64,000 nt of DNA from Leifsonia poae (lineage in GTDB: Bacteria; Actinomycetota; Actinomycetes; Actinomycetales; Microbacteriaceae). Position numbers and translations under genes: made by a program. A model generated the notes under the pieces. The model was given only the letters and a program-made list of their open reading frames with translations. It was not told the DNA's origin and ran no database searches. The DNA lies in the NCBI RefSeq assembly GCF_027921845.1, contig NZ_BSEN01000003.1:56375-120374 (forward strand). The letters run 5' to 3'. Below are positions 1 through 64,000 of this stretch, in pieces; the stretch's first letter is position 1, and every line of letters starts with the position of its first letter.

Positions 1-15
1 TGCGGCACAGGCTGC

Positions 16-66
16 GTTACGCCGCCTGCTGCATTACGCCGCCTGCTGCGTTACGCCGCCTGCTGC
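16..66. repeat. Three tandem copies of a 17-bp unit covering a stop codon
   Basis: The unit (plus strand GTTACGCCGCCTGCTGC, first base variable) occurs at 16-32, 33-49 and 50-66. Read on the minus strand each copy encodes the sequence CAGCAGGCGGCGTAA, i.e. the last four residues QQAA and the stop of the flavin reductase gene that ends at 51. The copies at 33-49 and 16-32 lie beyond the stop and are duplicates of the gene's own 3' end. Confidence 0.9.
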
Positions 67-632
67 TCGTCGGCGTCCGCGTTGCGGACCGTGGCGAGGG
101 CGGTCGACCAGGACTCGACCTGGTCGAAGAGGGGCGTGAGCGCCGCCTCCTGCTGCGCGGTGGCCTTGAGCGACCAGTTCTCGAAGTCGTGTGCGAGGCT
201 CAGGCCGACGTGGGCGCTGACCGTCGCTACCTGCAGCTGCGAGAGCACCAGCCGCAGGTGCTCGACGGCGCGGGCGCCACCGAACACTCCGTAGCTGACG
301 AAGCCGGCCGCCTTGTTGTACCACTCGGCCCCGACGTAGTCGATCGCGTTCTTGAGCGCGCCCGACGTGCTGTGGTTGTACTCCGGGGTCACGAAGATGT
401 AGCCGTCGAACTCGTCGATCTTGGCGGCCCAGGCCTTGGTGTGGTCGTTGGCGTACTGCCCCATCGCGGCGGGCATGGCCTCGTCGAGGTGCGGGAGGTT
501 CCAGTCGAGCAGGTCGACGAGCTCGTACTCGACACCCTCGCGCTGTGCGGCGTGCTCGAGCACCCAGCGGGCCACGGCTTCGCCGTTGCGTCCCGGGCGG
601 GTGCTTCCGATGATGATGGCGATCTTCGTCAT
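51..632 (-). CDS. NAD(P)H-dependent FMN reductase (flavodoxin-like)
   Basis: A 193-residue protein of the NADPH-dependent FMN reductase family, which transfers electrons from NAD(P)H to flavins or quinones in the cytoplasm. It begins MTKIAIIIGSTRPGRNGEAV, and GSTRPGRNG is the phosphate-binding loop typical of these enzymes (residues 9-17). TPEYNHSTSGALKNAIDY near residues 77-94 is the second signature (PEYN) that lies along the FMN ring. The ATG at 632 is preceded by AAAGG; a longer reading frame upstream starts in the repeat-rich spacer and lacks family similarity. The gene ends QQAA, and that end is tandemly repeated downstream. No operon partner is visible. Confidence 0.93.
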   Translation of the reverse strand: MTKIAIIIGSTRPGRNGEAVARWVLEHAAQREGVEYELVDLLDWNLPHLDEAMPAAMGQYANDHTKAWAAKIDEFDGYIFVTPEYNHSTSGALKNAIDYVGAEWYNKAAGFVSYGVFGGARAVEHLRLVLSQLQVATVSAHVGLSLAHDFENWSLKATAQQEAALTPLFDQVESWSTALATVRNADADEQQAA

Positions 633-828
633 GTGAGAGACCTTTCGTTGCGTGTGACGGATTGATGACGTGTCACCAACATCGAACCCGGGATGCGCGC
701 AGTTCATTCCCGCCCGCTCGACCGGTCGTCGCGGCGTCCCGCGATTCCGGGCTGTCCTCTCGACTTCGAGCCACCTGCCGCCCGATTCCAGCCCGCCGCC
801 TGCCCGCACACCGCGCCGTCGCCCGCAC

Positions 829-1262
829 AACTCCGGAAGAACCCAGGCCGCGATGCACCATCTTCCGGAGTTAGGCGAGGCCCGGCGGCGTGTCGCCTCA
901 GAGTTCCGGAGTTATGCGCAGGAGTCACCTCGCCGCCCCGGCCGCCGCCCGCACAACTCCGGAAGAACGGGGGCGGATGCCCTCCGCCTTCCGGAGTTAG
1001 GCACGGCCCGGCGGCGTGTCGCCTCAGAGTTCCGGAATTATGCGCAGGAGTCACCTCGCCGCCCCGGCCGCCGCCCGCACAACTCCGGAAGAACGGGGGC
1101 GGATGCCCTCCGCCTTCCGGAGTTGTGCCCGGAGCGGCGGCGTGTCGCCTCGGCGTTCCGGAATTGCGCGCGGAGCCAGCCGACCGTAGACACTCGGGAC
1201 GGGCATCCGGAATTGCGCGGGGAGCCAGACGGCCGCAGACGCTCGGGACGGGCATCCGGATT
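829..1262. repeat. Intergenic repeat block: 126-bp tandem units built of CCGGAGTT palindromes
   Basis: This 670-bp intergenic stretch (633-1302) is mostly repeats. Units start at 829, 955 and 1081, a period of exactly 126 bp, the last two nearly identical. Each unit opens with a 44-bp stem-loop (829-872, 955-998, 1081-1124) whose arms are AACTCCGGAAG and CTTCCGGAGTT, followed by a further TTCCGGAGTT or TTCCGGAATT copy. From about 1168 to 1262 two degenerate copies of about 55 bp follow, each ending GGGACGGGCATCCGGA. Because 126 is divisible by three, open frames run through it on both strands, but they are repetitive Arg/Pro-rich translations and not genes. Confidence 0.9.
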
Positions 1263-1302
1263 CGCGGAACGGTAGGCTCTCTGCGCATCGGCAGGAGGAC
1301 CC

Positions 1303-1848
1303 ATGGCACGCAGACGCGACGAGCACGACGACACGCAGCTGCCTGACGACGCCACCGACGACCAACGCCGCGAGGCCGGCGACCGCCTCCGCGAACGCAT
1401 CTACGCCACCTTCACCGCCCTCGCCGTGCTGATGGCGCTGAACAGCCACAGCGAGAGCCTCGAACCGCTCAACGTGCTCTACACCCTGCTCATCTCCGTC
1501 GGCGGCGTGCTGCTCGCCGGGCTGACGTCCGACCTGGTCGCGCACATGATCGTGCACAACAAGCTGCCGACGGTCGCGGAGTTCCGTCACATGCTGGCCG
1601 TCGCATCCCGTGCCCTCGGCGTTCTCGCGGTGCCGGCGATCATGCTGCTGCTCGCCTTCTTCGACGTTGTGACTGCTCGCACCGCAGTCACCGTGTCCCT
1701 CGTCTCCCTCATCGTCTCGCTCGCCGTCATCGCCCAGATCGCGGTGAAGCGCACGAACCTCAGCACCGTCAAGCGGCTGATCGTGCTCGTCGTGATCGTC
1801 GCGCTCGGCGTCGCCGTGGTGGCACTGGAGTCGCTGGCCCACCACTGA
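1303..1848 (+). CDS. Hypothetical four-helix membrane protein
   Basis: A 181-residue protein with a charged N-terminus (about 30 residues rich in Arg and Asp) and four hydrophobic segments at roughly 34-48, 59-80, 102-124 and 126-175, the last stretch probably two helices around a short Lys/Arg loop (VKRTN). The ATG at 1303 follows AGGAGG with 6-nt spacing, and a TAGGCT box lies about 25 nt upstream. I do not recognise a named family. It stands alone between the repeat block and a MarR gene, with no sign of a partner, so no function is assigned. Confidence 0.75.
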   Translation: MARRRDEHDDTQLPDDATDDQRREAGDRLRERIYATFTALAVLMALNSHSESLEPLNVLYTLLISVGGVLLAGLTSDLVAHMIVHNKLPTVAEFRHMLAVASRALGVLAVPAIMLLLAFFDVVTARTAVTVSLVSLIVSLAVIAQIAVKRTNLSTVKRLIVLVVIVALGVAVVALESLAHH

Positions 1849-1969
1849 CAACGAGGACGCCGTCCGCCGCAGGCACGTCGTCGGCAGGTCGCAGCCGGTC
1901 GCCGGCGGCCCGGAGGCGCAGCCACGTCGGCGCGCGCCCGCATGGCCGTGACGCGTGCAAGGATGACGT

Positions 1970-2455
1970 ATGCCGAGCGCACGAACGAAGCCCGACCCGC
2001 GAAAGCTGACGGCAGAAGAGGACGACCTCTTCAGCAGCTTCTACCGGATGCGCCGCGGCTTCGACCGAGCACTGGATGCCCAGCTGCAGCGCGACGCCGG
2101 GGTCTCGATCTCCGAGCTGGAAGTGCTGATGGCGCTGGTCCGCTCCCCCGGTCGCCGGCTGCGCGTGCGCGAGCTCTCGGAGATCACGGGCTGGGAGAAG
2201 AGCCGCATCTCGCACCAGGTGACCCGGATGGTCGCCCGCGGCTTCGTCGAACGTCAGGAGTGCGCGGAAGACCTCCGCGCCAGCTACGTGCATCTCACCG
2301 GAGAGGGCCGCCGCGTCGTGGTCCGCGTGCTCCCCGAGCACACCGCCACCATCCGGCGCCTGCTGTTCGACGCGCTCACTCCGGAGCAGCAGGAGGAGTT
2401 CCGCGAGATCTCCCACCGCATGAACGAGGCGATCGCGGCGGAGCCGGAGGCGTAG
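1970..2455 (+). CDS. MarR-family transcriptional regulator
   Basis: A 161-residue winged-helix regulator. The segment LSEITGWEKSRISHQVTRMVARGFVER (about residues 70-96) is the MarR recognition helix and the lead-in to the wing, with ECAEDLRASYVHLTGEGR as the wing and its exit. MarR proteins bind palindromic operators as dimers and release on small-molecule binding. It sits 2 bp upstream of a GlxA-type regulator and is probably co-transcribed with it. The start ATG at 1970 has no convincing Shine-Dalgarno sequence. Confidence 0.9.
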   Translation: MPSARTKPDPRKLTAEEDDLFSSFYRMRRGFDRALDAQLQRDAGVSISELEVLMALVRSPGRRLRVRELSEITGWEKSRISHQVTRMVARGFVERQECAEDLRASYVHLTGEGRRVVVRVLPEHTATIRRLLFDALTPEQQEEFREISHRMNEAIAAEPEA

Positions 2456-2457
2456 CG

Positions 2458-3405
2458 ATGACTCGCACGAACCACCGCGTCGCCGTGCTCGTGCTCGACG
2501 GCGCGAAGCCGCTCGATGTCGGCATCCCGGCGCAGGTGTTCTCGAACCGGCCGAGCATGCCGTACGAGGTGCGGGTGTGCGGCGCCGCGCCCGGGCTGGT
2601 CACGGGCGGCGACGGCCTCTCGTACCACGTGGCCGACGGCCTCGAAGCGCTCGAGCAGGCCGACACGATCTTCATCCCGGGCTACCGCGAGCCGGCCACG
2701 ACCGAGCCGGCGGCATCCGTCGTCGCCGCGCTCCAGGACGCCCATGCACGGGGCGCTCGGCTCGCGGCGATCTCGACGGGAGCGTTCGCGCTGGCAGCGG
2801 CCGGGCTGCTCGACGGCAAGCGTGCGACGACGCACTGGCACTACACGAAGGCGCTCGAGCGGCGGTATCCGGGCATCCGGGTGGATGAGAACGTGCTGTT
2901 CGTCGACGAGGGCGACGTGCTGACGTCGGCCGGGGCGGCATCCGGGATCGATCTGTGCCTGCACCTGGTGCGGCGCGACCACGGCATCGCACTCTCCAAC
3001 CACGTGGCGCGCCGGCTCGTGGCGGCGCCGTACCGGAGCGGCGGGCAGGCGCAGTACGTTCCCCGGAGCGTTCCCGAGCCGCTCGGCGACCTGTTCGCGA
3101 CCACGCGCGAGTGGGCGCTCGAGCACCTCGGGGAGCCGCTCACGCTCGAGGCGCTCGCACGCAATGCGAAGGTGTCGGCACGGACGTTCTCGCGCCGGTT
3201 CGTGGAGGACACCGGCTACACGCCGATGCAGTGGGTGCTGCGGGCGCGGGTCGACCTCGCGCGGGAGCTGCTCGAACGATCGGACCTCGGCGTGGAGCAG
3301 ATCGCGGCCCGCGTCGGACTCGGCAGCGGGGCGAACCTGCGCCTGCACTTCCAGCGGATCCTAGGCACGTCTCCCACGGAGTACCGGCACACCTTCTCGG
3401 CGTGA
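2458..3405 (+). CDS. GlxA-family AraC-type transcriptional regulator (DJ-1/PfpI domain fused to HTH)
   Basis: A 315-residue two-domain regulator. The N-terminal half (about 5-185) is a DJ-1/PfpI amidase-like domain, recognised by VAVLVLDGAKPLDVGIPAQVF and by ISTGAFALAAAGLLDGKRATTHW. The position that carries the nucleophilic Cys in catalytic relatives is Ser here (ISTGAF), so it is a sensor and not an enzyme. The C-terminal 100 residues hold two AraC helix-turn-helix units (LEALARNAKVSARTFSRRF and IAARVGLGSGANLRLHFQRI). It starts 2 bp after the MarR stop, which suggests translational coupling. Its target is not evident nearby; family members often control catabolic genes. Confidence 0.92.
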   Translation: MTRTNHRVAVLVLDGAKPLDVGIPAQVFSNRPSMPYEVRVCGAAPGLVTGGDGLSYHVADGLEALEQADTIFIPGYREPATTEPAASVVAALQDAHARGARLAAISTGAFALAAAGLLDGKRATTHWHYTKALERRYPGIRVDENVLFVDEGDVLTSAGAASGIDLCLHLVRRDHGIALSNHVARRLVAAPYRSGGQAQYVPRSVPEPLGDLFATTREWALEHLGEPLTLEALARNAKVSARTFSRRFVEDTGYTPMQWVLRARVDLARELLERSDLGVEQIAARVGLGSGANLRLHFQRILGTSPTEYRHTFSA

Positions 3406-3430
3406 GGGTGGTGGGAGTGCCCGGGCGCGC

Positions 3431-3460
3431 TCGGGCGTGCTCGGGCGTGCTCGGGCGTGC
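3431..3460. repeat. Short tandem repeat, 3 x 10 bp
   Basis: Three exact copies of TCGGGCGTGC lie 26 bp after the glxA-like stop, flanked by a degenerate copy at 3421-3430 and a partial one at 3461-3464. Confidence 0.9.
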
Positions 3461-3505
3461 TCGGCGATCTGACCTGAGCACGGGAGTCGCACGCGGGGTG
3501 CCGGG

Positions 3506-3578
3506 CGGTGAGTGGTCACTCGTTGTCGCTCGGAGACCGGATTAGGCCCCTCTCGCGACAACAAGTGACCACTCACCG
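3506..3578. repeat. 24-bp inverted repeat with 25-bp loop
   Basis: Left arm 3506-3529 (starts CGGTGAGTGGTCACT) and right arm 3555-3578 (ends AGTGACCACTCACCG) are complementary at 23 of 24 positions. It lies in the 363-bp gap between the GlxA-type regulator and gap. No T-tract follows, so it is more like a dispersed repeat element than a terminator. Apart from this and the 10-bp repeats the gap holds only the gap leader. Confidence 0.88.
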
Positions 3579-3768
3579 CGAGCGACCCGCGCGTCCCTGT
3601 GGAAAACTCGCACTCCGGCACACGAGCGGGGCGCCTGCGCGCCCGTGGCGAGATCCTCGCGCCGCCTGGCGATCAGCGCGGCGAGAATCTTGCGCACACT
3701 GTCATCCAAGCCACTGTCGTCTCGGCCGAGCAGCGCACAGCATGGGGACCGGAACGAAAGGAACCCCT

Positions 3769-4767
3769 ATGACCCGCATCGCCATCAACGGCTTCGGCCG
3801 CATCGGCCGCAACACCCTCCGCGCCCTGCTCGAGCGCGACAGCGACCTCGAGGTCGTCGCCGTCAACGACCTGACCGCGCCCGAGACCCTCGCCCACCTG
3901 CTGAAGTACGACAGCACCCTCGGCCGCCTCGGCCGCCCCGTCGAGGTCGACGGAGCGGACCTCGTGGTCGACGGCCGCCGCATCCGGGTTCTCGCCGAGC
4001 GCGACCCTGCCGACCTGCCGTGGGCCGAGCTGGGCGTCGAGCTCGTTCTCGAGTCCACCGGCCGCTTCACCTCCGCTGAGGCCGCGCGTGCGCACCTCCG
4101 GGCCGGTGCCAAGCGGGTGCTCGTGAGCGCGCCCTCCGACGGCGCCGACGTGACCCTCGCCTACGGCGTGAACACCGACGCCTACGACCCGGCCACGCAC
4201 GTCATCGTCTCGAACGCGTCGTGCACCACCAACGCGCTGGCCCCGCTCGCCTCCGTACTGGATGACCTGGCCGGCATCGAGCACGGCTTCATGACCACAG
4301 TCCACGCCTACACGCAGGAGCAGAACCTGCAGGACGGCCCGCACCGCGACCTGCGCCGTTCCCGCGCGGCCGGCGTGAACATCGTGCCGACCACGACCGG
4401 AGCGGCGAAGGCCATCGGGCTGGTGCTGCCGAACCTCGACGGCAAGCTATCGGGCGACTCGATCCGCGTGCCGGTGCCGGTGGGATCGATCGTCGAGCTG
4501 AACACCACGGTCTCACGCGAGGTGACCCTCGACGAGGTTCTCGCCGCCTACCGTGCCGCCGCGGACGGGCCGCTCGCGGGCGTGCTCGAGTACGCCGACG
4601 AGCCGTTGGTCTCCAGCGACATCACCGGCGAGCCGGCGTCGTCGATCTTCGACTCGGCGCTCACCCGTGTGAGCGGGAAGCACGTGAAGGTGGTCGCCTG
4701 GTACGACAACGAGTGGGGCTTCTCGAACCGCGTCGTCGACACGCTCGAACTGCTCGCGCGCGGCTGA
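3769..4767 (+). CDS. gap: Glyceraldehyde-3-phosphate dehydrogenase, type I
   Basis: A 332-residue GAPDH that oxidises glyceraldehyde 3-phosphate to 1,3-bisphosphoglycerate with NAD+ in glycolysis. INGFGRIGRNTLRALL (residues 6-21) is the Rossmann dinucleotide loop, ASCTTNALAPL holds the catalytic Cys152, and HAYTQEQNLQDGPHRDLRRSR contains the catalytic-domain His and the S-loop. WYDNEWGFSNRVVDT closes the protein. The ATG at 3769 follows GAAAGGA. The gene is not in the usual gap-pgk-tpiA order: neither pgk nor tpiA is in the window, so this may be a second GAPDH. The segment SAPSDGADVTLAYGVN differs from the usual SAPAKGDDxTIVxGVN of housekeeping enzymes. Confidence 0.95.
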   Translation: MTRIAINGFGRIGRNTLRALLERDSDLEVVAVNDLTAPETLAHLLKYDSTLGRLGRPVEVDGADLVVDGRRIRVLAERDPADLPWAELGVELVLESTGRFTSAEAARAHLRAGAKRVLVSAPSDGADVTLAYGVNTDAYDPATHVIVSNASCTTNALAPLASVLDDLAGIEHGFMTTVHAYTQEQNLQDGPHRDLRRSRAAGVNIVPTTTGAAKAIGLVLPNLDGKLSGDSIRVPVPVGSIVELNTTVSREVTLDEVLAAYRAAADGPLAGVLEYADEPLVSSDITGEPASSIFDSALTRVSGKHVKVVAWYDNEWGFSNRVVDTLELLARG

Positions 4768-4850
4768 CCAGCGGCTCGCCCGCGGCGGACCAGCTGACCG
4801 GCGGCTCGTCCGCGGCGGACGCGCTGCTGACCGGCGGCTCGCCCACGCCC
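4764..4850. repeat. Tandem duplication over the gap stop codon
   Basis: Units beginning CTGACC at 4764, 4794 and 4827 (30 bp, 33 bp and a partial third) share the core GCGGCTCG(C/T)CCGCGGCGGAC. The first unit contains the gap stop TGA (4765-4767), so each copy brings a further TGA. Confidence 0.82.
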
Positions 4851-4870
4851 GCAACGGCGGCGCGGTCGGC

Positions 4871-6604
4871 TCAGTTGATGCAGACTGTGTCGCTGTAGTT
4901 GGACGCGGGAGAGCTGGGCGTCGCGCTCGGCGCTGAACCAGAACCGGAACCGGAACCGGACCCGCCGGACCCACCGGACCCGCCGGACCCGGACCCGCCG
5001 CCGGTCGAACCGCCCGCGCTCGGCGCCTTCGGCATGACGCCGTCGTCGCCGAGCACCACGGTCACTGTCTTCACGGAGGCGTCCTGCTGAGCGGTCGCAC
5101 CAGGCAGGTACGCGGCGACGACCTTGGCCTGCGCCTCCTGCCCGCTCGGGTACTGGATCACCGTCGTCGCTCGGTCGTTCGCGTCACCGGGCGCGCCGGT
5201 GGTGAAGCCCGCCGCCTTGAGCGTGGCGGTCGCCGTTCCGGCCGCGCCGTCCGCCGAGCCGCCGTTGAGCACCGTCACCGCGGTGTCCGCCGGCTTGGCG
5301 GCGGTGGCCTTCTCGTAGGCGCTCGGTTCGCCGACGACCTTCTGGATGAAGGCCGGCATCGCGGCGGTGTCCACCTCGACGATCGACAGGTCGCTGCCGT
5401 CGACGGTGATGGTCGGAGTGCCCGAGATCGGGATGGTCGCCGACTGGATCTTGCCGCCGGTGAGCCCCTGCATCTGCGCCGCGAGCGAGAGGAAGTTGAG
5501 ACCGGGGTCGGTCTCGAGCGAGCTGCTCACCGCATCCAGCGTCGTCGACAGTTTGGCGGGATTGAGCAGCGTTCCGGCGGAGAGGAACTTGTGCGCCTCC
5601 ACCGAGAGGAAGTACTGCTGGCGCACGACGCGGTCGAGGTCGCCGCGCGGCAGGCCGTGCCGCTGGCGCACGAAGGCCAGCGCCTGGTGGGCGTCGAGCG
5701 TCGAGATGCCCGCCGGGAACTTCGCGGTCGAGTACGGGTCGTCCACGGCCTGATTGAGGCAGACCTTGATGGGCCCGAGCGCCTTGGCGATGTCGTAGAA
5801 GCCGAGCAGCGAGACGCGCACCCAGTGGTCGATCGTCAAGCCCGTGAGGTTCTGGACGGTCTGCACGAGCAGTCGGGCGCCGCCGAAGTCGTCGCCGCTC
5901 GCGCCTCCGCCGAGCGCGAAGGCCGAGTTGAGCTTGTTCATGCCGTGACCGGGAACGTCGACCCACGAGTCGCGCGGCAGCGAGATGAGCGTCGCCGAGC
6001 GACCGTCCGCCGGGATGTGCAGCACCATCATCGTGTCGGTGTTCGTGCCGCCGCCGTCCGCAGTCGTCCCGAGCTGGTTCAGCTCCGCCTGCGACGCGTT
6101 GTCGGGGCGGTGGTCGTCGCCGACGAGCAGGATGTTCTGGGCCTGGCCGTCGACGTCGTTGGCCGGCTTGTCCGACGAGGAGATCGCATCCACGTGCTTC
6201 ACGCCGTTGATGAACCGGAAGTAGTTGTAGGTTGCGTAGCCGCCGACGACGACGAGCAGGATGGCGAGACCGAGCGCGGTCCAGCCGATGATGCGCTTGG
6301 TGCGGCTGCGTCGTTTGCGCGGCTTGCGCCCCCGAGGAGCGCCGGACCCCTGGCCACCGGATCCCGAACCACCCGAACCGCCGGATCCCGAGCCGCCGGA
6401 CCCCGAGCCACCCGACCCCGACCCTCCGCCGCCGAACGGCGCACCGGGACCGGCCGGCGGTCGACCCCCCGCCGAAGAGCCGGCAGGGCGCGTCGCACGC
6501 ACGGGCCGGCGCGGGTCGACCGGCGGAACCTGACCGAAGATCTCGGTGGCGGGTTCGCGATCGTCGCGGGGCTCGTCGGGTAGCGGATAATTCGGGCGTC
6601 GCAC
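4871..6604 (-). CDS. LCP (LytR-CpsA-Psr) family cell-wall ligase with LytR_C domain
   Basis: A 577-residue membrane-anchored protein. The first 100 residues are cytoplasmic and low-complexity (Gly/Ser repeats, then Arg/Lys-rich), followed by one transmembrane helix at about 108-128. The LCP catalytic domain follows (NILLVGDDHRPDN, TDTMMVLHIPADGRSATLISLPRDSWV, DLDRVVRQQ), with the Asp and Arg residues that bind the polyprenyl pyrophosphate. A LytR_C domain (TAVTVLNGGSADGAAGTATATL) and a Gly/Ser tail end the protein. LCP enzymes attach wall glycopolymers such as teichoic acid or arabinogalactan-type chains to peptidoglycan outside the membrane. The GTG at 6604 lies 6 nt after a TAGCGT box, so the message is probably leaderless. 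Confidence 0.93.
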   Translation of the reverse strand: MRRPNYPLPDEPRDDREPATEIFGQVPPVDPRRPVRATRPAGSSAGGRPPAGPGAPFGGGGSGSGGSGSGGSGSGGSGGSGSGGQGSGAPRGRKPRKRRSRTKRIIGWTALGLAILLVVVGGYATYNYFRFINGVKHVDAISSSDKPANDVDGQAQNILLVGDDHRPDNASQAELNQLGTTADGGGTNTDTMMVLHIPADGRSATLISLPRDSWVDVPGHGMNKLNSAFALGGGASGDDFGGARLLVQTVQNLTGLTIDHWVRVSLLGFYDIAKALGPIKVCLNQAVDDPYSTAKFPAGISTLDAHQALAFVRQRHGLPRGDLDRVVRQQYFLSVEAHKFLSAGTLLNPAKLSTTLDAVSSSLETDPGLNFLSLAAQMQGLTGGKIQSATIPISGTPTITVDGSDLSIVEVDTAAMPAFIQKVVGEPSAYEKATAAKPADTAVTVLNGGSADGAAGTATATLKAAGFTTGAPGDANDRATTVIQYPSGQEAQAKVVAAYLPGATAQQDASVKTVTVVLGDDGVMPKAPSAGGSTGGGSGSGGSGGSGGSGSGSGSGSAPSATPSSPASNYSDTVCIN

Positions 6605-6610
6605 ACCGAA

Positions 6611-6616
6611 ACGCTA
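6611..6616 (-). promoter_or_regulatory. -10 box (TAGCGT) of the LCP gene, leaderless
   Basis: TAGCGT on the minus strand ends exactly 6 nt before the GTG at 6604, placing the transcription start on the start codon. Confidence 0.6.
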
Positions 6617-6689
6617 GAGGGCACTCGCTGCGAAAGGGCTGGCGACCGCGGCGTTTCCCGACGAATCGTCAGCGTGCTCCCAGCCGTGA

Positions 6690-8423
6690 TCAGTCGAACA
6701 ACCTCCGGAACACGTTCGTGTCTGCGAGGTCTATCAACTCGTCGCCGCGGCCGGACATGATCGTGCGCAGCGCGTAGAGCGTGAAGCCCTTGACCTGCTC
6801 CGCGGTGATCGCCGGCGGGATCGACAGCTCCTGACGCGCGGTCACGACATCGACGAGGGCGGGCCCGTCGTGCTGGAAGGCGGCGCGCAACGCGCCCTCG
6901 AGGTCGTCCGGCTTCTCGACCCGCTGGCCGTAGATGCCGATGGCGTTGGCGACGTCCGCGAAGTTCGGATTGTCGAGCCCCGTGCCGAAGTTCACGAAGC
7001 CGGCCGCCTTCATCTCCACCTCGACGAAGTTGAGCGACGAGTTGTTGTAGACGACGATCTTCACCGGCAGCTTCATCTGGCGCAGCGTCAGCAGCTCCCC
7101 CATCAGCATCGCGAGGCCGCCGTCTCCGGCGAGCGCGATCACCTGCCGACCGGGGAAGGCCGACTGCGCTCCGATCGCGTGCGGCAGCGCGTTGGCCATT
7201 GTTCCGTGCGAGAAGGAGCCGATCAGGCGCCTGCGCCCGTTCATCTCCAGATACCGCGACGCCCACACGACCGGCGAACCGACATCCGGGATGAACACCG
7301 CGTCATCCGTTGCCAGCTCGCTCACCAGCCGCGCCACATACTGCGGGTGGATCGGTGTGCGGTTGCGGTCGTTCACCGCGAGGTCGTCCAGGCTCTTGCG
7401 CGCCTTCGCGTAGTGCGCCGTCGACGAGTCGAGATGCTTGGTCTCGGTGCGGTCCTTCAGCAGCGGCAGCAGCGCCTCGATGGTGTCGCGCACGCTGCCG
7501 ACGAGCCCGAGGTCGACGGGGGTGCGCCGCCCCAGGTTCTCGCCCCGGATGTCGACCTGGATGATCTTCGCCTTCGACGGGTAGAACTGCTGATAGGGGA
7601 AGTCCGTGCCGAGCATGAGCAGCGCGTCGCAGCTCTCCATCGCCCGATAGCCGGACGAGAAGCCGAGCAGTCCGGTCATCCCGACGTCGTAGGGGTTGTC
7701 GTATTCGATGAACTCCTTGCCGCGCAGCGCGTGAACGACGGGCGCCTTCAGCTTCTCGGCGATCGAGACCAGCTGCTCGTGGGCCCCCTCCGTGCCCGCC
7801 CCGCCGAGGATAGTGACCTTGCGGGCCGAGTTGAGCAGATCGGCAGCGGCCTTCAGTTCAGGATCGGTCGGCCGGGTGACGCGCGGCGAGAAGGTGATCG
7901 GCGCGGACTTGCGACGGCCGACGCTCTCTTTCAGGAACACTTCGCCGGGGATGACGACCACGGCGACCCCGCGGCGTTCGACCGCGGTGCGCATGGCGAT
8001 CTCGAGCACGCGCGGCAGCTGCTCCGGGATGCTCACCAGTTCGGTGTACACGCTGCACTCGCGGAACAGATCCTGCGGGTGCGTCTCCTGGAAGTAGGTG
8101 CTCCCGATCTCGGGCCCGGGGATCTGCGCGGCGATCGCCAGCACGGGCACCCGGCTGCGGTTCGCGTCGTAGAGCCCGTTGATGAGGTGCAGGTTGCCCG
8201 GCCCGCAGCTTCCGGCGCAGACGGCGAGCTCCCCGGTCAGCGCCGCTTCGGCCGCCGCCGCGAAGGCCGCGGCCTCCTCGTGCCGCACGTGCTGCCAGGC
8301 GATCGTCCCCGCGCGCCGCAGCGCATCGGTGAAGCCGTTGAGCGAATCGCCTGGAAGCCCGTAGACCCGCTTCACCCCCGCATCCCGGATGATCTCGACG
8401 ATGGTGTCTGCGACGGTCGGCAT
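6690..8423 (-). CDS. poxB: Pyruvate dehydrogenase (quinone) / pyruvate oxidase, TPP-dependent
   Basis: A 577-residue thiamine-diphosphate enzyme of the PoxB branch of the acetolactate synthase superfamily. PoxB decarboxylates pyruvate to acetate and CO2 and passes electrons via FAD to membrane quinone. VYGLPGDSLNGFTDALRR and HEEAAAFAAAAEA (the activating Glu) are in the PYR domain, and GDGGLAMLMGEL with YNNSSLNFVEVE is the TPP-binding GDG-N motif. The C-terminus (TLYALRTIMSGRGDELIDLADTN) resembles the PoxB membrane-binding tail rather than that of acetolactate synthases. ATG 8423 follows AGGAGGGG; an in-frame upstream start at 8507 lacks a ribosome site. It is divergent from the VOC gene with a 103-bp shared promoter region. 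Confidence 0.92.
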   Translation of the reverse strand: MPTVADTIVEIIRDAGVKRVYGLPGDSLNGFTDALRRAGTIAWQHVRHEEAAAFAAAAEAALTGELAVCAGSCGPGNLHLINGLYDANRSRVPVLAIAAQIPGPEIGSTYFQETHPQDLFRECSVYTELVSIPEQLPRVLEIAMRTAVERRGVAVVVIPGEVFLKESVGRRKSAPITFSPRVTRPTDPELKAAADLLNSARKVTILGGAGTEGAHEQLVSIAEKLKAPVVHALRGKEFIEYDNPYDVGMTGLLGFSSGYRAMESCDALLMLGTDFPYQQFYPSKAKIIQVDIRGENLGRRTPVDLGLVGSVRDTIEALLPLLKDRTETKHLDSSTAHYAKARKSLDDLAVNDRNRTPIHPQYVARLVSELATDDAVFIPDVGSPVVWASRYLEMNGRRRLIGSFSHGTMANALPHAIGAQSAFPGRQVIALAGDGGLAMLMGELLTLRQMKLPVKIVVYNNSSLNFVEVEMKAAGFVNFGTGLDNPNFADVANAIGIYGQRVEKPDDLEGALRAAFQHDGPALVDVVTARQELSIPPAITAEQVKGFTLYALRTIMSGRGDELIDLADTNVFRRLFD

Positions 8424-8514
8424 AGGACCCCTCCTTAGCATTGGTCGTACGCAATGAACATACGCCCGGCCCCCGCGCGGCGTCAGGGGTATTGCCGCGG
8501 CCCGCACATCCGTT

Positions 8515-8520
8515 CACAAT
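8515..8520 (+). promoter_or_regulatory. -10 box (CACAAT) of the small VOC gene, leaderless
   Basis: CACAAT ends 6 nt before the ATG at 8527. No Shine-Dalgarno sequence is present, so leaderless initiation is likely. Confidence 0.5.
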
Positions 8521-8526
8521 CGCCCC

Positions 8527-8874
8527 ATGACGAACCGTATTGATTACTTCGAGATCGGGACTCCCGCGCCGGAAGCGACGAAGACCTTCTACTCCGGGCT
8601 GTTCGGCTGGGAGATCGGGCCGCCGTCGGAGGCGCACTACAGCATGGTCGACGGCGGCGCCGGCGGCCTCTGGGACACGACAGCGATGGGCGGCGGCTCG
8701 TGGGCGATCTTCTACGTGCACGTCGACGACGTCGCCGACGCCGTGGCGCGGGCGGAGGAACTCGGCGCCACGATCGCACTGCCGGTCATCGACAACGGCG
8801 ACATCACCTTCGCGCACCTGGTCGACCCGCTCGGCAACCGCTTCGCGGTGTGGCGCCCGAACAACACCGACTGA
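8527..8874 (+). CDS. VOC (glyoxalase/bleomycin-resistance) superfamily protein
   Basis: A 115-residue single-domain vicinal-oxygen-chelate protein. It opens RIDYFEIGTPAPEATKTFYSGLFGWEI, the first beta-alpha-beta unit with the typical FYxxLFGW turn, and ends ITFAHLVDPLGNRFAVWRP, the DPxGNxFxxW signature of the second unit. Members dimerise and act on or sequester small molecules; the substrate cannot be deduced. It is divergent from poxB and upstream of the receptor-type TetR gene but separated from it by 170 bp. Confidence 0.88.
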   Translation: MTNRIDYFEIGTPAPEATKTFYSGLFGWEIGPPSEAHYSMVDGGAGGLWDTTAMGGGSWAIFYVHVDDVADAVARAEELGATIALPVIDNGDITFAHLVDPLGNRFAVWRPNNTD

Positions 8875-8950
8875 CCGGACGCCCGGCGAGCCGAAGCACG
8901 CCCGTTCCGCGCGAGGGGACGACTGGACTGTCCACTGGAACGATCCATTA

Positions 8951-8965
8951 CGGTGTGTGTAACCG
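8951..8965. promoter_or_regulatory. Possible receptor-binding half-palindrome upstream of the ScbR-like gene
   Basis: CGGTGTGTGTAACCG carries CGGT and ACCG ends and resembles the half-site CGGTNTGT of the palindrome at 9770-9791. It lies 79-93 nt before the regulator's ATG. Autoregulatory binding is an inference and this site is much weaker than the other. Confidence 0.35.
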
Positions 8966-9043
8966 GTCACGGTCTTCGTGTTCCGGCCTGCATCGCCAAC
9001 GTCCCCCGTAGTTCCGCCGGCCCCACCGCAGGAGTCTTCTCGC

Positions 9044-9682
9044 ATGGTCAAACAGGCGCGCGCTCGAGCGACGCGAGACGCCATCATCCGGGGCGCCGCC
9101 GAGGTCTTCGAGCGCAACGGATACGGCATCGCGTCGATCAGCGACATCGCGTCGGCCGCAGCCGTCACCAAGGGCGCCCTGTACTTCCACTTCCAATCGA
9201 AGGACGACCTGGCGCACGCCGTGATCGCGCGCCAGCACGAGCTCGCTTTCAGCGCGGGTGCTCTCGTGCTCGAGCAGGGCCGGCCCGCGCTCGAGTCGAT
9301 GGTGTTGCTGTGCGCGGGCCTCGGCCGCCAGCTCGTCACCGATCCGGTGGTGCAGGCGGGGATCCGGCTGACCACCGAGGTGTCGAATTTCGAACGCCCG
9401 GTCGCAGACCCCTATGAAGACTGGCTGAACACGTTCGAGGAGCTGGCGCGGCGCGCGATCGAGGAGGGCGACATCGCGCCGACCGTCGACCCGGCGATGC
9501 TCGCGCACTTCATCATCCCGGCGTACACCGGCATTCAGCTCGTGTCCGCGACGCTCGCCGATCGCACCGATCTCCTGCAGCGCATCCGGGAACTGTGGAT
9601 CGTGCTGCTGCCCGGAATCGTACCGGCCGATCGTCTCGACGCTCTGCGACGACTTCCCGAGCTGATCCCCACCTCGGCCTGA
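9044..9682 (+). CDS. ScbR/ArpA-family gamma-butyrolactone-receptor-like TetR regulator
   Basis: A 212-residue TetR-fold regulator of the autoregulator-receptor subgroup. The helix-turn-helix (ASISDIASAAAVTKGALYFHFQ, about 30-51) matches ArpA/ScbR proteins, and DPYEDWLNTFEELARRAIEEGDI places a Trp at residue 127, where receptors keep a ligand-contacting Trp. Such proteins repress targets until a gamma-butyrolactone or butenolide signal binds. No AfsA-type synthase is in the window, so it may sense a signal made elsewhere in the genome or by neighbours. The start ATG at 9044 follows AGGAG. A clear terminator hairpin follows, and a candidate operator lies 88 bp past the stop, before the DUF3566 gene. 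Confidence 0.88.
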   Translation: MVKQARARATRDAIIRGAAEVFERNGYGIASISDIASAAAVTKGALYFHFQSKDDLAHAVIARQHELAFSAGALVLEQGRPALESMVLLCAGLGRQLVTDPVVQAGIRLTTEVSNFERPVADPYEDWLNTFEELARRAIEEGDIAPTVDPAMLAHFIIPAYTGIQLVSATLADRTDLLQRIRELWIVLLPGIVPADRLDALRRLPELIPTSA

Positions 9683-9691
9683 GCGCCCACG

Positions 9692-9720
9692 GACCGTCAC
9701 ACCCCCAATTTGTGACGGTC
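9692..9720 (+). terminator. Hairpin terminator after the ScbR-like gene
   Basis: Arms GACCGTCACA and TGTGACGGTC are perfectly complementary (10 bp) around a 9-nt loop, 10 bp after the stop codon. Confidence 0.75.
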
Positions 9721-9769
9721 GACGTGGACACCGGACCGTGGATATCAGACTAGTGCACGCAACCGGACG

Positions 9770-9791
9770 AACGGTATGTTTACACACCGTT
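9770..9791. promoter_or_regulatory. ARE-like palindrome upstream of the DUF3566 gene
   Basis: A 22-bp palindrome with halves AACGGTATGTT and TACACACCGTT; 9 of 11 pairs match. The half-site CGGTATGT fits the published ArpA-type half-site GG(T/C)CGGT(A/T)(T/C)G(T/G) in its core. It is 132 bp before the next start codon and 88 bp after the receptor gene. Binding by the neighbouring receptor is an inference. Confidence 0.6.
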
Positions 9792-9923
9792 CCCCCAGCT
9801 GTCCGCCGACGAGCCGAATGCTGAGCATCCTCTGGTCCTCGCCGTGTCGCACGCGGCCCGTCGCTACACTGACCCCGGAGGATCACCGCGGGGGGCGCGG
9901 TTCCTCCGCCGGGGAGGAACGAC

Positions 9924-10301
9924 ATGGCACGGACGCGCATCGACAAACGGGTGACGATGAGACTCGTCTACATCGATTTCTGGTCGAGCCTCAAGCTGTC
10001 GTTCCTCGTCTCGCTCTGCGTCGCCGCCGTCACGATCCTGGTCGCGCTGCTCGGCTGGAGCGTCCTCGACAAGACCGGCATCATCACCTCGGCGCGGGTG
10101 CTCTTCACCGACATCGGCGGAGACCGCGCCACGGACCTCTTCGCGGGCCTGACGTTTCAGGGTGTGCTGAGCTTCACCCTCGTCGTCGCACTGCTGGAGC
10201 TCATCGTCGTCACAGCCCTGGGGGCGGTGTTCGCCGCGCTGTTCAACCTCGCCTCGCGGGTGACGGGCGGCGCCAGAGTGAAGTTCGCCAACAAGGACTG
10301 A
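9924..10301 (+). CDS. DUF3566 membrane protein
   Basis: A 125-residue protein with two transmembrane helices (about 20-44 and 79-107). It begins with a short cytoplasmic segment, then YIDFWSSLKLSFLVSLCVAAV, the signature of DUF3566, an actinobacterial family usually found next to gyrA. Here it stands apart from gyrase genes, downstream of a receptor-type regulator and a candidate operator. Start ATG 9924 follows GGGGAGGAACG. Function unknown; DUF3566 proteins have been linked to the Tad/secretion-unrelated cell envelope only by location, so nothing is assigned. Confidence 0.82.
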   Translation: MARTRIDKRVTMRLVYIDFWSSLKLSFLVSLCVAAVTILVALLGWSVLDKTGIITSARVLFTDIGGDRATDLFAGLTFQGVLSFTLVVALLELIVVTALGAVFAALFNLASRVTGGARVKFANKD

Positions 10302-10312
10302 ACCACGACCCG

Positions 10313-10954
10313 TCAACGCGTGACGCGGTGGCGTTCGAGCCCTTCGACGAGCAGTGTCACGCCGAAGGTGAACGACTCCGCCTGCTCGCCGCCGGCATCC
10401 AGAGCATCGGGCACCGCGCCGTCGGGTAGCACGCCCAGGCTGTCGTACTGCAACCGCTGCTGTTCGTGCGAGACGTGGCCGAGCACGAAATGCGCGAGCG
10501 CGGTCGCGGCGCGACGGCTCGTCTCGGCGTCGAAGCCACCGGACTCGATCGCCGCCGTCAACCGCTCGCCCGGGCCGGATGCGCCGAGTCCGAGGGCGAG
10601 TGTGCTCGAGACGACCTCGGCGCCGTCGCGATAGGCGAGGAGGCCGTCGCGCAGACTCTCCGCCTCGGAACGCGTACGAGCCGCCCAGTCCCGCTCGCCG
10701 GCCTGCGAGGCGACACGCGGGGCGTCACGCCGGGCGTCACGCGGGGCGACGATCCGGTCGGCGAGTTCGGCGAGAAGCGACTGCTTGTTCGGGAAGTGCC
10801 AGTAGAGCGCGCTCGGCTGCACGTCGAGCGCGGCCGCCAGCCGGCGCATCGTCAGGTCGGGGAGCCCGTACTCATCGAGGATGCGCAGGGCCGTCTCGGC
10901 CACATCGTCGCGGGAGTGCCGCCCGCTTCTGCCTGCGCTTTCGTTCGCTGCCAC
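10313..10954 (-). CDS. bioQ: TetR-family repressor of the biotin operon (BioQ-like)
   Basis: A 213-residue TetR-fold protein with N-terminal helix-turn-helix (DLTMRRLAAALDVQPSALYWHFPNKQSLL, about 34-62) and a TetR-type C-terminal ligand domain. It is divergent from bioY, and the shared region holds three copies of TGAAC-N3-GTTCA, the operator known for corynebacterial BioQ. The assignment rests on operator plus location; sequence identity to BioQ was not measured. The GTG at 10954 lies 6 nt after a TATAGT box that abuts the first operator, so it is probably leaderless and autoregulated. It converges on the DUF3566 gene with 11 bp between stops. Confidence 0.85.
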   Translation of the reverse strand: MAANESAGRSGRHSRDDVAETALRILDEYGLPDLTMRRLAAALDVQPSALYWHFPNKQSLLAELADRIVAPRDARRDAPRVASQAGERDWAARTRSEAESLRDGLLAYRDGAEVVSSTLALGLGASGPGERLTAAIESGGFDAETSRRAATALAHFVLGHVSHEQQRLQYDSLGVLPDGAVPDALDAGGEQAESFTFGVTLLVEGLERHRVTR

Positions 10955-10960
10955 ACGCCC

Positions 10961-10966
10961 ACTATA
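10961..10966 (-). promoter_or_regulatory. -10 box (TATAGT) of bioQ, leaderless
   Basis: TATAGT on the minus strand ends 6 nt before the GTG at 10954. The first BioQ operator begins 2 bp upstream, inside the -35/-10 spacer, so repressor binding would block this promoter. Confidence 0.7.
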
Positions 10967-10967
10967 G

Positions 10968-11010
10968 TGAACGCTGTTCAGGTGAACAGTGTTCAGGTGA
11001 ACAACGTTCA
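10968..11010. promoter_or_regulatory. Triple BioQ operator
   Basis: Three 13-bp palindromes TGAAC-N3-GTTCA at 10968-10980 (N3 = GCT), 10983-10995 (AGT) and 10998-11010 (AAC), spaced exactly 15 bp apart, in the bioQ-bioY intergenic region. The pattern equals the BioQ operator described in corynebacteria. The last copy ends 26 bp before the bioY start. Confidence 0.93.
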
Positions 11011-11036
11011 GGAATCACCGGAGAAACAGGAGCCCG

Positions 11037-11726
11037 ATGAACAGCCGCTTCCGCATCGACGCCACCGACATCGCGCGCATCGCGGTGTTCGCCGCCATCG
11101 TCGCCGTCCTCGGCCTCGGCGGTGGGTTCACCGTGCTCGGCGCCGTGCCGATCACCGCTCAGACGCTCGGCGTGATGCTGGCCGGGGCCGTGCTCGGGCC
11201 GTGGCGCGGTGCCCTGTCGATGCTGGTCTTCCTCGCCCTGGTCGCACTCGGCCTCCCCCTGCTGTCCGGCGGCCGTGGCGGCATCGGCGTGTTCGCGGGG
11301 CCGTCGGCCGGCTACCTCGTGGGATGGGTGGTCGGCGCCTTCGTGATCGGTGCGATCGTCCACGCGCGCGGTCGTCGCCTCACCTGGGTGCGCACCAGCA
11401 TCGGCGTGCTCGTCGGGGGCATCCTCACCATCTACGTGTTCGGCATCCCCGTGCAGGCGTTCGTGACCCGCCTCCCCCTCGCGGAGACCGCGCTGCAGAG
11501 CACCGTCTTCCTGCCGGGCGATCTGATCAAGGCGGTCATCGCGGCCGCGATCACGATGACGCTCGCCCGGGCCTACCCGCGCGCCTTCCGCTCGGCCGCT
11601 GCCCGGACGGCGGCGCTGCCGGCGTCCGCGGCCCCGGCATCCGCGAACTCGGCATCCGCGAACTCGACGAGCGACTCCGTCGCCGACGCGCCCGATCACG
11701 CGGCGGACGGATCGCACACCCGGTGA
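11037..11726 (+). CDS. bioY: Biotin transporter S component BioY
   Basis: A 229-residue substrate-binding membrane protein of an energy-coupling-factor biotin importer. About six helices cover residues 13-180; GGFTVLGAVPITAQTLGVMLAG and LPLLSGGRGGIGVFAGPSAGYLVGW contain the conserved PITAQT and GGRGG motifs of BioY. The C-terminal 45 residues are a hydrophilic Ala/Ser-rich tail with a 15-bp internal duplication (GCATCCGCGAACTCG). ATG 11037 follows ACAGGAG. It is first in a five-gene operon; its stop overlaps the next start (GTGA at 11723). Confidence 0.97.
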   Translation: MNSRFRIDATDIARIAVFAAIVAVLGLGGGFTVLGAVPITAQTLGVMLAGAVLGPWRGALSMLVFLALVALGLPLLSGGRGGIGVFAGPSAGYLVGWVVGAFVIGAIVHARGRRLTWVRTSIGVLVGGILTIYVFGIPVQAFVTRLPLAETALQSTVFLPGDLIKAVIAAAITMTLARAYPRAFRSAAARTAALPASAAPASANSASANSTSDSVADAPDHAADGSHTR

Positions 11727-12934
11727 CGGCGCGCATCCGACCCGGCGAGATCGTCCCGCTGAGGGGCGACGCGGCGACGGTCATCGCACCGGCTCTCGCC
11801 GTGCACGACCAGGGCGGCATCCCGCTGATCGGCGACGTCCGCCGGCCCCGCGAGCAGTGGGCGCGCGTCGAGGAGCTGGCCGCCCGCGCCGGCGCTCGGC
11901 CGGGTCTGGGCTGGGCCGCACTCACCTCCGGCACGACAGGGACGCCGCGCATCGTCCTGCGCACCGCCGATTCGTGGGCATCGTCCTTCGCTGCGATCGA
12001 CGCGCTGCTCGGCCGTCGGCCGGATGACGTGCTCTTCCTCCCCGCACCGCCCGCGTCGTCGATGACGCTGTTCTCGATCGCGCATGCGCACGCCAAAGCG
12101 CTGGGCGTCGTGCTCGGAGGCGGAGGCGCGGTCACGCCGGGGCCTGCACGCGACGCGACGCTCTTCCACGGCACTCCGGGAGCGCTGCTGTCGATGATCG
12201 AAGCGATCGAGTCCGGGTCGCCCTCGCGCCTCCGTTCGGCCCTCGTCGGCGGAAGCGACCTCGCTGCGTCGACCCGCGAGCGTGCCGAGCGCCTCGGCAT
12301 CCGGGTCGTCGCGTACTACGGTGCCGCCGAGCTCTCCTTCGTCGCCGTCGACCAGGGCGACGGGCTCCGGCCGTTCCCCGGCGTCGAGGTGCAGGTACGC
12401 GATGACGTGCTCTGGGTGCGCTCGCCCTACGTCGCGGCCGGCTATCTCACCGACGGGCCGCAGACCGACGGCTCGGAGACCGACGGTCCGGTGACCGACG
12501 GACCCTTCCGCACCGACGATGACGGCTGGTGCACCGTCGGCGACCGCGCGGCGCTCGACGGCGACAGGATCACCCTGCGCGGACGCCGCGACGACGCCAT
12601 CCTCACGGCGTCGGCGACCGTGATCCCCGGGGAGGTGGAGGCGGCCATCCGCTCTCTCCCGTGGGTCGGCGACGCTGTGGTGTTCGGGATGCCGAACGCG
12701 ACGATCGGATCGCTGGTCGCCGCGGTCGTCGAGCCCGCCGCCGGTCGCGCGGTCCCCGCCCTGAGCACGGTGCGTGCACAGGCCGACGCGGTGCTCAGTC
12801 ACACGCACCGGCCGCGCCGCTGGTTCGGGATGAGCGAACTCCCGCGCACCGCGTCGGGGAAGCCCGCCAGGGCGGCGATCGTCGCCCGGGTGCTGGCGGG
12901 GGAGGTGACGCCCCTTGGCGAGCTCGACCGCTGA
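11723..12934 (+). CDS. AMP-forming acyl-CoA synthetase in the biotin operon (YhfT-like)
   Basis: A compact (403-residue) member of the adenylate-forming ANL family, which activates a carboxylate as acyl-AMP and then acyl-CoA. TSGTTGTPRIV is the P-loop (A3), YYGAAELSFV is A5, and GDRAALDGDRITLRGRRDDAI contains the A7/A8 hinge. PRTASGKPAR near the C-terminus holds the catalytic Lys. The N-terminal domain is short compared with typical 500-residue fatty acyl-CoA ligases. It starts at GTG 11723, overlapping the bioY stop, and the next gene starts 20 bp inside it. Acylation of pimelate or a longer fatty acid for biotin synthesis is the proposed role for the related yhfT; it is inference here. Confidence 0.9.
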   Translation: MTARIRPGEIVPLRGDAATVIAPALAVHDQGGIPLIGDVRRPREQWARVEELAARAGARPGLGWAALTSGTTGTPRIVLRTADSWASSFAAIDALLGRRPDDVLFLPAPPASSMTLFSIAHAHAKALGVVLGGGGAVTPGPARDATLFHGTPGALLSMIEAIESGSPSRLRSALVGGSDLAASTRERAERLGIRVVAYYGAAELSFVAVDQGDGLRPFPGVEVQVRDDVLWVRSPYVAAGYLTDGPQTDGSETDGPVTDGPFRTDDDGWCTVGDRAALDGDRITLRGRRDDAILTASATVIPGEVEAAIRSLPWVGDAVVFGMPNATIGSLVAAVVEPAAGRAVPALSTVRAQADAVLSHTHRPRRWFGMSELPRTASGKPARAAIVARVLAGEVTPLGELDR

Positions 12935-14099
12935 TCCCGTGATCGTCGCCGCGCGCCGCACGCCGATCGGCACGCGTGGACGAAGCCTGCGCTCCGTCAC
13001 GGTGGAACAGCTGGCGGCGCCCGTCATCCGGGCCCTCGTCGACGACGGCGCCGACGCGCTCGGCGGGCGCCGGCCGGTCGCCGATGTCGTACTCGGCAAC
13101 TGCATGGGTCCCGGAGGCAATCCCGCGCGGGTCGCCGCGCTCGCGGCGGGGCTCGGCTCGGGCGTGCCAGGGATGACCGTCGACCGTCAATGCGGCAGCG
13201 GCCTGGCCGCCATCGTGGAGGCCGCGACCGCGGTCCGGGCCGGCGACGAGCGGATGCGCGTCGCAGGCGGTGTCGAGAGCGCCTCGACGGCCCCCGTGCG
13301 CTCCATCGACGGCGTCGCCTACGAGCGCGCTCCGTTCGCGCCGCAGGGAACGCCGGATCCCGACATGACGCTGGCCGCCGACGACCTCGCCCGGGCGTTC
13401 GGGCTGAGCCGCGAGCGTCAGGACGCCTACACCGCACGTAGCCACCGCCGCGCGCGGGTGGCGGTGGACCGCGGCGCCTTCGACGAGGAGCTCGTTCCGC
13501 TCGCGGCACTCGCCGTCGACGATGCGATCACGGCCGTCGGCGCCAACCCGGCCGACGGCGCGAACGACACGGCGAGCATCGCCGTCGAACGCCTGCTCCC
13601 CCGCTTCCCTCCGCTGTTCGACGGCGGCAGCGTGACGGCCGGCAATTCCTGCCGCGTCAACGACGGGGCAGCCGCGGCGCTCATCGTTCCCGGGCGCGTC
13701 CGTGGGGACGCGCCCGGCCTCGCCCTGCGAGCCCACGCGACGGTCGGCTGCGACCCCGCCCTCCCCGGGCTCGGAGCCGCGCCCGCGATCGCCGCCGCAC
13801 TCGATCGCTCGGGCCACCGGCTCGCCGACGTCGCCGCGTTCGAGATCGTCGAGGCGTTCGCCGCCCAACTGCTCGCCGTGCTGACCGAGCTCGGCCTCCC
13901 CGATACGGATGCCCGGGTCTGCGCCGACGGCGGAGCGCTCGCACTCGGGCATCCGTGGGGCGCGAGCGGTGCGGTCAGTGTCGTCAGACTCTTCTCGCGG
14001 CTGGTGCGCGCCGGCGCCCCTGCCGGCACGGTGGGCGTCGCCGCCGCGTCGATCGGCGGCGGGATGGGCGTCGCCGCGGTGTTCGAGGTGGTGCGATGA
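12915..14099 (+). CDS. Thiolase-family protein with altered active site (YhfS-like)
   Basis: A 394-residue thiolase-fold protein. VDRQCGSGLAAI holds the nucleophilic Cys93, and GHPWGASGAVSVVRLFSRL the catalytic His. The two other signature blocks are changed: NEAFA is VEAFA (IVEAFAAQ), and the C-terminal CxGGGMG is SIGGGMG, so the acid/base Cys is Ser. It could therefore be a slow thiolase or have another acyl-transfer role. The TTG at 12915 lies 7 nt after GGAGGTG, so translation starts within the ligase gene; a GTG eight codons later is the alternative. It overlaps bioM by 4 bp. Confidence 0.9.
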   Translation: MASSTADPVIVAARRTPIGTRGRSLRSVTVEQLAAPVIRALVDDGADALGGRRPVADVVLGNCMGPGGNPARVAALAAGLGSGVPGMTVDRQCGSGLAAIVEAATAVRAGDERMRVAGGVESASTAPVRSIDGVAYERAPFAPQGTPDPDMTLAADDLARAFGLSRERQDAYTARSHRRARVAVDRGAFDEELVPLAALAVDDAITAVGANPADGANDTASIAVERLLPRFPPLFDGGSVTAGNSCRVNDGAAAALIVPGRVRGDAPGLALRAHATVGCDPALPGLGAAPAIAAALDRSGHRLADVAAFEIVEAFAAQLLAVLTELGLPDTDARVCADGGALALGHPWGASGAVSVVRLFSRLVRAGAPAGTVGVAAASIGGGMGVAAVFEVVR

Positions 14100-14782
14100 C
14101 CGCCATCGAGCTGCGCGACGTGACCGTACGACTGGGCGACCGGGTCGCCCTCGACCGGGTGAGCCTCAGCCTCGATCACCGGCGGATCGCCGTGATCGGC
14201 GCCAACGGATCGGGCAAGTCGACCTTCGCCCGCCTCCTCGGCGGGCTGGTCACCGCGGAGTCCGGATCGGCCTCGGTGCTGGGGATCGATCCCGCGCACC
14301 GGTCGACGGAGCTCCGCCGCCGGGTCGGCTTCGTCTTCAGCAACCCCGACGCCCAGATCATCATGCCGACGGTCGCCGAGGACGTGGCGTTCTCGCTCCG
14401 GGGCGAACGCCTGCCCAAGGCGGAATCCGTCGCCCGGGTCGCCGCAGCCTTGGAGCGATTCGGGCTCGGAGCACTGGCCGACCAGGCCGCGCACGACCTC
14501 TCCGGCGGCCAGAAGCAACTGCTCGCGCTGTGCGCCGCCCTCATCCGGGAGCCGTCGCTGGTCATCGCCGACGAGCCGACCGCCTATCTCGACGCGCGCA
14601 ACAGCCGCCAGATCGCCGATCACTTGCTGTCGGATGCGGGCCACGACCTCGTGCTCGTCACGCACGACCTCCGGATGGCCGGGCGCTGCGACGTCGCCGT
14701 GCTCTTCGACGCGGGCAGGGTGGTGGCCTCCGGGCAGCCGGATGCGGTGATCGAACGCTACGAGGCACTGCTGTCATGCTGA
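14096..14782 (+). CDS. bioM: Biotin ECF transporter ATPase BioM
   Basis: A 228-residue ABC ATPase of the CbiO/EcfA type. GANGSGKST (residues 36-44) is Walker A, SNPDAQIIMPTVAEDVAFS the Q-loop typical of ECF ATPases, LSGGQKQLLALCAAL the signature and LVIADEPTAYLD Walker B, followed by the switch His in LVTHD. BioM energises biotin uptake with BioY and BioN at the inner face of the membrane. It overlaps the thiolase (ATGA) and bioN by a few bases. Confidence 0.95.
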   Translation: MTAIELRDVTVRLGDRVALDRVSLSLDHRRIAVIGANGSGKSTFARLLGGLVTAESGSASVLGIDPAHRSTELRRRVGFVFSNPDAQIIMPTVAEDVAFSLRGERLPKAESVARVAAALERFGLGALADQAAHDLSGGQKQLLALCAALIREPSLVIADEPTAYLDARNSRQIADHLLSDAGHDLVLVTHDLRMAGRCDVAVLFDAGRVVASGQPDAVIERYEALLSC

Positions 14783-15372
14783 CCCTCTACCGCCCGGGAA
14801 CCGGCTGGCTGCATCGCGCACCCGCCGGTCCGAAGGCAGCCGTGCTGCTCGTGCTGGTGGTCGCGGTGACGCTGCTCCCGTCGACCCTGGCCGCGGCCTC
14901 CGTCGCCGCGCTGGTCACGACGGCGAGCTACCTGATCGGGGGGCTCGGCTGGCGCGTGCTCGGCCGGCAGGTGGTCTCCGTGCGCTGGGTGATCGTGATC
15001 ACGCTCGGCGCTCAGCTCGTCTTCCTGACGCCGGAGGTGGCCGTGGCGAACAGCACGCGCGTGCTCGCCGCCATCCTGATCGCGGGCCTGCTGGTGCTGA
15101 CGACCCGGGTCGCCGACCTGCTCGACGCCGTCGAACGCGGGCTGCGGCCGTTCGAGCGCATCGGGGTCGACGCCGAACGGGTCGCGCTGGTGCTCGCCGT
15201 CTCGATCACGACGATCCCCGTGCTGGTGCGGCTCGCCGCCGGCGTGCGGGAGGCGCAGAAGGCGCGAGGCGTGCGCGTCGGTGTCGCCGGCTTCGTGATC
15301 CCGTTCCTGGTCGTCTCCCTCAAGCACGCCGACGAGCTGGGCGAAGCCCTGACCGCTCGCGGCGTGCGCTGA
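14776..15372 (+). CDS. bioN: Biotin ECF transporter transmembrane protein BioN
   Basis: A 198-residue EcfT-type membrane coupling protein with helices at about 20-40, 43-60, 67-80, 92-110 and a C-terminal segment. The two coupling motifs that contact the ATPases are visible as AQKARGVR (about 158-165) and ALTARGVR at the C-terminus. It starts 7 bp before the bioM stop. Its last 14 bp including the stop are duplicated directly downstream. Confidence 0.93.
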   Translation: MLTLYRPGTGWLHRAPAGPKAAVLLVLVVAVTLLPSTLAAASVAALVTTASYLIGGLGWRVLGRQVVSVRWVIVITLGAQLVFLTPEVAVANSTRVLAAILIAGLLVLTTRVADLLDAVERGLRPFERIGVDAERVALVLAVSITTIPVLVRLAAGVREAQKARGVRVGVAGFVIPFLVVSLKHADELGEALTARGVR

Positions 15373-15388
15373 ACGGCGTGCGCTGAAC
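15361..15388. repeat. 14-bp tandem duplication over the bioN stop codon
   Basis: GGCGTGCGCTGAAC occurs at 15361-15374 and again at 15375-15388; the TGA at 15370-15372 ends bioN. Confidence 0.9.
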
Positions 15389-15405
15389 GGGATACGGTGA
15401 ACGGG

Positions 15406-15720
15406 ATGCTCATCCACGGCCCCACGATCGACGACCAGACCCGCTGCGTGCACTACGGCGGGCCGCTCGACGTCATCGCGATCAAGTTCCGCTGCTGCGG
15501 CGACTACTACCCGTGCCACCTCTGCCACGCCGAGACGGCAGGGCATCCGGCCGAGCAGTGGCACCTCGACGAACGCGGCGAGCGGGCCGTGATCTGCGGC
15601 GTGTGCGACACCGAACTGACCATCGACGAGTACCTCGCCGTCGACGCCTGCCCGGCATGCGCCGCCGACTTCAACCCCGGCTGCCGGCTGCACACGCACC
15701 TCTACTTCGAGACCGCCTGA
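15406..15720 (+). CDS. CHY-type zinc finger protein
   Basis: A 104-residue protein of the CHY zinc-finger family (PF05495, Hot13-like). RCVHYGGPLDVIAIKFRCCGDYYPCHLCH carries the first Cys/His cluster, ICGVCDTEL the second and ACPACAADFNPGC the third; together they can bind several zinc ions. The biochemical role in bacteria is unknown. ATG 15406 lies 7 nt after a TACGGT box, which suits leaderless initiation; a GTG at 15397 is the alternative start. It is 33 bp after bioN but seems to have its own promoter. Confidence 0.9.
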   Translation: MLIHGPTIDDQTRCVHYGGPLDVIAIKFRCCGDYYPCHLCHAETAGHPAEQWHLDERGERAVICGVCDTELTIDEYLAVDACPACAADFNPGCRLHTHLYFETA

Positions 15721-15766
15721 CCGGAGCCCCCGGGGCCGGCCGCAGCCGTCGTCCAGACCCCGATGG

Positions 15767-15772
15767 GATAAT
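15767..15772 (+). promoter_or_regulatory. -10 box (GATAAT), leaderless
   Basis: GATAAT ends 6 nt before the ATG at 15779, fixing that start over the GTG at 15773. Confidence 0.65.
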
Positions 15773-15778
15773 GTGCGG

Positions 15779-16783
15779 ATGGTCTCCGGCTCCGAGCATC
15801 CGCGCGTCACGCACTTCAACGACTGCGCCTTCGTGGGCCGCGCACTCGTCGGCGCGGCCGCGCGCGCCGGGCTGACGTGGAAGTACGTCGGCCCGGAAGC
15901 GGTCCGTCCCGCTGCCGGCTTCCGCGGCGGGTCGCACCTGCCGGGTGAGCTCCCCTACATCCTGCGTCACGAACGCGTCGCCCTGACGAGCGACGTGGTT
16001 CATGTGCACTACGCGACGTCTGTTCCGCTCCTCCAGAAGCCGTACATCCCGAAGCGCCCCTACGTGCTGCACCTGCACGGCACCGACATCCGGCGCCAGT
16101 GGAAGGCGCCGGAGACGCACGACCTCATCCAGCGGGCGATCGATGGCGCGAGCGCGGTCTACTACCCGAATCTCGACACCGCCGAGGCGGCGACGACCGC
16201 GCGGCCGGATGCCGTCCACATGCCGATCATCGTCGACACGGGCATCCTGCCCGCCTGGAGGCCGTCTTCGGAGTCCGGCAGCCCGACGGTGTTGTTCGTG
16301 TCGCGGTGGGATGACTCCAAGGGCGTCGAGAATCAGCTCGCGGTCGCGCACGCCCTCCGGGCCGCTCTGCCGCAGGATGCCCGCCTGCTCGGTCTCGACT
16401 GGGGCCCGGGAGCACCGGCCGCCGCCGAGGCCGGTGTCGAGCTGGTCCCGCGCCGTTCGCACGATCGCTTCCTCGACCTCATCGCCGGGGCCGATGTGGC
16501 CGTCGCGCAGTCGTCGGGAGTCCTGGCGACGAGCGAGCTGGAGGCGATGGCGATCGGTCCGGCGGTGCTGGTCCCGGTCCCGTCGATCGCTGACGACGGC
16601 GACCCGGCACCGGTGCTGACGGGAACGGTGGACGAGGTGGTCGAGCAGACAATGGACGTGCTCCGTGATCCACGTGCGGCGTCCGTCGCCCTCGGCGGTC
16701 GTGCCTGGGTCGAGAAGAAGCACACCGGCGACCGCTGGGTCGCCGAGCTCGAGCGCGTGTATCGCGCGGCCGCTACGCGCTGA
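15779..16783 (+). CDS. GT-B-fold glycosyltransferase (GT4-like)
   Basis: A 334-residue cytoplasmic glycosyltransferase. DVVHVHYATSVPL and YVLHLHGTDIRRQW are the acceptor-side strands common to GT4 enzymes. SPTVLFVSRWDDSKGVENQLAVAHAL begins the donor-binding domain, and SSGVLATSELEAMAIGPAVLVP is the EX7E-type nucleotide-sugar region, with the first Glu in SELEAMA. The sugar and acceptor cannot be deduced. It precedes a second glycosyltransferase by 59 bp and faces a GT2/ABC exporter pair, a layout seen in cell-surface glycan loci. Confidence 0.87.
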   Translation: MVSGSEHPRVTHFNDCAFVGRALVGAAARAGLTWKYVGPEAVRPAAGFRGGSHLPGELPYILRHERVALTSDVVHVHYATSVPLLQKPYIPKRPYVLHLHGTDIRRQWKAPETHDLIQRAIDGASAVYYPNLDTAEAATTARPDAVHMPIIVDTGILPAWRPSSESGSPTVLFVSRWDDSKGVENQLAVAHALRAALPQDARLLGLDWGPGAPAAAEAGVELVPRRSHDRFLDLIAGADVAVAQSSGVLATSELEAMAIGPAVLVPVPSIADDGDPAPVLTGTVDEVVEQTMDVLRDPRAASVALGGRAWVEKKHTGDRWVAELERVYRAAATR

Positions 16784-16830
16784 CCCGGCGCGTACCGGCA
16801 GCACCCGGCGGACGCCGAGCCGGCCCATGG

Positions 16831-16836
16831 GAGAAT
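16831..16836 (+). promoter_or_regulatory. -10 box (GAGAAT), leaderless
   Basis: GAGAAT, the left half of the palindrome GAGAATTCTC, ends 6 nt before the GTG at 16843. Confidence 0.5.
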
Positions 16837-16842
16837 TCTCCT

Positions 16843-17994
16843 GTGACCGCGCGCCCCTCCCTCCTGATCCTGTCGTTCTCGCCGATCCGTTCGGATCCAC
16901 GCGTCCTCAAGCAGGTCCAGCTCTTCACGCCGCACTACGACGTGACCACCTGCGGCTACGGCGATGCCCCCGACGGCGTCGTCGAGCACATCGAGATCCC
17001 GCGCGAGGCGCGCGCCTGGGTCGACGACAAGGTCGGAATCGCCACCCGGCAGTACAAGCGCGCGTACTGGAACACGCAGGCGGTGAAGGATGCCGTCCCC
17101 AAGCTCGCCGGCCGCTCGTTCGACGGCGTGCTGGCCAACGACCTGAACGCCGTGCCCCTCGCGCTCTCGCTCGATGCGAAACACGGCGTGCACGGCGATC
17201 TCCACGAGTTCGCGCCGAAGGAGAAGGACGACGACCTCACCTGGCGGCTCACGGTCGCGCCCTACATGCGCTGGCTCTGCCGCACGTACCTCCCGCGGCT
17301 GCGTTCGATTACGACCGTGGCGCGCGGCATCGCCGACCGATACGAGTCCGACTACGGAGTGAAGGTCGGCGTGGTGACCAACGCGGCGCCGTACGCCGAT
17401 CGCACCCCGCAGGAGGTGCATGCACCGATCCGTCTCATCCACTCTGCCGCCGGCCAGCGCTACCGCAAGCTCGAGAACTTCATCGAGCTGATGAAGGACG
17501 CACCGTCCAACGTGACGCTCGACATGATCGTCATGCCCAACGAGCCGGACTACGTCGCCGAGTTGAAAGAGCAGGGCCGCGGCGTTCCCGGGCTCACCTT
17601 CCGCGATCCCGTGCCGTACGACAGGCTGGTCGAGACACTGGCGGAGTACGACGTCTCGATGACGTTCCTGCCGCCCACCAACTTCAATCTCGCGCATGCG
17701 CTGCCCAACAAGTTCTTCGAGGCCGTGCAGGCGCGTCTCGGCCTGATCATCGGGCCGTCGCCGGAGATGGCGTCCATCCTCGGCGAGTACGGACTCGGCG
17801 AGGTCGTGCCCGACTTCAGCGTCGCGTCGCTGCGCACGGTCGTCGCTCAGCTGACGCCGGAGAAGGTCGCCGGGTGGAAGCAGGCAGCGGATCGCGCGGC
17901 CAAGGACCTCTCGGCCGAGGAGCAGCAGAGCGAGTGGGTGCGCGCCATCGCCGAACTGTTCGCGGCGCCGGCCACTGCCACCGGAACGGCCTGA
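16843..17994 (+). CDS. GT-B-fold glycosyltransferase
   Basis: A 383-residue protein. LLILSFSPIRSDPRVLKQVQLF at the N-terminus and HGDLHEFAPKEKDDD with AAGQRYRKLENFIELMKDAP resemble actinobacterial GT-B enzymes of cell-surface polysaccharide clusters. NFNLAHALPNKFFEAVQARLGLIIGPSPEMASIL is the donor-site region, with the N-K-F-F-E signature of GT4-like enzymes. Start GTG 16843. It is convergent with the GT2 gene (16 bp between stops). Donor and acceptor unknown. Confidence 0.87.
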   Translation: MTARPSLLILSFSPIRSDPRVLKQVQLFTPHYDVTTCGYGDAPDGVVEHIEIPREARAWVDDKVGIATRQYKRAYWNTQAVKDAVPKLAGRSFDGVLANDLNAVPLALSLDAKHGVHGDLHEFAPKEKDDDLTWRLTVAPYMRWLCRTYLPRLRSITTVARGIADRYESDYGVKVGVVTNAAPYADRTPQEVHAPIRLIHSAAGQRYRKLENFIELMKDAPSNVTLDMIVMPNEPDYVAELKEQGRGVPGLTFRDPVPYDRLVETLAEYDVSMTFLPPTNFNLAHALPNKFFEAVQARLGLIIGPSPEMASILGEYGLGEVVPDFSVASLRTVVAQLTPEKVAGWKQAADRAAKDLSAEEQQSEWVRAIAELFAAPATATGTA

Positions 17995-18010
17995 CGCGTC
18001 GCAGCGCCCG

Positions 18011-19108
18011 TCACCGGGACGGGCGGACCAGGGCCGATGCGATCATGAAGCGCGGCGGCCCCTCGACCGCCAGCATGCCGCGGATGCCACGCGTGACCAG
18101 GGTCGCCGGATGCCCGAACCGGCGTCGGGCGCGCAACGTCGCGGCGAGCACCGAGACATCGGCGTGCCCGTCCGCAATGGCATCGAGAGCCCGGCGGTCC
18201 GCGACCGAGAAGGGGCGCTCGAAGCCGGGGGCTTCTCGTTCGAGCCGCTGGACGAGGTCGGCCGCGAACGTCTGATCATCGCCGTCCCACTCGCCGGAGG
18301 CGATGCGCGCGAGCACGGCCGCGAACACGTGGATGCGCACGATCTTGATCGCCAGCGCCCCGCGCGAGGCGAGCGGCAGGGCCGAGAACCACGGGTCGGC
18401 GAGCAGCTCGTCGACGAAGGCGAACTCGGCCCGCAGGGGCCGGGACGTCATGCTCACGCGGGTCTCCGCGTCCGCGCCCACAACGTAGGCCGGAGCCCCG
18501 CCGGCGTACCGCACGACACCGCCGAACCAGAGCTTGGCGCTGAAACTCTGGTCTTCGCCGGTACGCAGCCCGGCGGGGAACCGCAGACCGAGGCGCTGCA
18601 CGGCCTCCGTCCGGATCAGCCCGAGCGGAGCGGTGCGGTAGGCGAGACGGTCCTTCACCGCGTCCAGGTCCCCTCGACGGAACGGCCTCTTCGGCGGCGT
18701 GCGCACGGTTGCGCCGTTCGCGTGCTTCTGCGGCGGGATCACCGCATCCGCTCGGCCGCCGTCGGTGTGCTTCTCCCACGCGGCGAGCGCACCCGGCTCG
18801 AGCACGTCGTCCGATCCCATGATGGCGACGTAGGGCGCGGTCGCGGCGGCGATGCCGGCCGTGAACGGACCGGCAGCGCTCGGGATGCCGTCGCGGAGCT
18901 CGAGGAAGCGCACGTCTCGCGCTAGCTCTTCCGGCACGACCGCCCGGATCTCCGCCTGATCGATGTTGTGGCACACGACCGTGATGCGCAGCTCGGCGCC
19001 GTCACGCACGTCGAGTCCCGATTCGGTCAGCGAGCGGATGGCCCGGGCGACCGGTCGTCGCGCGTCGTGCACGGCGATGACCGCATCGATGCGAGGTGTC
19101 GTCACCAC
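18011..19108 (-). CDS. Family 2 (GT-A) glycosyltransferase
   Basis: A 365-residue GT2-type enzyme. The N-terminal strand IDAVIAVHDARRPVARAIRSL and APYVAIMGSDDVLEPGAL (SDD as the metal-binding D-x-D equivalent) are the GT-A signature; LRTGEDQSFSAKLWF supplies the ED motif of the catalytic base region. The C-terminal 150 residues are helical and specific to this subfamily. It lies 13 bp downstream of the ABC exporter on the same strand, so the two are probably one transcript: one builds and the other exports a surface glycan. Starts at tandem GTG codons (19106-19108 or 19103-19105). Confidence 0.87.
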   Translation of the reverse strand: MVTTPRIDAVIAVHDARRPVARAIRSLTESGLDVRDGAELRITVVCHNIDQAEIRAVVPEELARDVRFLELRDGIPSAAGPFTAGIAAATAPYVAIMGSDDVLEPGALAAWEKHTDGGRADAVIPPQKHANGATVRTPPKRPFRRGDLDAVKDRLAYRTAPLGLIRTEAVQRLGLRFPAGLRTGEDQSFSAKLWFGGVVRYAGGAPAYVVGADAETRVSMTSRPLRAEFAFVDELLADPWFSALPLASRGALAIKIVRIHVFAAVLARIASGEWDGDDQTFAADLVQRLEREAPGFERPFSVADRRALDAIADGHADVSVLAATLRARRRFGHPATLVTRGIRGMLAVEGPPRFMIASALVRPSR

Positions 19109-19121
19109 GACGCTCCGGCGT

Positions 19122-20912
19122 TCAGTCGATCATGCCGGCGAGCTCGGCCTGCCGGGCGAAATCGGGAACGGCCGCGACGAGTTCGTCGAACGTGCCACTG
19201 GCCGCGACGCGACCGTCGGCCATGTAGTAGATCTGATCGGCGTGCCGGATGGTGGAGAGCCGGTGCGCCACGAGGATGACGGTCACCTTGCCGTGCAGTT
19301 CGCGGATGGCTGTCGCCACGGCCGCTTCTGTCGCACTGTCGAGCGCACTGGTCGCCTCGTCCATCACCAGGACGAACGGGTCGGCGTACAGCGCCCTGGC
19401 GATGCCGAGGCGCTGGCGCTGGCCGCCGGAGAGGGCGAGCCCGCGCTCGCCGATCGGGCCGTCGAGCCCGCCGGCGCGCGACTCGATGGTCTCCCACAGC
19501 TGCGCCTGCTCCAGCGAGGCCTTCGCACGGTCGCGGTCGACGTCCTGCGACCAGGTGAGCGCGACGTTCTGCCCCACTGTCGCGTCGAACAGGGAGACAT
19601 CCTGAGGCACGTAGCCGACCCGGGAGTGCCACGCCGACGCGACGTGGCGCAGCGGGGTCCCGTCGATCGCGATGGTGCCCGACGTGGGATCGACGAGGCC
19701 GAGGATCAGGTCGACCAGGGTGGATTTGCCGGCGCCCGACGAACCGACGAACGCGACGGTGGAACCGAACGGGATGGTCAGCGACACATTGTCGAGGGCG
19801 AGGGGTGCATCGGCCGAATAGCGGAAGCTGACGTCGTCGAGCACCAGCGTTGTCGGATGCTCGGGCAGGTGCCCGGAATCGAGACCGTTCTGCGCCGCCT
19901 TGCCCTGAGCCTCCATGACGCGGATGTCGTCGATCACGTTGCGAGCGTGGGGCAGGTTGGCGGACGTGCCGGCCACGACGGCCTGGAATCGGGTGATCGA
20001 CGGCGCCATGCGGAAACCGGCGAGGCTGAAGATCGAGACCGCCGTCACGGCAGCGGTCATGCTGCCGCCGCCGGTGAGGAAGCCGACCACGCCCACCAGC
20101 ACGAAGCCGCCGATGAGGGCCGTCTCGAGGATGTAGCGCGGCACGTTGTTGAGGAACTGGATGTTCGCACGAGCGCGCGACGTGCGCACGCGGTTGGCGT
20201 GCACCACCTCCTGCACCTCGGCCGACTTGTTGCGCAGGGTCACCTCTTTGAGCGCCCCGATCACCTCGGTGAGCAGACGGGAGACCGTGTAGGAGTAGTC
20301 GCGGTTGACGCGCCCGGCGATCTGCGACTGGCGCGAGATCCAGAAGTAGAGCACGAGACCGACGAGCCCGAGGTAGACGAGCGCGGTGATCGCGATCGCG
20401 GGCTGCGAGATCATCAGCACCAGCAGCACGACGACGAAGGTCGCTGCCTCGCCGATCAGCGAGAACGCGGGGAGCAGAACGCCCGCGATGGTGTTCGCGA
20501 TCCCCCAGTCGGCGAGCCGGACGACATCGGAGGAGTTGCGCTTGAGTCGCTCGACCCAGGGAGCCGCCAGGTACGCGGCCAGCAGGCGGTCGCCGATCTC
20601 CAGTTCGTACGAGGCGAAGCGACGGGTCGCCGAGAACTGCAGCAGCGAGGCGAGCACGCCCTTGAGGATGACGACGAAACAGATCAGGACGAGCAGCCAG
20701 ATCAGGCTCGACGTCGAGATGGTGCCGACGACCGGGAGGGTCAGCGGCTGATTGGAGATGAGCGGCGTCATCACCACGGCCAGCAGGCCCAGCGAGAAGG
20801 CGTCGAGCACCGAGAGCAGTCCGAGCAGCCACGAGTACATCTTCAGGTAGCGGCGGCCGGACGGCGGGAGAAGCGGGAGCAGGTCGCGCAGCGTGCGAAT
20901 CAGAGCCTTCAC
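19122..20912 (-). CDS. ABC exporter with fused membrane and ATPase domains (PglK/MsbA type)
   Basis: A 596-residue half-transporter. Six helices lie in residues 25-330 and an ATPase domain in 345-590: Walker A GSSGAGKST, signature LSGGQRQRLGIARAL, Walker B LVMDEATSALD and switch His in LVAHRLSTIRHAD. Close relatives flip lipid-linked oligosaccharides or export glycolipids as homodimers. The flanking glycosyltransferases suggest a surface glycan as cargo. ATG 20912 has only a weak ribosome site. The 143 bp upstream to the next gene hold its promoter but no clear motif. Confidence 0.9.
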   Translation of the reverse strand: MKALIRTLRDLLPLLPPSGRRYLKMYSWLLGLLSVLDAFSLGLLAVVMTPLISNQPLTLPVVGTISTSSLIWLLVLICFVVILKGVLASLLQFSATRRFASYELEIGDRLLAAYLAAPWVERLKRNSSDVVRLADWGIANTIAGVLLPAFSLIGEAATFVVVLLVLMISQPAIAITALVYLGLVGLVLYFWISRQSQIAGRVNRDYSYTVSRLLTEVIGALKEVTLRNKSAEVQEVVHANRVRTSRARANIQFLNNVPRYILETALIGGFVLVGVVGFLTGGGSMTAAVTAVSIFSLAGFRMAPSITRFQAVVAGTSANLPHARNVIDDIRVMEAQGKAAQNGLDSGHLPEHPTTLVLDDVSFRYSADAPLALDNVSLTIPFGSTVAFVGSSGAGKSTLVDLILGLVDPTSGTIAIDGTPLRHVASAWHSRVGYVPQDVSLFDATVGQNVALTWSQDVDRDRAKASLEQAQLWETIESRAGGLDGPIGERGLALSGGQRQRLGIARALYADPFVLVMDEATSALDSATEAAVATAIRELHGKVTVILVAHRLSTIRHADQIYYMADGRVAASGTFDELVAAVPDFARQAELAGMID

Positions 20913-21055
20913 GACGCGCGTCGCCTGTCCGGAGCCGCGCTGCCGTCCAACTCGATGATCAAAGGTCGTCTGTGCACCAGAACAAACTACACACTCCGCC
21001 TGAGCGAGCGCCCACCGGAACCGACGCCCACGGCCGGGTGGGCGGGCTACGGGGC

Positions 21056-22048
21056 TCAGCCACGGGGGCAGCTGCCGCCGACGACCTCCGCCCGCGGAAA
21101 CGTCCAGCCGCCCTCGAGCACGGCGCGATGCGGGCGGTACATCCGCACCACGTAGTTCCAGCCTGGTGTGATCGGCAGCTGGTTGGGGGCGTCGCCGGGC
21201 TCACCGCCGAACTGCACCGTGATCGTGCCGTCGTCGTTGCGTACCGCGGTGAGGTTGTTGATCGAGTACGCGTGCTGCTCGTTGCGCTCGAAGTAGCCGT
21301 CCGCGTTGTAGACGCTGATCGACCAGAAGCCGTGCACCGGCACGTCCCCCACCGTCAGCCGGTACGGAGTGCTGCCGTCGGCCTGCTCAGGGAACACGGA
21401 CATGTAGCGTGCGTCCCGCGGCGGATTCCCTCCCCAGCCGCCGGCCGTCCCGATCAGGTGCCGGAGCGGGTTCACCTCGACCCTCGTGCCGAACGACGCA
21501 CCCGGTAGATAAGCGAGCGCTGGACTCATCCGACGAAGGGTGTCGCGCACGATGCCGAGCGAGGCCTGATCCCAGTTCGGCGCCTCCAGGGGCGCGCCGA
21601 CGACGGGGGTATCGATCCGGATGGCGTCCTGCAGCGCGTGCACGGCGGCGACGTCGTCGGCGTTCTCCGGGTCGACGAGCGTGCGCACAACGATGCCCGC
21701 GTATCGCGTTCCGATGAGTTCGCGCGTGAAGGTGTGCGGTCCGGCGCCGTAGACGCACCCGGTGGTGTAGTGGTCCTGGCTGACGGGCATCAGCGACAGG
21801 AAGCGTCCGTCCGAGTCCGGCAGGTGCACGGTGACCGGACCCGCCTCCACGTCGACCACTCCCGACGAGTAGAGCGTGTCGCGGTTCATCCGCACGACGG
21901 ACTGCTCCTCCACCCGCGTCGGCACGCGTGCGTGGTGCAGCACCCCCACCCCCGACCGCCCTGCGGCCTTGCGGAAGTACGTGTCGCTCTCGGCCCGGAC
22001 GAAGTTGTCGACCGTGACCGCCACGGACGTCTCCGACCCCGTGCTCAT
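21056..22048 (-). CDS. DUF1254/DUF1214 domain protein
   Basis: A 330-residue protein with the DUF1254 N-terminal portion (FVRAESDTYFRKAAG, VVRMNRDTLYSSGVVDVEAGPVTVHLPD) and the DUF1214 C-terminal portion (ARYMSVFPEQADGSTPYRLTVGDVPVHGFWSISVYNADGYF). No signal peptide is seen, unlike many relatives. The family has no established activity. Start ATG 22048 is preferred over upstream in-frame starts because the domain begins there. It is divergent from the reductase-like gene at 22131. Confidence 0.85.
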   Translation of the reverse strand: MSTGSETSVAVTVDNFVRAESDTYFRKAAGRSGVGVLHHARVPTRVEEQSVVRMNRDTLYSSGVVDVEAGPVTVHLPDSDGRFLSLMPVSQDHYTTGCVYGAGPHTFTRELIGTRYAGIVVRTLVDPENADDVAAVHALQDAIRIDTPVVGAPLEAPNWDQASLGIVRDTLRRMSPALAYLPGASFGTRVEVNPLRHLIGTAGGWGGNPPRDARYMSVFPEQADGSTPYRLTVGDVPVHGFWSISVYNADGYFERNEQHAYSINNLTAVRNDDGTITVQFGGEPGDAPNQLPITPGWNYVVRMYRPHRAVLEGGWTFPRAEVVGGSCPRG

Positions 22049-22130
22049 GCGATGACTGTAGACCCGGGCGGGCATCCAGGGCCAGAGTGGGTGCAGGGGG
22101 ATCAGCGCGGGCGGGCGAGAGGATCCAGCC

Positions 22131-22757
22131 ATGAAGATCGCCATCATCGGCACCGGACGGGTCGGCCGCACCCTCTCCGCCGGATTCGCGACGGCCGGCC
22201 ACGAGGTCGTGCTCGGCTCGCGCGATCCGGACGACCGCGGCGACGCGCCCGCGCCCATCCTGCCGGCCGCGGACGCCGTGGACGGCGCCGACATCGTGGT
22301 CGACGCGATCCCCGGCAACGTCGCCGTGCCGAACCTCCGCGAGCTGGGCAGGTCCGCCCTCGACGGCACGATCCTGATCGATGTCGGCAACGCCCTCGAC
22401 GAGCGCTACGGCCTGGTGTATCCGAACGCGAGCCTCGGTGCAGCCCTCCAGGCGGAGTTCCGGCACACCCGGGTCGTGAAGACACTGAACACCGTGAGTG
22501 CGCCCCTGATGACGCGGCCGAAGGACCTGCCGCCCACCACCGTCTTCCTCTCGGGCGACGACGCCGAGGCGAAGGCGATCGTGGGCGGCCTGCTCGGCGA
22601 CCTCGGCTGGAGCGCCGAGAACCGCATCGACCTGGGCGGCATCGACACCGCCCATGGACCGGAGCTCTACGTCTTCCTCTCGATGGAGATCATGCGCGCG
22701 GTCGGAACGCCGCTGTACGGGATCTCCGTGGTGAGCGGCCCGCGTCCGGTGACCTGA
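22131..22757 (+). CDS. NAD(P)-binding F420-reductase-like protein
   Basis: A 208-residue Rossmann protein of the F420:NADP oxidoreductase-like (NADB_Rossmann, COG2085) group. KIAIIGTGRVGRTLSAGFATAGHEVVLGSRDP is the dinucleotide fold with Ser-Arg after strand 2, a pattern favouring NADPH. VKTLNTVSAPLM and TVFLSGDDAEAKAIVGGLLGDLGW follow the family pattern. The electron partner is not known. A GAGGAT box 6 nt before the ATG suggests a leaderless message. It converges on mgtA. Confidence 0.88.
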   Translation: MKIAIIGTGRVGRTLSAGFATAGHEVVLGSRDPDDRGDAPAPILPAADAVDGADIVVDAIPGNVAVPNLRELGRSALDGTILIDVGNALDERYGLVYPNASLGAALQAEFRHTRVVKTLNTVSAPLMTRPKDLPPTTVFLSGDDAEAKAIVGGLLGDLGWSAENRIDLGGIDTAHGPELYVFLSMEIMRAVGTPLYGISVVSGPRPVT

Positions 22758-22782
22758 CCGCGCGCTGCGCCTGCGCATCGGC

Positions 22783-25455
22783 TCAGATCCAGGTGCCGAA
22801 CCGGCGGATGTACCGGGTCTTGAGCAGCTGGGTGAGCAGGCAGTAGGCGGCGAGCGTCGCGAGCAGCCAGGGGAAGTAGGTCCACGGCAGCGCGACGAGC
22901 CCGAGCCCGGCGCCCCAGCCGGTGAACGGAAGCACGAGGCCGAACACGCAGACCGCTCCGGTGGCCAGCAGCACCGGCAGACTCGCCCGCGACTGGAGGA
23001 ACGGGAGGCGCCGGGTGCGCAGCATGTGCACGACGAGCGTCTGCGAGATGATCGATTCGATGAACCAGCCCGACTGGAACAGTGCGGCATGCTCGGGGCT
23101 GTTCGCCGCGAACACGATCCACATCAGCGCATAGGTCGTGAGGTCGAAGATCGACGAGATCGGCCCGATCCGGATCATGAAGCTCGAGAGGCTCTTCGAC
23201 TCCCACCGGCGCGGGTCCTTCAGCTCGTCCTCGTCCACGTCGTCCCACGGAAGGGTGAGCATCGACAGGTCGTAGGCGAGGTTCTGCACCAGCACGACCA
23301 GCGGGATCATCGGGATGAACGGGAGCAGGGCACTGGCGATGAGCACCGAGAACATGTTGCCGAAGTTCGACGACGCGGTCATCGAGATGTACTTCATGGT
23401 GTTCACGAAGGTTCGGCGGCCCTCGACCACTCCGCCCTCGAGCACGGTGAGGTCCTTCTCGAGCAGGATGATGTCGGCGGACTCCTTGGCGATGTCCACC
23501 GCGGTGTCCACGGAGATGCCCACGTCGGCGACCCGGAGCGCCGGAGCGTCGTTGATGCCGTCGCCGAGGAAGCCGACCGTGTGGCCGTTGGCCCGCATCG
23601 CTTCGACGATGCGGGCCTTCTGGGTGGGATTCACCTTGGCGAAGACCGCGGTCTCGTCGGCGAGCGCGCCCAGCTCATCGAGCGTCAGGTCGTCGAGCTC
23701 GCTGCCGAGCACGATGCGGCCGGCATCGATGCCCACCTCACGGCACACCGTCGCCGCGACCTGCGTGTTGTCCCCGGTGATCACCTTTACCGCGATGCCG
23801 TGCCCGCGCAGGCTGGCGATCGCGGCGCCGGCCGACGCTTTGGGCGGGTCGAGGAAGGCGAGGAAGCCCACCAGCGTCATGCGCTCCTCGTGCCCGCGGG
23901 TGTACTCGTAGCGCTCTTCGTCCTCGTCGGGGACGACCGAGCGGATCGCAACGGCGAGCACGCGCATCCCGAGCTCGTTCTGCTCGGCGACGAGCGCGTC
24001 GAGAGCGGCCAGGCGGTCCTCCGTGAGGTCGAGTTCCTTGCCGTCCGCGAGTTCCGAGGTGCACTGCGCGAGCACTTCTTCGACGGCGCCCTTGGTGATG
24101 ATGAGGTGGGAGAAGCCGTCGTCGACGACCACGGACATCCGCCGCCGCTCGAAGTCGAAGGGCATCTCGTCGACCAGCGTGTACTCCCGGCGCACGCGGT
24201 CGAGCTCGTGCGGGCCGGCGGCGGCCACGATCGCCGTGTCGAGCAGGTTGCGCAGCCCGGTCTGGAAGTGCGCGTTCGCCGTGGCGTAGCCGAGCGTCGT
24301 CTCGCTCGAGCGTCCGGCGACGTCGAGGTGCCGCTCGAGCGCGATCCGGTCTTCGGTGAGCGTGCCGGTCTTGTCGGTGGCGAGCACATCCATCGCGCCC
24401 AGGTTCTGGATGCTGTTGAGCCGCTTGACGATCACCTTGCGCGTTGCCAGGTACTTCGCGCCCTTCGCGAGGTTGGCCGTGACGATCAGCGGGAGCATCT
24501 CCGGGGTCAGGCCCACCGCGGTCGTAACTCCGAAGAGGAAGGCGCTGGTCCAGTCCTTGGTGAGCCCGTTGATGACGAACACCACCGGGACCATCACCAG
24601 CATGAACCGGATGAGCGTGAAGCTCACCTTTTTGATGCCGACGTCGAAGGCGGTCTCCGGCCGGGCGCCGACGATGGCCGACGACATGCTGCCGAAGTAG
24701 CTGAGACGGCCCGTGGCGACGACGACAGCGGTCCCGGAGCCCGACACGACCGAGGTGCCGAAGAACCCGAGGTTCGGTGCGTCGAGCAGCTCGGACGCGT
24801 TCACGTCGGGGACCGCGTCGATCGACTTCTCGGCCGGAAGCGATTCACCCGTCAGCATCCCCTGGTTCACCTGCAGGTCTTTCGCGCAGACGAAGCGCAC
24901 GTCGGCCGGCACCATGTCGCCCGCGGCGAGCTCGACGATGTCACCACGAACCACCTCGTCGATCGGGTGCTCGCGGGTGACCGAGGTCCCGTCGACCCGG
25001 CGCGTGACCGCGACCGTCGTGCGAACGAGCGCCGTGAGCTGCTCGGCCGCCCTCGACGAGCGGTACTCCTGCCAGAAGCGCAGGGTGGCGCTCACCAGCA
25101 CCATGACGCCCACGGTGACGACACCCGTGACGTCGGGGCCGTCCTCCGGATCGGCGAACACCACGTCGGTGATCACCATCACCACCACGAGGAACAGCAG
25201 GATCAGGATGAACGGGTTCACGAAGGCGCGGAGGAACTGCACGATCGCCGGCGCCGGCCTGTCGTGGGCGACCTCGTTCCTCCCGTAGCGGGCACGACGG
25301 GTCTGCACGGAGTGCTCGTCCAGCCCGGTGAGCGCGGTCGACATCGCGGCGATGGCCGCCGCGGGCGGCATGGTCGCAGACTCGACGAGCAGCGTCGATG
25401 GCGTCAGCCGGTCGGAATCGGTCCGGAAGGTACGGAAGGTACGGAAGGTACGCAT
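22783..25455 (-). CDS. mgtA: Magnesium-importing P-type ATPase
   Basis: An 890-residue P3B-type ATPase that imports Mg2+ across the membrane. The phosphorylated Asp361 is in ATDKTGTLTEDR; GDGINDAPALRVADVG is the hinge motif, and MLTGESLPAEKS the actuator TGES. Ten helices are arranged as in MgtA/MgtB (two before the actuator, two after, six at the C-terminus ending LLKTRYIRRFGTWI). The ATG at 25455 gives the family length (MgtA about 900); upstream in-frame sequence is part of the M-box leader. The N-terminus reads MRTFRTFRTFRT from a 9-bp triplet repeat. An M-box lies 110 nt upstream and presumably couples expression to Mg2+. Confidence 0.96.
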   Translation of the reverse strand: MRTFRTFRTFRTDSDRLTPSTLLVESATMPPAAAIAAMSTALTGLDEHSVQTRRARYGRNEVAHDRPAPAIVQFLRAFVNPFILILLFLVVVMVITDVVFADPEDGPDVTGVVTVGVMVLVSATLRFWQEYRSSRAAEQLTALVRTTVAVTRRVDGTSVTREHPIDEVVRGDIVELAAGDMVPADVRFVCAKDLQVNQGMLTGESLPAEKSIDAVPDVNASELLDAPNLGFFGTSVVSGSGTAVVVATGRLSYFGSMSSAIVGARPETAFDVGIKKVSFTLIRFMLVMVPVVFVINGLTKDWTSAFLFGVTTAVGLTPEMLPLIVTANLAKGAKYLATRKVIVKRLNSIQNLGAMDVLATDKTGTLTEDRIALERHLDVAGRSSETTLGYATANAHFQTGLRNLLDTAIVAAAGPHELDRVRREYTLVDEMPFDFERRRMSVVVDDGFSHLIITKGAVEEVLAQCTSELADGKELDLTEDRLAALDALVAEQNELGMRVLAVAIRSVVPDEDEERYEYTRGHEERMTLVGFLAFLDPPKASAGAAIASLRGHGIAVKVITGDNTQVAATVCREVGIDAGRIVLGSELDDLTLDELGALADETAVFAKVNPTQKARIVEAMRANGHTVGFLGDGINDAPALRVADVGISVDTAVDIAKESADIILLEKDLTVLEGGVVEGRRTFVNTMKYISMTASSNFGNMFSVLIASALLPFIPMIPLVVLVQNLAYDLSMLTLPWDDVDEDELKDPRRWESKSLSSFMIRIGPISSIFDLTTYALMWIVFAANSPEHAALFQSGWFIESIISQTLVVHMLRTRRLPFLQSRASLPVLLATGAVCVFGLVLPFTGWGAGLGLVALPWTYFPWLLATLAAYCLLTQLLKTRYIRRFGTWI
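25424..25450. repeat. 9-bp tandem repeat at the mgtA 5' end
   Basis: CGGAAGGTA occurs three times (25424-25432, 25433-25441, 25442-25450), encoding the repeated F-R-T at the start of MgtA. Confidence 0.9.
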
Positions 25456-25565
25456 GAGATGTCCCGTTCGTTCGGGCGCGACGACCACCCCGCCGGTGGG
25501 CCGGCGAGGAGAGTGCGCGTCGCGACAGGTGAAGGTGTTCTGCAGCGCTGGACGAACGGAGTCCG

Positions 25566-25736
25566 CCACTTCCACGTAAGAGCTTCGACACTGCACGACG
25601 TGTCCCACCATCGAACGGGCGGGAAGCCACTTTGGGTGACCCCTTAATCCGGGGAGACCTGTCCTAACCTTGGGCGTCTCTCGACGTCGTCAGATCAGTG
25701 GCCTGTGTTCGTGCAGGAGCCTCGCCTAACGAAGTG
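25566..25736 (-). ncRNA. M-box (ykoK leader) magnesium riboswitch
   Basis: Read on the minus strand from 25736, the leader contains the M-box core CUUCGUUAGGCGAGGCUCCU, then CAGGCCACUG, GUCGAGAGACGCC, GGUUAGGACAGG, and at the 3' end GUGCAGUGUCGAAGCUCUUA. The ends CACUUC (25736-25731) and GAAGUG (25572-25567) pair as helix P1. These are the conserved elements of the M-box, which folds on Mg2+ and turns off Mg2+ transporter genes. The next start codon downstream is mgtA. How folding represses expression (termination or ribosome-site masking) is not clear; the 110-nt segment after the aptamer lacks an obvious terminator with a U-tract. Confidence 0.93.
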
Positions 25737-25746
25737 CTGCATCCCG

Positions 25747-25752
25747 ACGCTA
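25747..25752 (-). promoter_or_regulatory. -10 box of the M-box/mgtA transcript
   Basis: TAGCGT on the minus strand lies about 10 bp upstream of the first M-box base, a fitting place for the -10 element. Confidence 0.5.
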
Positions 25753-25842
25753 ACAACGCGTGGTGGGCGCAGGCCGGTGCGCGACGAGCACGTAGCCGCG
25801 AGCCACGAATCTAAGTGTGGCGGCAGCGCGCGTAGTGCGTGC

Positions 25843-25848
25843 GAGAAT
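25843..25848 (+). promoter_or_regulatory. -10 box (GAGAAT), leaderless
   Basis: GAGAAT ends 6 nt before the GTG at 25855 and supports that start over upstream in-frame codons that would read through the M-box region. Confidence 0.5.
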
Positions 25849-25854
25849 GCTGCG

Positions 25855-26361
25855 GTGCGAGCAGGCGAATTGGATGTCGTGAGCGGTCCCGAGCTGGAGT
25901 ACCGCGCGGCCGTCCCGACGCTCGGCATCCGTGAGACCGTCCCGTTCCGCACGATGCTCTCCAACCGGGACCGCCTGCTCGCGGAACTGATCGCCTGGCT
26001 CGACGAGAACGGTGTCGAGCCGACGGGCCCCTTCTTCCTCCGCCTCCACGTGGTGAATATGGCCGATCAGATGCAGATCGAGGTCGGTGTCGCGGGTAAG
26101 TCAGACGACACGGACGATCGGGTCCAGGCCGGGGCGATCCCGGCCGGCAGTTATGCCGTGCTGGCCTACCGCGCGAAGTCCATGGCGGCGAACCGCCTCC
26201 TGCACGCCTGGATTCAGGAGCAGGGCCTCGAACTGGACACGAAGCCGCACCCCGGTGGGGAAGCCTTCGCCTCCCGCTGCGAGATCTACCTGACGGACCC
26301 CCGCACGGAACCGCGCAAGACGCGCTGGGTCGTCGAACTCGCGTTCCTCACTCGCTCGTAG
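25855..26361 (+). CDS. GyrI-like small-molecule-binding domain protein
   Basis: A 168-residue single-domain protein of the GyrI-like/AraC effector-binding fold (SOUL-like). PELEYRAAVPTLGIRETVPFRTM is the first beta hairpin, GPFFLRLHVVNMADQMQIEVGVAG the second unit, and IPAGSYAVLAYRAK the characteristic glycine-containing strand before the helix. SRCEIYLTDPRTEPRKTRWVVELAFL is the closing portion. No DNA-binding domain is attached. Such proteins bind or hydrolyse small xenobiotics. It is divergent from the Mg2+ leader. Confidence 0.82.
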   Translation: MRAGELDVVSGPELEYRAAVPTLGIRETVPFRTMLSNRDRLLAELIAWLDENGVEPTGPFFLRLHVVNMADQMQIEVGVAGKSDDTDDRVQAGAIPAGSYAVLAYRAKSMAANRLLHAWIQEQGLELDTKPHPGGEAFASRCEIYLTDPRTEPRKTRWVVELAFLTRS

Positions 26362-26378
26362 CCACCTAGCCGTGCGCG

Positions 26379-26864
26379 ATGGACGAGGCTAGCATTCAGC
26401 CACAGAGCGAAACGGACATCCCCATGACCGACAGCACGCCATCGACCCCAGCCCCCACCGTCACCGTCGGAACCGCCGAGCCGACCGGTGCGGCGAACGA
26501 TGTCGTCACCCCCGTACCCCCGCCCCTCGTCCCGGTCGCCTCTGCTCCGGTGGTCACCTTGTCGGCCGCCGCCGTTCCGGTCGCCCCGCACGCCGTGACC
26601 AATGTCTACGTGACGACCTCGCCGGTGGTGCCGCAACCCCTCGCGCCCCTCCCCCGCAAGCACGCACGTGTCGCCTACGCGCTGATGCTGCCCTCCTTCA
26701 TCGGGATGTGCGGCCTGCAGCACTTCTACCTGGGCAAGGTCGGGCAGGGCGTGCTCTGGCTCTTCACGTTCGGACTGTTCGGGTTCGGCACCGTGCTCGA
26801 CGCGTTCACCCTCAACTCGCAGACCAAGACGATCAACGCGCGGCGCGCCCTCGGCATCCGCTGA
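26379..26864 (+). CDS. TM2-domain membrane protein
   Basis: A 161-residue protein with a long Pro/Thr/Val-rich N-terminal half (to about residue 90) and a C-terminal TM2 domain: ARVAYALMLPSFIGMCGLQHFYLGKVGQGVLWLFTFGLFGFGTVLDAF, containing the G-x-x-x-FYLG turn between two helices. TM2 proteins are small membrane proteins without an agreed function. The start is uncertain: ATG 26379 or the ATG at 26424 (MTDSTPS), with a TAGCAT box between them that would favour the second. It converges on the DUF916 gene. Confidence 0.85.
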   Translation: MDEASIQPQSETDIPMTDSTPSTPAPTVTVGTAEPTGAANDVVTPVPPPLVPVASAPVVTLSAAAVPVAPHAVTNVYVTTSPVVPQPLAPLPRKHARVAYALMLPSFIGMCGLQHFYLGKVGQGVLWLFTFGLFGFGTVLDAFTLNSQTKTINARRALGIR

Positions 26865-26871
26865 CGGCGCG

Positions 26872-27978
26872 TCACGCGGTCACGCCGGCCGAGGGATCAC
26901 TGGCGCTCGCGCTTTCGCTCTCGCGCAGGGCGGCCTCCACCGCCTTCTTGACGCGCTCGTCCTCGCGCGCCGCACTGCGCCGACGCCGTGCGCGCAACAG
27001 GAACACCGTGCCGACCACAGCCGCGGCGACGAGCAGCACGAGCACCAGCAACGCCCACGGGATGGCGACCGTACTGCCGCTCGACCGCACACCGTCCAAC
27101 CCGGGAGTCACCCCCGACACGGCGGGCAGCTGCGGGTTCAGCGTCGTCGTCGCGGACAGCCAGAACGCCGGGACGACGCCGGAGACCGGCACCGAAACGG
27201 TCCACGATTCGCCCGGCAGCAGCTCGGGCACGGGGGCCACCCCCTCCACCTCCACCGGGAACCAGCCGAACGGCCCGGTCAGTGCGACGGTCTGACCGGC
27301 GGCCAGCCGCACGTTCCCCGTGTTGCGCACCGTGTACGCGATGGTCGCCGCTCCGGTGCCGAAGGGGTTGAACGTGCCCGTGTAGTCGACGTGCAGCTTC
27401 TCGACGGCCACGCTCGGGGCCAGCGCACCGCCGACCCGCACGTGCATCCGGATGCCGAGGCGACGATCGACGCTGATGCCGTTCTCCTGCGACGTGTGAG
27501 GCAGCGAAGTGAGGATGCCGCCGGCGTAGTCGCCGGGCGTCGCCGTGGCTGGGACGGTGACGGTGAACGGCACCTGGACCGTCTTTCCGGCAGCGACGGT
27601 GAGCGTCCCGCCGCGAAGCGCCGTCCAAGCGCCGACGGCCACCGACTTCTTGTCGGGCGTGAGCAGGTCCAGCTGTCCGCTGGAGGTGGTGAAGCCGTCG
27701 GCCGCGTAGACCTCGAGCTTCAGCGGCGCCGCGTCATGGTTGCTGATGACCAGGGCATCGCTCACGATCGCGCCGGGCTTGATCGTGTACGCGAAGTTCT
27801 GACGGTCGGTGCCGTTGGCGTTCGACGCCGTTCTGACTCCCCAGGTGACATCGTCGGCGGCCGAGGCCGTGCCCGCCGGGCCGGCAGCGATGAGACCAGC
27901 GGAGAGGAGGAGTGCGGCGAGTGCAGCGGGGAGGAGCCGGGTGGCGGCCGATACGAAGCGGGAGGTACGAGCGTTCAT
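26872..27978 (-). CDS. DUF916 (WxL-interacting/peptidoglycan-binding) surface protein
   Basis: A 368-residue exported protein: signal peptide to about residue 41 (ending TASAADD), then a DUF916-type immunoglobulin-like domain (VRTASNANGTDRQNFAYTIKPGAIVSDALVISNHDAAPLKLEVYAADGFT), a second beta-rich domain (TATIAYTVRNTGNVRLAAGQTVALTGPFGWF), one transmembrane helix (about 305-330) and a charged cytoplasmic tail. In Firmicutes, DUF916/WxLIP proteins bind WxL proteins and peptidoglycan at the surface. Here it follows the metallophosphoesterase with a WxL-like tail, on the same strand, but a strong hairpin stands between the two genes. Confidence 0.87.
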   Translation of the reverse strand: MNARTSRFVSAATRLLPAALAALLLSAGLIAAGPAGTASAADDVTWGVRTASNANGTDRQNFAYTIKPGAIVSDALVISNHDAAPLKLEVYAADGFTTSSGQLDLLTPDKKSVAVGAWTALRGGTLTVAAGKTVQVPFTVTVPATATPGDYAGGILTSLPHTSQENGISVDRRLGIRMHVRVGGALAPSVAVEKLHVDYTGTFNPFGTGAATIAYTVRNTGNVRLAAGQTVALTGPFGWFPVEVEGVAPVPELLPGESWTVSVPVSGVVPAFWLSATTTLNPQLPAVSGVTPGLDGVRSSGSTVAIPWALLVLVLLVAAAVVGTVFLLRARRRRSAAREDERVKKAVEAALRESESASASDPSAGVTA

Positions 27979-28028
27979 GAGTCCTCGAAGGAAGAGGGGC
28001 GGAAGATCAGCTGAAGAGGGTTGGTGAT

Positions 28029-28058
28029 CGGAGTGGGCGCAGGATCGCGCCCACTCCG
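28029..28058 (-). terminator. Hairpin after the metallophosphoesterase gene
   Basis: Arms CGGAGTGGGCGC and GCGCCCACTCCG (12 bp, perfect) with a 6-nt loop, 17 bp beyond the stop at 28076 and 50 bp before the DUF916 start. It may terminate or attenuate transcription into the DUF916 gene. Confidence 0.8.
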
Positions 28059-28075
28059 ACCGGTGGAGCGGATGA

Positions 28076-29908
28076 CTAGCTCAGTGCGGTGAGCGTGAGC
28101 GTCGCCTGGTACGTGCCGTCGGTGACGTCGACCGGGAGGTTCAGGTCGAGCGCGGCGCCGAGCTTGGCCGAGCCGCGGGCGTGACCGTTGGCCGCGTCGC
28201 CGAGCGTGGACGAGACGGAGAGACCGTCGCCACCCGAGAACCCGGACTGCACCCGGTCACCGGCGACGGCGTCGCCGCCGGCCTCGGTCACCGCGGGCGT
28301 CCAGCCGAGGTACTTGCCCGAGAACGACTTCGCACCCGAAGTGAAGTCGCCGACCTGCGCAGAGACGGACCACTGCGGGCCCGACGCGCGGGTGTCGGTG
28401 ACGCGGATCGGGTTGATCGAGCCGACCGCGGCGTAGTGGTCGCCGGCTTCGACGGCCTTGCCGAGGTCGACGAGACCGTTGGTGCCGTCGATGTTCCAGA
28501 CGAACTCGCCCGGAGCAGCCTCGGGAACCGTGACCTGCAGCGCCTGCGAGTTCGTGTCCGGCTTCGCCTCGCGGGTCAGGGTGACCTGGTCGACGATGCT
28601 GTTCACGGGCTTGTCGGTGCCGTTCGCCTGGCTGCGCAGCGTCTTGATCGTGATCGCGTTGCCGGTGATGTCGACCGCGCTGTAGTTGCGCACCTTCTCC
28701 TGGTTCTGCACCGAGAGCCACCAGAAGCCCTTGTTCTGCAGGTCGTAGTACTTGGAGCCCGACGACGAGTTCGCGGTCACGTACAGCACTCCGCCCGGAC
28801 CGGCGACGACCGAGTCCGCACCGGCGGCCTCATCCGGATTCGCCTTCTCACCGTTGTGGATGAGGTAGCTGCGCGCGTAGCTGTGGTCGTGACCCTGCAG
28901 CACGAGGTCGATCCCGAGGTTCGAGATCGCGGTCGGCAGGGTGCTGCGGCGATCGAGCACGTCCGCGTCCGTGGCGTGCGGACCGGGCGAGTAGATCGAG
29001 TGGTGGAAGGCGAGGACCTTCCACTTGGCCTCGTCGCCGTGCTCGGCGACGACCTGGTTCATCCAGGCGATGTGCGACGCGTCGCGGCTGTTCGAGTTGA
29101 TGTCGAGGAACAGCACATCCTTGTAGATGAACCAGTAGTCACCGCCGGAGCCGGTTCCCGTGCCCGCGCCAGCGGTGCGGTCGACGTTCGGAGTGTTGAA
29201 GTGCTGCTCGTACGCCTTGGAGCCCACGTCGTGGTTTCCGTTGGTCGCGACGAACGGGATCTGGCGCAGGGCATCCGACGCCAGGAAGGCCTCGTACTGC
29301 GGCTCGCTGGTCGCCGTCTCCACCTGGTCACCGGCCGAGAACAGCAGCTCGGCGTTCGGGTAGGCCGAGGTCGCGACGTTCAGCGTGTCCACCCATCCGG
29401 CCGAGTCGTTCGCCACGTTGCCCGACGAACCGATCTGCGGGTCGCCGAAGAACAGGAAGTTGAAGTCGCCGCTGAACTTCTGCGTGCGGAACGAGTAGGT
29501 CGCCGACCAGTCGCCGACGCTGCCGACGCGGTAGACGTAGGCTGTGGCCTCCTTCAGCCCCGTGACGGTGGCGAAGCGGTTGTACTCGTTGCTGGTGGTG
29601 AGGCCGCCGGTCGCCGAGATGGTCTTGGCCTGCTCGGGGAAGGCCCCGTCGACCACATCGGAGGCCAGAGCGACCTGCACGACCTGAGCCGTGTCGGTCG
29701 CCGAATACCAGGAGAAGTTGCGCTGCGACTCGGTCGCACCGACGCCGAGCACGATGTCGGTCTGGTTGGTGGACGCGGCGAAGGCGGCCGGTGCGGAGAG
29801 CAGGCTTGCGCCGAGGGCGACCGTCAAGCAGACGGCAGCCGCGGCGAGCCGGGGTGTTTTCCGGCGATGCGCAGGCGTTGCGGCCTGCGGTGCGTCGTGA
29901 AGCGACAT
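28076..29908 (-). CDS. Secreted metallophosphoesterase (purple acid phosphatase-like) with C-terminal WxL-like domain
   Basis: A 610-residue exported enzyme. Signal peptide to about residue 44 (SAPAAFAAS); an Fn3-like N-terminal domain (RFATVTGLKEATAYVYRVG) precedes the calcineurin-like domain with GDPQIG, SAGDQVE, NGNHD, AFHHSIYSP and LQGHDHSYARS, the full set of metal ligands of purple-acid-type phosphatases. The C-terminal 120 residues (QWSVSAQVGDFTSGAKSF to TYQATLTLTALS) resemble WxL surface domains but lack the second Trp. No LPxTG or transmembrane anchor is present. ATG 29908 is chosen by ribosome-site spacing; an ATG at 29929 is in frame. Upstream is the HupE-type gene, possibly the same transcript. 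Confidence 0.87.
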   Translation of the reverse strand: MSLHDAPQAATPAHRRKTPRLAAAAVCLTVALGASLLSAPAAFAASTNQTDIVLGVGATESQRNFSWYSATDTAQVVQVALASDVVDGAFPEQAKTISATGGLTTSNEYNRFATVTGLKEATAYVYRVGSVGDWSATYSFRTQKFSGDFNFLFFGDPQIGSSGNVANDSAGWVDTLNVATSAYPNAELLFSAGDQVETATSEPQYEAFLASDALRQIPFVATNGNHDVGSKAYEQHFNTPNVDRTAGAGTGTGSGGDYWFIYKDVLFLDINSNSRDASHIAWMNQVVAEHGDEAKWKVLAFHHSIYSPGPHATDADVLDRRSTLPTAISNLGIDLVLQGHDHSYARSYLIHNGEKANPDEAAGADSVVAGPGGVLYVTANSSSGSKYYDLQNKGFWWLSVQNQEKVRNYSAVDITGNAITIKTLRSQANGTDKPVNSIVDQVTLTREAKPDTNSQALQVTVPEAAPGEFVWNIDGTNGLVDLGKAVEAGDHYAAVGSINPIRVTDTRASGPQWSVSAQVGDFTSGAKSFSGKYLGWTPAVTEAGGDAVAGDRVQSGFSGGDGLSVSSTLGDAANGHARGSAKLGAALDLNLPVDVTDGTYQATLTLTALS

Positions 29909-30069
29909 GGGTGATCCAGTGCCTTTCATAGTGGAGGGATCCGCGGGTTCGCGGGGTGCACGCCTCACGGTGGCGGGGGTCGGTGAATCCTGTATGAATT
30001 CACAGAGTTCAGAGGGTGTCCGTCGAGAGAACCACTCGAACGGGGGGGGTCCGCCCCTCCGCCTGGCGG

Positions 30070-31350
30070 CTACTCGATCCCGAGCACGCGCTGCACGAAC
30101 CACACCAGGGCGATCACGGTGACGGCGGCCGCGACGGCGATCCCGACCCACAGCCCGGTGCGCGGTGCGCGGCGGCGCAGCACGATGAGCAGCGGGAAGA
30201 CGACCGCGATGATCCCGAGCTGCACAGCCTCGATCCCCACGTTGAACACGAGCAGCGACCAGAGCAGCGTCCACGACCACGCCTCGTCGATGCCGAGGGC
30301 GCTCGCGAAGCCCAGCCCGTGCACGAGGCCGAACAGGAAGACGACAGCAAGGCGGAGCCAGTCGGCCTTGTCCATCCCCCGCGACGGCGCGAGGTCGGCG
30401 ACGGTCGGGATGCCGGACGACCGTCGCTTCCAGACGCCCCATAGGTACCAGGCGGCGACTACGGCGATGGAGAGCGCGATGATCGGCTCCACGATCGCCG
30501 CCGGCACCGTGACGACTCCGAGCGCGGCGAGCAGGAACGTCACCGAGTGCGCCACGGTGAAGGTCGTCGCGGCGAGTACGACGTCGCGGAGCCGCCGCGA
30601 TCCGATGATCAGGGCGAGCAGGAACAGGATGTGGTCGATACCGCTCAGCAGGTGCTCGGCGCCGAGCAGGAAGAACTCGCCGAAGCGCTCGCCGGCACTC
30701 TGCCCGGTGGAGAACGACGGATGCTGGGCATCCAGCGCCGCACTGCCCGACCGGCCGTCGAGGTCGTACGTCACGATCGTCTTGGTGTCTTTGACGTAGT
30801 CCTCCGCATCGGGGAACAGCGCGCTCGCGATCTCGTGGGCTGCGTGACCACCGGATGCCGCAGCGCAGGTGAACTCGAGGGTCAGTTGCGCGTAGGGCAC
30901 GCCGTCGCGCTGGTGCACGGGGATGTCTCCGACCTGCCGGGGACGGCAGGCGGACCCCTCGGCCGCAACGGTGAAACGCTCGGTGACGTACGCCGTCACC
31001 GTGGCGGCGTGGGCGTTCATCGCCGTCGCCTCCTCGCCCGTCTCGAACAGCCTGGTGCCGTCGTCGAACAGCGCCTGGTCGTGCTGCTTCTCGGCCGCCG
31101 AGACGACGAGCAGGTCGTATTCGAGCTCGAGGTGCGTACGCACGGTGCCGTCGGTGGGAGCGGTGATGTCGGCGTAGACCGTCGAGCTGAAACCGTGCGC
31201 CTGCGCCGCAGCGGCCGGCAGCAGGATCCCGATGGCGGTGGCGATGGCGGCGATGATCAGGGCGACGGTTGTGCGAGGCTCCCGCACGAAGGGGCGGCGC
31301 GGCCGCTGCAGGGCGCGGCGCGGCCGCTGGTTCGTATGACTCACCCGCAC
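30070..31350 (-). CDS. HupE/UreJ-family membrane protein
   Basis: A 426-residue protein: Arg-rich N-terminus, a signal/first helix at about 26-49 ending AQAHGFSS, an extracytoplasmic domain (about 50-215) and seven helices with the HupE/UreJ signature LSGIDHILFLLALI, VAHSVTFLLAALG, and LVHGLGFASAL. The conserved His/Asp in the helices suggest metal (nickel or cobalt) or other cation transport, known for HupE. This two-domain form, with a secreted N-terminal portion, has no known substrate. Starts at GTG 31350. It is followed by 160 bp holding a poly-G run and no gene, then the phosphoesterase. Confidence 0.85.
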   Translation of the reverse strand: MRVSHTNQRPRRALQRPRRPFVREPRTTVALIIAAIATAIGILLPAAAAQAHGFSSTVYADITAPTDGTVRTHLELEYDLLVVSAAEKQHDQALFDDGTRLFETGEEATAMNAHAATVTAYVTERFTVAAEGSACRPRQVGDIPVHQRDGVPYAQLTLEFTCAAASGGHAAHEIASALFPDAEDYVKDTKTIVTYDLDGRSGSAALDAQHPSFSTGQSAGERFGEFFLLGAEHLLSGIDHILFLLALIIGSRRLRDVVLAATTFTVAHSVTFLLAALGVVTVPAAIVEPIIALSIAVVAAWYLWGVWKRRSSGIPTVADLAPSRGMDKADWLRLAVVFLFGLVHGLGFASALGIDEAWSWTLLWSLLVFNVGIEAVQLGIIAVVFPLLIVLRRRAPRTGLWVGIAVAAAVTVIALVWFVQRVLGIE

Positions 31351-31556
31351 ACGGTGTCCGAGCCGGGTTAACGCGATGCGGCGCGCGCGCGAACGTGAGG
31401 AAACGTACAGAAACGCAGTAGTCCCGCGGATGCTCGCCGAGCCGGAGTGTTCGCCTGTCGTTCATCTGCACGGAAGCCCGGCGACATCGCCGTGCCGCGA
31501 CGCTGCGGCACGGTCGGAGAACCACATCCATCCCCGGCCACCGAGAGATCCATCCC

Positions 31557-32252
31557 GTGACCCGCACGCCCGCCTCGTCCTTCCTCTCGTCCGCGCTCAC
31601 CGTCGCCGCCGCGGGAGCGCTCGTCGCCGCGATGGCCGGATGCGTCGCCACGGCTCCGGAACCTGCTTCGTCCTCGACGGCGCAGGGCGGCATCCGACCG
31701 CTCGGCGACGGATTCCTCGGCAGCGTCACGACACCGACGCCCGAGGCCACGGTGAATCCGGAACCCGGTTCGTGGGCGGGGGTCGTGCCGCCCGCAGGCT
31801 ACCGCGTCGCACTCATCACGGCCGGTGCGGACGCGGCCACGACGACGCTGGCGACCGCGGTCACGACCTGGGCCGAGCGCGAGAGCGTCGCGCTGACCGT
31901 GCTGACGGCCTCGACGGATGACGAGGTGGAGCAGCGCATCGACGAGGCCGTGGGGATGGCGCCCGACCTGGTCGTCGGAGCCGGCTCCCGCATCGTCGAC
32001 GTCTTCACGCTGCTCACCGGGCAGCACCTTCAGCAGCAGTTCCTGATCATCGGAGCCGAGCTCCCGGAACCCACCGGGAACACGACCGCGGTCGTGTGGA
32101 AGGGCGCGAGCTTCCGCGGCACCGGGCTGAGCACCGCCGACGAACTGGATCCGGATGCCGTCACTCCGGCTCGCGCCCGTGACGCGATCACCGCTGGGGT
32201 CGCGAGCGTGCTGCACGACTTGACCGGGATCGTGCTGCGCCTGCCGTCCTGA
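31557..32252 (+). CDS. Lipoprotein, BMP/periplasmic-binding-like
   Basis: A 231-residue lipoprotein. The N-terminal signal ends in a lipobox AAMAGC (Cys28). Residues 80-225 have the alternating strands of a type I periplasmic-binding fold (YRVALITAGADAATTTLATAVTTWAERESVALTVLTA, APDLVVGAGSRIVDVFTLLTG, QQFLIIGAEL), resembling the first lobe of BMP-family lipoproteins, but the protein is shorter than full binding proteins (about 330). Start GTG 31557. It is divergent from the HupE gene and its ligand is unknown. The 206-bp gap between the two shows no clear motif. Confidence 0.75.
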   Translation: MTRTPASSFLSSALTVAAAGALVAAMAGCVATAPEPASSSTAQGGIRPLGDGFLGSVTTPTPEATVNPEPGSWAGVVPPAGYRVALITAGADAATTTLATAVTTWAERESVALTVLTASTDDEVEQRIDEAVGMAPDLVVGAGSRIVDVFTLLTGQHLQQQFLIIGAELPEPTGNTTAVVWKGASFRGTGLSTADELDPDAVTPARARDAITAGVASVLHDLTGIVLRLPS

Positions 32253-32276
32253 CCGGATGGCTCGTCGACGAGGGCC

Positions 32277-34412
32277 TCAGCCTTCGCGGCGCGACCTCCA
32301 CAGGAGCCAGATGAAGTACGGAGCCCCGATCACCGCCGTGACGAGGCCGACCGGGATCTGCGCGGGAGCGATGACCGTGCGACCGATGGTGTCGGCGACG
32401 CAGACCAGGAACGCACCGAGCAGTGCGGCCACCGGCAGCACGCGCACATGGCGCTGCCCGACGAGGGCGCGCGCGGCATGCGGCGCGACGAGACCCACGA
32501 AGCCGATCACCCCGACGGCCGCGACGGCCGCCGCGGTGAGCACGACGGCGATGCTCAGGAGCCCGAGGCGGGTCGACCCCAGGCGGATGCCGAGCAGCCG
32601 GGGTGTGTCGGCATCCAGACCGATCACGTCGAGCCGTCGTCGCATCGTCACGAGGATCGGCAGCGTCACCGCGAGCGCGACCAGCACGGGGAGCACCTGC
32701 GGGAACGTGCGGCCGTAGGTCGAGCCCGACAGCCACACCAGCGCCTTCGCCCCGTTGTACGGATCGGTGAGCACGATCAGCAGGCTCACCAGTGCGGATG
32801 CGCCCGCCGAGACACCGACGCCGATCAGCACCAGCCGGTTCTGCTCGAGCCCGCGGCGCGCGGCCAGCCCGAAGACGAGCGCCGCCGCGAGCGCGGCCCC
32901 GGCCAGCGAAGCGCCGCCCACCAGCCAGAAGCTCGCCAGGGGAACGGCCGTCAGGATTCCGACCGCCCCGACGCCGGCACCGCCGACGACGCCGAGGATG
33001 CCCGGCTCGGCGAGCGGGTTGCGCGAGACCGCCTGCACGACGGTTCCCGCGACGGCGAGCGCGGCGCCGGCCAGCAGCGCCGCCACGACCCGCGGCATCC
33101 GGGAGTCGAGCACGAACGTGACGATGCGCCCGGCGTTGCCGGTCACCCAGTTCGCCACGTCGCCCAGCAGCAGCCGGGCATCCCCGAGCAGCACGGCCGC
33201 GATCGTCGCGACGATCACTCCCACGACGGCGACGATCAGGGTGATCACGAAGGCCCGCCGGCTGCGCACCCGGGCGAACGCGGTCGACGAGCTCGTCGAC
33301 CCGGAGTCGCGCGAACGATAGGCGAGCACCACCAGCACGACGGCGCCGACGACGGTCGTCACGATCCCGGTCGGCACGGCCACGCCGGCCTGAGCACCGA
33401 ACACCGCGCGCAGGAGCACGTCGGCGCCGAGCACGACGAGCACGCCGGCGACAGCGGACGCGGGGATGAACGCCCGATGCCGCAGCAGGCCGGGCACCCT
33501 CGCACCGAGGAGCCGGACGATCGCCGGCGCGCAGAGACCCACGAACCCGATCGGACCGGCGATGGTGACCGCCACCGCCGCGAGGAGCACAGCGAGGACG
33601 ACGGCGATGCTGCGCGTGCCCCGCGGGCTCACTCCCACGACCGCCGCACCGTCATCGCCGAGCGCGAGGATGTCGAGCCGTCGGCCGAGCACCAGCAGCC
33701 CGATCAGCGCGAGCAGGGCGACGGGCGCGAGCTGGTTGACCGCCTGCATCCCGATCTGCGCCAGCGAGCCGTTGCCCCACGCGAAGAGCCCGGTCGTCTC
33801 CTGGGCTCGCAACAGGATGAGCATCCCGCTGAGCCCGCTGAACGCGAGGGTCAGAGCCGACCCGGCCAGCACCAGCCGGATCGGACCCGACCCTGCGCGG
33901 GACAACCCGAGCACGATCCCGGCCGCGATCAGCCCGCCGATGAACGCCGTCGCTCCCGCCGGAAGCGCGGGCAGGCTGATGCCGAAGGCGGCCACGGCGA
34001 CCACCGCGAGATAGGCTCCCGCGTTCACCGCGAGCGTGTCCGGCGACGCCAGGACGTTGCGCGAGACCGACTGCAACGCCGCGCCGGATGCCCCCAGGGC
34101 GCACCCGACCACCAACCCCGCGACCAACCGGGGCAGGCGCGAGTCGATGAGCACCGCATCCGCCTGGCTCGTGCCGGAGCCGGTGATCGCCCGCCAGACC
34201 GCGCCGAGGTCGACGGAGGCGGTGCCCTGGCTGACGTGCACGAGGGCGAGAACGGCCACACCCAACAGCGCGAGCACGGCGAGCACGAGCATCCGCCCGC
34301 CGGCGCCACCCCGGCGACCGCCATCAGACGGACGGGACGCGCGGGACTCGGCGTCCCGGTCGGACGGCGCCGGAGACGGCTCGGGCGCGCGCTGCAGGGT
34401 GGGGGTGCTCAC
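32277..34412 (-). CDS. Iron-siderophore ABC permease, two FecCD units fused
   Basis: A 711-residue membrane protein formed of two FecCD/BtuC-like units in one chain. Unit 1 runs about 40-350 (LIDSRLPRLVAGLVVGCALGASGAALQ, GPIGFVGLCAPAIVRLL), unit 2 about 365-705 (VLDSRMPRVVAALLAGAALAVAGTVVQ, GVIGFVGLVAPHAARALVG). The repeated (V/L)(L/D)SR-P-R and G-I-GFVGL-P motifs show the duplication, as in FhuB. Roughly 20 helices. It starts at GTG 34412, 2 bp after the lipoprotein stop, and ends the operon. It passes ferric siderophore across the membrane, energised by the ATPase at 35446. Confidence 0.94.
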   Translation of the reverse strand: MSTPTLQRAPEPSPAPSDRDAESRASRPSDGGRRGGAGGRMLVLAVLALLGVAVLALVHVSQGTASVDLGAVWRAITGSGTSQADAVLIDSRLPRLVAGLVVGCALGASGAALQSVSRNVLASPDTLAVNAGAYLAVVAVAAFGISLPALPAGATAFIGGLIAAGIVLGLSRAGSGPIRLVLAGSALTLAFSGLSGMLILLRAQETTGLFAWGNGSLAQIGMQAVNQLAPVALLALIGLLVLGRRLDILALGDDGAAVVGVSPRGTRSIAVVLAVLLAAVAVTIAGPIGFVGLCAPAIVRLLGARVPGLLRHRAFIPASAVAGVLVVLGADVLLRAVFGAQAGVAVPTGIVTTVVGAVVLVVLAYRSRDSGSTSSSTAFARVRSRRAFVITLIVAVVGVIVATIAAVLLGDARLLLGDVANWVTGNAGRIVTFVLDSRMPRVVAALLAGAALAVAGTVVQAVSRNPLAEPGILGVVGGAGVGAVGILTAVPLASFWLVGGASLAGAALAAALVFGLAARRGLEQNRLVLIGVGVSAGASALVSLLIVLTDPYNGAKALVWLSGSTYGRTFPQVLPVLVALAVTLPILVTMRRRLDVIGLDADTPRLLGIRLGSTRLGLLSIAVVLTAAAVAAVGVIGFVGLVAPHAARALVGQRHVRVLPVAALLGAFLVCVADTIGRTVIAPAQIPVGLVTAVIGAPYFIWLLWRSRREG

Positions 34413-34414
34413 GA

Positions 34415-35449
34415 TCAGTCGGTCAGGGCACCGACGACTGCGTCGATGTACTGCTCCATCGCCGCCGTGCTGCCGAACATCCAGATGCCGTCGGGCAGCC
34501 GGTAAGTGTGACCGGCCTTCACGAAGGGCAGCGACTTCCACACGGCGTTGTCCTTCAGCGCGCCCGCGAACGGGTCATCGCCGTCGGTCGAGTTCGCGAT
34601 GTAGGCGAAGCGGGCGTCGCCCAGCTTGGTGAGTCCCTCCACGTCGGTCGATGCCAGGCCGTAGGCCTTGTCGCCGGTGAGCGACCAGGGGTCGGTGAGA
34701 CCGAGTTCGGCGTTGATGTCGGCGAGCAGGGAGCCGGTCACGTACGGGCGCACGGAGACCTGGTTGTCGGTGACCCAGCCGTCGGCGAAGGCGAGCTCGG
34801 TTCCGGCAAGACCGGCCGCGGCGAGCTTCTTCTTGCCGTCGGCCATCGCCGAACGGAAGCCGGCGATCTCGGTCTTGGCCGCGCTCTGCGTTCCCGTCGC
34901 CTCGGCGATGAGGTTCACGTTGTCGATCATCTGGTCGATCTGCCGGCTCGCGTCCGCCGAGCGCACGACGATCACCGGCGCGATCTTCGACAGCTGGTCG
35001 ATCGCGGAATCCGACAGATCCGTGGTGCCGACGATCAGATCCGGGTCCAGTGCCGCAACGGTGTCGACGCTCGGCTCGCCGCGCGTGCCGATGTCTTTGA
35101 CCTCGCCCTTCAGCGGGGCCGCGGTGTCCCAGGCGGTGTAGCCCTTGACGTCGGCGACACCGACCGGCTGCACACCGAGCGTGACCAGCGTCTCCACGAC
35201 GTTCCACTCCGTTCCGACGACGCGTTTCGCCGGGCCGTCGAGCTCGACCTTCTCGCCGCGGGAATCCGTGACGGTGAGCGAACCGCGGGTGGCGGCGTCC
35301 GCGGCGGGCGTCTCGGTGGTTCCGCAACCGGCGAGGGCGACCACGGCCGTTGCGGCGAGCGCGACGGTGATGGTGTTCCTCAGGGTGCGGGGGCGGGTCG
35401 CCTGGGGGCGGGTCGTCTCGGCTCTGGTCGTCTTGGGGCTGGTCGTCAT
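34415..35449 (-). CDS. Ferric-siderophore-binding lipoprotein (FecB/FhuD-like)
   Basis: A 344-residue substrate-binding lipoprotein with a 40-residue signal (lipobox ALAGC, Cys42) and the two-lobed periplasmic-binding fold of class III (RVVGTEWNVVETLVTLGVQPVGVADVKGY, ALDPDLIVGTTDLSDSAIDQLSKIAPVIVV, TGDKAYGLASTDVEGLTKLGDARFAYIAN). The N-terminus has a TTRPQATRPRT repeat. ATG 35449 overlaps the ATPase stop by 4 bp. It captures ferric siderophore outside the cell and delivers it to the fused permease. Confidence 0.93.
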   Translation of the reverse strand: MTTSPKTTRAETTRPQATRPRTLRNTITVALAATAVVALAGCGTTETPAADAATRGSLTVTDSRGEKVELDGPAKRVVGTEWNVVETLVTLGVQPVGVADVKGYTAWDTAAPLKGEVKDIGTRGEPSVDTVAALDPDLIVGTTDLSDSAIDQLSKIAPVIVVRSADASRQIDQMIDNVNLIAEATGTQSAAKTEIAGFRSAMADGKKKLAAAGLAGTELAFADGWVTDNQVSVRPYVTGSLLADINAELGLTDPWSLTGDKAYGLASTDVEGLTKLGDARFAYIANSTDGDDPFAGALKDNAVWKSLPFVKAGHTYRLPDGIWMFGSTAAMEQYIDAVVGALTD

Positions 35450-36312
35450 GAGTGTGCGGGGGTCCTTTCGGTTCTGAGGTGATGCGTTCCGACCGCGCGG
35501 GTGCGCGGGATGCCGGTCTCTGGGTTCGCATCGACGTCGATGCGGATGCCGTAGGTCGAGCTGAGCCGCTCGGCGTCGTAGACGCCGGAGGGCGTGCCCG
35601 CCGCGATGACCCGCCCCTCCGAGAGGAGCACGACACGGTCGGCGACGGCGGCCGCCTGATCCAGGTCGTGCAGCACGACGCCGACGGTGACGCCGTGCGT
35701 ATCCGCGAGGTCGCGGATGAGGTCGAGGATCTCCACCTGGTACCGCAGGTCGAGGTAGGTGGTCGGCTCGTCGAGCAGCAGCACGTCGGTGTCCTGGGCC
35801 AGGCAGCACGCTAGCCAGACCCGCTGCAGCTGCCCGCCGGAGAGACTCTCGACGCCGCGATCGGCGAACTCCTCCACCCCGGTCACGGCGAGCGCGTGGG
35901 CGATCACCCGCGCACCCTCGGGGTCGGTGCCCCGGAACCGCCGACGGTACGGATGCCGGCCGAACCCGACCACGTCGCGCACGCTCAGCCCGGACGGTGT
36001 CGGACGGCTCTGCGCGAGGAGGGTGATCCTGCGCGCGAAATCACTGCGCGACAGGGCGAGCGCGTCGGCCTGTTCGCCGGGCTCGGACGAGACGTGCACG
36101 CTTCCCGAGCGGGCCCGGTGCAACCGTGCGATCGCCCGGAGGAGCGTCGATTTGCCGCTGCCGTTCGGGCCGATCAGGGCCGTGACCCGGCCACGCGGCA
36201 GCCCGAGCTCGGCGTCGTGGACCACGTCGGTCCCGTCGTACGCGACGGTCATCCCGCGAGCGTGCAGCCCGAGGTCTGCGTCAGCCAGGGGGGTGGTTTC
36301 GTGAAGGGTCAC
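35446..36312 (-). CDS. Siderophore ABC ATPase (FecE/FhuC-like)
   Basis: A 288-residue ATPase: Walker A GPNGSGKST (about 48-56), Q-loop LLAQSRPTPSG, signature LSGGQLQRVWLACCL, Walker B VLLLDEPTTYLD, switch VLHDLDQA. FGRHPYRRRF is a siderophore-importer feature. Starts at GTG 36312, first gene of the operon; a DtxR/IdeR-type box lies 12 bp upstream of the start codon. Confidence 0.94.
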   Translation of the reverse strand: MTLHETTPLADADLGLHARGMTVAYDGTDVVHDAELGLPRGRVTALIGPNGSGKSTLLRAIARLHRARSGSVHVSSEPGEQADALALSRSDFARRITLLAQSRPTPSGLSVRDVVGFGRHPYRRRFRGTDPEGARVIAHALAVTGVEEFADRGVESLSGGQLQRVWLACCLAQDTDVLLLDEPTTYLDLRYQVEILDLIRDLADTHGVTVGVVLHDLDQAAAVADRVVLLSEGRVIAAGTPSGVYDAERLSSTYGIRIDVDANPETGIPRTRAVGTHHLRTERTPAHS

Positions 36313-36323
36313 AAGTCAGTACC

Positions 36324-36342
36324 TTAGGGAAGCCTTACCTAA
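36324..36342. promoter_or_regulatory. DtxR/IdeR iron box
   Basis: TTAGGGAAGCCTTACCTAA matches the 19-bp DtxR/IdeR consensus TTAGGTTAGGCTAACCTAA at most positions with intact TTAGG and CCTAA ends. It lies just upstream of the ATPase start at 36312, where bound Fe2+-repressor would block the operon when iron is sufficient. Confidence 0.88.
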
Positions 36343-36408
36343 CTTTGCAACTACGATGGAGTCGCGCATCGAGCAGGAATCGAGAAGCAGGAGGCCCGGG
36401 CGCAGACC

Positions 36409-36414
36409 TACCGT
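36409..36414 (+). promoter_or_regulatory. -10 box (TACCGT), leaderless
   Basis: TACCGT ends 6 nt before the ATG at 36421. Confidence 0.55.
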
Positions 36415-36420
36415 GAAGTC

Positions 36421-37044
36421 ATGACATCAATCGAATCCGTCACTCTCGACGTCGCAGACACCAGCGCCGCTGAGCGCTTCTTCACCGCCGCCTTCGGGCT
36501 CGACTCCCGGGTGCAGGTGCGCGCCTTGGAGGCCCCCACCTCGGGATTCCGGGGCTACTCCCTCTCGCTCATCGTGTCGCAGCCGTCGACCGTGAACGCG
36601 CTCTTCGACTCCGCCGTCGCGGCGGGCGCCACGGTGGTGAAGCCCGTCTCGAAATCGATGTGGGGCCACGGCGGGGTCGCCCAAGCGCCGGACGGCTCGA
36701 TCTGGAAGGTGGCGACCTCGGCCAAGAAGGACACCGGCCCTGCGACGCGCCAGATCGACCAGGTCGTGCTGCTCCTCGCGGCCGGCGACGTCTCGGCGAC
36801 CAAGCAGTTCTACGTCGGCCACGGCCTCGCCGTCGGCAAGAGCTTCGGCACGTACGTCGAGTTCGACATGCCCACCAGCCCCGTGCGACTCGGCCTCTAC
36901 TCCCGCAAGGCGCTCGCGAAGGATGCCGGCGTGCCGCCGGAGGGATCGGGATCGCACCGGATCGCGATCAACAGCACCGCGGCGCCGTTCACCGATCCCG
37001 ATGGCTTCGCCTGGGAGCCGGTGTCGACGTCGGCTCGCGCCTGA
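36421..37044 (+). CDS. VOC (glyoxalase-like) two-domain protein
   Basis: A 207-residue protein with two vicinal-oxygen-chelate units: 1-100 (ESVTLDVADTSAAERFFTAAFGLDSRVQ, ending GHGGVAQAPDGSIWKVATS) and 110-204 (QVVLLLAAGDVSATKQFYVGHGLAVGKSFG, ending TDPDGFAWEPV). The DP-DG-x-W turns mark each unit. The metal ligands cannot be assigned with confidence, so it may be an enzyme or a drug-binding protein. It is divergent from the iron operon and convergent with the small gene at 37079. Confidence 0.85.
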   Translation: MTSIESVTLDVADTSAAERFFTAAFGLDSRVQVRALEAPTSGFRGYSLSLIVSQPSTVNALFDSAVAAGATVVKPVSKSMWGHGGVAQAPDGSIWKVATSAKKDTGPATRQIDQVVLLLAAGDVSATKQFYVGHGLAVGKSFGTYVEFDMPTSPVRLGLYSRKALAKDAGVPPEGSGSHRIAINSTAAPFTDPDGFAWEPVSTSARA

Positions 37045-37078
37045 GCCGTCGGCCCGGGGACTGTTCGTGGCTCCCGGG

Positions 37079-37249
37079 TTAGAAGTCTTCGCGCCCCTCG
37101 GCGTCGATGTCGAGCGCCTTCTGGTCGGCCGCCCACGCTTCGAGCACCAGCTGCAGCTGTCGCAGCAGCCACTCCGCCTCGAGCGCCTCGGCCTCGAGAG
37201 CGGCGAGCCTGCGCATCCGCTCGCCAGAGGTTCCCGTGAGATCGTCCAT
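37079..37249 (-). CDS. Small hypothetical protein
   Basis: A 56-residue acidic protein beginning MDDLTGTSGERMRRLAALEA and rich in Leu, Ala and Glu, predicted to be one long helix (LAALEAEALEAEWLLRQLQLVLEAWAADQ). The ATG at 37249 follows AAGGAGG, a strong ribosome site, which is the main reason to call it. It lies between the VOC gene and a MarR gene. No family recognised. Confidence 0.65.
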   Translation of the reverse strand: MDDLTGTSGERMRRLAALEAEALEAEWLLRQLQLVLEAWAADQKALDIDAEGREDF

Positions 37250-37353
37250 CACTCCTCCTTCGTCGTGACCGAGTCTGCTCCCGCGAGCCTGCTCGCACAA
37301 CGCCTCCCACCCCGCCAGTGCTGTGCGTCGCATCGACTCTGCACTGAGGCGAC

Positions 37354-37806
37354 TCAGTGGGGCGGCGTGGTGAGGGTCTTCTCGAGGAGCGCGCGGAGTC
37401 GGCGCCGCTCGGTGGGGGTGAGCGCGTCGGTCACGGGCGACAGTGCCGCGGCGACCCGTACCTCGACCTCGTCGGCGAGCGCGAGGCCGGCGGCACTGAG
37501 GTACACCTCGACGGCCCGGCGATCGGTCTCGCTGGGCGCGCGCTCGACCAGCCCGCGCTTCTCCGCGCGGTCGACGAGACCGGTCATGGTCGACTTCTCG
37601 AGCCCGAGATAATCGGCGAGCCCGGCCATCCTGAGCCGTCGATCGCGGAGGATCGCGAGCACGCGCAGCTGGGTGAGCGAGAGGTCGTACTCGGCGCTGA
37701 TCCGGCTCAGCACGGCCACCGTCTCGAAGGCCGACCGGGCGAGGGCGTCGACGAGGCCGTTGCGTTCCTCGGTGCGGAGATCGTCGATCGGCTGTGTGTT
37801 CGTCAC
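37354..37806 (-). CDS. MarR-family regulator, divergent from an oxidoreductase
   Basis: A 150-residue MarR protein: LSLTQLRVLAILRDRRLRMAGLADYLGLEKSTMTGLVDRAEKRGLVER covers helices 2-4 with the recognition helix, and ETDRRAVEVYLSAAGLAL the wing. GTG 37806 lies 6 nt after a TAGGAT box (leaderless). The region between it and the oxidoreductase gene has a perfect 12-bp palindrome, very likely its operator. MarR/oxidoreductase pairs usually respond to quinones or other electrophiles. Confidence 0.92.
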   Translation of the reverse strand: MTNTQPIDDLRTEERNGLVDALARSAFETVAVLSRISAEYDLSLTQLRVLAILRDRRLRMAGLADYLGLEKSTMTGLVDRAEKRGLVERAPSETDRRAVEVYLSAAGLALADEVEVRVAAALSPVTDALTPTERRRLRALLEKTLTTPPH

Positions 37807-37812
37807 GCCTCG

Positions 37813-37818
37813 ATCCTA
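37813..37818 (-). promoter_or_regulatory. -10 box (TAGGAT) of the MarR gene, leaderless
   Basis: TAGGAT on the minus strand ends 6 nt before the GTG at 37806. Confidence 0.65.
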
Positions 37819-37819
37819 T

Positions 37820-37848
37820 TTGACATGGTACGTATCGCAAACTATTTT
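37820..37848 (+). promoter_or_regulatory. Promoter of the oxidoreductase gene (TTGACA-N17-TATTTT)
   Basis: TTGACA at 37820-37825 and TATTTT at 37843-37848 are 17 bp apart; the palindrome at 37845-37871 overlaps the -10 and the start region. Confidence 0.78.
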
Positions 37849-37871
37849 TAGTTCGTATCACGAACTAAAAA
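37845..37871. promoter_or_regulatory. MarR operator palindrome
   Basis: Perfect inverted repeat: arm TTTTTAGTTCGT at 37845-37856 and its exact complement at 37860-37871 around 3 bp. A related half (GTACGTATCGCAAACTA) lies at 37828-37844. The low local GC stands out from the surroundings. Confidence 0.88.
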
Positions 37872-37888
37872 TGATCAGGAGGAGAACG

Positions 37889-38848
37889 ATGCGCGCAGCG
37901 GTCGTCTCACACTTCGGCACGGCCCCGGCCGCCGAGGAGTGCCCCGATCCGTCCGCCCACAGCGACGACGAACTGGTGGTCGACGTCATCGCCGCCGGCC
38001 TCCACCCTCGCGTGCGGTCCCAGGCGGACGGATCGCATTACACGAGCACGGGCGCCCTCCCCCTGGTGCCCGGCATCGACGGCGTCGGGCGCGACCGGCA
38101 CGGCGCCCTCCGCTACTTCATCCTCCCGGACACGACGCTGGGTTCCATGGCGCAGAAGACGGTCATCGATGTGCGGCGCAGCATCGTGCTCCCGCCGAAC
38201 AGCGACCCGATCGCGGTGGCGGCCGCCATGAACCCGGCGATGTCGTCGTGGCTCGCGCTGCGGCAGCGCATCCGGTTCGAGCCCGGGCAGAGCGTGCTCA
38301 TCCTCGGCGCCACCGGCAACGCCGGCCGGCTCGCCGTGCAGGTCGCCGCGCACCTGGGAGCGGGCGAGATCATCGCCGCCGGGCGTGACGCCGACCGCCT
38401 GGCGATGCTGCCCGCGCTGGGAGCGACGGCCACCGTCCGTCTCGACGGGCGCGCCGACGAGGTGGCGCGCCGGCTCGGCGAGACCGCCGCCGACGTGGAT
38501 CTCGTGCTCGACTATCTCTGGGGCGAGCCGACGGCGGCCGCGATGGTCGCGGTCGTCTCGGATCGCACGGACCGCGGCCGACCGCTCAGCTGGATCGAGA
38601 TCGGTTCGGTGGCCGGCGCGACGGCGTCGATCCCGTCGGCCGCACTGCGCGCGGCACGCCTGCAGATCGTCGGCAGCGGCCAGGGGTCGGTCAGCACACG
38701 CGAGATCCTCGCGGAGCTGCCCGCCCTGGCCGACGCCATCACCGACGGCGCCTTCACGATCGATGCCGTCGCCGTCCCCCTCGAGCACGTCGCTGAGGTG
38801 TGGGCGGATGACGCGCGCGCCGCACAGCGCGTCGTGCTCACCCCGTAG
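37889..38848 (+). CDS. MDR-superfamily oxidoreductase (quinone reductase-like)
   Basis: A 319-residue medium-chain dehydrogenase/reductase without the catalytic-zinc motif. The N-terminal GroES-like domain is shortened (LVVDVIAAGLHPRVRSQADGSHYTSTGALPLVPGIDGVGRD), followed by MNPAMSSWLALRQRIRFEPGQSVLILGATGNAGRLAVQVAAHLGAGEIIAAGRD, the NADPH-binding Rossmann unit (GATGNAG). Such enzymes reduce quinones or enones. ATG 37889 follows CAGGAGGAG. Regulated by the divergent MarR gene, judged from the palindrome over its promoter. Confidence 0.9.
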   Translation: MRAAVVSHFGTAPAAEECPDPSAHSDDELVVDVIAAGLHPRVRSQADGSHYTSTGALPLVPGIDGVGRDRHGALRYFILPDTTLGSMAQKTVIDVRRSIVLPPNSDPIAVAAAMNPAMSSWLALRQRIRFEPGQSVLILGATGNAGRLAVQVAAHLGAGEIIAAGRDADRLAMLPALGATATVRLDGRADEVARRLGETAADVDLVLDYLWGEPTAAAMVAVVSDRTDRGRPLSWIEIGSVAGATASIPSAALRAARLQIVGSGQGSVSTREILAELPALADAITDGAFTIDAVAVPLEHVAEVWADDARAAQRVVLTP

Positions 38849-38872
38849 CCGGCGAGCGGAGTCAGGTGAGAG

Positions 38873-40588
38873 TCAGGGCGTGACGAACAGGCCCGCCTCG
38901 GCATCCCGGCTCGACTGCTTCTTGAGGATGAAGTGCTGCTTCTTCCCGGTCGCCGTGTACGGCAGCTCGCCGACGAAGGCGTAACGACGGGGACGCTTGT
39001 AGTCCGCGAGCGAGACGCTCGCCCGGCAGTGCGCGTCGAGTGTCGCGGCCGCAGCGGCGGCATCCGCGAGCCGGCCCTCCCGCGGCTGCACATACGCGAC
39101 CACGACCTCGCCCCACTCGTCGTCGGGCAGGCCGACCACGATGCTGTCGGCGACATCGGGATGCCCGGCCAGCACCTCCTCCACCTGCACCGGATGCACG
39201 TTCTCTCCGCCTGAGATGATCATGTCGTCTTTGCGGCCGATGATCGTCACGACCTCGTTCGCATCCCAGCTCGCGAGGTCGCCCGGGTACATCCACGCGC
39301 CCCGGAACTTGCGGGCCTGTTCCTCAGGGTTGTGCATGTAGGCGTAGCCGCTCTTGACGGTGCGCATGATGACCTCGCCGATCTCGTGGCCGTCTTTCTT
39401 GGCCAGGTCGCCCGGCTCCGCGATCCGGTCGTCACCGTAGACCGTGACGACTGCAACGTCGTCGTCGAGGCAGGCACGGCCCGCGGCGCCCGCCGCATCC
39501 GGCAGATCCTCCGGACGCAGGTAGGTGTTCCAGAACGCCTCGGTGGTGCCGTAGCCGTTGGCGATGCGCGGCGTGAGCACGCGCTGGTAGCGCAGGGCGG
39601 CGGAGCGGTCGAGCGGTGCGCCCATCGTGACGATGCCGTGCAGGCTGCTGAGGTCGCGGGGCTCCGCCTCCTGCGCATCCGCGAGGCGCTCGAGGTTCGT
39701 CGGGGCGCCGATCACGTAGGTGAGGCCGTAGTCCTGCACACTGTCGAGCACGATGGCGGCGTCGAACCGTGGCAGTGCGACGACCTCGGCCCCGACGTAG
39801 AAGGCCGTGTTCGGTCCGGCGCAGTAGTTGCCGCCCCGGTGGAACCACGGCGACATGTTCATCGTCTTGTCGGTGGGCGCGAGGGGGAAGTGCATGATCA
39901 CGTCGTGCGCGGTGAGCACCTCGTTGAGGCTCGTCAGCGGCACGGCCTTGGGCATCCCGGTGGTGCCGCTCGTGTAGAGCCGGGACGTCTCGTCCCAGAC
40001 CGACGCTCCCTCGGGCGCGCGGAACGACGGGGCATCCGGCACCAGCAGGTCGTCGAACCGCACGGCACCCTCGAGGAGCGGGCCGTCGCCGACGGCGGCG
40101 AGCACGGCGGGGCGGTGATCGGCGAGCTCGAGCGCGGTGGCGACATCGTCGCTCGCTGCCGCGTCGTACACGAAGACGGCCGGGCGAGAGTCGTCGAGGA
40201 TGTGGGCGGTCTCGCCCGGCGCCAGGCGGAAGTTCATCGGTGAACTCACGGCCCGCAGCCCCTGCGCCGCCACATAGAGGAAGGCGAACTCAGGGGTGTT
40301 CATCAACTGGTAGGCCACGATGTCGCCGACGCCGACCCCGCGAGCGGAGAGACCGGCCACCAGTCCGCCGGTCACCCGCCCGAGTTCCGCGTAGGTCCAG
40401 CTGCGGCCGGTCGGCGGATCGGTGATCGCGGTCCGCGCTGCATAGCGGTGGGTGTTGCGCTCGACCGCTGACGCATAGGTGAAGTGCTGCTCGAACACGG
40501 AACGCAGGGTGCTCGGGTCGTACTCGGTGTTCGGCTGGGGGGTGCCGCCGTCAGGAGCGGTGCGGGTGTTCGGGTCGGTGCTGGTCAT
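38873..40588 (-). CDS. Fatty-acyl-CoA synthetase (AMP-forming)
   Basis: A 571-residue ligase of the ANL family. SRLYTSGTTGMPKAVPLT is the P-loop motif A3, NGYGTTEAFWNTY A5, GAWMYPGDLASWDANEVVTIIGRKDDMIISGGENVHPVQVEEVL the A7/A8 region, and LPYTATGKKQHFILKK the catalytic Lys block. It probably activates a medium- or long-chain fatty acid for beta-oxidation. ATG 40588 follows AGGAAAG. It lies 26 bp downstream of an SDR gene on the same strand, likely co-transcribed. It converges on the oxidoreductase gene. Confidence 0.93.
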   Translation of the reverse strand: MTSTDPNTRTAPDGGTPQPNTEYDPSTLRSVFEQHFTYASAVERNTHRYAARTAITDPPTGRSWTYAELGRVTGGLVAGLSARGVGVGDIVAYQLMNTPEFAFLYVAAQGLRAVSSPMNFRLAPGETAHILDDSRPAVFVYDAAASDDVATALELADHRPAVLAAVGDGPLLEGAVRFDDLLVPDAPSFRAPEGASVWDETSRLYTSGTTGMPKAVPLTSLNEVLTAHDVIMHFPLAPTDKTMNMSPWFHRGGNYCAGPNTAFYVGAEVVALPRFDAAIVLDSVQDYGLTYVIGAPTNLERLADAQEAEPRDLSSLHGIVTMGAPLDRSAALRYQRVLTPRIANGYGTTEAFWNTYLRPEDLPDAAGAAGRACLDDDVAVVTVYGDDRIAEPGDLAKKDGHEIGEVIMRTVKSGYAYMHNPEEQARKFRGAWMYPGDLASWDANEVVTIIGRKDDMIISGGENVHPVQVEEVLAGHPDVADSIVVGLPDDEWGEVVVAYVQPREGRLADAAAAAATLDAHCRASVSLADYKRPRRYAFVGELPYTATGKKQHFILKKQSSRDAEAGLFVTP

Positions 40589-40614
40589 GTCTTTCCTGGA
40601 GGGTCGGGCAGGGT

Positions 40615-41439
40615 TCAGGCGTCCAGTGGGCGTCGACTCGCTTTCGGATCGGTGGGGTCGCTCTGGCGGAACTCGGACCAGAACGGGGGCGCGACGACGG
40701 TGAGACCGCCGTCGACGACGAGGGTGTGGCCGGTGATGTAGCCGGCGTTCGCGGACGCGAGGAACCGCACGGCTTCGGCGATGTCGTCGACCGTGCCGAG
40801 CCGGCCGAGCGGGATGCGCGACGTCATCACGTCGAGGTCGGGCACGTCGTCGTGACCGTAGAAGTAGTGCAGCGAGTCCGTGTCGATGAGGCCGCCGTTG
40901 ACCGCGTTCACCGTAATGCCGGCAGGGCCGAGCTCGGCGGCGAGATGGCGCACCCATGACTCGACGGCGGCCTTGTCGGAGCCGATCGCTCCGTACAGCG
41001 GGAAGGCGCGATGGCTGCCGTAGCTGGTGACCGCGATGATGCGGCCTCCTGAGGCGGGGCGCGCACTCTCGACGGCGCGCATCCGCTGCGCGGCGCGCTG
41101 GGCGAGCAGCACGAACGAGCGCACGTTGGTCGACCACGAGCGCTCCAGGTTGCGCGCGCTGAGGTCTGCGAGCGGCCGGAAGACGGATGCCGCCGCACTC
41201 GCCACCAGGATGTCGATGCGCTCGCCCGCCGGGAACTCGTCGTCGAACATCCGGTCGATGTCGTCGTCGCTCTCGAGCTCGAGCCGGTGGGCGCGCGCCG
41301 ATCCACCGGATGCGGCGACGGCGTCGACCACGGCCTGGGCCGCGTCCGCCTCCCGCCGGTAGGTGAAGACGACATCGACACCATCCGCGGCGAGCACCTC
41401 GACGATGCGGCGGCCGATGCCGCGCGACCCGCCGGTCAC
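40615..41439 (-). CDS. Short-chain dehydrogenase/reductase (start codon unresolved)
   Basis: A classical SDR: VTGGSRGIGRRIVEVL is the TGxxxGIG coenzyme loop, LVASAAASVF the NNAG-equivalent, ITAVTSYGSHRAFPLYGAIGSDKAAVESWVRHLAAELGPAGITVNAVNGG contains the catalytic Ser, Tyr and Lys. The Tyr sits in the usual Y-x-x-x-K spacing as YGAIGSDK (S-D-K in place of S-x-K), worth checking. The first in-frame start is the GTG at 41439, inside the first beta strand (ALVTGG). Upstream codons stay open to about 41535 but hold no ATG, GTG or TTG; an ACG at 41508 follows AGGAG with 5-nt spacing and would give a family-length N-terminus. Probably in an operon with the ligase. Confidence 0.85.
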   Translation of the reverse strand: MTGGSRGIGRRIVEVLAADGVDVVFTYRREADAAQAVVDAVAASGGSARAHRLELESDDDIDRMFDDEFPAGERIDILVASAAASVFRPLADLSARNLERSWSTNVRSFVLLAQRAAQRMRAVESARPASGGRIIAVTSYGSHRAFPLYGAIGSDKAAVESWVRHLAAELGPAGITVNAVNGGLIDTDSLHYFYGHDDVPDLDVMTSRIPLGRLGTVDDIAEAVRFLASANAGYITGHTLVVDGGLTVVAPPFWSEFRQSDPTDPKASRRPLDA

Positions 41440-41601
41440 CAGCGCACGTCGCCGACGCGCGGCCGATTGCGTGGTCGCCTGGTCTGGGCCGGATCCCGAT
41501 TCGTTCGTCGCTGCTCCTGTGCGTCTACTCGATGCCGTCCGTCAGTCTAGACCCGGCGGAGGGTGCCTCCGCAACGGCCGTCCCGACGCCGACGGCGAGG
41601 G

Positions 41602-41646
41602 GCCCCGAATCGTCGTTCCCGGGGCGCGGGAGCGACGTTTCGGGGC
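41602..41646 (-). terminator. Hairpin after the beta-lactamase gene
   Basis: Arms GCCCCGAATCGTCG (41602-41615) and CGACGTTTCGGGGC (41633-41646) pair at 13 of 14 positions; the loop itself contains CCCG and CGGG. It lies 29 bp past the beta-lactamase stop. Similar to a dispersed repeat, so a terminator role is likely but not certain. The rest of 41440-41674 holds no gene. Confidence 0.6.
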
Positions 41647-41674
41647 ACCTCAGCGGCAGCGGCGTCCGCCCGCG

Positions 41675-42637
41675 TCAGCGGGTGAGCGAGGCGACCGCGA
41701 GCTTCGTGGCCGCGGCGAGCAGCGCGTTGTCCGGGGTCGCGTCGGGAGTGTCCTTTCTGGTCAGCACCGCGACGACGATTGGAGCGCGGTGCGCCGGATA
41801 GACCACCGCGATGTCGTCGCGCACGCCGTACTCGCCCGTTCCGGTCTTGTCGGCGACCGGCCACGCGGGATCCACGCCCGCTCGGATCGTGTCGTCGCCC
41901 GTCGTGTTGTCGAGCATGGTGTTGCGCAGGAGCATCCGGTCGCTCGTCTCGAGCACGCCGCCCAGCAGCACCGAGCGGAGATCGGCAGCGAACTGCGCAG
42001 GGGTGGTCGTGTCGCGCCGGTCTCCCGGTAGCGCCTCGTTGAGGTCGGGCTCGATGCGATCGACGTCGGTCACGCGATCGCCGATGCCGCGCAACCAGTT
42101 CTCGACCGCCTGCGGTCCCCCGAGCCGCGCGACGAGCAGGTTCGCGGCCGTGTTGTCGCTGAAGCGGAGCATCGCATCGAGCAGCTCCCGCACCGTCATC
42201 CCGGTGTCGACGAAGCGGCTCGTGATCGGGGCGTACTCGAGCAGGTCCGCACGTGTGTAGTGCACCACGGTTTCGAGATCCGCGGTCGACGAGCGCTGCA
42301 GAGTGGCGGCCGCGATGAACGTCTTGTTCGAGGAGGCGAAGGGGAACCGCTCCCCCGAGCGGTAGCCGACGGTGCGGCCCGAGCCGGTGTCGATCGCGAG
42401 GATGCCGAGGTGCGCGTCGTGCGTGCGCTCGAGCGACGCGAAGGCGCGCGTCAGGGCCGCCCCTGTCGTCGACGCGACCGGCGCCGCGGCCGTCGAGCTC
42501 GCCGCCGTCGACGTCGCCGCCGCGGATCCGGATGGCGAGACGCCCGGCGCCGCGAACAGCGGCGCACTGGAGAACACGGCGGCGGCACCGAGGGTGACCG
42601 CGACCGCACTGGCGAGGAATCGTGTCTGAATCTGCAT
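41675..42637 (-). CDS. Class A serine beta-lactamase
   Basis: A 320-residue exported enzyme that hydrolyses penicillins or related beta-lactams outside the membrane. Signal peptide to about residue 30 (LFAAPG), an Ala/Ser/Thr-rich linker to 57, then a full class A set: S102-S-N-K105 (FASSNKTF), S160-D-N (FSDNTAANLL), E196-P-D-L-N (omega loop, general base) and K264-T-G (VADKTGTGEYGVRDD). ATG 42637 follows GTGGAGC. It is divergent from a LysR gene, the classical bla-ampR-type layout. Substrate profile cannot be read from the sequence. Confidence 0.94.
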   Translation of the reverse strand: MQIQTRFLASAVAVTLGAAAVFSSAPLFAAPGVSPSGSAAATSTAASSTAAAPVASTTGAALTRAFASLERTHDAHLGILAIDTGSGRTVGYRSGERFPFASSNKTFIAAATLQRSSTADLETVVHYTRADLLEYAPITSRFVDTGMTVRELLDAMLRFSDNTAANLLVARLGGPQAVENWLRGIGDRVTDVDRIEPDLNEALPGDRRDTTTPAQFAADLRSVLLGGVLETSDRMLLRNTMLDNTTGDDTIRAGVDPAWPVADKTGTGEYGVRDDIAVVYPAHRAPIVVAVLTRKDTPDATPDNALLAAATKLAVASLTR

Positions 42638-42692
42638 GAGCTCCACCCTCACCCGCGACCATCCATCCCGTCGAAGACCGGAACGCTCCAAT

Positions 42693-42711
42693 CGATGCCC
42701 GTTCAGCATCG
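42693..42711. promoter_or_regulatory. Candidate LysR operator
   Basis: CGATGC (42693-42698) and GCATCG (42706-42711) form an inverted repeat with a 7-bp spacer in the bla-lysR gap, 4 bp upstream of the lysR -10 box. The shape fits LysR-type sites, which commonly overlap their own promoter. Confidence 0.6.
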
Positions 42712-42714
42712 GAC

Positions 42715-42720
42715 TAGGCT
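42715..42720 (+). promoter_or_regulatory. -10 box (TAGGCT) of the LysR gene, leaderless
   Basis: TAGGCT ends 6 nt before the GTG at 42727. Confidence 0.65.
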
Positions 42721-42726
42721 GCTCGA

Positions 42727-43683
42727 GTGGACATGATCGCAGCCTGTCGCGTGCTCGTAGCGATCGAGGAACGGGGAACCGTCACCCGCGCGGCCGCGGC
42801 TCTGGATGTCGCACAGTCCGTCGCGAGCCGGCGCATCCTCGCCCTCGAACAGCACTTCGGCGGTCCCCTGCTGGAGCGGACCGGACGCCGCGCGGTGCTC
42901 ACGCCGTTCGGGCGCGACCTCGTGCCCTCCGCGCGCCGCCTGGTGCGACTCGCCGATGAACTCGACCTCGACGCCGCACGTGCGCGGCTGCGGCCGGTGA
43001 CGATCGCCGTGCCGGAGACCTGTTCCACCCGCGACCTCGCCGTCGCCGACGCCGCCGGCCGCGCCGCCGGTCTCCGCCTGGAATTCCGACGACTGCCTCC
43101 GCTGCGCCGCACTGAACTCGCCGAGACGCTCGGCGTGCGCGTCGCCATCGCCGACGTTCCTCCGGCCGAAGCGCTCTGGGTCGTCGAGCTCGGCGCGGCC
43201 TCGCGGCGCCCCCTCCACCGGGCACTCCGGCTCGAAGGACTCCGCGCCGTGCGGTCAGGGAGCACGCGCCGCGACGAGGACGCGGGATCGCGCCTGCGGA
43301 TCTGCCCGGAGGACGACCTGCCGCACGTGCGTGACATCCTGACGCGCGCGGGGTTCGCCGCCGGTCTCGCGCCCGGGCAGCTCCCCGTCGACACCTCGCT
43401 GACGGCCGCCCTCGCCGGCGTGCTCGCCGACGGCGATCTGCTGCTCTGCACGCAGGCGGAGGCGGAGGATCTGGGGCTGCACTGGCGGCCGTTCACCGGC
43501 CTCGCCCTCGCCCGCGGGTTCGCGCTCATCGGCGACAGCGAGCACGACGTGCGCACCGTTCAGGATGCCGTCGCGGACGAGCTCGCCGCCGCGCTCGGCG
43601 CGGTCCCGGGTCCGGCGCTCGAGCCGACGCAGCCGACGGAGCCGACGGAGCCGACTGACCAGGAGGAGGCCCCGGATGCGTGA
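42727..43683 (+). CDS. LysR-family regulator of the beta-lactamase locus
   Basis: A 318-residue LysR-type protein: helix-turn-helix at 1-60 (VTRAAAALDVAQSVASRRILALEQHFGGPLLERTGRRAVLTPFG) and a co-inducer-binding domain to about 290. The C-terminus is a short EPTQPTEPTEPTD repeat. GTG 42727 is leaderless-type. It is divergent from the class A beta-lactamase and its 3' end overlaps the second SxxK hydrolase by 8 bp, so it likely controls both. What it senses is unknown; in AmpR systems it is a peptidoglycan fragment. Confidence 0.9.
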   Translation: MDMIAACRVLVAIEERGTVTRAAAALDVAQSVASRRILALEQHFGGPLLERTGRRAVLTPFGRDLVPSARRLVRLADELDLDAARARLRPVTIAVPETCSTRDLAVADAAGRAAGLRLEFRRLPPLRRTELAETLGVRVAIADVPPAEALWVVELGAASRRPLHRALRLEGLRAVRSGSTRRDEDAGSRLRICPEDDLPHVRDILTRAGFAAGLAPGQLPVDTSLTAALAGVLADGDLLLCTQAEAEDLGLHWRPFTGLALARGFALIGDSEHDVRTVQDAVADELAAALGAVPGPALEPTQPTEPTEPTDQEEAPDA

Positions 43684-44572
43684 CGAACGGCTGCTCGGCG
43701 ACGTGCGCGCCGAGCTCGCGCGCGCCGGACTGCGCGCCTCGCTCGTCGTCAGGGACCTCGACGACGGCAGGGAGGTCTCACTCGACGGCGACATCCCGAT
43801 CCCGGCGGCGTCCCTGGCAAAGGTCCCGTTGGCGCTGGCGGTGCTCGACCGCATCGCCGACGGACGGCTCGACGGCGCGATGCCCGTGACGCTGCCTCCG
43901 GGGGATCCCGCCGAGATCACTCCCGGCACCGGCCGCTTCCGGCATCCGTCGACGATCGCGGTCGACGACCTGGTGTCCCTCACCCTGACGATCAGTGACA
44001 ACGGCGCCGCCGACGCGCTCCTGCAGCTCGTGCCCGCCGCGGAGGTCATGGCCGACCTCGACAGGCTCGGCATCCGCGGGATCGTGGTGCGGCATCCGTT
44101 CGCGGACCTCAGCGACACGCCCCTCGAACGATTCGCGCCGGACGAAGCGCACCTCGCCCACACCCTCGCCATCCGCGGGAGCACACCGGCGCACGGCCAT
44201 CCCGTGCGCCAGCTCGATGTGGCACGCACGAACACGACGACCGCCACCGGGTTCGCTGACCTACTGGAGGCGGTGTGGCGCGAGCGCGGCGTCCGGCGCG
44301 TGGTCGCGGAACGGCTGCGCGGGCTCCTGCACGCCAACGTCATCCGCCACCGGCTCGCCCCCGACTTCGCGACGGATGATGCGCGCTGGGCCTCGAAGAC
44401 AGGCACCCTGCTCAATCTCCGCCACGAGGCCGGCGTCGTCGAGCACGCCGACGGGTCGCGGTTCGCCGTGGTCGCTCTCAGCGCATCGTCGGTCGCGGCG
44501 ACGGCGCAGCCCGCCGCGGAAGCCGCGCTCGGCGCCGCTGCGCGCGAGCTGCACCGCCACCTGCGCGGGTGA
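43676..44572 (+). CDS. SxxK serine hydrolase, beta-lactamase-like without clear Glu166
   Basis: A 298-residue protein with the penicillin-binding/beta-lactamase fold: S46-L-A-K49 (AASLAKVPLAL), S107-D-N (LTISDNGAADALL) and K241-T-G (WASKTGTLLNLRHEAGVV). No signal peptide is seen, and no E-x-x-L-N block is apparent in the omega-loop region, so the deacylating Glu of class A enzymes may be missing and the protein could be a carboxypeptidase/esterase or a slow beta-lactamase. ATG 43676 follows AGGAGGAGG. It is translated from within the LysR 3' end. Confidence 0.83.
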   Translation: MRDERLLGDVRAELARAGLRASLVVRDLDDGREVSLDGDIPIPAASLAKVPLALAVLDRIADGRLDGAMPVTLPPGDPAEITPGTGRFRHPSTIAVDDLVSLTLTISDNGAADALLQLVPAAEVMADLDRLGIRGIVVRHPFADLSDTPLERFAPDEAHLAHTLAIRGSTPAHGHPVRQLDVARTNTTTATGFADLLEAVWRERGVRRVVAERLRGLLHANVIRHRLAPDFATDDARWASKTGTLLNLRHEAGVVEHADGSRFAVVALSASSVAATAQPAAEAALGAAARELHRHLRG

Positions 44573-44625
44573 GGGGACGGACGCAGGTCCGGCGTCGCCG
44601 AGTCGATCTCACTGCAGGAGCTGCC

Positions 44626-44682
44626 ATGGACGAGATCGCGGCGGCGACGATCAACATCAGCGCGGGCACCCTGCCCGACTAG
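44626..44682 (+). CDS. Possible 18-residue ORF
   Basis: ATG 44626 preceded by GCAGGAG (6 nt) opens an 18-codon frame MDEIAAATINISAGTLPD ending TAG at 44680-44682, 4 bp into the end of the response-regulator gene on the other strand. The ribosome site is good but there is no further support; it may be a gene remnant. Confidence 0.25.
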   Translation: MDEIAAATINISAGTLPD

Positions 44683-45335
44683 CGCGGCCTGCGGACCGGA
44701 GACGAGGACGCGCCCAGCAGACCGCGCCGAAAGCCCTCGGCGACCGCAGCGGCCCTGTCCCCGACGCCGAGCTTGCCGTAGACACTGAGGAGATGCGTCT
44801 TCACCGTCGCCTCGCTCAGGTGCAGCCGCGCGCCCGCCTCGCGGTTCGTCGCGCCGTCCGCCACCAGTCCGAGCACCTGGAGCTCGCGCGGGCTGAGCAG
44901 GCTCGCCTCCGGCGTGCGCACCCGGTCGACCAGGCGCGACGCGACGGACGGCGAGAGAGACGCGTGGCCCGCCGCGGCCGCGTGCACCGCCCGCACCAGC
45001 TCGTCGCGCGACGCGTCCTTGAGCAGATAGCCGGTCGCACCGGCCTCGATGGCGGGCAGCACGTCGGCGTCCGCGTCGTAGGTGGTCAGGACGACCACGC
45101 GGCTCGGGATCCCGAGCCGCACGAGCTCCCGGATCGCCGTGACGCCGTCGGTCCCCGGCATCCGGAGATCCATGAGCACGACATCCGGCTGCAGTGCACG
45201 CGCGAGGCCCACCGCCTCCGCACCGTCGGACGCCTCGCCGACGACCTCGATGCCGGGGTCGGACGACACCATGCCCACGATGCCGTCACGGACCACCGGA
45301 TGATCGTCGGCGACCAGCAGACGCACGGCGGTCAT
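44679..45335 (-). CDS. NarL/LuxR-family response regulator
   Basis: A 218-residue two-domain response regulator. Receiver: acidic D10-D11, phosphorylated D56 in VVLMDLRMP, T in VVVLTTYDADADVL and K in GYLLKDASRDELV. C-terminal LuxR helix-turn-helix: SLLSPRELQVLGLVADGATNREAGARLHLSEATVKTHLLSVYGKLGVGDRAAAV. The start overlaps the histidine kinase stop by 4 bp, so the two are translationally coupled. Confidence 0.95.
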   Translation of the reverse strand: MTAVRLLVADDHPVVRDGIVGMVSSDPGIEVVGEASDGAEAVGLARALQPDVVLMDLRMPGTDGVTAIRELVRLGIPSRVVVLTTYDADADVLPAIEAGATGYLLKDASRDELVRAVHAAAAGHASLSPSVASRLVDRVRTPEASLLSPRELQVLGLVADGATNREAGARLHLSEATVKTHLLSVYGKLGVGDRAAAVAEGFRRGLLGASSSPVRRPR

Positions 45336-46438
45336 CCGGGCACCTCGACCCGGACGGCCGTGCCGCGGCCCGGGCTCGACTCGATGACGAGCTGACCGGC
45401 GACGGCCGTGATCCGCTCGCGCATGGCGATCAGTCCGTAGCCGCCCTCGGGGCCGTCGGTGCGCTCTGCAGCGGGATCGAAACCGCGACCGTCGTCACGC
45501 ACCTCGAGCCGCGCGCCGCGGGCGTCGTGCCAGAGGCTCAGGGTGACCTGATGCGCACCGGCATGGCGCTCGACGTTGGCGAGAGCTTCCTGGGCCGTTC
45601 GCAGCAGGGTGACCTCGGCCTCCGTCGGGAGGGCGCCGGCCGCGTCGGCGGTGTGCACCTCGACCGGGATGCCTGTGCGCTCCGACCAGCGACGGGCGGT
45701 CGTCGCGATCGCCTCCGGGAGCCCGGCCGTGTCGAGCACGGCGGGGCGCAACGCCTGCACCGAGCGCCGCGCCTCCCTGAGTCCGTCCCGGGCCAGCGCG
45801 AGCGCAGAGTCGGTGTGACGAGCGCGGGCGGTCTCATCCGGTGCGTGCTCGGCGGCCTGGAGCTGCGTCACGATGCCCGCGAAGCCCTGCGCGAGCGTGT
45901 CGTGGATCTCGCGCGCGAGCCGCGCACGTTCCGCCTCCGTCGACGCGCGTTCCTGCTGCTGTCGCGCCACCCGGAGGCCCCAGGAGAGGCCGCACATGAT
46001 GATGACGTTGATCAGCACCACGATCGTCCTCCCGGCGATGCCGGCCGGGTCGACGCCGAGGCTGGACGCCTGCGCGAGACCGGCGACGACGGCCGTGGCG
46101 GCGACCGCGACGAGCTCCCACGGCCAGGAGACGAGCGAGTAGGCCATCGAGAAGGTCCCGATCGTGAGGAACGCGAACCAGCTGTCGAGCTGCACGAGAG
46201 CGAGGTTGATCACGATGACGCCGGTCATCAGCACGGCGACGGTGGCGGGCCGGCCGTTCCAGGGCATCCGGAGGTCACGGAAGACGAGGACCCACAGGGC
46301 GTATGCGGCACAGAGCGTCAACTCGGGCACGAGTCGTGCCCAGTCCCCCCAGCCCACCCCGAGCGCGAAGGCGGCCAGCATCCCCGCCATCAGGTAGGGC
46401 ACGACCGTGAGCACGGCCCGCCAGCGCGGATCGACCAT
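45332..46438 (-). CDS. Sensor histidine kinase (HisKA_3 type)
   Basis: A 368-residue membrane kinase of the NarL-type partner family. Five or six helices in 8-155 without an extracellular domain, then the dimerisation helix with phospho-accepting H179 (RLAREIHDTLAQGFAGIVTQLQAAE) and the HATPase (N-box TAQEALANVERHAGA, G1 DDGRGFDP, G2 GYGLIAMRERI). The lack of an external sensor domain suggests it senses within or near the membrane, possibly through the partner membrane protein encoded just upstream. Confidence 0.94.
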   Translation of the reverse strand: MVDPRWRAVLTVVPYLMAGMLAAFALGVGWGDWARLVPELTLCAAYALWVLVFRDLRMPWNGRPATVAVLMTGVIVINLALVQLDSWFAFLTIGTFSMAYSLVSWPWELVAVAATAVVAGLAQASSLGVDPAGIAGRTIVVLINVIIMCGLSWGLRVARQQQERASTEAERARLAREIHDTLAQGFAGIVTQLQAAEHAPDETARARHTDSALALARDGLREARRSVQALRPAVLDTAGLPEAIATTARRWSERTGIPVEVHTADAAGALPTEAEVTLLRTAQEALANVERHAGAHQVTLSLWHDARGARLEVRDDGRGFDPAAERTDGPEGGYGLIAMRERITAVAGQLVIESSPGRGTAVRVEVPG

Positions 46439-46447
46439 ACGCCGACC

Positions 46448-46888
46448 CTACGCGTCCTTCGGGAAGTGGGCGCGGATGCGGGGCAGGTTGGCCAGGATCG
46501 CCACCGGCAGCACGAGCGCGCCGCAGACGGCCTGCTCGATGCGCACCCAGTCGGGCAGGAAACCGGGGATCGACACGATGACGACGACCGCGATCACGAC
46601 CACGGGGCTGATGATCCGGAGGCGGGTCAAGGAGTCGCGCGACCCTCGCGCGGCGCTCACCGCGATCAGCACCAGGACGACCGAGCTGGCGAGCACGAGG
46701 GAGCACCGGATCCAGATCGCGATGGCGACGGATGCGCCCGTCGCGTTCTGCACGATGAGCACGGCCTCCATGGCGAGACTGACCAGCAGGAAGGCGGTCA
46801 GCAGCACCAGGATCGGCCGGAAGGCGGCACGGCGCGCGGCATCGGCGGCGACGGAACGGGCGTGTGCGGGAGCGGATGTCTCTGTCAT
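46448..46888 (-). CDS. Small membrane protein upstream of the two-component system
   Basis: A 146-residue protein with a charged N-terminus and four helices at about 25-44, 48-80, 91-110 and 118-140. ATG 46888 follows GGAGGC (6 nt). It ends 9 bp before the kinase start, and all three genes are probably one operon. No family recognised; membership in signal detection is inference from position. The 164 bp to the ltrA-like gene hold both promoters. Confidence 0.75.
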   Translation of the reverse strand: MTETSAPAHARSVAADAARRAAFRPILVLLTAFLLVSLAMEAVLIVQNATGASVAIAIWIRCSLVLASSVVLVLIAVSAARGSRDSLTRLRIISPVVVIAVVVIVSIPGFLPDWVRIEQAVCGALVLPVAILANLPRIRAHFPKDA

Positions 46889-47052
46889 GCCTCCAGCGTC
46901 TCGAATGGGACCCGGCGCCGGATCGACCGTTCGGCCGGACTCCGTCACCGAACGGTGGAGTGGTGCCGGCACCCGTCCCGCGCAGAAGACGAGGCGGCGA
47001 GGGCTACCTCCGAGGCCGCCGTTGCGGCAGACTCGCACCGCAGGAGGACACG

Positions 47053-48363
47053 ATGAGCGCGACGACCGACTTCTCAGCCCGGCTCAGGTCCGAGCTCCAT
47101 CACCGGATCCGGCGGATGTCCGGCCGCGATCCGACGGAGCGCGGCAGATCGGTCACGCCGCTGGAGCTGCTCTACGACCTCACCTACGTGGTCGCGTTCG
47201 CCGCCGCATCCGATCAGCTCGCGGAGCAGCTCGCACGCGGCGACGTGTGGCGGGCGATCGGCGCGTTCGTGTTCGCGGTGTGGGCCGTGAGCTGGGCCTG
47301 GTTCAATTTCACCTGGTTCACCTCGGCGTACGGAACGGACGACGTCGTGTTCCGGCTCGCGACGATCGTGCAGATGATCGGCGTCATCGTGCTCACGTAC
47401 GGACTTCCGGTGAGCTTCGAGTCGGCCGCCCATGGCGGGAGCCCGAACAACCTGCTGCTGGTGATCGGCTACATCATCATGCGGATCCCGCTCATCGCGC
47501 TCTGGGCGTCGGCCGCCGTGCAGGATCCACGTCATCGCAAGAGCTCTCTGGCCTACGTCTGGATCATCTCGATCGCGCAGGTGGGCTGGCTCCTCACCGC
47601 GATCCTGCCGCTGCCGACCGTGCCGACGGTGATCGCGCTGGTCGTGCTCGCGCTGGCCGAGATGACCGCACCGATCGCGGCGGCGCGACGGTTCGGCCAC
47701 GCCCCCTGGAACGCCGGTCACATCGCCGAGCGGTTCGGGCTGCTGACCCTGATCACGATCGGCGAGGTCATCGCGGGCACCACGGCGGCGGTCGGCGCGC
47801 TCATCCAAGCGAAGGACTGGTCGCCCGAGGCGGTGATGATCGCGGCCTCCGGGCTCGTGATCGCCGCCGCGGTCTGGTGGACGTACTTCCTCGTGCCCTC
47901 GCGCACGGTGCTCGAGGAGCGTCCGGAGAGGCTGTTCGCGTGGCGCAACGCGCATTTTCCGCTGTTCGGCTCCATCGCTGCCATCGGCGCCGGTCTGCAC
48001 CTGACGACGATCGCAGTTCAGCACGGCGGCGTCTCGCTGTTCGGGATCGCCCTGTCACTGACCGTTCCTCTGGCGATCACAGTCGTGCTCATCTTCCTGA
48101 TCTGGTCGGTGCTGATGCGCTCGTTCGACCTGACGACGCACCTGCCCCTGCTGCTGGCGACACTCGCGCCGCTCTGCGCCGCGGTCGTCGTCGGACTGCT
48201 CGTGAATCCCGGCGAGCCGCTGGACCTCTCGCAACCGGGCGCCCTCACGGCGTTGAGCACCGTGATCGGTCTGGCGGCGCTGGGCGCCGTGGTCGAAGTC
48301 GTCGGGCACGAGCTCGTCGGCTACGAGCACACCCTGCGCGCCTGGGAGCGCTCGACGACCTGA
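47053..48363 (+). CDS. LtrA (low temperature requirement A) family membrane protein
   Basis: A 436-residue membrane protein with about 11 helices. RSVTPLELLYDLTYVVAFAAASDQLAE and AERFGLLTLITIGEVIAGTTAAVG are the family signatures (ELFYDLVFV-type and ERxGLxTIIxxGE). LtrA was named for a Listeria mutant that fails to grow in the cold; the transported substrate is unknown. ATG 47053 follows CAGGAGG. Confidence 0.93.
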   Translation: MSATTDFSARLRSELHHRIRRMSGRDPTERGRSVTPLELLYDLTYVVAFAAASDQLAEQLARGDVWRAIGAFVFAVWAVSWAWFNFTWFTSAYGTDDVVFRLATIVQMIGVIVLTYGLPVSFESAAHGGSPNNLLLVIGYIIMRIPLIALWASAAVQDPRHRKSSLAYVWIISIAQVGWLLTAILPLPTVPTVIALVVLALAEMTAPIAAARRFGHAPWNAGHIAERFGLLTLITIGEVIAGTTAAVGALIQAKDWSPEAVMIAASGLVIAAAVWWTYFLVPSRTVLEERPERLFAWRNAHFPLFGSIAAIGAGLHLTTIAVQHGGVSLFGIALSLTVPLAITVVLIFLIWSVLMRSFDLTTHLPLLLATLAPLCAAVVVGLLVNPGEPLDLSQPGALTALSTVIGLAALGAVVEVVGHELVGYEHTLRAWERSTT

Positions 48364-48426
48364 TACGACGGCGCACTGACCTGGTGAGCCGCCGCGGCGG
48401 CCGTGTCTGTGTGAAGCTGGGACGGC

Positions 48427-48454
48427 AGCCCGGATTCCACAGCCCGGATTCCAC
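48427..48454. repeat. 14-bp tandem duplication before the DAO gene
   Basis: AGCCCGGATTCCAC at 48427-48440 and 48441-48454, directly upstream of the ribosome site of the gene at 48469. Confidence 0.9.
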
Positions 48455-48468
48455 AGCGAGGGAGAGCC

Positions 48469-49587
48469 ATGTCCGCCAGAACGTCGATCGTCATCGGCAC
48501 CGGCGTCGCCGGTGCCGCCACCGCCTTCGGGCTGGCGCGGCGCGGCGTGACCGTCACCATGGTCGAGGCCGAGTTCGACGGCCGCGCGACGGCGGCCGGC
48601 GCCGGCATCATCCAGCCGTGGAGCTCGTCGGTCGACGGCGAGTTCTACCGGCTCTACGCGGCGGGCGCCGACTACTACGACGAGCTCATCCGGCGGCTGG
48701 CGGAGACCGGTGTTCACGACATCGGCTACCGACGCGCGGGCGCACTGGTGGTCAACCGGGACAGCGGAGTGCTGGACGACGTCGAAGCCCGCGTCGCCGC
48801 GCGCGCGGCCGATGCACCGGCGATGGGGACCGTCTCGCGCATCTCCGGCGAGCGCGCACGTGAACTCTTCCCGCCGCTGGGCCCCGATTTCGAGGCACTC
48901 CACATTGCCGGCGGTGCACGCGTCGACGGCCGCGCGCTCCGCGCAGGACTGCTCGCCGCGTCGCAATCGCTGGGCGCCGTCGTGGTGCCGGGCACCGCAT
49001 CCCTCGTCTCGGCGCCACGGGGAGGCTGGGCCGTCGCGGTCGGAGATCGCGTCCTCGAAGCCGACTCGATCGTGGTCGCGGCCGGGGCGTGGACCGACCG
49101 CGTCATCGAGCCGCTCGGGCTGCGCATCGCGGTGGAGCCGCAGCGCGGGCAGATCACGCACCTGCGCGTCGGGACGGCGGACACCCGGTCCTGGCCCTCC
49201 GTCCATCCGGTCGCCAGCCACTACCTGGTGGCGTTCGACGACTCGCGCGTCGTCGTCGGCGCCACGCGCGAGACCGGCTCCGGATTCGACCCGCGCGTGA
49301 CGGCGGACGGCCAACGGCAGATCCTCGAGAACGCCCTCTCGGTGGCGCCGGGCCTCGCGGACGCGACGCTCATCGAGACCCGGGTCGGACTGCGACCGCT
49401 CCCCAAGGGCGAGCTGCCCATCGTGGGTGCCCTCGAGGGTTTCGACGGGCTCTATGTCAACGCGGGCTTCGGCGCCGCGGGCCTGACCATGGGCCCCTTG
49501 GTCGGAGACCGGCTCGCGGCCGTCATCGACGGGGAGACCCCGCCACCGGCGGCCGGGCTGCTCGCGCCGGTCGCGGCGCACCGGTAG
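48469..49587 (+). CDS. FAD-dependent oxidoreductase (DAO family)
   Basis: A 372-residue flavoprotein of the D-amino-acid/glycine oxidase group. SIVIGTGVAGAATAFGLARRGVTVTMVEAE is the FAD-binding Rossmann motif (GxGxxG then E), and VNAGFGAAGLTMGPLVGDRLAAVIDGE at the C-terminus is the second FAD block. LEADSIVVAAGAWTDRVIEPLGL is the ATG-like motif. RGQITHLRVG fits the substrate-side region of glycine and sarcosine oxidases. Substrate not determined. ATG 48469 follows AGGGAGAG. It converges on the ROK gene with 37 bp between stops, which include a small hairpin. Confidence 0.9.
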   Translation: MSARTSIVIGTGVAGAATAFGLARRGVTVTMVEAEFDGRATAAGAGIIQPWSSSVDGEFYRLYAAGADYYDELIRRLAETGVHDIGYRRAGALVVNRDSGVLDDVEARVAARAADAPAMGTVSRISGERARELFPPLGPDFEALHIAGGARVDGRALRAGLLAASQSLGAVVVPGTASLVSAPRGGWAVAVGDRVLEADSIVVAAGAWTDRVIEPLGLRIAVEPQRGQITHLRVGTADTRSWPSVHPVASHYLVAFDDSRVVVGATRETGSGFDPRVTADGQRQILENALSVAPGLADATLIETRVGLRPLPKGELPIVGALEGFDGLYVNAGFGAAGLTMGPLVGDRLAAVIDGETPPPAAGLLAPVAAHR

Positions 49588-49588
49588 C

Positions 49589-49615
49589 CGCGGGCACGAG
49601 GGTCGGGGGCCCGCG
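49589..49615. terminator. Small convergent hairpin
   Basis: CGCGGGC (49589-49595) and GCCCGCG (49609-49615) form a 7-bp stem with a 13-nt loop between the convergent DAO and ROK genes. Confidence 0.45.
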
Positions 49616-49624
49616 ATCCGCGGG

Positions 49625-50791
49625 CTAGACCACCAGCGACCGGATCGCCGTGGCGGCGGCGCCGCGTGCCCAGTCCTCGAAGGTGTGGGGGCGCACGACG
49701 ATACGGCACCGGTCGGCCGACGCGAACACGTGCTCGGCATACGACCGGCGCAGCGGTTCCTCGATCAGATCGAAGTTCACCACGCCCTCACCGCCGATTA
49801 TGACGAGTTCCGGACCGACCATGTTGACAAGGCTGGCGATGGCCGCACCGATCACGGTGCCCGCCTCGGCGAATGCCTGAGCGGCGACCGGGTCGCCGTC
49901 CCTGGCGAGCTCGACCGCCTCTTCGATGGAGACCTCACGCCCGAGGCCGGCCGATACGGTTGCCACGATCGCGGCCGTTGCAGCGACGGCCTCCACGCAG
50001 CCTCGGCGTCCGCAGGCGCAGATGCGGTCGGGCGAGGTCAGGGGCAGGTGGCCGATCTCTCCCGCGACCCCGTACGCACCCTCGACGACCTCACCATTCA
50101 GATGCAGGCCGCTTCCGATCCCGCGCCCGATCGTGACGATCGCGAAGGAGCTCGTACCCAGACCGACACCGAACCAGTGCTCGCCGATCGTGAGCGCCCG
50201 AACGTCGTTCTCGACCACGATGCGCTGCCCGAGCCGTTCGGCCAGCGCATCGCCGAGCTCGACGCCGCGCCAGTCCATCAGCGCGGAGTCGCGAACGACT
50301 CCCGACTCCATGTCCACGTCGCCGGACACAGCGACGCCGATGCACGCCAGACGCGACCTGAGTCCTCCGAGGCCGCTTCGAAGACGCCCGCAGATCTCCA
50401 CAATGGCATCGATGACGGCCGCCGGGTCGTGCGAGGTCAGCCGCAGACGGTCGGAGGTGATGATGCGGGTGGTGAGGTCGGTGGCGACGCCGATGATCTC
50501 GTCGGCGTTCACCTTGACCCCCAGCGCCACCACGGCGTCGGGGACGACGGCGACCGGACTGACGGGTCTCCCCGGGAGCCCGGTGAGCGTCGGGTCGAGA
50601 GAGTCGTTGAGGAGACCGGCGGCGACGAGCGGCGTCACCGCCTTCGTCACGGCGGCCTGCGAGAGCCCCGTCAGTCGGGCGACGTCGATCCTGCTGATGG
50701 GGCTGCGGGTGAGGATCGTAGTGAACACGCGCGTGGCCGCGTCCGACGACGATCCGAGCAGCGCCGTCCGCGTCCGCGTCTCATCGTTCAT
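49625..50791 (-). CDS. ROK-family transcriptional regulator of the glycan locus
   Basis: A 388-residue ROK repressor: winged helix-turn-helix in residues 15-65 (ISRIDVARLTGLSQAAVTKAVTPLVAAGLL), followed by a sugar-kinase-like domain. EIGHLPL and CACGRRGCVEAVA carry the His and Cys ligands of the zinc site of ROK proteins. GVAVSGDVDMESGVV and ELVIIGGEGV are sugar/ATP-site remnants. It is the last gene of the sugar ABC operon, 70 bp after the solute-binding protein and behind a strong hairpin. The inducer is likely a sugar released from the glycan substrate. Confidence 0.92.
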   Translation of the reverse strand: MNDETRTRTALLGSSSDAATRVFTTILTRSPISRIDVARLTGLSQAAVTKAVTPLVAAGLLNDSLDPTLTGLPGRPVSPVAVVPDAVVALGVKVNADEIIGVATDLTTRIITSDRLRLTSHDPAAVIDAIVEICGRLRSGLGGLRSRLACIGVAVSGDVDMESGVVRDSALMDWRGVELGDALAERLGQRIVVENDVRALTIGEHWFGVGLGTSSFAIVTIGRGIGSGLHLNGEVVEGAYGVAGEIGHLPLTSPDRICACGRRGCVEAVAATAAIVATVSAGLGREVSIEEAVELARDGDPVAAQAFAEAGTVIGAAIASLVNMVGPELVIIGGEGVVNFDLIEEPLRRSYAEHVFASADRCRIVVRPHTFEDWARGAAATAIRSLVV

Positions 50792-50819
50792 GGTGCGCTC
50801 TCTCTGATCGGAATGAGGT

Positions 50820-50849
50820 CGGCGGGCGAGGGCGCACCCTCGCCCGCCG
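50820..50849 (-). terminator. Strong hairpin between the sugar-binding-protein and ROK genes
   Basis: Arms CGGCGGGCGAGGG and CCCTCGCCCGCCG (13 bp, perfect) with loop CGCA, 12 bp past the stop at 50861. It likely limits read-through from the transporter genes to the regulator or stabilises the upstream mRNA. Confidence 0.82.
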
Positions 50850-50860
50850 GTCTCGATCTG

Positions 50861-52201
50861 CTACTTCTTGGCGAGGATCTCTTTCGACTTCTCCTGCGCC
50901 GCCTTCAGGAAGGACGAATCGCCCTCCCCACTGAAGAATGCCTCAAACATCGGCTGCAGCGTGTCAACCAGCTCCTGTCCGTTCGCGGTCGGGGGCGCCG
51001 GGTACAGCTCGTCGTTCTTCAGCGCGTCGACGAAACTGGAGATGTCCACCCCATCGGCCTTCTGGGCGTCGACGGTCGACTGGAGGGCTGCCGCGATCGA
51101 CGGCAGGAAGGTCGCGGTCTTGCCCGCGACAGTCTGGCATCCGACGGTGCCCATGTACGAGACCCACTTCCAGGTCTGGTCGACGTGCTTGGTTCCCACG
51201 AAGATGTTGTTGGCGTTGGAGTTGCTGATCATCCCGCGACCATCCGGGCCCTTCACCGTCGGCGCGATCCCGACCTTCAGGCCGGGCACCTTCGTGAGGG
51301 TCGTGGCGTTCCACGTCCCGTCCTGCGCCATCGCGACCTGTCCGGCGCCCATCTGCTCCGAGGAGGAGACGGTGAACTGGCCGAACTTCGGCATCAGGCC
51401 GCGGTCGCCGAGGGTGCGCACGTAGTCGAGGGTCTTCGCGAGGCGAGGGTCGTCGAAGGGCAGCTCCTTCGGCCACGCCTTGACGTCGCCGCCGAGCTTC
51501 CAGCCCAGGGTCGTGACGAACGGGTTCCAGGAGGTCTGGCCGTTGAAGTCCCCGGCGGCGAGCGTTCCGATGCCGTAGGTCTTGACCTTGGTCTTATCGA
51601 ATCCGGCCTCGTCGCCGCGCTTGCCGTTCTTGTCGACGGTCAGGTGGGCGACGATCTTGTCGAACGTGCCGCCGTCGTCGGGATTCCAGGTCATGTTCTT
51701 GATGTCATCGTCGGTGTAGCCGGCGGCCTTGACCATGTCCTCGTTGAAGAAGATCGCCGCGCCCGCCCAGTCGAGCGGGATGCCGTACTGCTTGCCGTCG
51801 GTGTACTTCCAGGAGTCCACGCCGATGTTGAACGTGCTCAGGTCGAAGTCCGTCTTCTTGATCAGATCGTCGAGCGGCATGATCTGCTTCTGACCCGCGT
51901 ACTGGCCGAGCAGGGGAACGCTGTTCTGAAACGCGTCCGGCGCGGTGCCCGAGACGAACCCGGCGGTGAGCTTGGTGAAGTAGTCGTTGACGTTGTACTG
52001 CGAGATCTTGACGTTGATGTTCGGGTTCTCCTTCTCGAACCCGGGGATGCAGAGCTTGTAGTTGGCCGCCTGGTGATCGTCCCAGGTCCACCAGTTGACG
52101 GTGACCTTCTCGCTCGAGGCGTTGTCGGACGAGCACGCCGCGAGGCCGACGGCCGAGAGTCCGGCCGCTGCCAGGCCTGCGATGATGCGGAGCTTTTTCA
52201 T
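50861..52201 (-). CDS. Sugar ABC transporter solute-binding lipoprotein
   Basis: A 446-residue family 1 solute-binding protein. Signal peptide with lipobox LAACS (Cys23) and a large two-lobe fold: VTVNWWTWDDHQAANYKLCIPGFEKENPNINVKI and AGFVSGTAPDAFQNSVPLLGQYAGQKQIMPLDDL are typical for oligosaccharide binders. The ATG overlaps the GH95 stop (ATGA). It binds the imported oligosaccharide outside the membrane. Confidence 0.93.
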   Translation of the reverse strand: MKKLRIIAGLAAAGLSAVGLAACSSDNASSEKVTVNWWTWDDHQAANYKLCIPGFEKENPNINVKISQYNVNDYFTKLTAGFVSGTAPDAFQNSVPLLGQYAGQKQIMPLDDLIKKTDFDLSTFNIGVDSWKYTDGKQYGIPLDWAGAAIFFNEDMVKAAGYTDDDIKNMTWNPDDGGTFDKIVAHLTVDKNGKRGDEAGFDKTKVKTYGIGTLAAGDFNGQTSWNPFVTTLGWKLGGDVKAWPKELPFDDPRLAKTLDYVRTLGDRGLMPKFGQFTVSSSEQMGAGQVAMAQDGTWNATTLTKVPGLKVGIAPTVKGPDGRGMISNSNANNIFVGTKHVDQTWKWVSYMGTVGCQTVAGKTATFLPSIAAALQSTVDAQKADGVDISSFVDALKNDELYPAPPTANGQELVDTLQPMFEAFFSGEGDSSFLKAAQEKSKEILAKK

Positions 52202-54645
52202 GAGTTCCTCACTGTGATTGCCCGGGCGCCTTCGTCGGTGCCGGGGGTGGATTGTTGTGGTGGGTTCGTGACGATGGCCTGTCTCCCTGCGGGGATCCGG
52301 ACGTCGAAGTCTGCGCCGCCGTATCGCACGCGCACCTCACGCGGTGTCGTGTGCGGGTTGTGCAGCACGGCCTCGCCGAGGCGGCCGTCGGACCAGGTGA
52401 TGTCGACAGCGATGGCGCCCCGGGCGTGGAGGCCCGTGACGTGGCCGCCCGGCCAGGCCGTCGGGAGGGCGGGGAGGAGGTGGATGCGCCCCTCGTGGCT
52501 CTGCAGCAGAAGCTCGGCGATGGCGGCGGGGAAACCGAGGTTGCCGTCGATCTGGAACGGAGGGTGGGTGCTGAACAGATTGGGGAGCAGCCCGCCCCAT
52601 TCGGAGCCGTCGACCGGTCCGTGACGGCGGGCATCGCCGTCGTACGGCGTGAGCGCCTGCTGCAGCAGATCCGCGGCGATGTCGCCGTCACCGAGTCGGG
52701 CGCGCAGCGCGATCTTCCACGCCCACGACCATCCCATCGCCCCCGGCCCACGGGCGTCGAGGAAGCGACGGGCGGCCTCTGCGAGCTCCGGGGTGGCGTC
52801 GGGGGTGATGAGGTCGAGCGGGTGCAGGCCGATCAGCGGCGAGAGGTGCCGGTGACCCGGCTCGTAGTCGTCGACGTCGGCCGACCATTCGCGAAGCCGG
52901 CCGTCGCTGCCGACCCCGGGTGCGGGGATGGTCGCAAGGGCCGAGATGATCTCTCCGCGGAGCGGGTCGCCGGCGTCGACGGTGTCGATCGCCTTCAGTG
53001 CACGCTGGAGGAGCGCGCCGATCAGTTCGAGGTCCATCGTGGCGGTGAGTCCGAGAGCCCGGGCGCGGCCGTCCTCATCGCGATACATGTTCTCCGGCGA
53101 GGTGGACGGCGCCACGTAGGCGGTGCCGTCCGGCCCGACCTGGAGCCAGTCGAGGCAGAACTCGGTCGCCCCGCGCAGCAACGGCCAGATCCGGTCGCGC
53201 AGGAGAGCGGTGTCACTGGTGAACTCGTACTGGTCCCACAGGGAGTGGGAGAGCCAGACGCCTCCCATCATCCAGATCGCCCAGCTCGGCGCTCCGTGGC
53301 CCATGCCGACCGGCAGGCTCCATCCCCACAGATCGCTGTTGTGGTGCGCGACCCAGCCGCGCGAACCGTAAAGCTCGCGTGCGACGTCGCGGCCAGTGCA
53401 CGCGATGCGCTCGACGAGAGCGAGGAGCGGCTCCGCCTGGGACGAGAGGCCGAGCGGGCCCGTCGCCCAGTAGTTCATCTGAGCGTTGATGTTGATCGTG
53501 TAGTTCGACGACCACGCCGGTCGCAGCTCGCCGTTCCAGATGCCCTGGAGGTTCGCGGCCGGGCCCCCTGCGTGCGACGAGGACGTCAGCAGGTAGCGGC
53601 CGTACTCGGCGGCGATCGTGGCCCGCAATGCGTCGTCGGCACCGCGCAGGATGTCGGCGTCCACATCCCAGCGGCCCTCTCGCCGGCCACCGATCGCGAA
53701 CCGCGCCGCCGCAGGACGACGCAGCGAGGCGTCGTCGACGACCGGGGACGCACTCTCGGCGAGCGCATCGAGCGCGCCGAGCGCCCGACCCCGTGCGCGG
53801 TTCCGGATCGTCTCGTGGGAGACGCTCCGCCACTCGTCGTCCGCGCCGGCCCACCACGACTCAGCGCGGGTCGACGACGAGAGGGCGATCAGCAGCTTGC
53901 TGGCATTCCGGATCGTCAGACCGGAGTCGTCCGCCACCGTCGTGCCATCGCTCCGCACCGCCAGAGCGGCGGATGCGAAGCCGTCGTAGGTCCCGTCCCC
54001 CGGATCCGCGTAGCGCAGCGCCGGGACGACGGACGGTTCGTGAAGCGGCGCCCCGTCGATGGGGACGGCGATGTCGAGTGCCAAAGTCGCGTCCGCGACC
54101 TGCCGCCCGAGCTCCCGCAGAGGTGTCGACAGGCGCACCTGCACCTCAGCGATCGGAACGTCGCTGTCGATGGCGATGATCAGCGTGCGGTCGACGATCC
54201 TGGATACCCGCGTGACACGCGCTCCGCCGACGCTGAGCTGCTCCTCGACCACCGCGCGGTCGATATCCAGTACCCGCGCCGGCTCCCCGGCGGCCGGCAC
54301 GGCGCCATCGATTCCGACGAAGAGATCGACGAACGGCAGGAACTCCTGCGAGTAGCGCCCTTCGAACGCCATCAGCAGCGCCTCGGCACGGTCGAGGTCT
54401 CCTGTCGCGAGTGCATCGCGCACCGCCTGCAGACGCTCTGGCCCGGCTCCTTCAGCCAACACGCGCCGCAGCTCGTCGGCGGGGGTGTCCGGTGCTCCCG
54501 ACCACACCGTGGCGTCGTTCACCTGGTAACGGCCGCCTGCGCCGCCGAACACCATGGCGCCGAGCAGTCCGTCGCCGATGGGGACGGCTTCCTCCCAGTG
54601 CTCCGCCGGGTCGCGCCACGCGAGCTGAAGGGTGTCGATAGTCAT
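52198..54645 (-). CDS. GH95 glycoside hydrolase (alpha-L-fucosidase / alpha-L-galactosidase family)
   Basis: An 815-residue inverting hydrolase. N-terminal beta domain (LGAMVFGGAGGRYQVNDATVWSG), (alpha/alpha)6 catalytic domain and a C-terminal beta-sandwich. TSPENM (Glu518), SNYTININAQMNYW (the two Asn that activate water) and FQIDGNLGFPAAIAELLLQS (Asp700) are the GH95 active-site blocks known from the 1,2-alpha-L-fucosidase AfcA. No signal peptide: it acts in the cytoplasm on oligosaccharides brought in by the neighbouring transporter. GH95 includes fucosidases and L-galactosidases, so the sugar is not settled. It overlaps the permease stop by 4 bp. Confidence 0.93.
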   Translation of the reverse strand: MTIDTLQLAWRDPAEHWEEAVPIGDGLLGAMVFGGAGGRYQVNDATVWSGAPDTPADELRRVLAEGAGPERLQAVRDALATGDLDRAEALLMAFEGRYSQEFLPFVDLFVGIDGAVPAAGEPARVLDIDRAVVEEQLSVGGARVTRVSRIVDRTLIIAIDSDVPIAEVQVRLSTPLRELGRQVADATLALDIAVPIDGAPLHEPSVVPALRYADPGDGTYDGFASAALAVRSDGTTVADDSGLTIRNASKLLIALSSSTRAESWWAGADDEWRSVSHETIRNRARGRALGALDALAESASPVVDDASLRRPAAARFAIGGRREGRWDVDADILRGADDALRATIAAEYGRYLLTSSSHAGGPAANLQGIWNGELRPAWSSNYTININAQMNYWATGPLGLSSQAEPLLALVERIACTGRDVARELYGSRGWVAHHNSDLWGWSLPVGMGHGAPSWAIWMMGGVWLSHSLWDQYEFTSDTALLRDRIWPLLRGATEFCLDWLQVGPDGTAYVAPSTSPENMYRDEDGRARALGLTATMDLELIGALLQRALKAIDTVDAGDPLRGEIISALATIPAPGVGSDGRLREWSADVDDYEPGHRHLSPLIGLHPLDLITPDATPELAEAARRFLDARGPGAMGWSWAWKIALRARLGDGDIAADLLQQALTPYDGDARRHGPVDGSEWGGLLPNLFSTHPPFQIDGNLGFPAAIAELLLQSHEGRIHLLPALPTAWPGGHVTGLHARGAIAVDITWSDGRLGEAVLHNPHTTPREVRVRYGGADFDVRIPAGRQAIVTNPPQQSTPGTDEGARAITVRNS

Positions 54646-55589
54646 TTCAGCCCCGAGAATCCGATCGAGTTCACGATGCGCTTGCCGAACACCATGAAGA
54701 GGATGAGCATCGGCAGCGCCGCAACAAGGGTGGCGGCCATCAGACCTGCCCAGTCGGGCTGTGTCTGCGGCGACGACTGCTTGAACACGGCAAGGCCGAG
54801 GGTCAGCGGCTGCACCGTGGAATCGGTGGTGACCAGCAGCGGCCAGAAGTAGTCGTTCCAGATCCCGATGAATCCCAGGATCGAGAGGGTGATGATCGGT
54901 CCGCTGGTCATCGGCAGCGTCAGCCGGAACAGCACGCGGAGCTTGCCGGCACCGTCGATCAGCGCGGCCTCCTCGATCTCCGTCGAGAGTCCGAGCATGA
55001 ACTGACGCAGGAAGAAGATGTTGAAAGCGGAGAAGAGAGCACCGGGCAGGATCATCCCGGCGAAGGTGTTGAGCAGCCCGAGCTCCTTGATGAGCACGAA
55101 GTTCGGGAGCAGGGTCAGGATGCCGGGGACCATGAGGGCAGCGAGGAACACCGAGAACACGACCTCGCGGCCCCGCCATTCGAGGCGGGAGAACGCATAC
55201 GCGGCGATCAGGGAGAAGAACACGATCAGCGCGGTCGAGATCGTCGCGTAGATGATCGAGTTCACCAGATAGTGGAGGATCTGCACTGTCGCACCGGAAC
55301 CGCCTTGCGCGATCGACTCCTGCGAGTCCTCGAGACCGAGAACGCGCAGGAACGGTCCGAAGGTGAAACCGACGGGCAGGGGTGACGACGGGTTGGCGAT
55401 CATCGCGTAATTGTTCGACAGGGCCGAACGGAGCATCCAGTAGAACGGGAAGATCGTGATGAGCACGATCACGATCAGGTAGATCCACGCGACGGAGCGG
55501 CCGGCGGTGATCGTGCGGTGCCGGCGACGCGGCGCGCGGGCCGCGACGGTGGGGGCAGGGGCGGCAGGGGCGGTGGTTGTTGCGGTCAT
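54642..55589 (-). CDS. Sugar ABC permease (MalG type)
   Basis: A 315-residue permease with six helices and the EAA-loop EIEEAALIDGAGKLRVLFRLTLPMTSGPI (residues 225-250). N-terminal 35 residues are Ala/Thr/Pro-rich. It pairs with the MalF-type permease encoded immediately upstream (1-bp overlap). Confidence 0.94.
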   Translation of the reverse strand: MTATTTAPAAPAPTVAARAPRRRHRTITAGRSVAWIYLIVIVLITIFPFYWMLRSALSNNYAMIANPSSPLPVGFTFGPFLRVLGLEDSQESIAQGGSGATVQILHYLVNSIIYATISTALIVFFSLIAAYAFSRLEWRGREVVFSVFLAALMVPGILTLLPNFVLIKELGLLNTFAGMILPGALFSAFNIFFLRQFMLGLSTEIEEAALIDGAGKLRVLFRLTLPMTSGPIITLSILGFIGIWNDYFWPLLVTTDSTVQPLTLGLAVFKQSSPQTQPDWAGLMAATLVAALPMLILFMVFGKRIVNSIGFSGLK

Positions 55590-56551
55590 CAGGCGTTGTC
55601 CGATTCGCTCGCGCGCAGCAGTCGCATCTGCACGAAGGTGATCACGATGAGGATGGCGAAGAGGGCCAGTGACATCGCGGACGCGTATCCGAAGTCGAAC
55701 TGGCCGAAGGCCTTCTGGTAGATGTACATCTGCAGCACGTTGGAGGCGTGAGCGGGTCCGCCCTTGGTCGCGACCGAGACGATGTCGAAGACCTGGAACG
55801 CACCGATCACATTGAGCACCACCACGAGGGCCAGGATCGGCCGGAGGAGCGGCAGCGTGAGACGGAAGAACATCTTCGGCTCGCTGGCCCCGTCGATCCT
55901 GCCCGCCTCGTAGATCGACGGCGGGATGGTCTGCATCCCGGCGAAGATGATGATCGAGGTGTAGCCCATGTTCTTCCACACATGGATCAGCGCCAGTGAC
56001 GGGATCGCCCACTCGCGGGAGGTGAGGAAGCGGATACCGTCACCGCCGATGGCCTGCACGAGCTGGTTGACGATGCCGAGCTGGGCGTCGAGCATCCATG
56101 ACCACACCGTCGCGGCGACGACACCGGAGATGAGGAACGGGAGGATGATCAGACCTCGCAGGACGGTGGAGTTGGTCACCCGGTGCAGCACGGCGGCCGT
56201 GAGGATCGACACGACGAGGGTGAGCGCCACGGCGATGAGCACGAAGTAGATCGTGATCCCGAGCGATTGCCAGAACGTGTCGTCGTGGAACAGATCGATG
56301 AAGTTCTGCACGCCGATCCACGTCGGAGCGCTCAGCAGCCGGTAGTCCGTGAAGCTCAGGTAGATGCCGCGGAGCGTGGGGTAGAGCGCGAAGACGAGGA
56401 AGCCGATCATCGCCGGAGCGATCAGGATCCAGGCCAGTCGGGCGTCTCCGCGGTGAGAGGGCGCTGACGCGTTCACCGAACGACGCGGGCGTCGCCGTGA
56501 CGCGCCTGTCGTCGTCGTCTCGATTGCGGTTGGGACGTTGGAGATCGTCAT
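55589..56551 (-). CDS. Sugar ABC permease (MalF type)
   Basis: A 320-residue permease with six helices and the EAA loop YEAGRIDGASEPKMFFRLTLPLLRPILALV (about 224-250). It is the first gene of the operon. No ATPase gene is in the cluster, so a shared MsiK-type ATPase elsewhere in the genome is likely to energise it. Confidence 0.94.
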   Translation of the reverse strand: MTISNVPTAIETTTTGASRRRPRRSVNASAPSHRGDARLAWILIAPAMIGFLVFALYPTLRGIYLSFTDYRLLSAPTWIGVQNFIDLFHDDTFWQSLGITIYFVLIAVALTLVVSILTAAVLHRVTNSTVLRGLIILPFLISGVVAATVWSWMLDAQLGIVNQLVQAIGGDGIRFLTSREWAIPSLALIHVWKNMGYTSIIIFAGMQTIPPSIYEAGRIDGASEPKMFFRLTLPLLRPILALVVVLNVIGAFQVFDIVSVATKGGPAHASNVLQMYIYQKAFGQFDFGYASAMSLALFAILIVITFVQMRLLRASESDNA

Positions 56552-56593
56552 TGGTCTTCCTTCTCAGGGGTTGCAAGACACACAGTAGGCATG

Positions 56594-56616
56594 GTTAATT
56601 GACACTGTCAAGTAAC
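56594..56616. promoter_or_regulatory. ROK-type operator palindrome in the divergent promoter
   Basis: Arms GTTAATTGACA (56594-56604) and TGTCAAGTAAC (56606-56616) around one base pair, 10 of 11 pairs matching. It lies between the transporter operon and the GH36 gene. On the minus strand the arm overlaps a TTGACA -35 with TACTGT 18 bp on. Binding by the ROK regulator is inferred from its place and its low GC content. Confidence 0.75.
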
Positions 56617-56638
56617 TCCATCCGCTAGGAGCACCTTC

Positions 56639-58852
56639 ATGGTCGACGGCTACGGCGCCGTTCTCTCACTGCGCGCAGCAGGCACGTCCTTCGTCATCGA
56701 CACGGCGGGACGCGTGCCGCGGGTGCTGCACTGGGGGGCGGACATCGGCCCCCTCGACGAGGTCGCCGCGGCCGCTCTACGGGATACAGCGGGCCCCGCC
56801 GTGCTGAACAATTCGCCCGACATCCCCCGGGCGTTCAGCCTGTGGCCCACCGAGTTCGAAGGGTGGGCGGGCACCCCGGCCCAGGAGGGCCACGCCGCCG
56901 GTTCGGCGACGACACCGCGGCCGCGCACGGTGGCCGTACGCCATCGCCAGGACGGCCGGGCCGGCGAGGACGGCGGTGTGATCGAGATCGACCTGGTCGA
57001 CGACATCACGGCGCTGCGTTCGACCATGTCGCTCGCACTCGACCGGTTCGGCGTGCTCGCCGTCGACGTGTCCCTGGTGCGGGACACGTCCCTCTCCCCG
57101 CACGCGACCGCCATCGCGTACACCCTCGACGCGCTCCGCGTGCTCCTCCCGCTCCCCGAACGGGCCGTCGACATCCTCGACTTCACCGGCAAGTGGTGCC
57201 GCGAGCGCGCCCCTCAGCGTGGGCCGGTGTTCTTCGGAAGCCACGTGCGCCGGGCCCGGCGCGGGAAGCCGGGCCACGACGCTCCGTTCCTCGTCGTGGC
57301 CGGCACGGAGGACCTCGGCTTCGGCCGGGGCGAGGCCTGGGCGACGCACCTCGCATGGAGCGGCGACGCCGAGTACGTCGTCGAGAAGCTGACCGAGGGC
57401 GCCGGTACGTTCTCCTCCGTCCTCGGAGTCGGCGAGGGCCTTCGGCCCGGGGAGATGGCGCTCGAGGACGGCGACCGCTACGCCGCGCCGACGGCCCTGT
57501 TCGTCTGGTCGGGCGACGGCCTCGACGGGATCGCGGCGCGGCTGCACCAACGCTTGCGTGCGCGTCCGACACACCCGTCCTCTCCCCGCCCCCTGACGCT
57601 GAACTCGTGGGAGGCCGTCTACTTCGACCACGACCTGGAGCGGCTGACCTCGCTCGTCGAGCGGGCCTCCCGCGTGGGTGTGGAGCGCATCGTGCTCGAC
57701 GACGGGTGGTTCCACGGCCGCCGCGACGCGAATGCCGGGCTCGGCGACTGGTTCGTCGACCGGTCCATCTGGCCCGACGGCCTCTCGCCGCTGGTCGAGG
57801 TCGTCCGCTCCCACGACATGGAGTTCGGCATCTGGTTCGAGCCGGAGATGATCAGCCTCGACTCGGACCTCGCCAGGGCCCACCCGGAGTGGGTGCTCGG
57901 GCCTCAGCACGCGCTCGGCGCGACCGCACGGGATCAGTACGTTCTCGACCTGACCCGCCCCGACGCGTACGCCCACGTGCTCGAGCAGATCAGCGCGATC
58001 GTCGGGGAGTACGACGTCGACTACATCAAGTGGGACCACAACCGCGACCTCTCCGAGCCGGTGAGCGGGCGCGCGGGAATCGACCGCCCGGTCGTCCACG
58101 AGCAGACGCTCGCGCTGTACCGGATGCTGGACACCCTGCGCGCGCGGCATCCGGGCCTCGAGATCGAGACATGCTCCGGGGGCGGAGGGCGCGTCGATCT
58201 GGGGATCCTCGACCGCACCGACCGCGTCTGGGCGTCGGACTGCAACGACCCGGTGGAACGTCTGCAGATCGAGCGCTGGACCAGGATGCTCGTGCCTCCG
58301 GAACTCATCGGCTCACACCTCGGGGCGGAGCGCTCGCACACGACCTCCCGTCACACCGACCTTGCGTTCCGGCTGATCGTCGCGCTCACGGCCCATGCGG
58401 GCATCGAGTGGGACCTGCAGGAGGCCGACGACGGCCAGCTCGCGCAGATCGCGCGCTGGGGGGCCGCCTATCGCGAGCTGCGCGGGCTGATGCACACCGG
58501 TCGCGTCGTGAACGCCGACCTCGCCGACGAGGCGACGGTTCTCACCGGCATCGTCGGCGCCGATGGGAGCAGGTCGATCTTCACGTGGGCACGGCTCGCC
58601 ACCTCGGCCCCCGGGCAGTCCGGGCGGGTGCGCTTCCCCGGTCTCGACGCAGCGTCGCAGTACGCCGTGCGGATCCGTGACGACTTCGGGCCCGCCAGCC
58701 GCCACCAGAGCGCCGATCCCGCGTGGATCGTCGCGGCTACTCGGGCCGACGGCGTCATTCTTCCCGGAGCGGTGCTCGCCATGGCCGGCGTCCCGATGCC
58801 CACCCTCAACCCGCAGCAGGCGATGCTGTTCGACCTCGTGCGGGTGCCCTGA
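56639..58852 (+). CDS. GH36 alpha-galactosidase
   Basis: A 737-residue enzyme of GH36. N-terminal beta-supersandwich, TIM barrel from about residue 320 (SWEAVYFDHDLERLTSLVERAS, IVLDDGWFHGRRDA), the nucleophile Asp466 in YIKWDHNRDL, and the acid/base Asp534 in VWASDCNDPVERLQ. ETCSGGGGRVDLGIL is the C-S-G-G-G substrate block. It releases terminal alpha-galactose (raffinose-type or galactosyl side chains) in the cytoplasm; no signal peptide. ATG 56639 follows AGGAG (7 nt). Confidence 0.94.
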   Translation: MVDGYGAVLSLRAAGTSFVIDTAGRVPRVLHWGADIGPLDEVAAAALRDTAGPAVLNNSPDIPRAFSLWPTEFEGWAGTPAQEGHAAGSATTPRPRTVAVRHRQDGRAGEDGGVIEIDLVDDITALRSTMSLALDRFGVLAVDVSLVRDTSLSPHATAIAYTLDALRVLLPLPERAVDILDFTGKWCRERAPQRGPVFFGSHVRRARRGKPGHDAPFLVVAGTEDLGFGRGEAWATHLAWSGDAEYVVEKLTEGAGTFSSVLGVGEGLRPGEMALEDGDRYAAPTALFVWSGDGLDGIAARLHQRLRARPTHPSSPRPLTLNSWEAVYFDHDLERLTSLVERASRVGVERIVLDDGWFHGRRDANAGLGDWFVDRSIWPDGLSPLVEVVRSHDMEFGIWFEPEMISLDSDLARAHPEWVLGPQHALGATARDQYVLDLTRPDAYAHVLEQISAIVGEYDVDYIKWDHNRDLSEPVSGRAGIDRPVVHEQTLALYRMLDTLRARHPGLEIETCSGGGGRVDLGILDRTDRVWASDCNDPVERLQIERWTRMLVPPELIGSHLGAERSHTTSRHTDLAFRLIVALTAHAGIEWDLQEADDGQLAQIARWGAAYRELRGLMHTGRVVNADLADEATVLTGIVGADGSRSIFTWARLATSAPGQSGRVRFPGLDAASQYAVRIRDDFGPASRHQSADPAWIVAATRADGVILPGAVLAMAGVPMPTLNPQQAMLFDLVRVP

Positions 58853-58954
58853 TGCGCTCGCACGCCGCCGGACCGGCCCGCTCCTCAGACGGCCCACCGC
58901 ACTAACCGCTCCGGCGCACCGACGCGCCAGGGGCTCTTCAGAGAGGAAGATCGC

Positions 58955-61420
58955 ATGACACGCCATACACGCACGCGAGGTGGTCTCACAGCCATGGTCG
59001 CGGCGATCGCGGCACTGGGGCTCGCTGTCGCCGCAGCCGCCCCGGCGGGCGCGACGCCGATGGATCGCGCCACGCCGTCCCCGACCAGCACGGTGACCCG
59101 ACCGCCAGCCGTTGCTCCTGCTCCCGATTCCTGGGCGATGACGCCCTATATGGGTTGGAGCAGCTACAGCATGCAGGTCTACAGCGGGAATCCGAAGTGG
59201 ATCACCGCCGACCAGATCGTCGCTCAGTCCGACGCGATGCACGCCAAGCTGCAGAAGGCCGGCTACGACTACATCAACGTCGACTCCGGCTGGACCGACC
59301 ACGTCGACGCCAACGGGCGGCCGGCTCCGAGCGACGCGCTCTACCCGCAGGGCCTGAAGGCGGTCATCGATCACGTCCACGCGAACGGGCAGAAGTTCGG
59401 GCTCTACCTCATCCCGGGCATCTCACCGGATGTCTACAACAAGGCCTACCCGATCGAGGGCGCGCCCGGCTGCACCACGAAGAGCATCGTGAAGCAGCCG
59501 TTGCAGCAAGCCGATTACTGGAAGATCGGCTACCGCATCGACTTCGGCAACCCGTGCGCGCAGAAGTACGTCGACTCGGTCGTCGACCAGCTCGCCGCGT
59601 GGGGCGTGAACTTCCTCAAGTTTGACAGCGTGACCCCGGGCTCGGGTGTCAGCGACCTCTCTCTCGACGCGCGCGACGACGTCGCCGCCTGGTCGAAGGC
59701 CCTCAAGAAGCACGGAATTTGGTTCGAGCTGTCGTGGGCGCTCGACATCAACTACGCCGACACGTGGAAGCAGTACGCGAACGGCTGGCGCGTCGAATGG
59801 GACGTCGAGTGCTACTGCGCCGGTGTGGCGCTGACCCAGTGGGACAACATCGCGCGACTCTTCCCACGGGCGGCGGACTGGTGGCGCTATGCCGGCCCCG
59901 GCGGCTGGAACGATTTCGATTCGCTCGACGTCGGCAACGGCAGCATGGACGGACTCACCCGCGACGAGCGACGCACCGCGACCACGCTGTGGGCGATCTC
60001 GGCGGCTCCGATGTACGTCGGCAACGATCTGACCAAGCTGGATCAGTTCGGCGTCGACCTGCTCACCAACCGCGAGGTCGTCGCGGTCAACCAGGCGGGG
60101 ACGCCGGCACAGCCGGTCTCCACATCGACCGACAAGCAGGTCTGGTACGCACCGAACGCCGACGGCAGCTACACGGTCGCGCTGTTCAACCTCGGCCGCA
60201 CCGACGCGGACATCACGGCGAACTGGTCCGATCTCGGACTGAATGGCGCGGCGACCGTCCGCGACCTGTGGGCGGGCAAGGACCTCGGACGCTTCGACGC
60301 GCAGTTCACGGGCCGTTCGATCCCGATCCATGGCGTCCGCCTGCTCAGGGTGACCCCGCAGAAGAACTCGACGGTCGCGCTCAACGATGACGCGCAACGC
60401 GTGACGTACTCCGGAACGTGGAAGCGCAACGGTGGTCTCGAGGATCCGGCGACGGCTCAGCCGCTGCAGGTGGCGGTGGGCGATTCGTCGACCGGTCCGG
60501 TTCCGACGCCGCCCGCCTCTGGCCGTGTCGTCGCTGTGAACGACGGCGATGCCGGCATCTCCTACAGCGGCGGGTGGGGTCAGAGCGGCGGCCGCGGTTT
60601 CGGCGACTACAAAGACGACGTGCATTACGCCGAGACCGATGGCTCGTCGTTCCAGTACACCTTCTCGGGGACGGGCATCGACTACGTGACCGAGCTGGAC
60701 GAGTCGCAGGGCGATGTGGACGTGTATCTCGACGGCCAGTTGCAGAAGACGGTGAGCACGGGTCGCGACGCGGGTCAGCCACGTCTCGTGCAGCAGGCGG
60801 TGTGGAGTGTCAGCGGACTGTCGAACGGCTCGCACACGCTGCGCGTCGTGAAGAAGTCGGGTGGTTACATGTTGCTGGACAAGCTCGATGTGACGCTGGC
60901 GAGCCTGCTGAAGCCGGACACCGCCGTGTTCGACAAGGCGAAGCCCGCCGATGTGTCGGTCGGCCTCCTGCGCGACGGCGGCGAGCTCGCCGGCATCACC
61001 CGCGACGGCACGGCGCTGAAGCGGGGCACCGACTACGTCGTGTCCGGCTCCACCGTGACGATCCGCGCGGGGTATCTCGCCGGGCTGGCTGCGGGAACCG
61101 CGTCGCTCAGCTTCGCTTTCGGTGGCGACGCGCATGACGACGTCCACGCGACGACGAAGAACGGCGACTCGGTCAGCCTCACCTTCCGCGGCACCGGCAT
61201 CTCCTGGATCGGCCCGACCGCGCCCGATCAGGGCACGGCCGGCGTCTCGCTGGATGGCAAGCTGGTGAAGTCCGTGAACGTGCACTCGGATGCGCGCCGC
61301 ACGGGCCAGACCCTGTTCAGCGTGGACGGGCTGCGCGACGGAGAGCACCGCATCACTGTCACGAAGGCGTCGGGAGACGTTCTCCGGCACGACCTGTTCC
61401 AGTACACCGTGAAGAAGTAG
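58955..61420 (+). CDS. Secreted GH27-like alpha-galactosidase with X2 and galactose-binding-type modules
   Basis: An 821-residue exported enzyme. Signal peptide to about residue 34. The GH27 catalytic domain covers 65-465: MTPYMGWSSYSMQVY, VDSGWTDHVDANG, nucleophile Asp224 in FLKFDSVTPG, acid/base Asp283 in RVEWDVE, and PGGWNDFDSLDVGNG (GWND-D motif). The C-terminal half has a beta-sandwich carbohydrate-binding-like repeat (VVAVNDGDAGISYSGGWGQ to LRVVKKSGG, about 525-635), an X2 immunoglobulin-like module (PADVSVGLLRDGGELAGITRDGTALKRGTDYVVSG) and a second copy (DDVHATTKNGDSVSLTFRGTGISWIG). It would trim galactose outside the cell. ATG 58955 follows AGAGAGGA. Confidence 0.92.
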   Translation: MTRHTRTRGGLTAMVAAIAALGLAVAAAAPAGATPMDRATPSPTSTVTRPPAVAPAPDSWAMTPYMGWSSYSMQVYSGNPKWITADQIVAQSDAMHAKLQKAGYDYINVDSGWTDHVDANGRPAPSDALYPQGLKAVIDHVHANGQKFGLYLIPGISPDVYNKAYPIEGAPGCTTKSIVKQPLQQADYWKIGYRIDFGNPCAQKYVDSVVDQLAAWGVNFLKFDSVTPGSGVSDLSLDARDDVAAWSKALKKHGIWFELSWALDINYADTWKQYANGWRVEWDVECYCAGVALTQWDNIARLFPRAADWWRYAGPGGWNDFDSLDVGNGSMDGLTRDERRTATTLWAISAAPMYVGNDLTKLDQFGVDLLTNREVVAVNQAGTPAQPVSTSTDKQVWYAPNADGSYTVALFNLGRTDADITANWSDLGLNGAATVRDLWAGKDLGRFDAQFTGRSIPIHGVRLLRVTPQKNSTVALNDDAQRVTYSGTWKRNGGLEDPATAQPLQVAVGDSSTGPVPTPPASGRVVAVNDGDAGISYSGGWGQSGGRGFGDYKDDVHYAETDGSSFQYTFSGTGIDYVTELDESQGDVDVYLDGQLQKTVSTGRDAGQPRLVQQAVWSVSGLSNGSHTLRVVKKSGGYMLLDKLDVTLASLLKPDTAVFDKAKPADVSVGLLRDGGELAGITRDGTALKRGTDYVVSGSTVTIRAGYLAGLAAGTASLSFAFGGDAHDDVHATTKNGDSVSLTFRGTGISWIGPTAPDQGTAGVSLDGKLVKSVNVHSDARRTGQTLFSVDGLRDGEHRITVTKASGDVLRHDLFQYTVKK

Positions 61421-61432
61421 CCGAGGAGTTCC

Positions 61433-62065
61433 ATGTCCCATCGCACCCGATTCGTCTTCGTCGGCGACTCGATCACCGACTGCGGCCGCGATCGGGGCGA
61501 CTCCGCGTCGCTCGGCGATGGCTACGTCCGCATCCTCGCGGACGCCATCGCCGAGCGCGCTGGAGGGGCGGACGTGCGCAACGTCGGCGTCTCCGGCGAT
61601 CGAGCGATCGACCTGGAGGCCCGCTGGGCGACCGACGTCGTGGCCGCCCACCCGGACGTGCTCACCGTCTACGTCGGAGTCAACGACATGTGGCGCCGCT
61701 TCGACAGCGACGACCCCACGTCGCCCGAGGCCTTCCAGGCGACCCTGCTCCGACTCCTCGACACCCTGCCTGCTCCCCTGCCCCGCCTCCTGATCATTGA
61801 GCCCTTCTTCCTGCCGTCCACGCCCGCACACCGCGAGTGGATCGACGACCTCGACGGCAAGCGCGCGGTGCTCCGCCGAGTTGCCGACCAGTACGGGGCG
61901 ACGTTCGTTCCGCTGCACGACCGCCTGACCGCCGCTGCGGCCGAGAGCGGCATCGCCGCCATCGCCCCGGACGGCGTGCACCCGAGCCCCGCCGGCCACG
62001 CCCTGATCGCCGAAGCGTGGCTGGAGGCGTTCGGAGCGACCGATCCGGATGCGCGGGCGTCCTGA
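61433..62065 (+). CDS. SGNH/GDSL-family hydrolase
   Basis: A 210-residue SGNH esterase with all four blocks: GDSITDCG (Ser), GVSGDRAIDL (Gly), VGVNDMWRR (Asn) and DGVHPSPAGHA (Asp-His). It has no signal peptide and likely removes acyl groups from glycans or glycosides in the cytoplasm. ATG 61433 follows CGAGGAG. It lies 12 bp after the GH27-like gene and 3 bp before the next esterase, forming an operon. Confidence 0.93.
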   Translation: MSHRTRFVFVGDSITDCGRDRGDSASLGDGYVRILADAIAERAGGADVRNVGVSGDRAIDLEARWATDVVAAHPDVLTVYVGVNDMWRRFDSDDPTSPEAFQATLLRLLDTLPAPLPRLLIIEPFFLPSTPAHREWIDDLDGKRAVLRRVADQYGATFVPLHDRLTAAAAESGIAAIAPDGVHPSPAGHALIAEAWLEAFGATDPDARAS

Positions 62066-62068
62066 CCG

Positions 62069-62980
62069 ATGAACCCGCTGCACCCCGAGGCCCCGGTGGG
62101 TCACGAACCCCTGCCGACACCGGACGACTATCGGGACTTCTGGGCGGCCGCGATGGAGGATGCACGCCGGTTCCCGCTCGCGACCGGCATCGAACCGATC
62201 GACACGAGGCTGACGATGATCGACGTGTTCGACGTCACCTTCCGGGGCTCGAACGGCCGGGCGGTGAGCGGTTGGCTGAGGCTACCGCGCCACCGCCCCG
62301 GCCCCCTCCCTGCCGTCGTTCACGCGAACGGCTACGGTGCCGGCAGGCTGGCGCCGATCGACGACCTCACCTGGTCGGCGGCCGGCTTCGCTCACCTCGT
62401 GGTGAACACCCACGGTCAGGGCGGCGGCAGCGCCGGGCACCTGCTCGAGAGCATCGACGACGCTGAGAACTCCTACTACCGAGGGGTCTTCGTGGATGTC
62501 GCACGGGCCGTCGACGCCGTCCGCGGCCTGGCCGAGGTCGACCCATCGCGCGTGGCGATGATCGGCAACAGCCAGGGCGGAGGCATCGCCCTGGGCGTCG
62601 GAGCCCTCGTGCCGGACCTCGTCGCCGTCCTCGCCCAGGCCCCCTTCCTGACGGACGCACCCGAGGCCGTTCGGCGCGCGGCGCAGGGGCCCTGGACCGA
62701 GCTGCGCGGCTACCTCCGCGAGCATCCCGACCGCGCCACCGCCGTCGCGCGCACGCTCTCCTACGTCGACGGGGTCACCTCCGCCCGCCACGCGACGGCG
62801 CCGGGCTGGATGTCGGCGGGCCTCGACGACGACATCTGCCCTCCGCAGACCACCCGCGCGGCGGCCGCGGCGTACGCGGCACCGCTCGTTTTCCGCGAAT
62901 GGCCGGATGCCGGCCACGAGGCCGGCGGCGCCGCCGACCGGGAGGCAGCCCTCGCGGTGCTCACGCAGCGCTTCGCCTAG
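62069..62980 (+). CDS. Acetylxylan esterase-like alpha/beta hydrolase (CE7-like)
   Basis: A 303-residue alpha/beta hydrolase of the acetylxylan esterase/cephalosporin deacetylase group. MIGNSQGGGIALGVGAL carries the nucleophilic Ser in GNSQGG, SAGLDDDICPP the catalytic Asp, and WPDAGHEAGG the His. RLPRHRPGPLPAVVHANGYGAGR is the oxyanion-side strand. It would deacetylate oligosaccharides before the glycosidases act. ATG 62069 lies 3 bp after the SGNH gene. It overlaps the VIT-family gene on the other strand by 4 bp. Confidence 0.9.
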   Translation: MNPLHPEAPVGHEPLPTPDDYRDFWAAAMEDARRFPLATGIEPIDTRLTMIDVFDVTFRGSNGRAVSGWLRLPRHRPGPLPAVVHANGYGAGRLAPIDDLTWSAAGFAHLVVNTHGQGGGSAGHLLESIDDAENSYYRGVFVDVARAVDAVRGLAEVDPSRVAMIGNSQGGGIALGVGALVPDLVAVLAQAPFLTDAPEAVRRAAQGPWTELRGYLREHPDRATAVARTLSYVDGVTSARHATAPGWMSAGLDDDICPPQTTRAAAAAYAAPLVFREWPDAGHEAGGAADREAALAVLTQRFA

Positions 62981-63669
62981 AAGATCAGCACGCCCGCGAG
63001 ATAGCTGACCCCGAGCGTCCCGACGCCGACCGTGAGCGACCGCCCGATCGTGCGGAGAACCGTCGTGCGCCCGCTGCGCGCGCTCACGATCGAGGTCAGG
63101 ATCAGCGAGACGATCACGGCGAGCAGCACCGCCCACGCCTCGAGCCGTCCCGGCACCAGGATCGTGATCAGCAGCGGGACCAGCGCGCCCAGCACGAAAG
63201 CGACACCCGCGGTGACCCCCGACCAGATCGGCGCCGCCCTCGACATCACCTCGCGGATGCCGTGCTCGGTCTCGAGCTGCGCGCCCAGCGCATCCGCCGC
63301 CGTCAGCTGTTCGGCCACCTGACGTGCGAGCTCGGCTGTCAGCCCTTTTCGCTCGTAGTACCCGGCCAGTTCGACGACCTCATCCTCCGGACTGAGCGCG
63401 AGCTGCGCGGCCTCCTCCCGCGCGACCCTGAGCTGGGCCTCACGCTCGGCGGCCTCCTCCGACCACTTCGCGCCGCCCAGGCTGAGTCCGCCGGCCACGG
63501 TCGCCACGATCGCGGCTGTCAGGAGTGTCGCGTCGTTCGCCCCGGCCCCCGCGAAACCCTCGAGCACACCGGCCGTCGCGATGATGCCGTCGTTGGCGTC
63601 CACGGTCCACGAACGCAGGGATGCCGCATCCGTCACTGCATCGCGGAACCGGATGAGCAGGCTGGCCAT
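62977..63669 (-). CDS. VIT1/CCC1-family transporter
   Basis: A 230-residue VIT (vacuolar iron transporter) family membrane protein. WTVDANDGIIATAGVLEGFAGAG and GGLSLGGAKWSEEAAEREAQ are the family signature of helices 1-2, followed by a cytoplasmic acidic helix region (about 75-135) and three more helices. In eukaryotes VIT1 exports Fe2+/Mn2+ from the cytosol; in bacteria it is likely a divalent metal exporter. ATG 63669 is preferred; GTG 63684 is in frame. Confidence 0.9.
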   Translation of the reverse strand: MASLLIRFRDAVTDAASLRSWTVDANDGIIATAGVLEGFAGAGANDATLLTAAIVATVAGGLSLGGAKWSEEAAEREAQLRVAREEAAQLALSPEDEVVELAGYYERKGLTAELARQVAEQLTAADALGAQLETEHGIREVMSRAAPIWSGVTAGVAFVLGALVPLLITILVPGRLEAWAVLLAVIVSLILTSIVSARSGRTTVLRTIGRSLTVGVGTLGVSYLAGVLIF

Positions 63670-63729
63670 GCGCCATGTTCTCACGACCGTGCGCTGCGAA
63701 CGTCCGCTCAGCCCGGGGCGGACGCCGAT

Positions 63730-64000
63730 TCAGCGCGGCGACCGGAGCCCGGTCGGCAGCGCGTAGTCGGGAACGCTGTCATCGGTGGCGAACATGTCGG
63801 TCATCTTCATCATCGCGGCGAAGGCGAGCCGATTCGAGAACGTGAAGTCCCGCATCCGGATGCGCGCCCGCGACGGCGGAGCGAGGAACGGTCCCGCGTT
63901 GCCGGACCGCGCGATCTTCGTCGGCTTCAGCATGCGCCGGTTGTAACCGGCGAAGGCGGCCCGATGGTCGCCGCCTGCGGCCGCGAGCTCTCCGGCGAGG
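63730..64000 (-). CDS. FAD-dependent monooxygenase, C-terminal end (cut by the window edge)
   Basis: An incomplete frame running off the right edge, reading LAGELAAAGGDHRAAFAGYN and then RRMLKPTKIARSGNAGPFLA towards RLAFAAMMKMTDMFATDDSVPDYALP. The ELAAAGGDHRAAFAxYxxRM segment is typical of the C-terminal helices of UbiH/PHBH-type flavin monooxygenases. About 90 residues are visible; the catalytic and FAD-binding parts lie outside. Confidence 0.75.
   Translation of the reverse strand, partial: LAGELAAAGGDHRAAFAGYNRRMLKPTKIARSGNAGPFLAPPSRARIRMRDFTFSNRLAFAAMMKMTDMFATDDSVPDYALPTGLRSPR

Follow-up and report, generated by a model that had tools for sequence, protein, structure and literature searches.

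In the 64,000 nucleotide stretch of Leifsonia poae DNA analysed here (the window), genes for an AMP-forming acid ligase (LIG) and a thiolase-fold enzyme (THI) lie between bioY and bioMN in an operon of biotin uptake genes. Among relatives this gene pair goes with biotin uptake and not with biotin synthesis, since bioY is universal and BioB mostly missing in genomes that carry THI. The reading we tentatively prefer, at somewhat less than even probability, is that LIG and THI form a salvage module linked to biotin import, which rebuilds a shortened biotin catabolite of the bisnorbiotin type. Given that most carriers are unable to synthesise biotin, the pair probably repairs imported, damaged biotin rather than making biotin starting material.

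The biotin uptake operon and its operators

In the frames read at the locus, bioY, LIG, THI, bioM and bioN form a run of genes that overlap end to end, and their products all exceed the Pfam cut-offs (for LIG with AMP-binding and AMP-binding_C, and for THI with Thiolase_N and Thiolase_C); all three uptake genes of BioQ operons, bioY, bioM and bioN, are thus present at the locus. The first gene, bioY (11037..11726, + strand), encodes the substrate-binding component of an ECF biotin transporter (PF02632, 128 bits; BioY of PDB entry 4dve, 89.5 bits) and overlaps by 4 bases the gene for LIG (11723..12934, +), which is 403 amino acids long. The THI gene (12915..14099, +), whose product has no C-terminal catalytic Cys, begins with a TTG codon that has GGGGGAGGTG upstream, and overlaps the LIG gene by 20 bases. 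It is followed, with overlaps of 4 and then 7 bases, by bioM (14096..14782, +), which encodes the ECF ATPase (ABC_tran; 178 bits with ECF_ATPase_1, below that model's cut-off of 315), and bioN (14776..15372, +), which encodes the T component (CbiQ, 49.9 bits).

A gene for a BioQ-like TetR repressor (10313..10954, − strand; TetR_N and TetR_C_1) is divergent from the operon, and the closest PDB sequences to its product are 5yek, 5yej and 5xs9 (116 bits), which we take to be M. smegmatis BioQ. The boundary of this gene that faces the operon is at 10954. Three exact tandem TGAAC-N3-GTTCA operators occupy 10968..11010, beginning at 10968, 10983 and 10998 with 15-base spacing. Only 0.03 such sites are expected in the window, and three were reached in 0 of 100 shuffles; the whole genome contains five exact sites, three of them at this locus, and no exact site of the reversed control motif. 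The motif is given as the predicted BioQ site in PMC3398298. The frames and exact sites bear out the sequence-only reading of a single overlapping gene run behind three BioQ-type operators; the range assigned to it, 11723..15372, starts at LIG, however, and the transcription unit begins at bioY (11037). BioQ-type sites with at most one mismatch precede bioY in 18 of the 19 named loci where both a repressor homologue and bioY were detected, and we infer that the operon is regulated by biotin.

It is unlikely that LIG and THI simply hitch-hike inside a bioYMN transcript, because three separate pairs carry their own BioQ-type sites: of the five named loci in which LIG-THI is detached from bioYMN, three (L070, L074 and L079) have such sites with the pair. 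The other two (L067 and L083) have no BioQ-type site within two mismatches just upstream, and the separate pairs of genomes G118 and G146 have none within one mismatch in the stretches scanned. For loci without BioQ, 47 upstream regions were searched for gapped palindromes that might serve as another operator; none was widely shared, and the best, present in four loci, turned out to be the BioQ motif itself. No exact TTATNNATAA, presumably the BioR-type box motif, was found in the six plasmid loci scanned. According to PMC4554459, the plasmid-borne bioMNY2 of P. denitrificans lacks a BioR site.

Association of the pair with BioY

The bioY-LIG-THI trio recurs across the actinobacteria, so that the conserved trio of the sequence-only reading is indeed present in related genomes, and LIG-THI relatives adjoin bioMNY in alphaproteobacteria (the first set of relatives comprised the best 80 of 125 matches). 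In an even sample of 198 genomes of the order, 36 with THI and 162 without, bioY is present in all 36 THI genomes and THI in none of the 23 that lack bioY (p = 0.007, kinship ignored); in 30 of the 36, read by eye from the gene places, no more than 4 kb separates THI from bioY. One carrier, G112, has LIG and no THI of this family. LIG as a replacement biotin protein ligase was rejected, since a biotin protein ligase scores over the cut-off in all 36 carriers searched.

The best BioB match in this genome reaches 31 bits against a family cut-off of 225. BioB is missing in 32 of the 36 THI genomes, its presence in the other four compares with 19 of the 162 genomes without THI (p = 1), and among 50 named isolates carrying LIG it is missing in 38 and present in 12. 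Where BioB is missing, as in most carriers, no precursor could become biotin. The suggestion that the ligase and thiolase make or salvage a pimeloyl-type precursor therefore finds no support, and as a general role it is refuted by the carriers without BioB. The minority with BioB, together with S. cattleyicolor, in which the pair lies close to bioB and bioD (genes named by eye), would accommodate it, but carriage is independent of BioB and we regard precursor synthesis or salvage as highly improbable. The other suggestion made from the sequence, remodelling of biotin intermediates, fits better if what is remodelled is taken to be an imported acid, given bioY in every THI genome of the sample.

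The idea that BioY Arg80 co-adapted with the pair was rejected, as the residue resembles a mark of a BioY subfamily. It aligns with the N of TGGNGG in 4dve, presumably a biotin contact, and among 147 BioY proteins of the order (ligase-only G112 included, G014 left out) 35 of 36 carriers have it, compared with 13 of 111 others. A tree test, from which two of the 111 that are gapped at this position were dropped, was not significant (2 contrasts for and 0 against, of 3), and another set gave 3-4 for and 0 against, of 7; both tests counted G118, G146 and G005 as carriers though their pair sits elsewhere. All seven BioY proteins of L281-L287 have Arg, and five of these loci, read on both flanks, lack the pair (the record end cuts L281 and L284).

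The two enzymes and a putative salvage route

LIG is assigned to the ANL acid ligases by PF00501, PF13193 and its motif residues. In 101 aligned ligases (including L056, a weak match without the family motif that is not counted as a carrier) the Lys of motif A10 is present in 99 and the Asp of A7 in all, and at the A5 position, where we take Thr to be usual, all have Ala, Val or Ser. With the NF005797 (PRK07638) equivalog, which we take to be the YhfT family, LIG scores 79 bits, below the curated cut-off of 518. Its top fold matches are ring-acid ligases such as MenE, in a list that is a continuum including acyl-ACP synthetases.

A review reports that B. subtilis YhfT adenylates 3-hydroxy fatty acids but forms no CoA ester from them (PMC10988940), which speaks for fatty acids and against salvage of a biotin vitamer. 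This report, the generic similarity to acyl-CoA ligases and thiolases, and regulators that respond to biotin would all suit a biotin-sparing lipid bypass for times when the biotin-dependent acetyl-CoA carboxylase fails, with LIG activating free fatty acids for elongation or transfer by THI. Such a bypass nevertheless seems quite unlikely to us: it predicts carriers without bioY, and there are none among the 23 bioY-less genomes; the ring-acid ligases at the top of the LIG fold matches point elsewhere; and the thioesterase found next to the pair in some relatives (below) would undo an acyl-CoA supply.

THI belongs to the thiolase family by PF00108, PF02803 and TIGR01930 (290 bits against a cut-off of 240.55), and its fold agrees. 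With NF005212 (PRK06690), presumably the YhfS family, it scores 298 bits, below the curated cut-off of 498 and best among the thiolases of its own genome (298 against 215). In what we take to be Z. ramigera thiolase numbering, Cys93 (codon 13191..13193, +) aligns with the nucleophile C89, Val312 (13848..13850, +) occupies the N316 position and Ser379 (14049..14051, +) the C378 position of the canonical active site, so the description "atypical thiolase" was apt. The nucleophile and the GHP His (H348) are retained in all 93 actinobacterial family members, N316 is lost in 85 of them, and C378, the C-terminal catalytic Cys and canonical Claisen base, is found neither in these 93 nor in 12 further relatives (10 from alphaproteobacteria, 2 from actinobacteria; 105 sequences read). 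The 93 exclude seven listed duplicates (including the THI of G060), own-genome paralogues and the truncated proteins L088, L093, L128, L133 and L140; L154 and L155 are two fragments of a single paralogue, and L152 is off by one column in this alignment and correctly aligned in another. Because C378 is absent throughout and N316 mostly lost, ordinary reversible thiolase chemistry appears doubtful from the aligned residues; THI may still form a C-C bond.

The same residues (C89 and H348 in 93 of 93, C378 in 0 of 93) would also fit an enzyme without Claisen chemistry that transfers or holds biotin handed on by LIG as biotinyl-AMP or a thioester, retaining it when scarce, and both the position of the pair inside a transporter operon and the report that YhfT stops at the adenylate (PMC10988940) agree with this. 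We nonetheless think such trapping unlikely, since the normal biotin protein ligase of all 36 carriers searched already traps biotin, and the reductase and thioesterase partners of some relatives have no place in a trap.

These partners are a 4HBT thioesterase and an enoyl-reductase-like MDR reductase in four loci (L272, L275, L280 and L288), the PDB relatives of the latter including mitochondrial enoyl-thioester reductases, and a nitroreductase-family gene in all six Rhodobacterales carriers fetched. In scans at E <=1e-7 of the first 40 kb of the window and of the other actinobacterial loci examined, the surroundings of LIG contained no thioesterase, MDR or nitroreductase gene, except in S. 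cattleyicolor. All three are missing from Azospirillum L269 and Nonomuraea L273, and among the 80 named loci no gene for a keto-reductase or dehydratase is shared by different genera. In Rhizobium L275 the pair has no bioY within 5 kb and may serve another acid.

Side-chain degradation employs a ligase, an oxidoreductase and a thiolase, and with the flavin or MDR reductases of some relatives LIG and THI could shorten biotin, or a biotin-like antimetabolite such as the Streptomyces product alpha-dehydrobiotin, that enters through BioY. Breakdown or detoxification is very unlikely, however, as low biotin raises expression of bioYMN in C. glutamicum (PMC3398298) and of yhfS-yhfT in S. aureus (PMC6391492), the wrong time for degradation.

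In the salvage route that we prefer, the module would be switched on at biotin scarcity, and an acid entering through BioY would be adenylated by LIG and converted to a thioester, with CoA, a carrier protein or Cys93 of THI itself as the acceptor. THI would hold the acyl group on Cys93 and then extend or transfer it; a pre-activated (malonyl) donor, of the kind used by ketosynthases, might make up for the missing base. Reduction and release, which at this locus would need host enzymes because the accessory genes are missing, would yield a free acid usable by the ordinary biotin protein ligase; a thioesterase suits such release better than delivery of pimeloyl-CoA or acyl-CoA. We infer both the substrate, most likely a side-chain-shortened biotin catabolite of the bisnorbiotin type that would be rebuilt to biotin, and the direction of the chemistry. 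It is possible, though doubtful, that one such route serves actinobacteria, alphaproteobacteria and perhaps Firmicutes, with BioY import, LIG activation and re-extension by a ketosynthase-like THI, and with lineage-specific MDR or nitroreductase-type reductases and a thioesterase for finishing and release.

In the literature searched no biotin-vitamer salvage pathway of this kind is described, and no tests of such a ligase-thiolase pair on biotin vitamers were found. The question thus shifts from precursor supply to the handling of an imported compound. Salvage predicts that auxotrophs use biotin catabolites, and fuller gene sets, for example that on S. meliloti pSymB, offer test loci. If it is true, degraded biotin could sustain many of the bacteria now classed as strict biotin auxotrophs, and the exchange of vitamins within soil, marine and plant communities would be modelled differently.

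Comparison with known systems

LIG is far below the cut-off (345) of the model for MenE, the o-succinylbenzoate-CoA ligase, and differs from it in the replaced A5 Thr of its family and in its biotin context. Unlike the Z. ramigera thiolase and T. thermophilus 1ulq, THI has C378, and its family mostly N316, replaced; its residues 121-150, modelled at low confidence, are shorter than that region of the aligned PDB thiolases.

The BirA regulon of S. aureus and B. subtilis places yhfS-yhfT (thiolase-like and ligase-like) and bioY under a biotin-responsive repressor (PMC6391492, PMC11089781), so this Firmicutes pair is already in print as a biotin-regulon member of unsettled role. The same kind of pair does stand under an unrelated biotin regulator, as the sequence-only reading held, BirA controlling yhfS-yhfT of S. 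aureus (PMC6391492). The likeness, drawn from these papers and the NCBIfam models, is of LIG and THI behind biotin-regulator-type sites beside bioY; the differences are BioQ-type operators in place of BirA sites, a pair set between bioY and bioMN, and scores below both equivalog cut-offs (298 against 498 for THI, 79 against 518 for LIG). In C. glutamicum bioY, bioM and bioN form one transcript induced by biotin limitation, with the same predicted operator motif (PMC3398298). That organism retains ring assembly from pimeloyl-CoA according to the same source, whereas this genome is without BioB, and the L. poae operon differs further in its three tandem operators and in the two enzyme genes between bioY and bioM.

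The biotin uptake locus and its conservation in actinobacteria

The Leifsonia poae locus contains a divergent TetR gene (10954-10313, minus strand), and on the opposite strand bioY, the gene for an AMP-forming acid ligase (LIG), that for a thiolase-fold enzyme (THI), bioM and bioN follow one another with successive overlaps of 4, 20, 4 and 7 bases. The interval between the TetR gene and bioY holds three exact TGAAC-N3-GTTCA palindromes spaced 15 bases apart (0.03 predicted; 0 of 100 shuffles with three), so reading frames and sites bear out the overlapping gene run behind three BioQ-type operators that the sequence-only reading described. The available text of PMC3398298 gives this palindrome as the predicted BioQ site and reports that biotin limitation induces the C. 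glutamicum bioYMN operon. The L. poae genome (4.07 Mb, completeness 100) has two further exact sites outside the bioY promoter, next to genes that by eye are membrane or ABC-transport genes with no evident biotin link. A second TetR gene (8978-9682, plus strand) and a small membrane-protein gene (9924-10301, plus strand) lie upstream of the BioQ-like gene, a position apparently kept, by eye, in five Leifsonia loci.

In an evenly drawn order sample of 198 genomes, 175 carry bioY. Sixty bioY regions from this sample include 13 with the ligase: 10 have the full bioY-LIG-THI-bioM-bioN order, two lack THI in the stretch, and one has a convergent THI-LIG beyond bioN; the trio is therefore not absent from related genomes. 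A THI profile finds 36 genomes at 339 bits or more (paralogues reach at most 327), with bioY and THI no more than about 4 kb apart in 30 of them. G075, counted outside the 30, turned out to have the full order; about 10 kb separates bioY-LIG from THI-bioM-bioN in G060, LIG is at a contig end in G014, and bioY and THI are 34 kb apart in G005 and far apart in G146 and G118. Every one of the 36 THI genomes carries bioY, and THI occurs in none of the 23 genomes that lack bioY (p = 0.007, ignoring shared ancestry). We note that BioY residue 80 (11274-11276), aligned to the N of TGGNGG in 4dve, is Arg here, in 35 of the 36 order genomes counted as having the pair or ligase against 13 of 111 without, and in 7 of 7 BioY loci of other groups without a detected pair; by alignment it seems to mark a BioY subfamily.

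Eighty named loci found through the ligase (the best 80 of 125) include Microbacterium, Leifsonia, Agromyces, Promicromonospora, Isoptericola, Brachybacterium, Kribbella, Micromonospora, Nakamurella, Rhodococcus and Amycolatopsis, and no further gene is common across genera in them. About 7-10 kb of other sequence splits bioY-LIG from THI-bioM in Nakamurella lactea (L134:9993-16958) and G060 (L181:5251-15009); in Leifsonia sp. Root4 (L121:11912-13822) the transporter genes bioM and bioN are split by a 636-aa gene, glycoside-hydrolase-like by eye; and in two Rhodococcus loci (L141:12729-13676, L144:12751-13698) bioN is followed by another ligase homologue, a more distant one (35-36%). After bioN in L. 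poae comes a small Cys-rich protein (15397-15720, plus strand, 107 aa), zinc-finger-like by eye; six of the best 80 of 125 loci have a gene cluster with proteins like it, which in five of them lies downstream of LIG.

The pair in other groups and its accessory genes

Protein searches of plasmids, followed by inspection of 20 regions (one locus twice), found the LIG-THI pair beside bioMNY in Azospirillum, Pseudosulfitobacter, Thioclava, Paracoccus sp. SMMA_5, Alloyangia, Salipiger, Marivivens, S. meliloti pSymB and Shinella, and in the actinobacteria Streptantibioticus cattleyicolor and Nonomuraea; a Rhizobium locus (L275) has the pair with no bioY within 5 kb. Seven bioY loci (L281-L287) have no pair in the stretch read, which the record end cuts in L281 and L284. 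The 12 THI proteins keep the thiolase positions Cys89 and His348 and have Gly or Ala at C378; N316 is kept in S. meliloti, Shinella, Rhizobium, S. cattleyicolor and Azospirillum.

A nitroreductase-family gene (PF00881) is in the cluster at 6 of 12 loci, all Rhodobacterales, against 0 of 4 pair-less Rhodobacterales loci with both flanks (p = 0.005, among related genomes). Genes for a 4HBT thioesterase and an MDR oxidoreductase are present in four of the 12 (S. meliloti, Shinella, Rhizobium, S. cattleyicolor), and the MDR protein matches 3gms, a putative quinone reductase, at 174 bits, followed by mitochondrial enoyl-thioester reductases at about 106 bits; Azospirillum and Nonomuraea (2 of 12) have neither set. 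No gene of these sets turned up close to LIG within the first 40 kb of the window or in the other actinobacterial loci scanned. In S. cattleyicolor (L272:75-2081), bioB and bioD, identified by eye, adjoin the MDR, thioesterase, bioMNY and LIG-THI genes.

Biotin synthesis and a possible salvage role

The suggestion that the pair makes or salvages a pimeloyl-type precursor did not hold as a general role. In the established pathway, neither pimeloyl thioester nor any later precursor can be converted to biotin without BioB, and the L. poae genome has no BioB (best match 31 bits, cut-off 225). BioB occurs in 23 of the 198 genomes, 4 of 36 with THI (32 lack it) and 19 of 162 without; THI carriage is unlinked to it (odds ratio 0.94, p = 1), and we reject this route as the general role. 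Twelve of 50 ligase-carrying named isolates have BioB (genome completeness not given); these 50 remain from the best 80 of 125 loci once 17 MAG loci, 5 repeats of genomes already included and 8 isolates (five from Agromyces and one each from Phytoactinopolyspora, Promicromonospora and Rhodococcus) are set aside. Replacement of biotin protein ligase by LIG is ruled out, since all 36 carriers searched have that enzyme above cut-off. Among 181 rhizobial genomes, 98 (54%) have biotin transport genes, 38 synthesis genes and 45 both, according to the part of PMC8914248 available.

The pair accompanies biotin import, sits behind biotin-regulator sites and occurs mostly in cells unable to synthesize biotin; its most complete version is joined by an enoyl-reductase-like enzyme and a thioesterase, a toolkit for acid activation, chain change and release. 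An imported acid would be activated, its chain altered and the acid freed; as what is imported presumably resembles biotin, the most economical proposal would be that the pair restores a side chain which beta-oxidation has shortened. A salvage module tied to biotin uptake is a tentative reading, somewhat short of an even chance, and specific re-extension of the shortened chain is rather unlikely. What weakens the salvage reading is that THI lacks the Claisen base and that the accessory genes were not found near LIG in the window; the second of these makes it less likely. Either the donor would be pre-activated (malonyl), as in ketosynthases, for which Cys with His and Asn is sufficient, or THI would be limited to acyl transfer. 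The titles and abstract openings searched, mostly outside subscription papers, describe neither a function of the pair with biotin nor bacterial bisnorbiotin salvage.

Regulator sites before ligase-thiolase pairs

A BioQ-type site (at most one mismatch) precedes bioY in 18 of the 19 loci with a BioQ-like gene and detected bioY among the best 80 of 125, and those without a BioQ-like gene mostly have no such site; across the 80 loci (1.40 Mb) there are 46 exact sites, many at bioY promoters. Five of these 80 have LIG-THI with no bioY or bioN in the fetched stretch. Upstream of LIG there are two sites in L070, 15 bases apart and one of them with a single mismatch, an exact site and a single-mismatch site in L074, and a lone exact site in L079; L067 and L083 have none there. 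All five genomes have bioY elsewhere with exact sites close by, about 10 kb further along the same contig in that of L070. This last genome (G248) has seven exact sites against none for the reversed control motif; four are on contigs away from bioY and LIG-THI, and the two of these that were inspected (L161, L168) show no evident biotin gene.

The accessible part of a review (PMC10988940) states that B. subtilis YhfT converts 3-hydroxy fatty acids to acyl-adenylates and makes no CoA ester. In S. aureus, BirA with biotin represses the yhfS-yhfT promoter, as stated in the portion of PMC6391492 available. With BioQ-type sites before LIG-THI, this upholds the idea of two regulators, and unrelated regulators have come to precede such pairs. 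The yhfS-yhfT genes were reportedly first listed as BirA-regulon members by Rodionov and colleagues in 2002.
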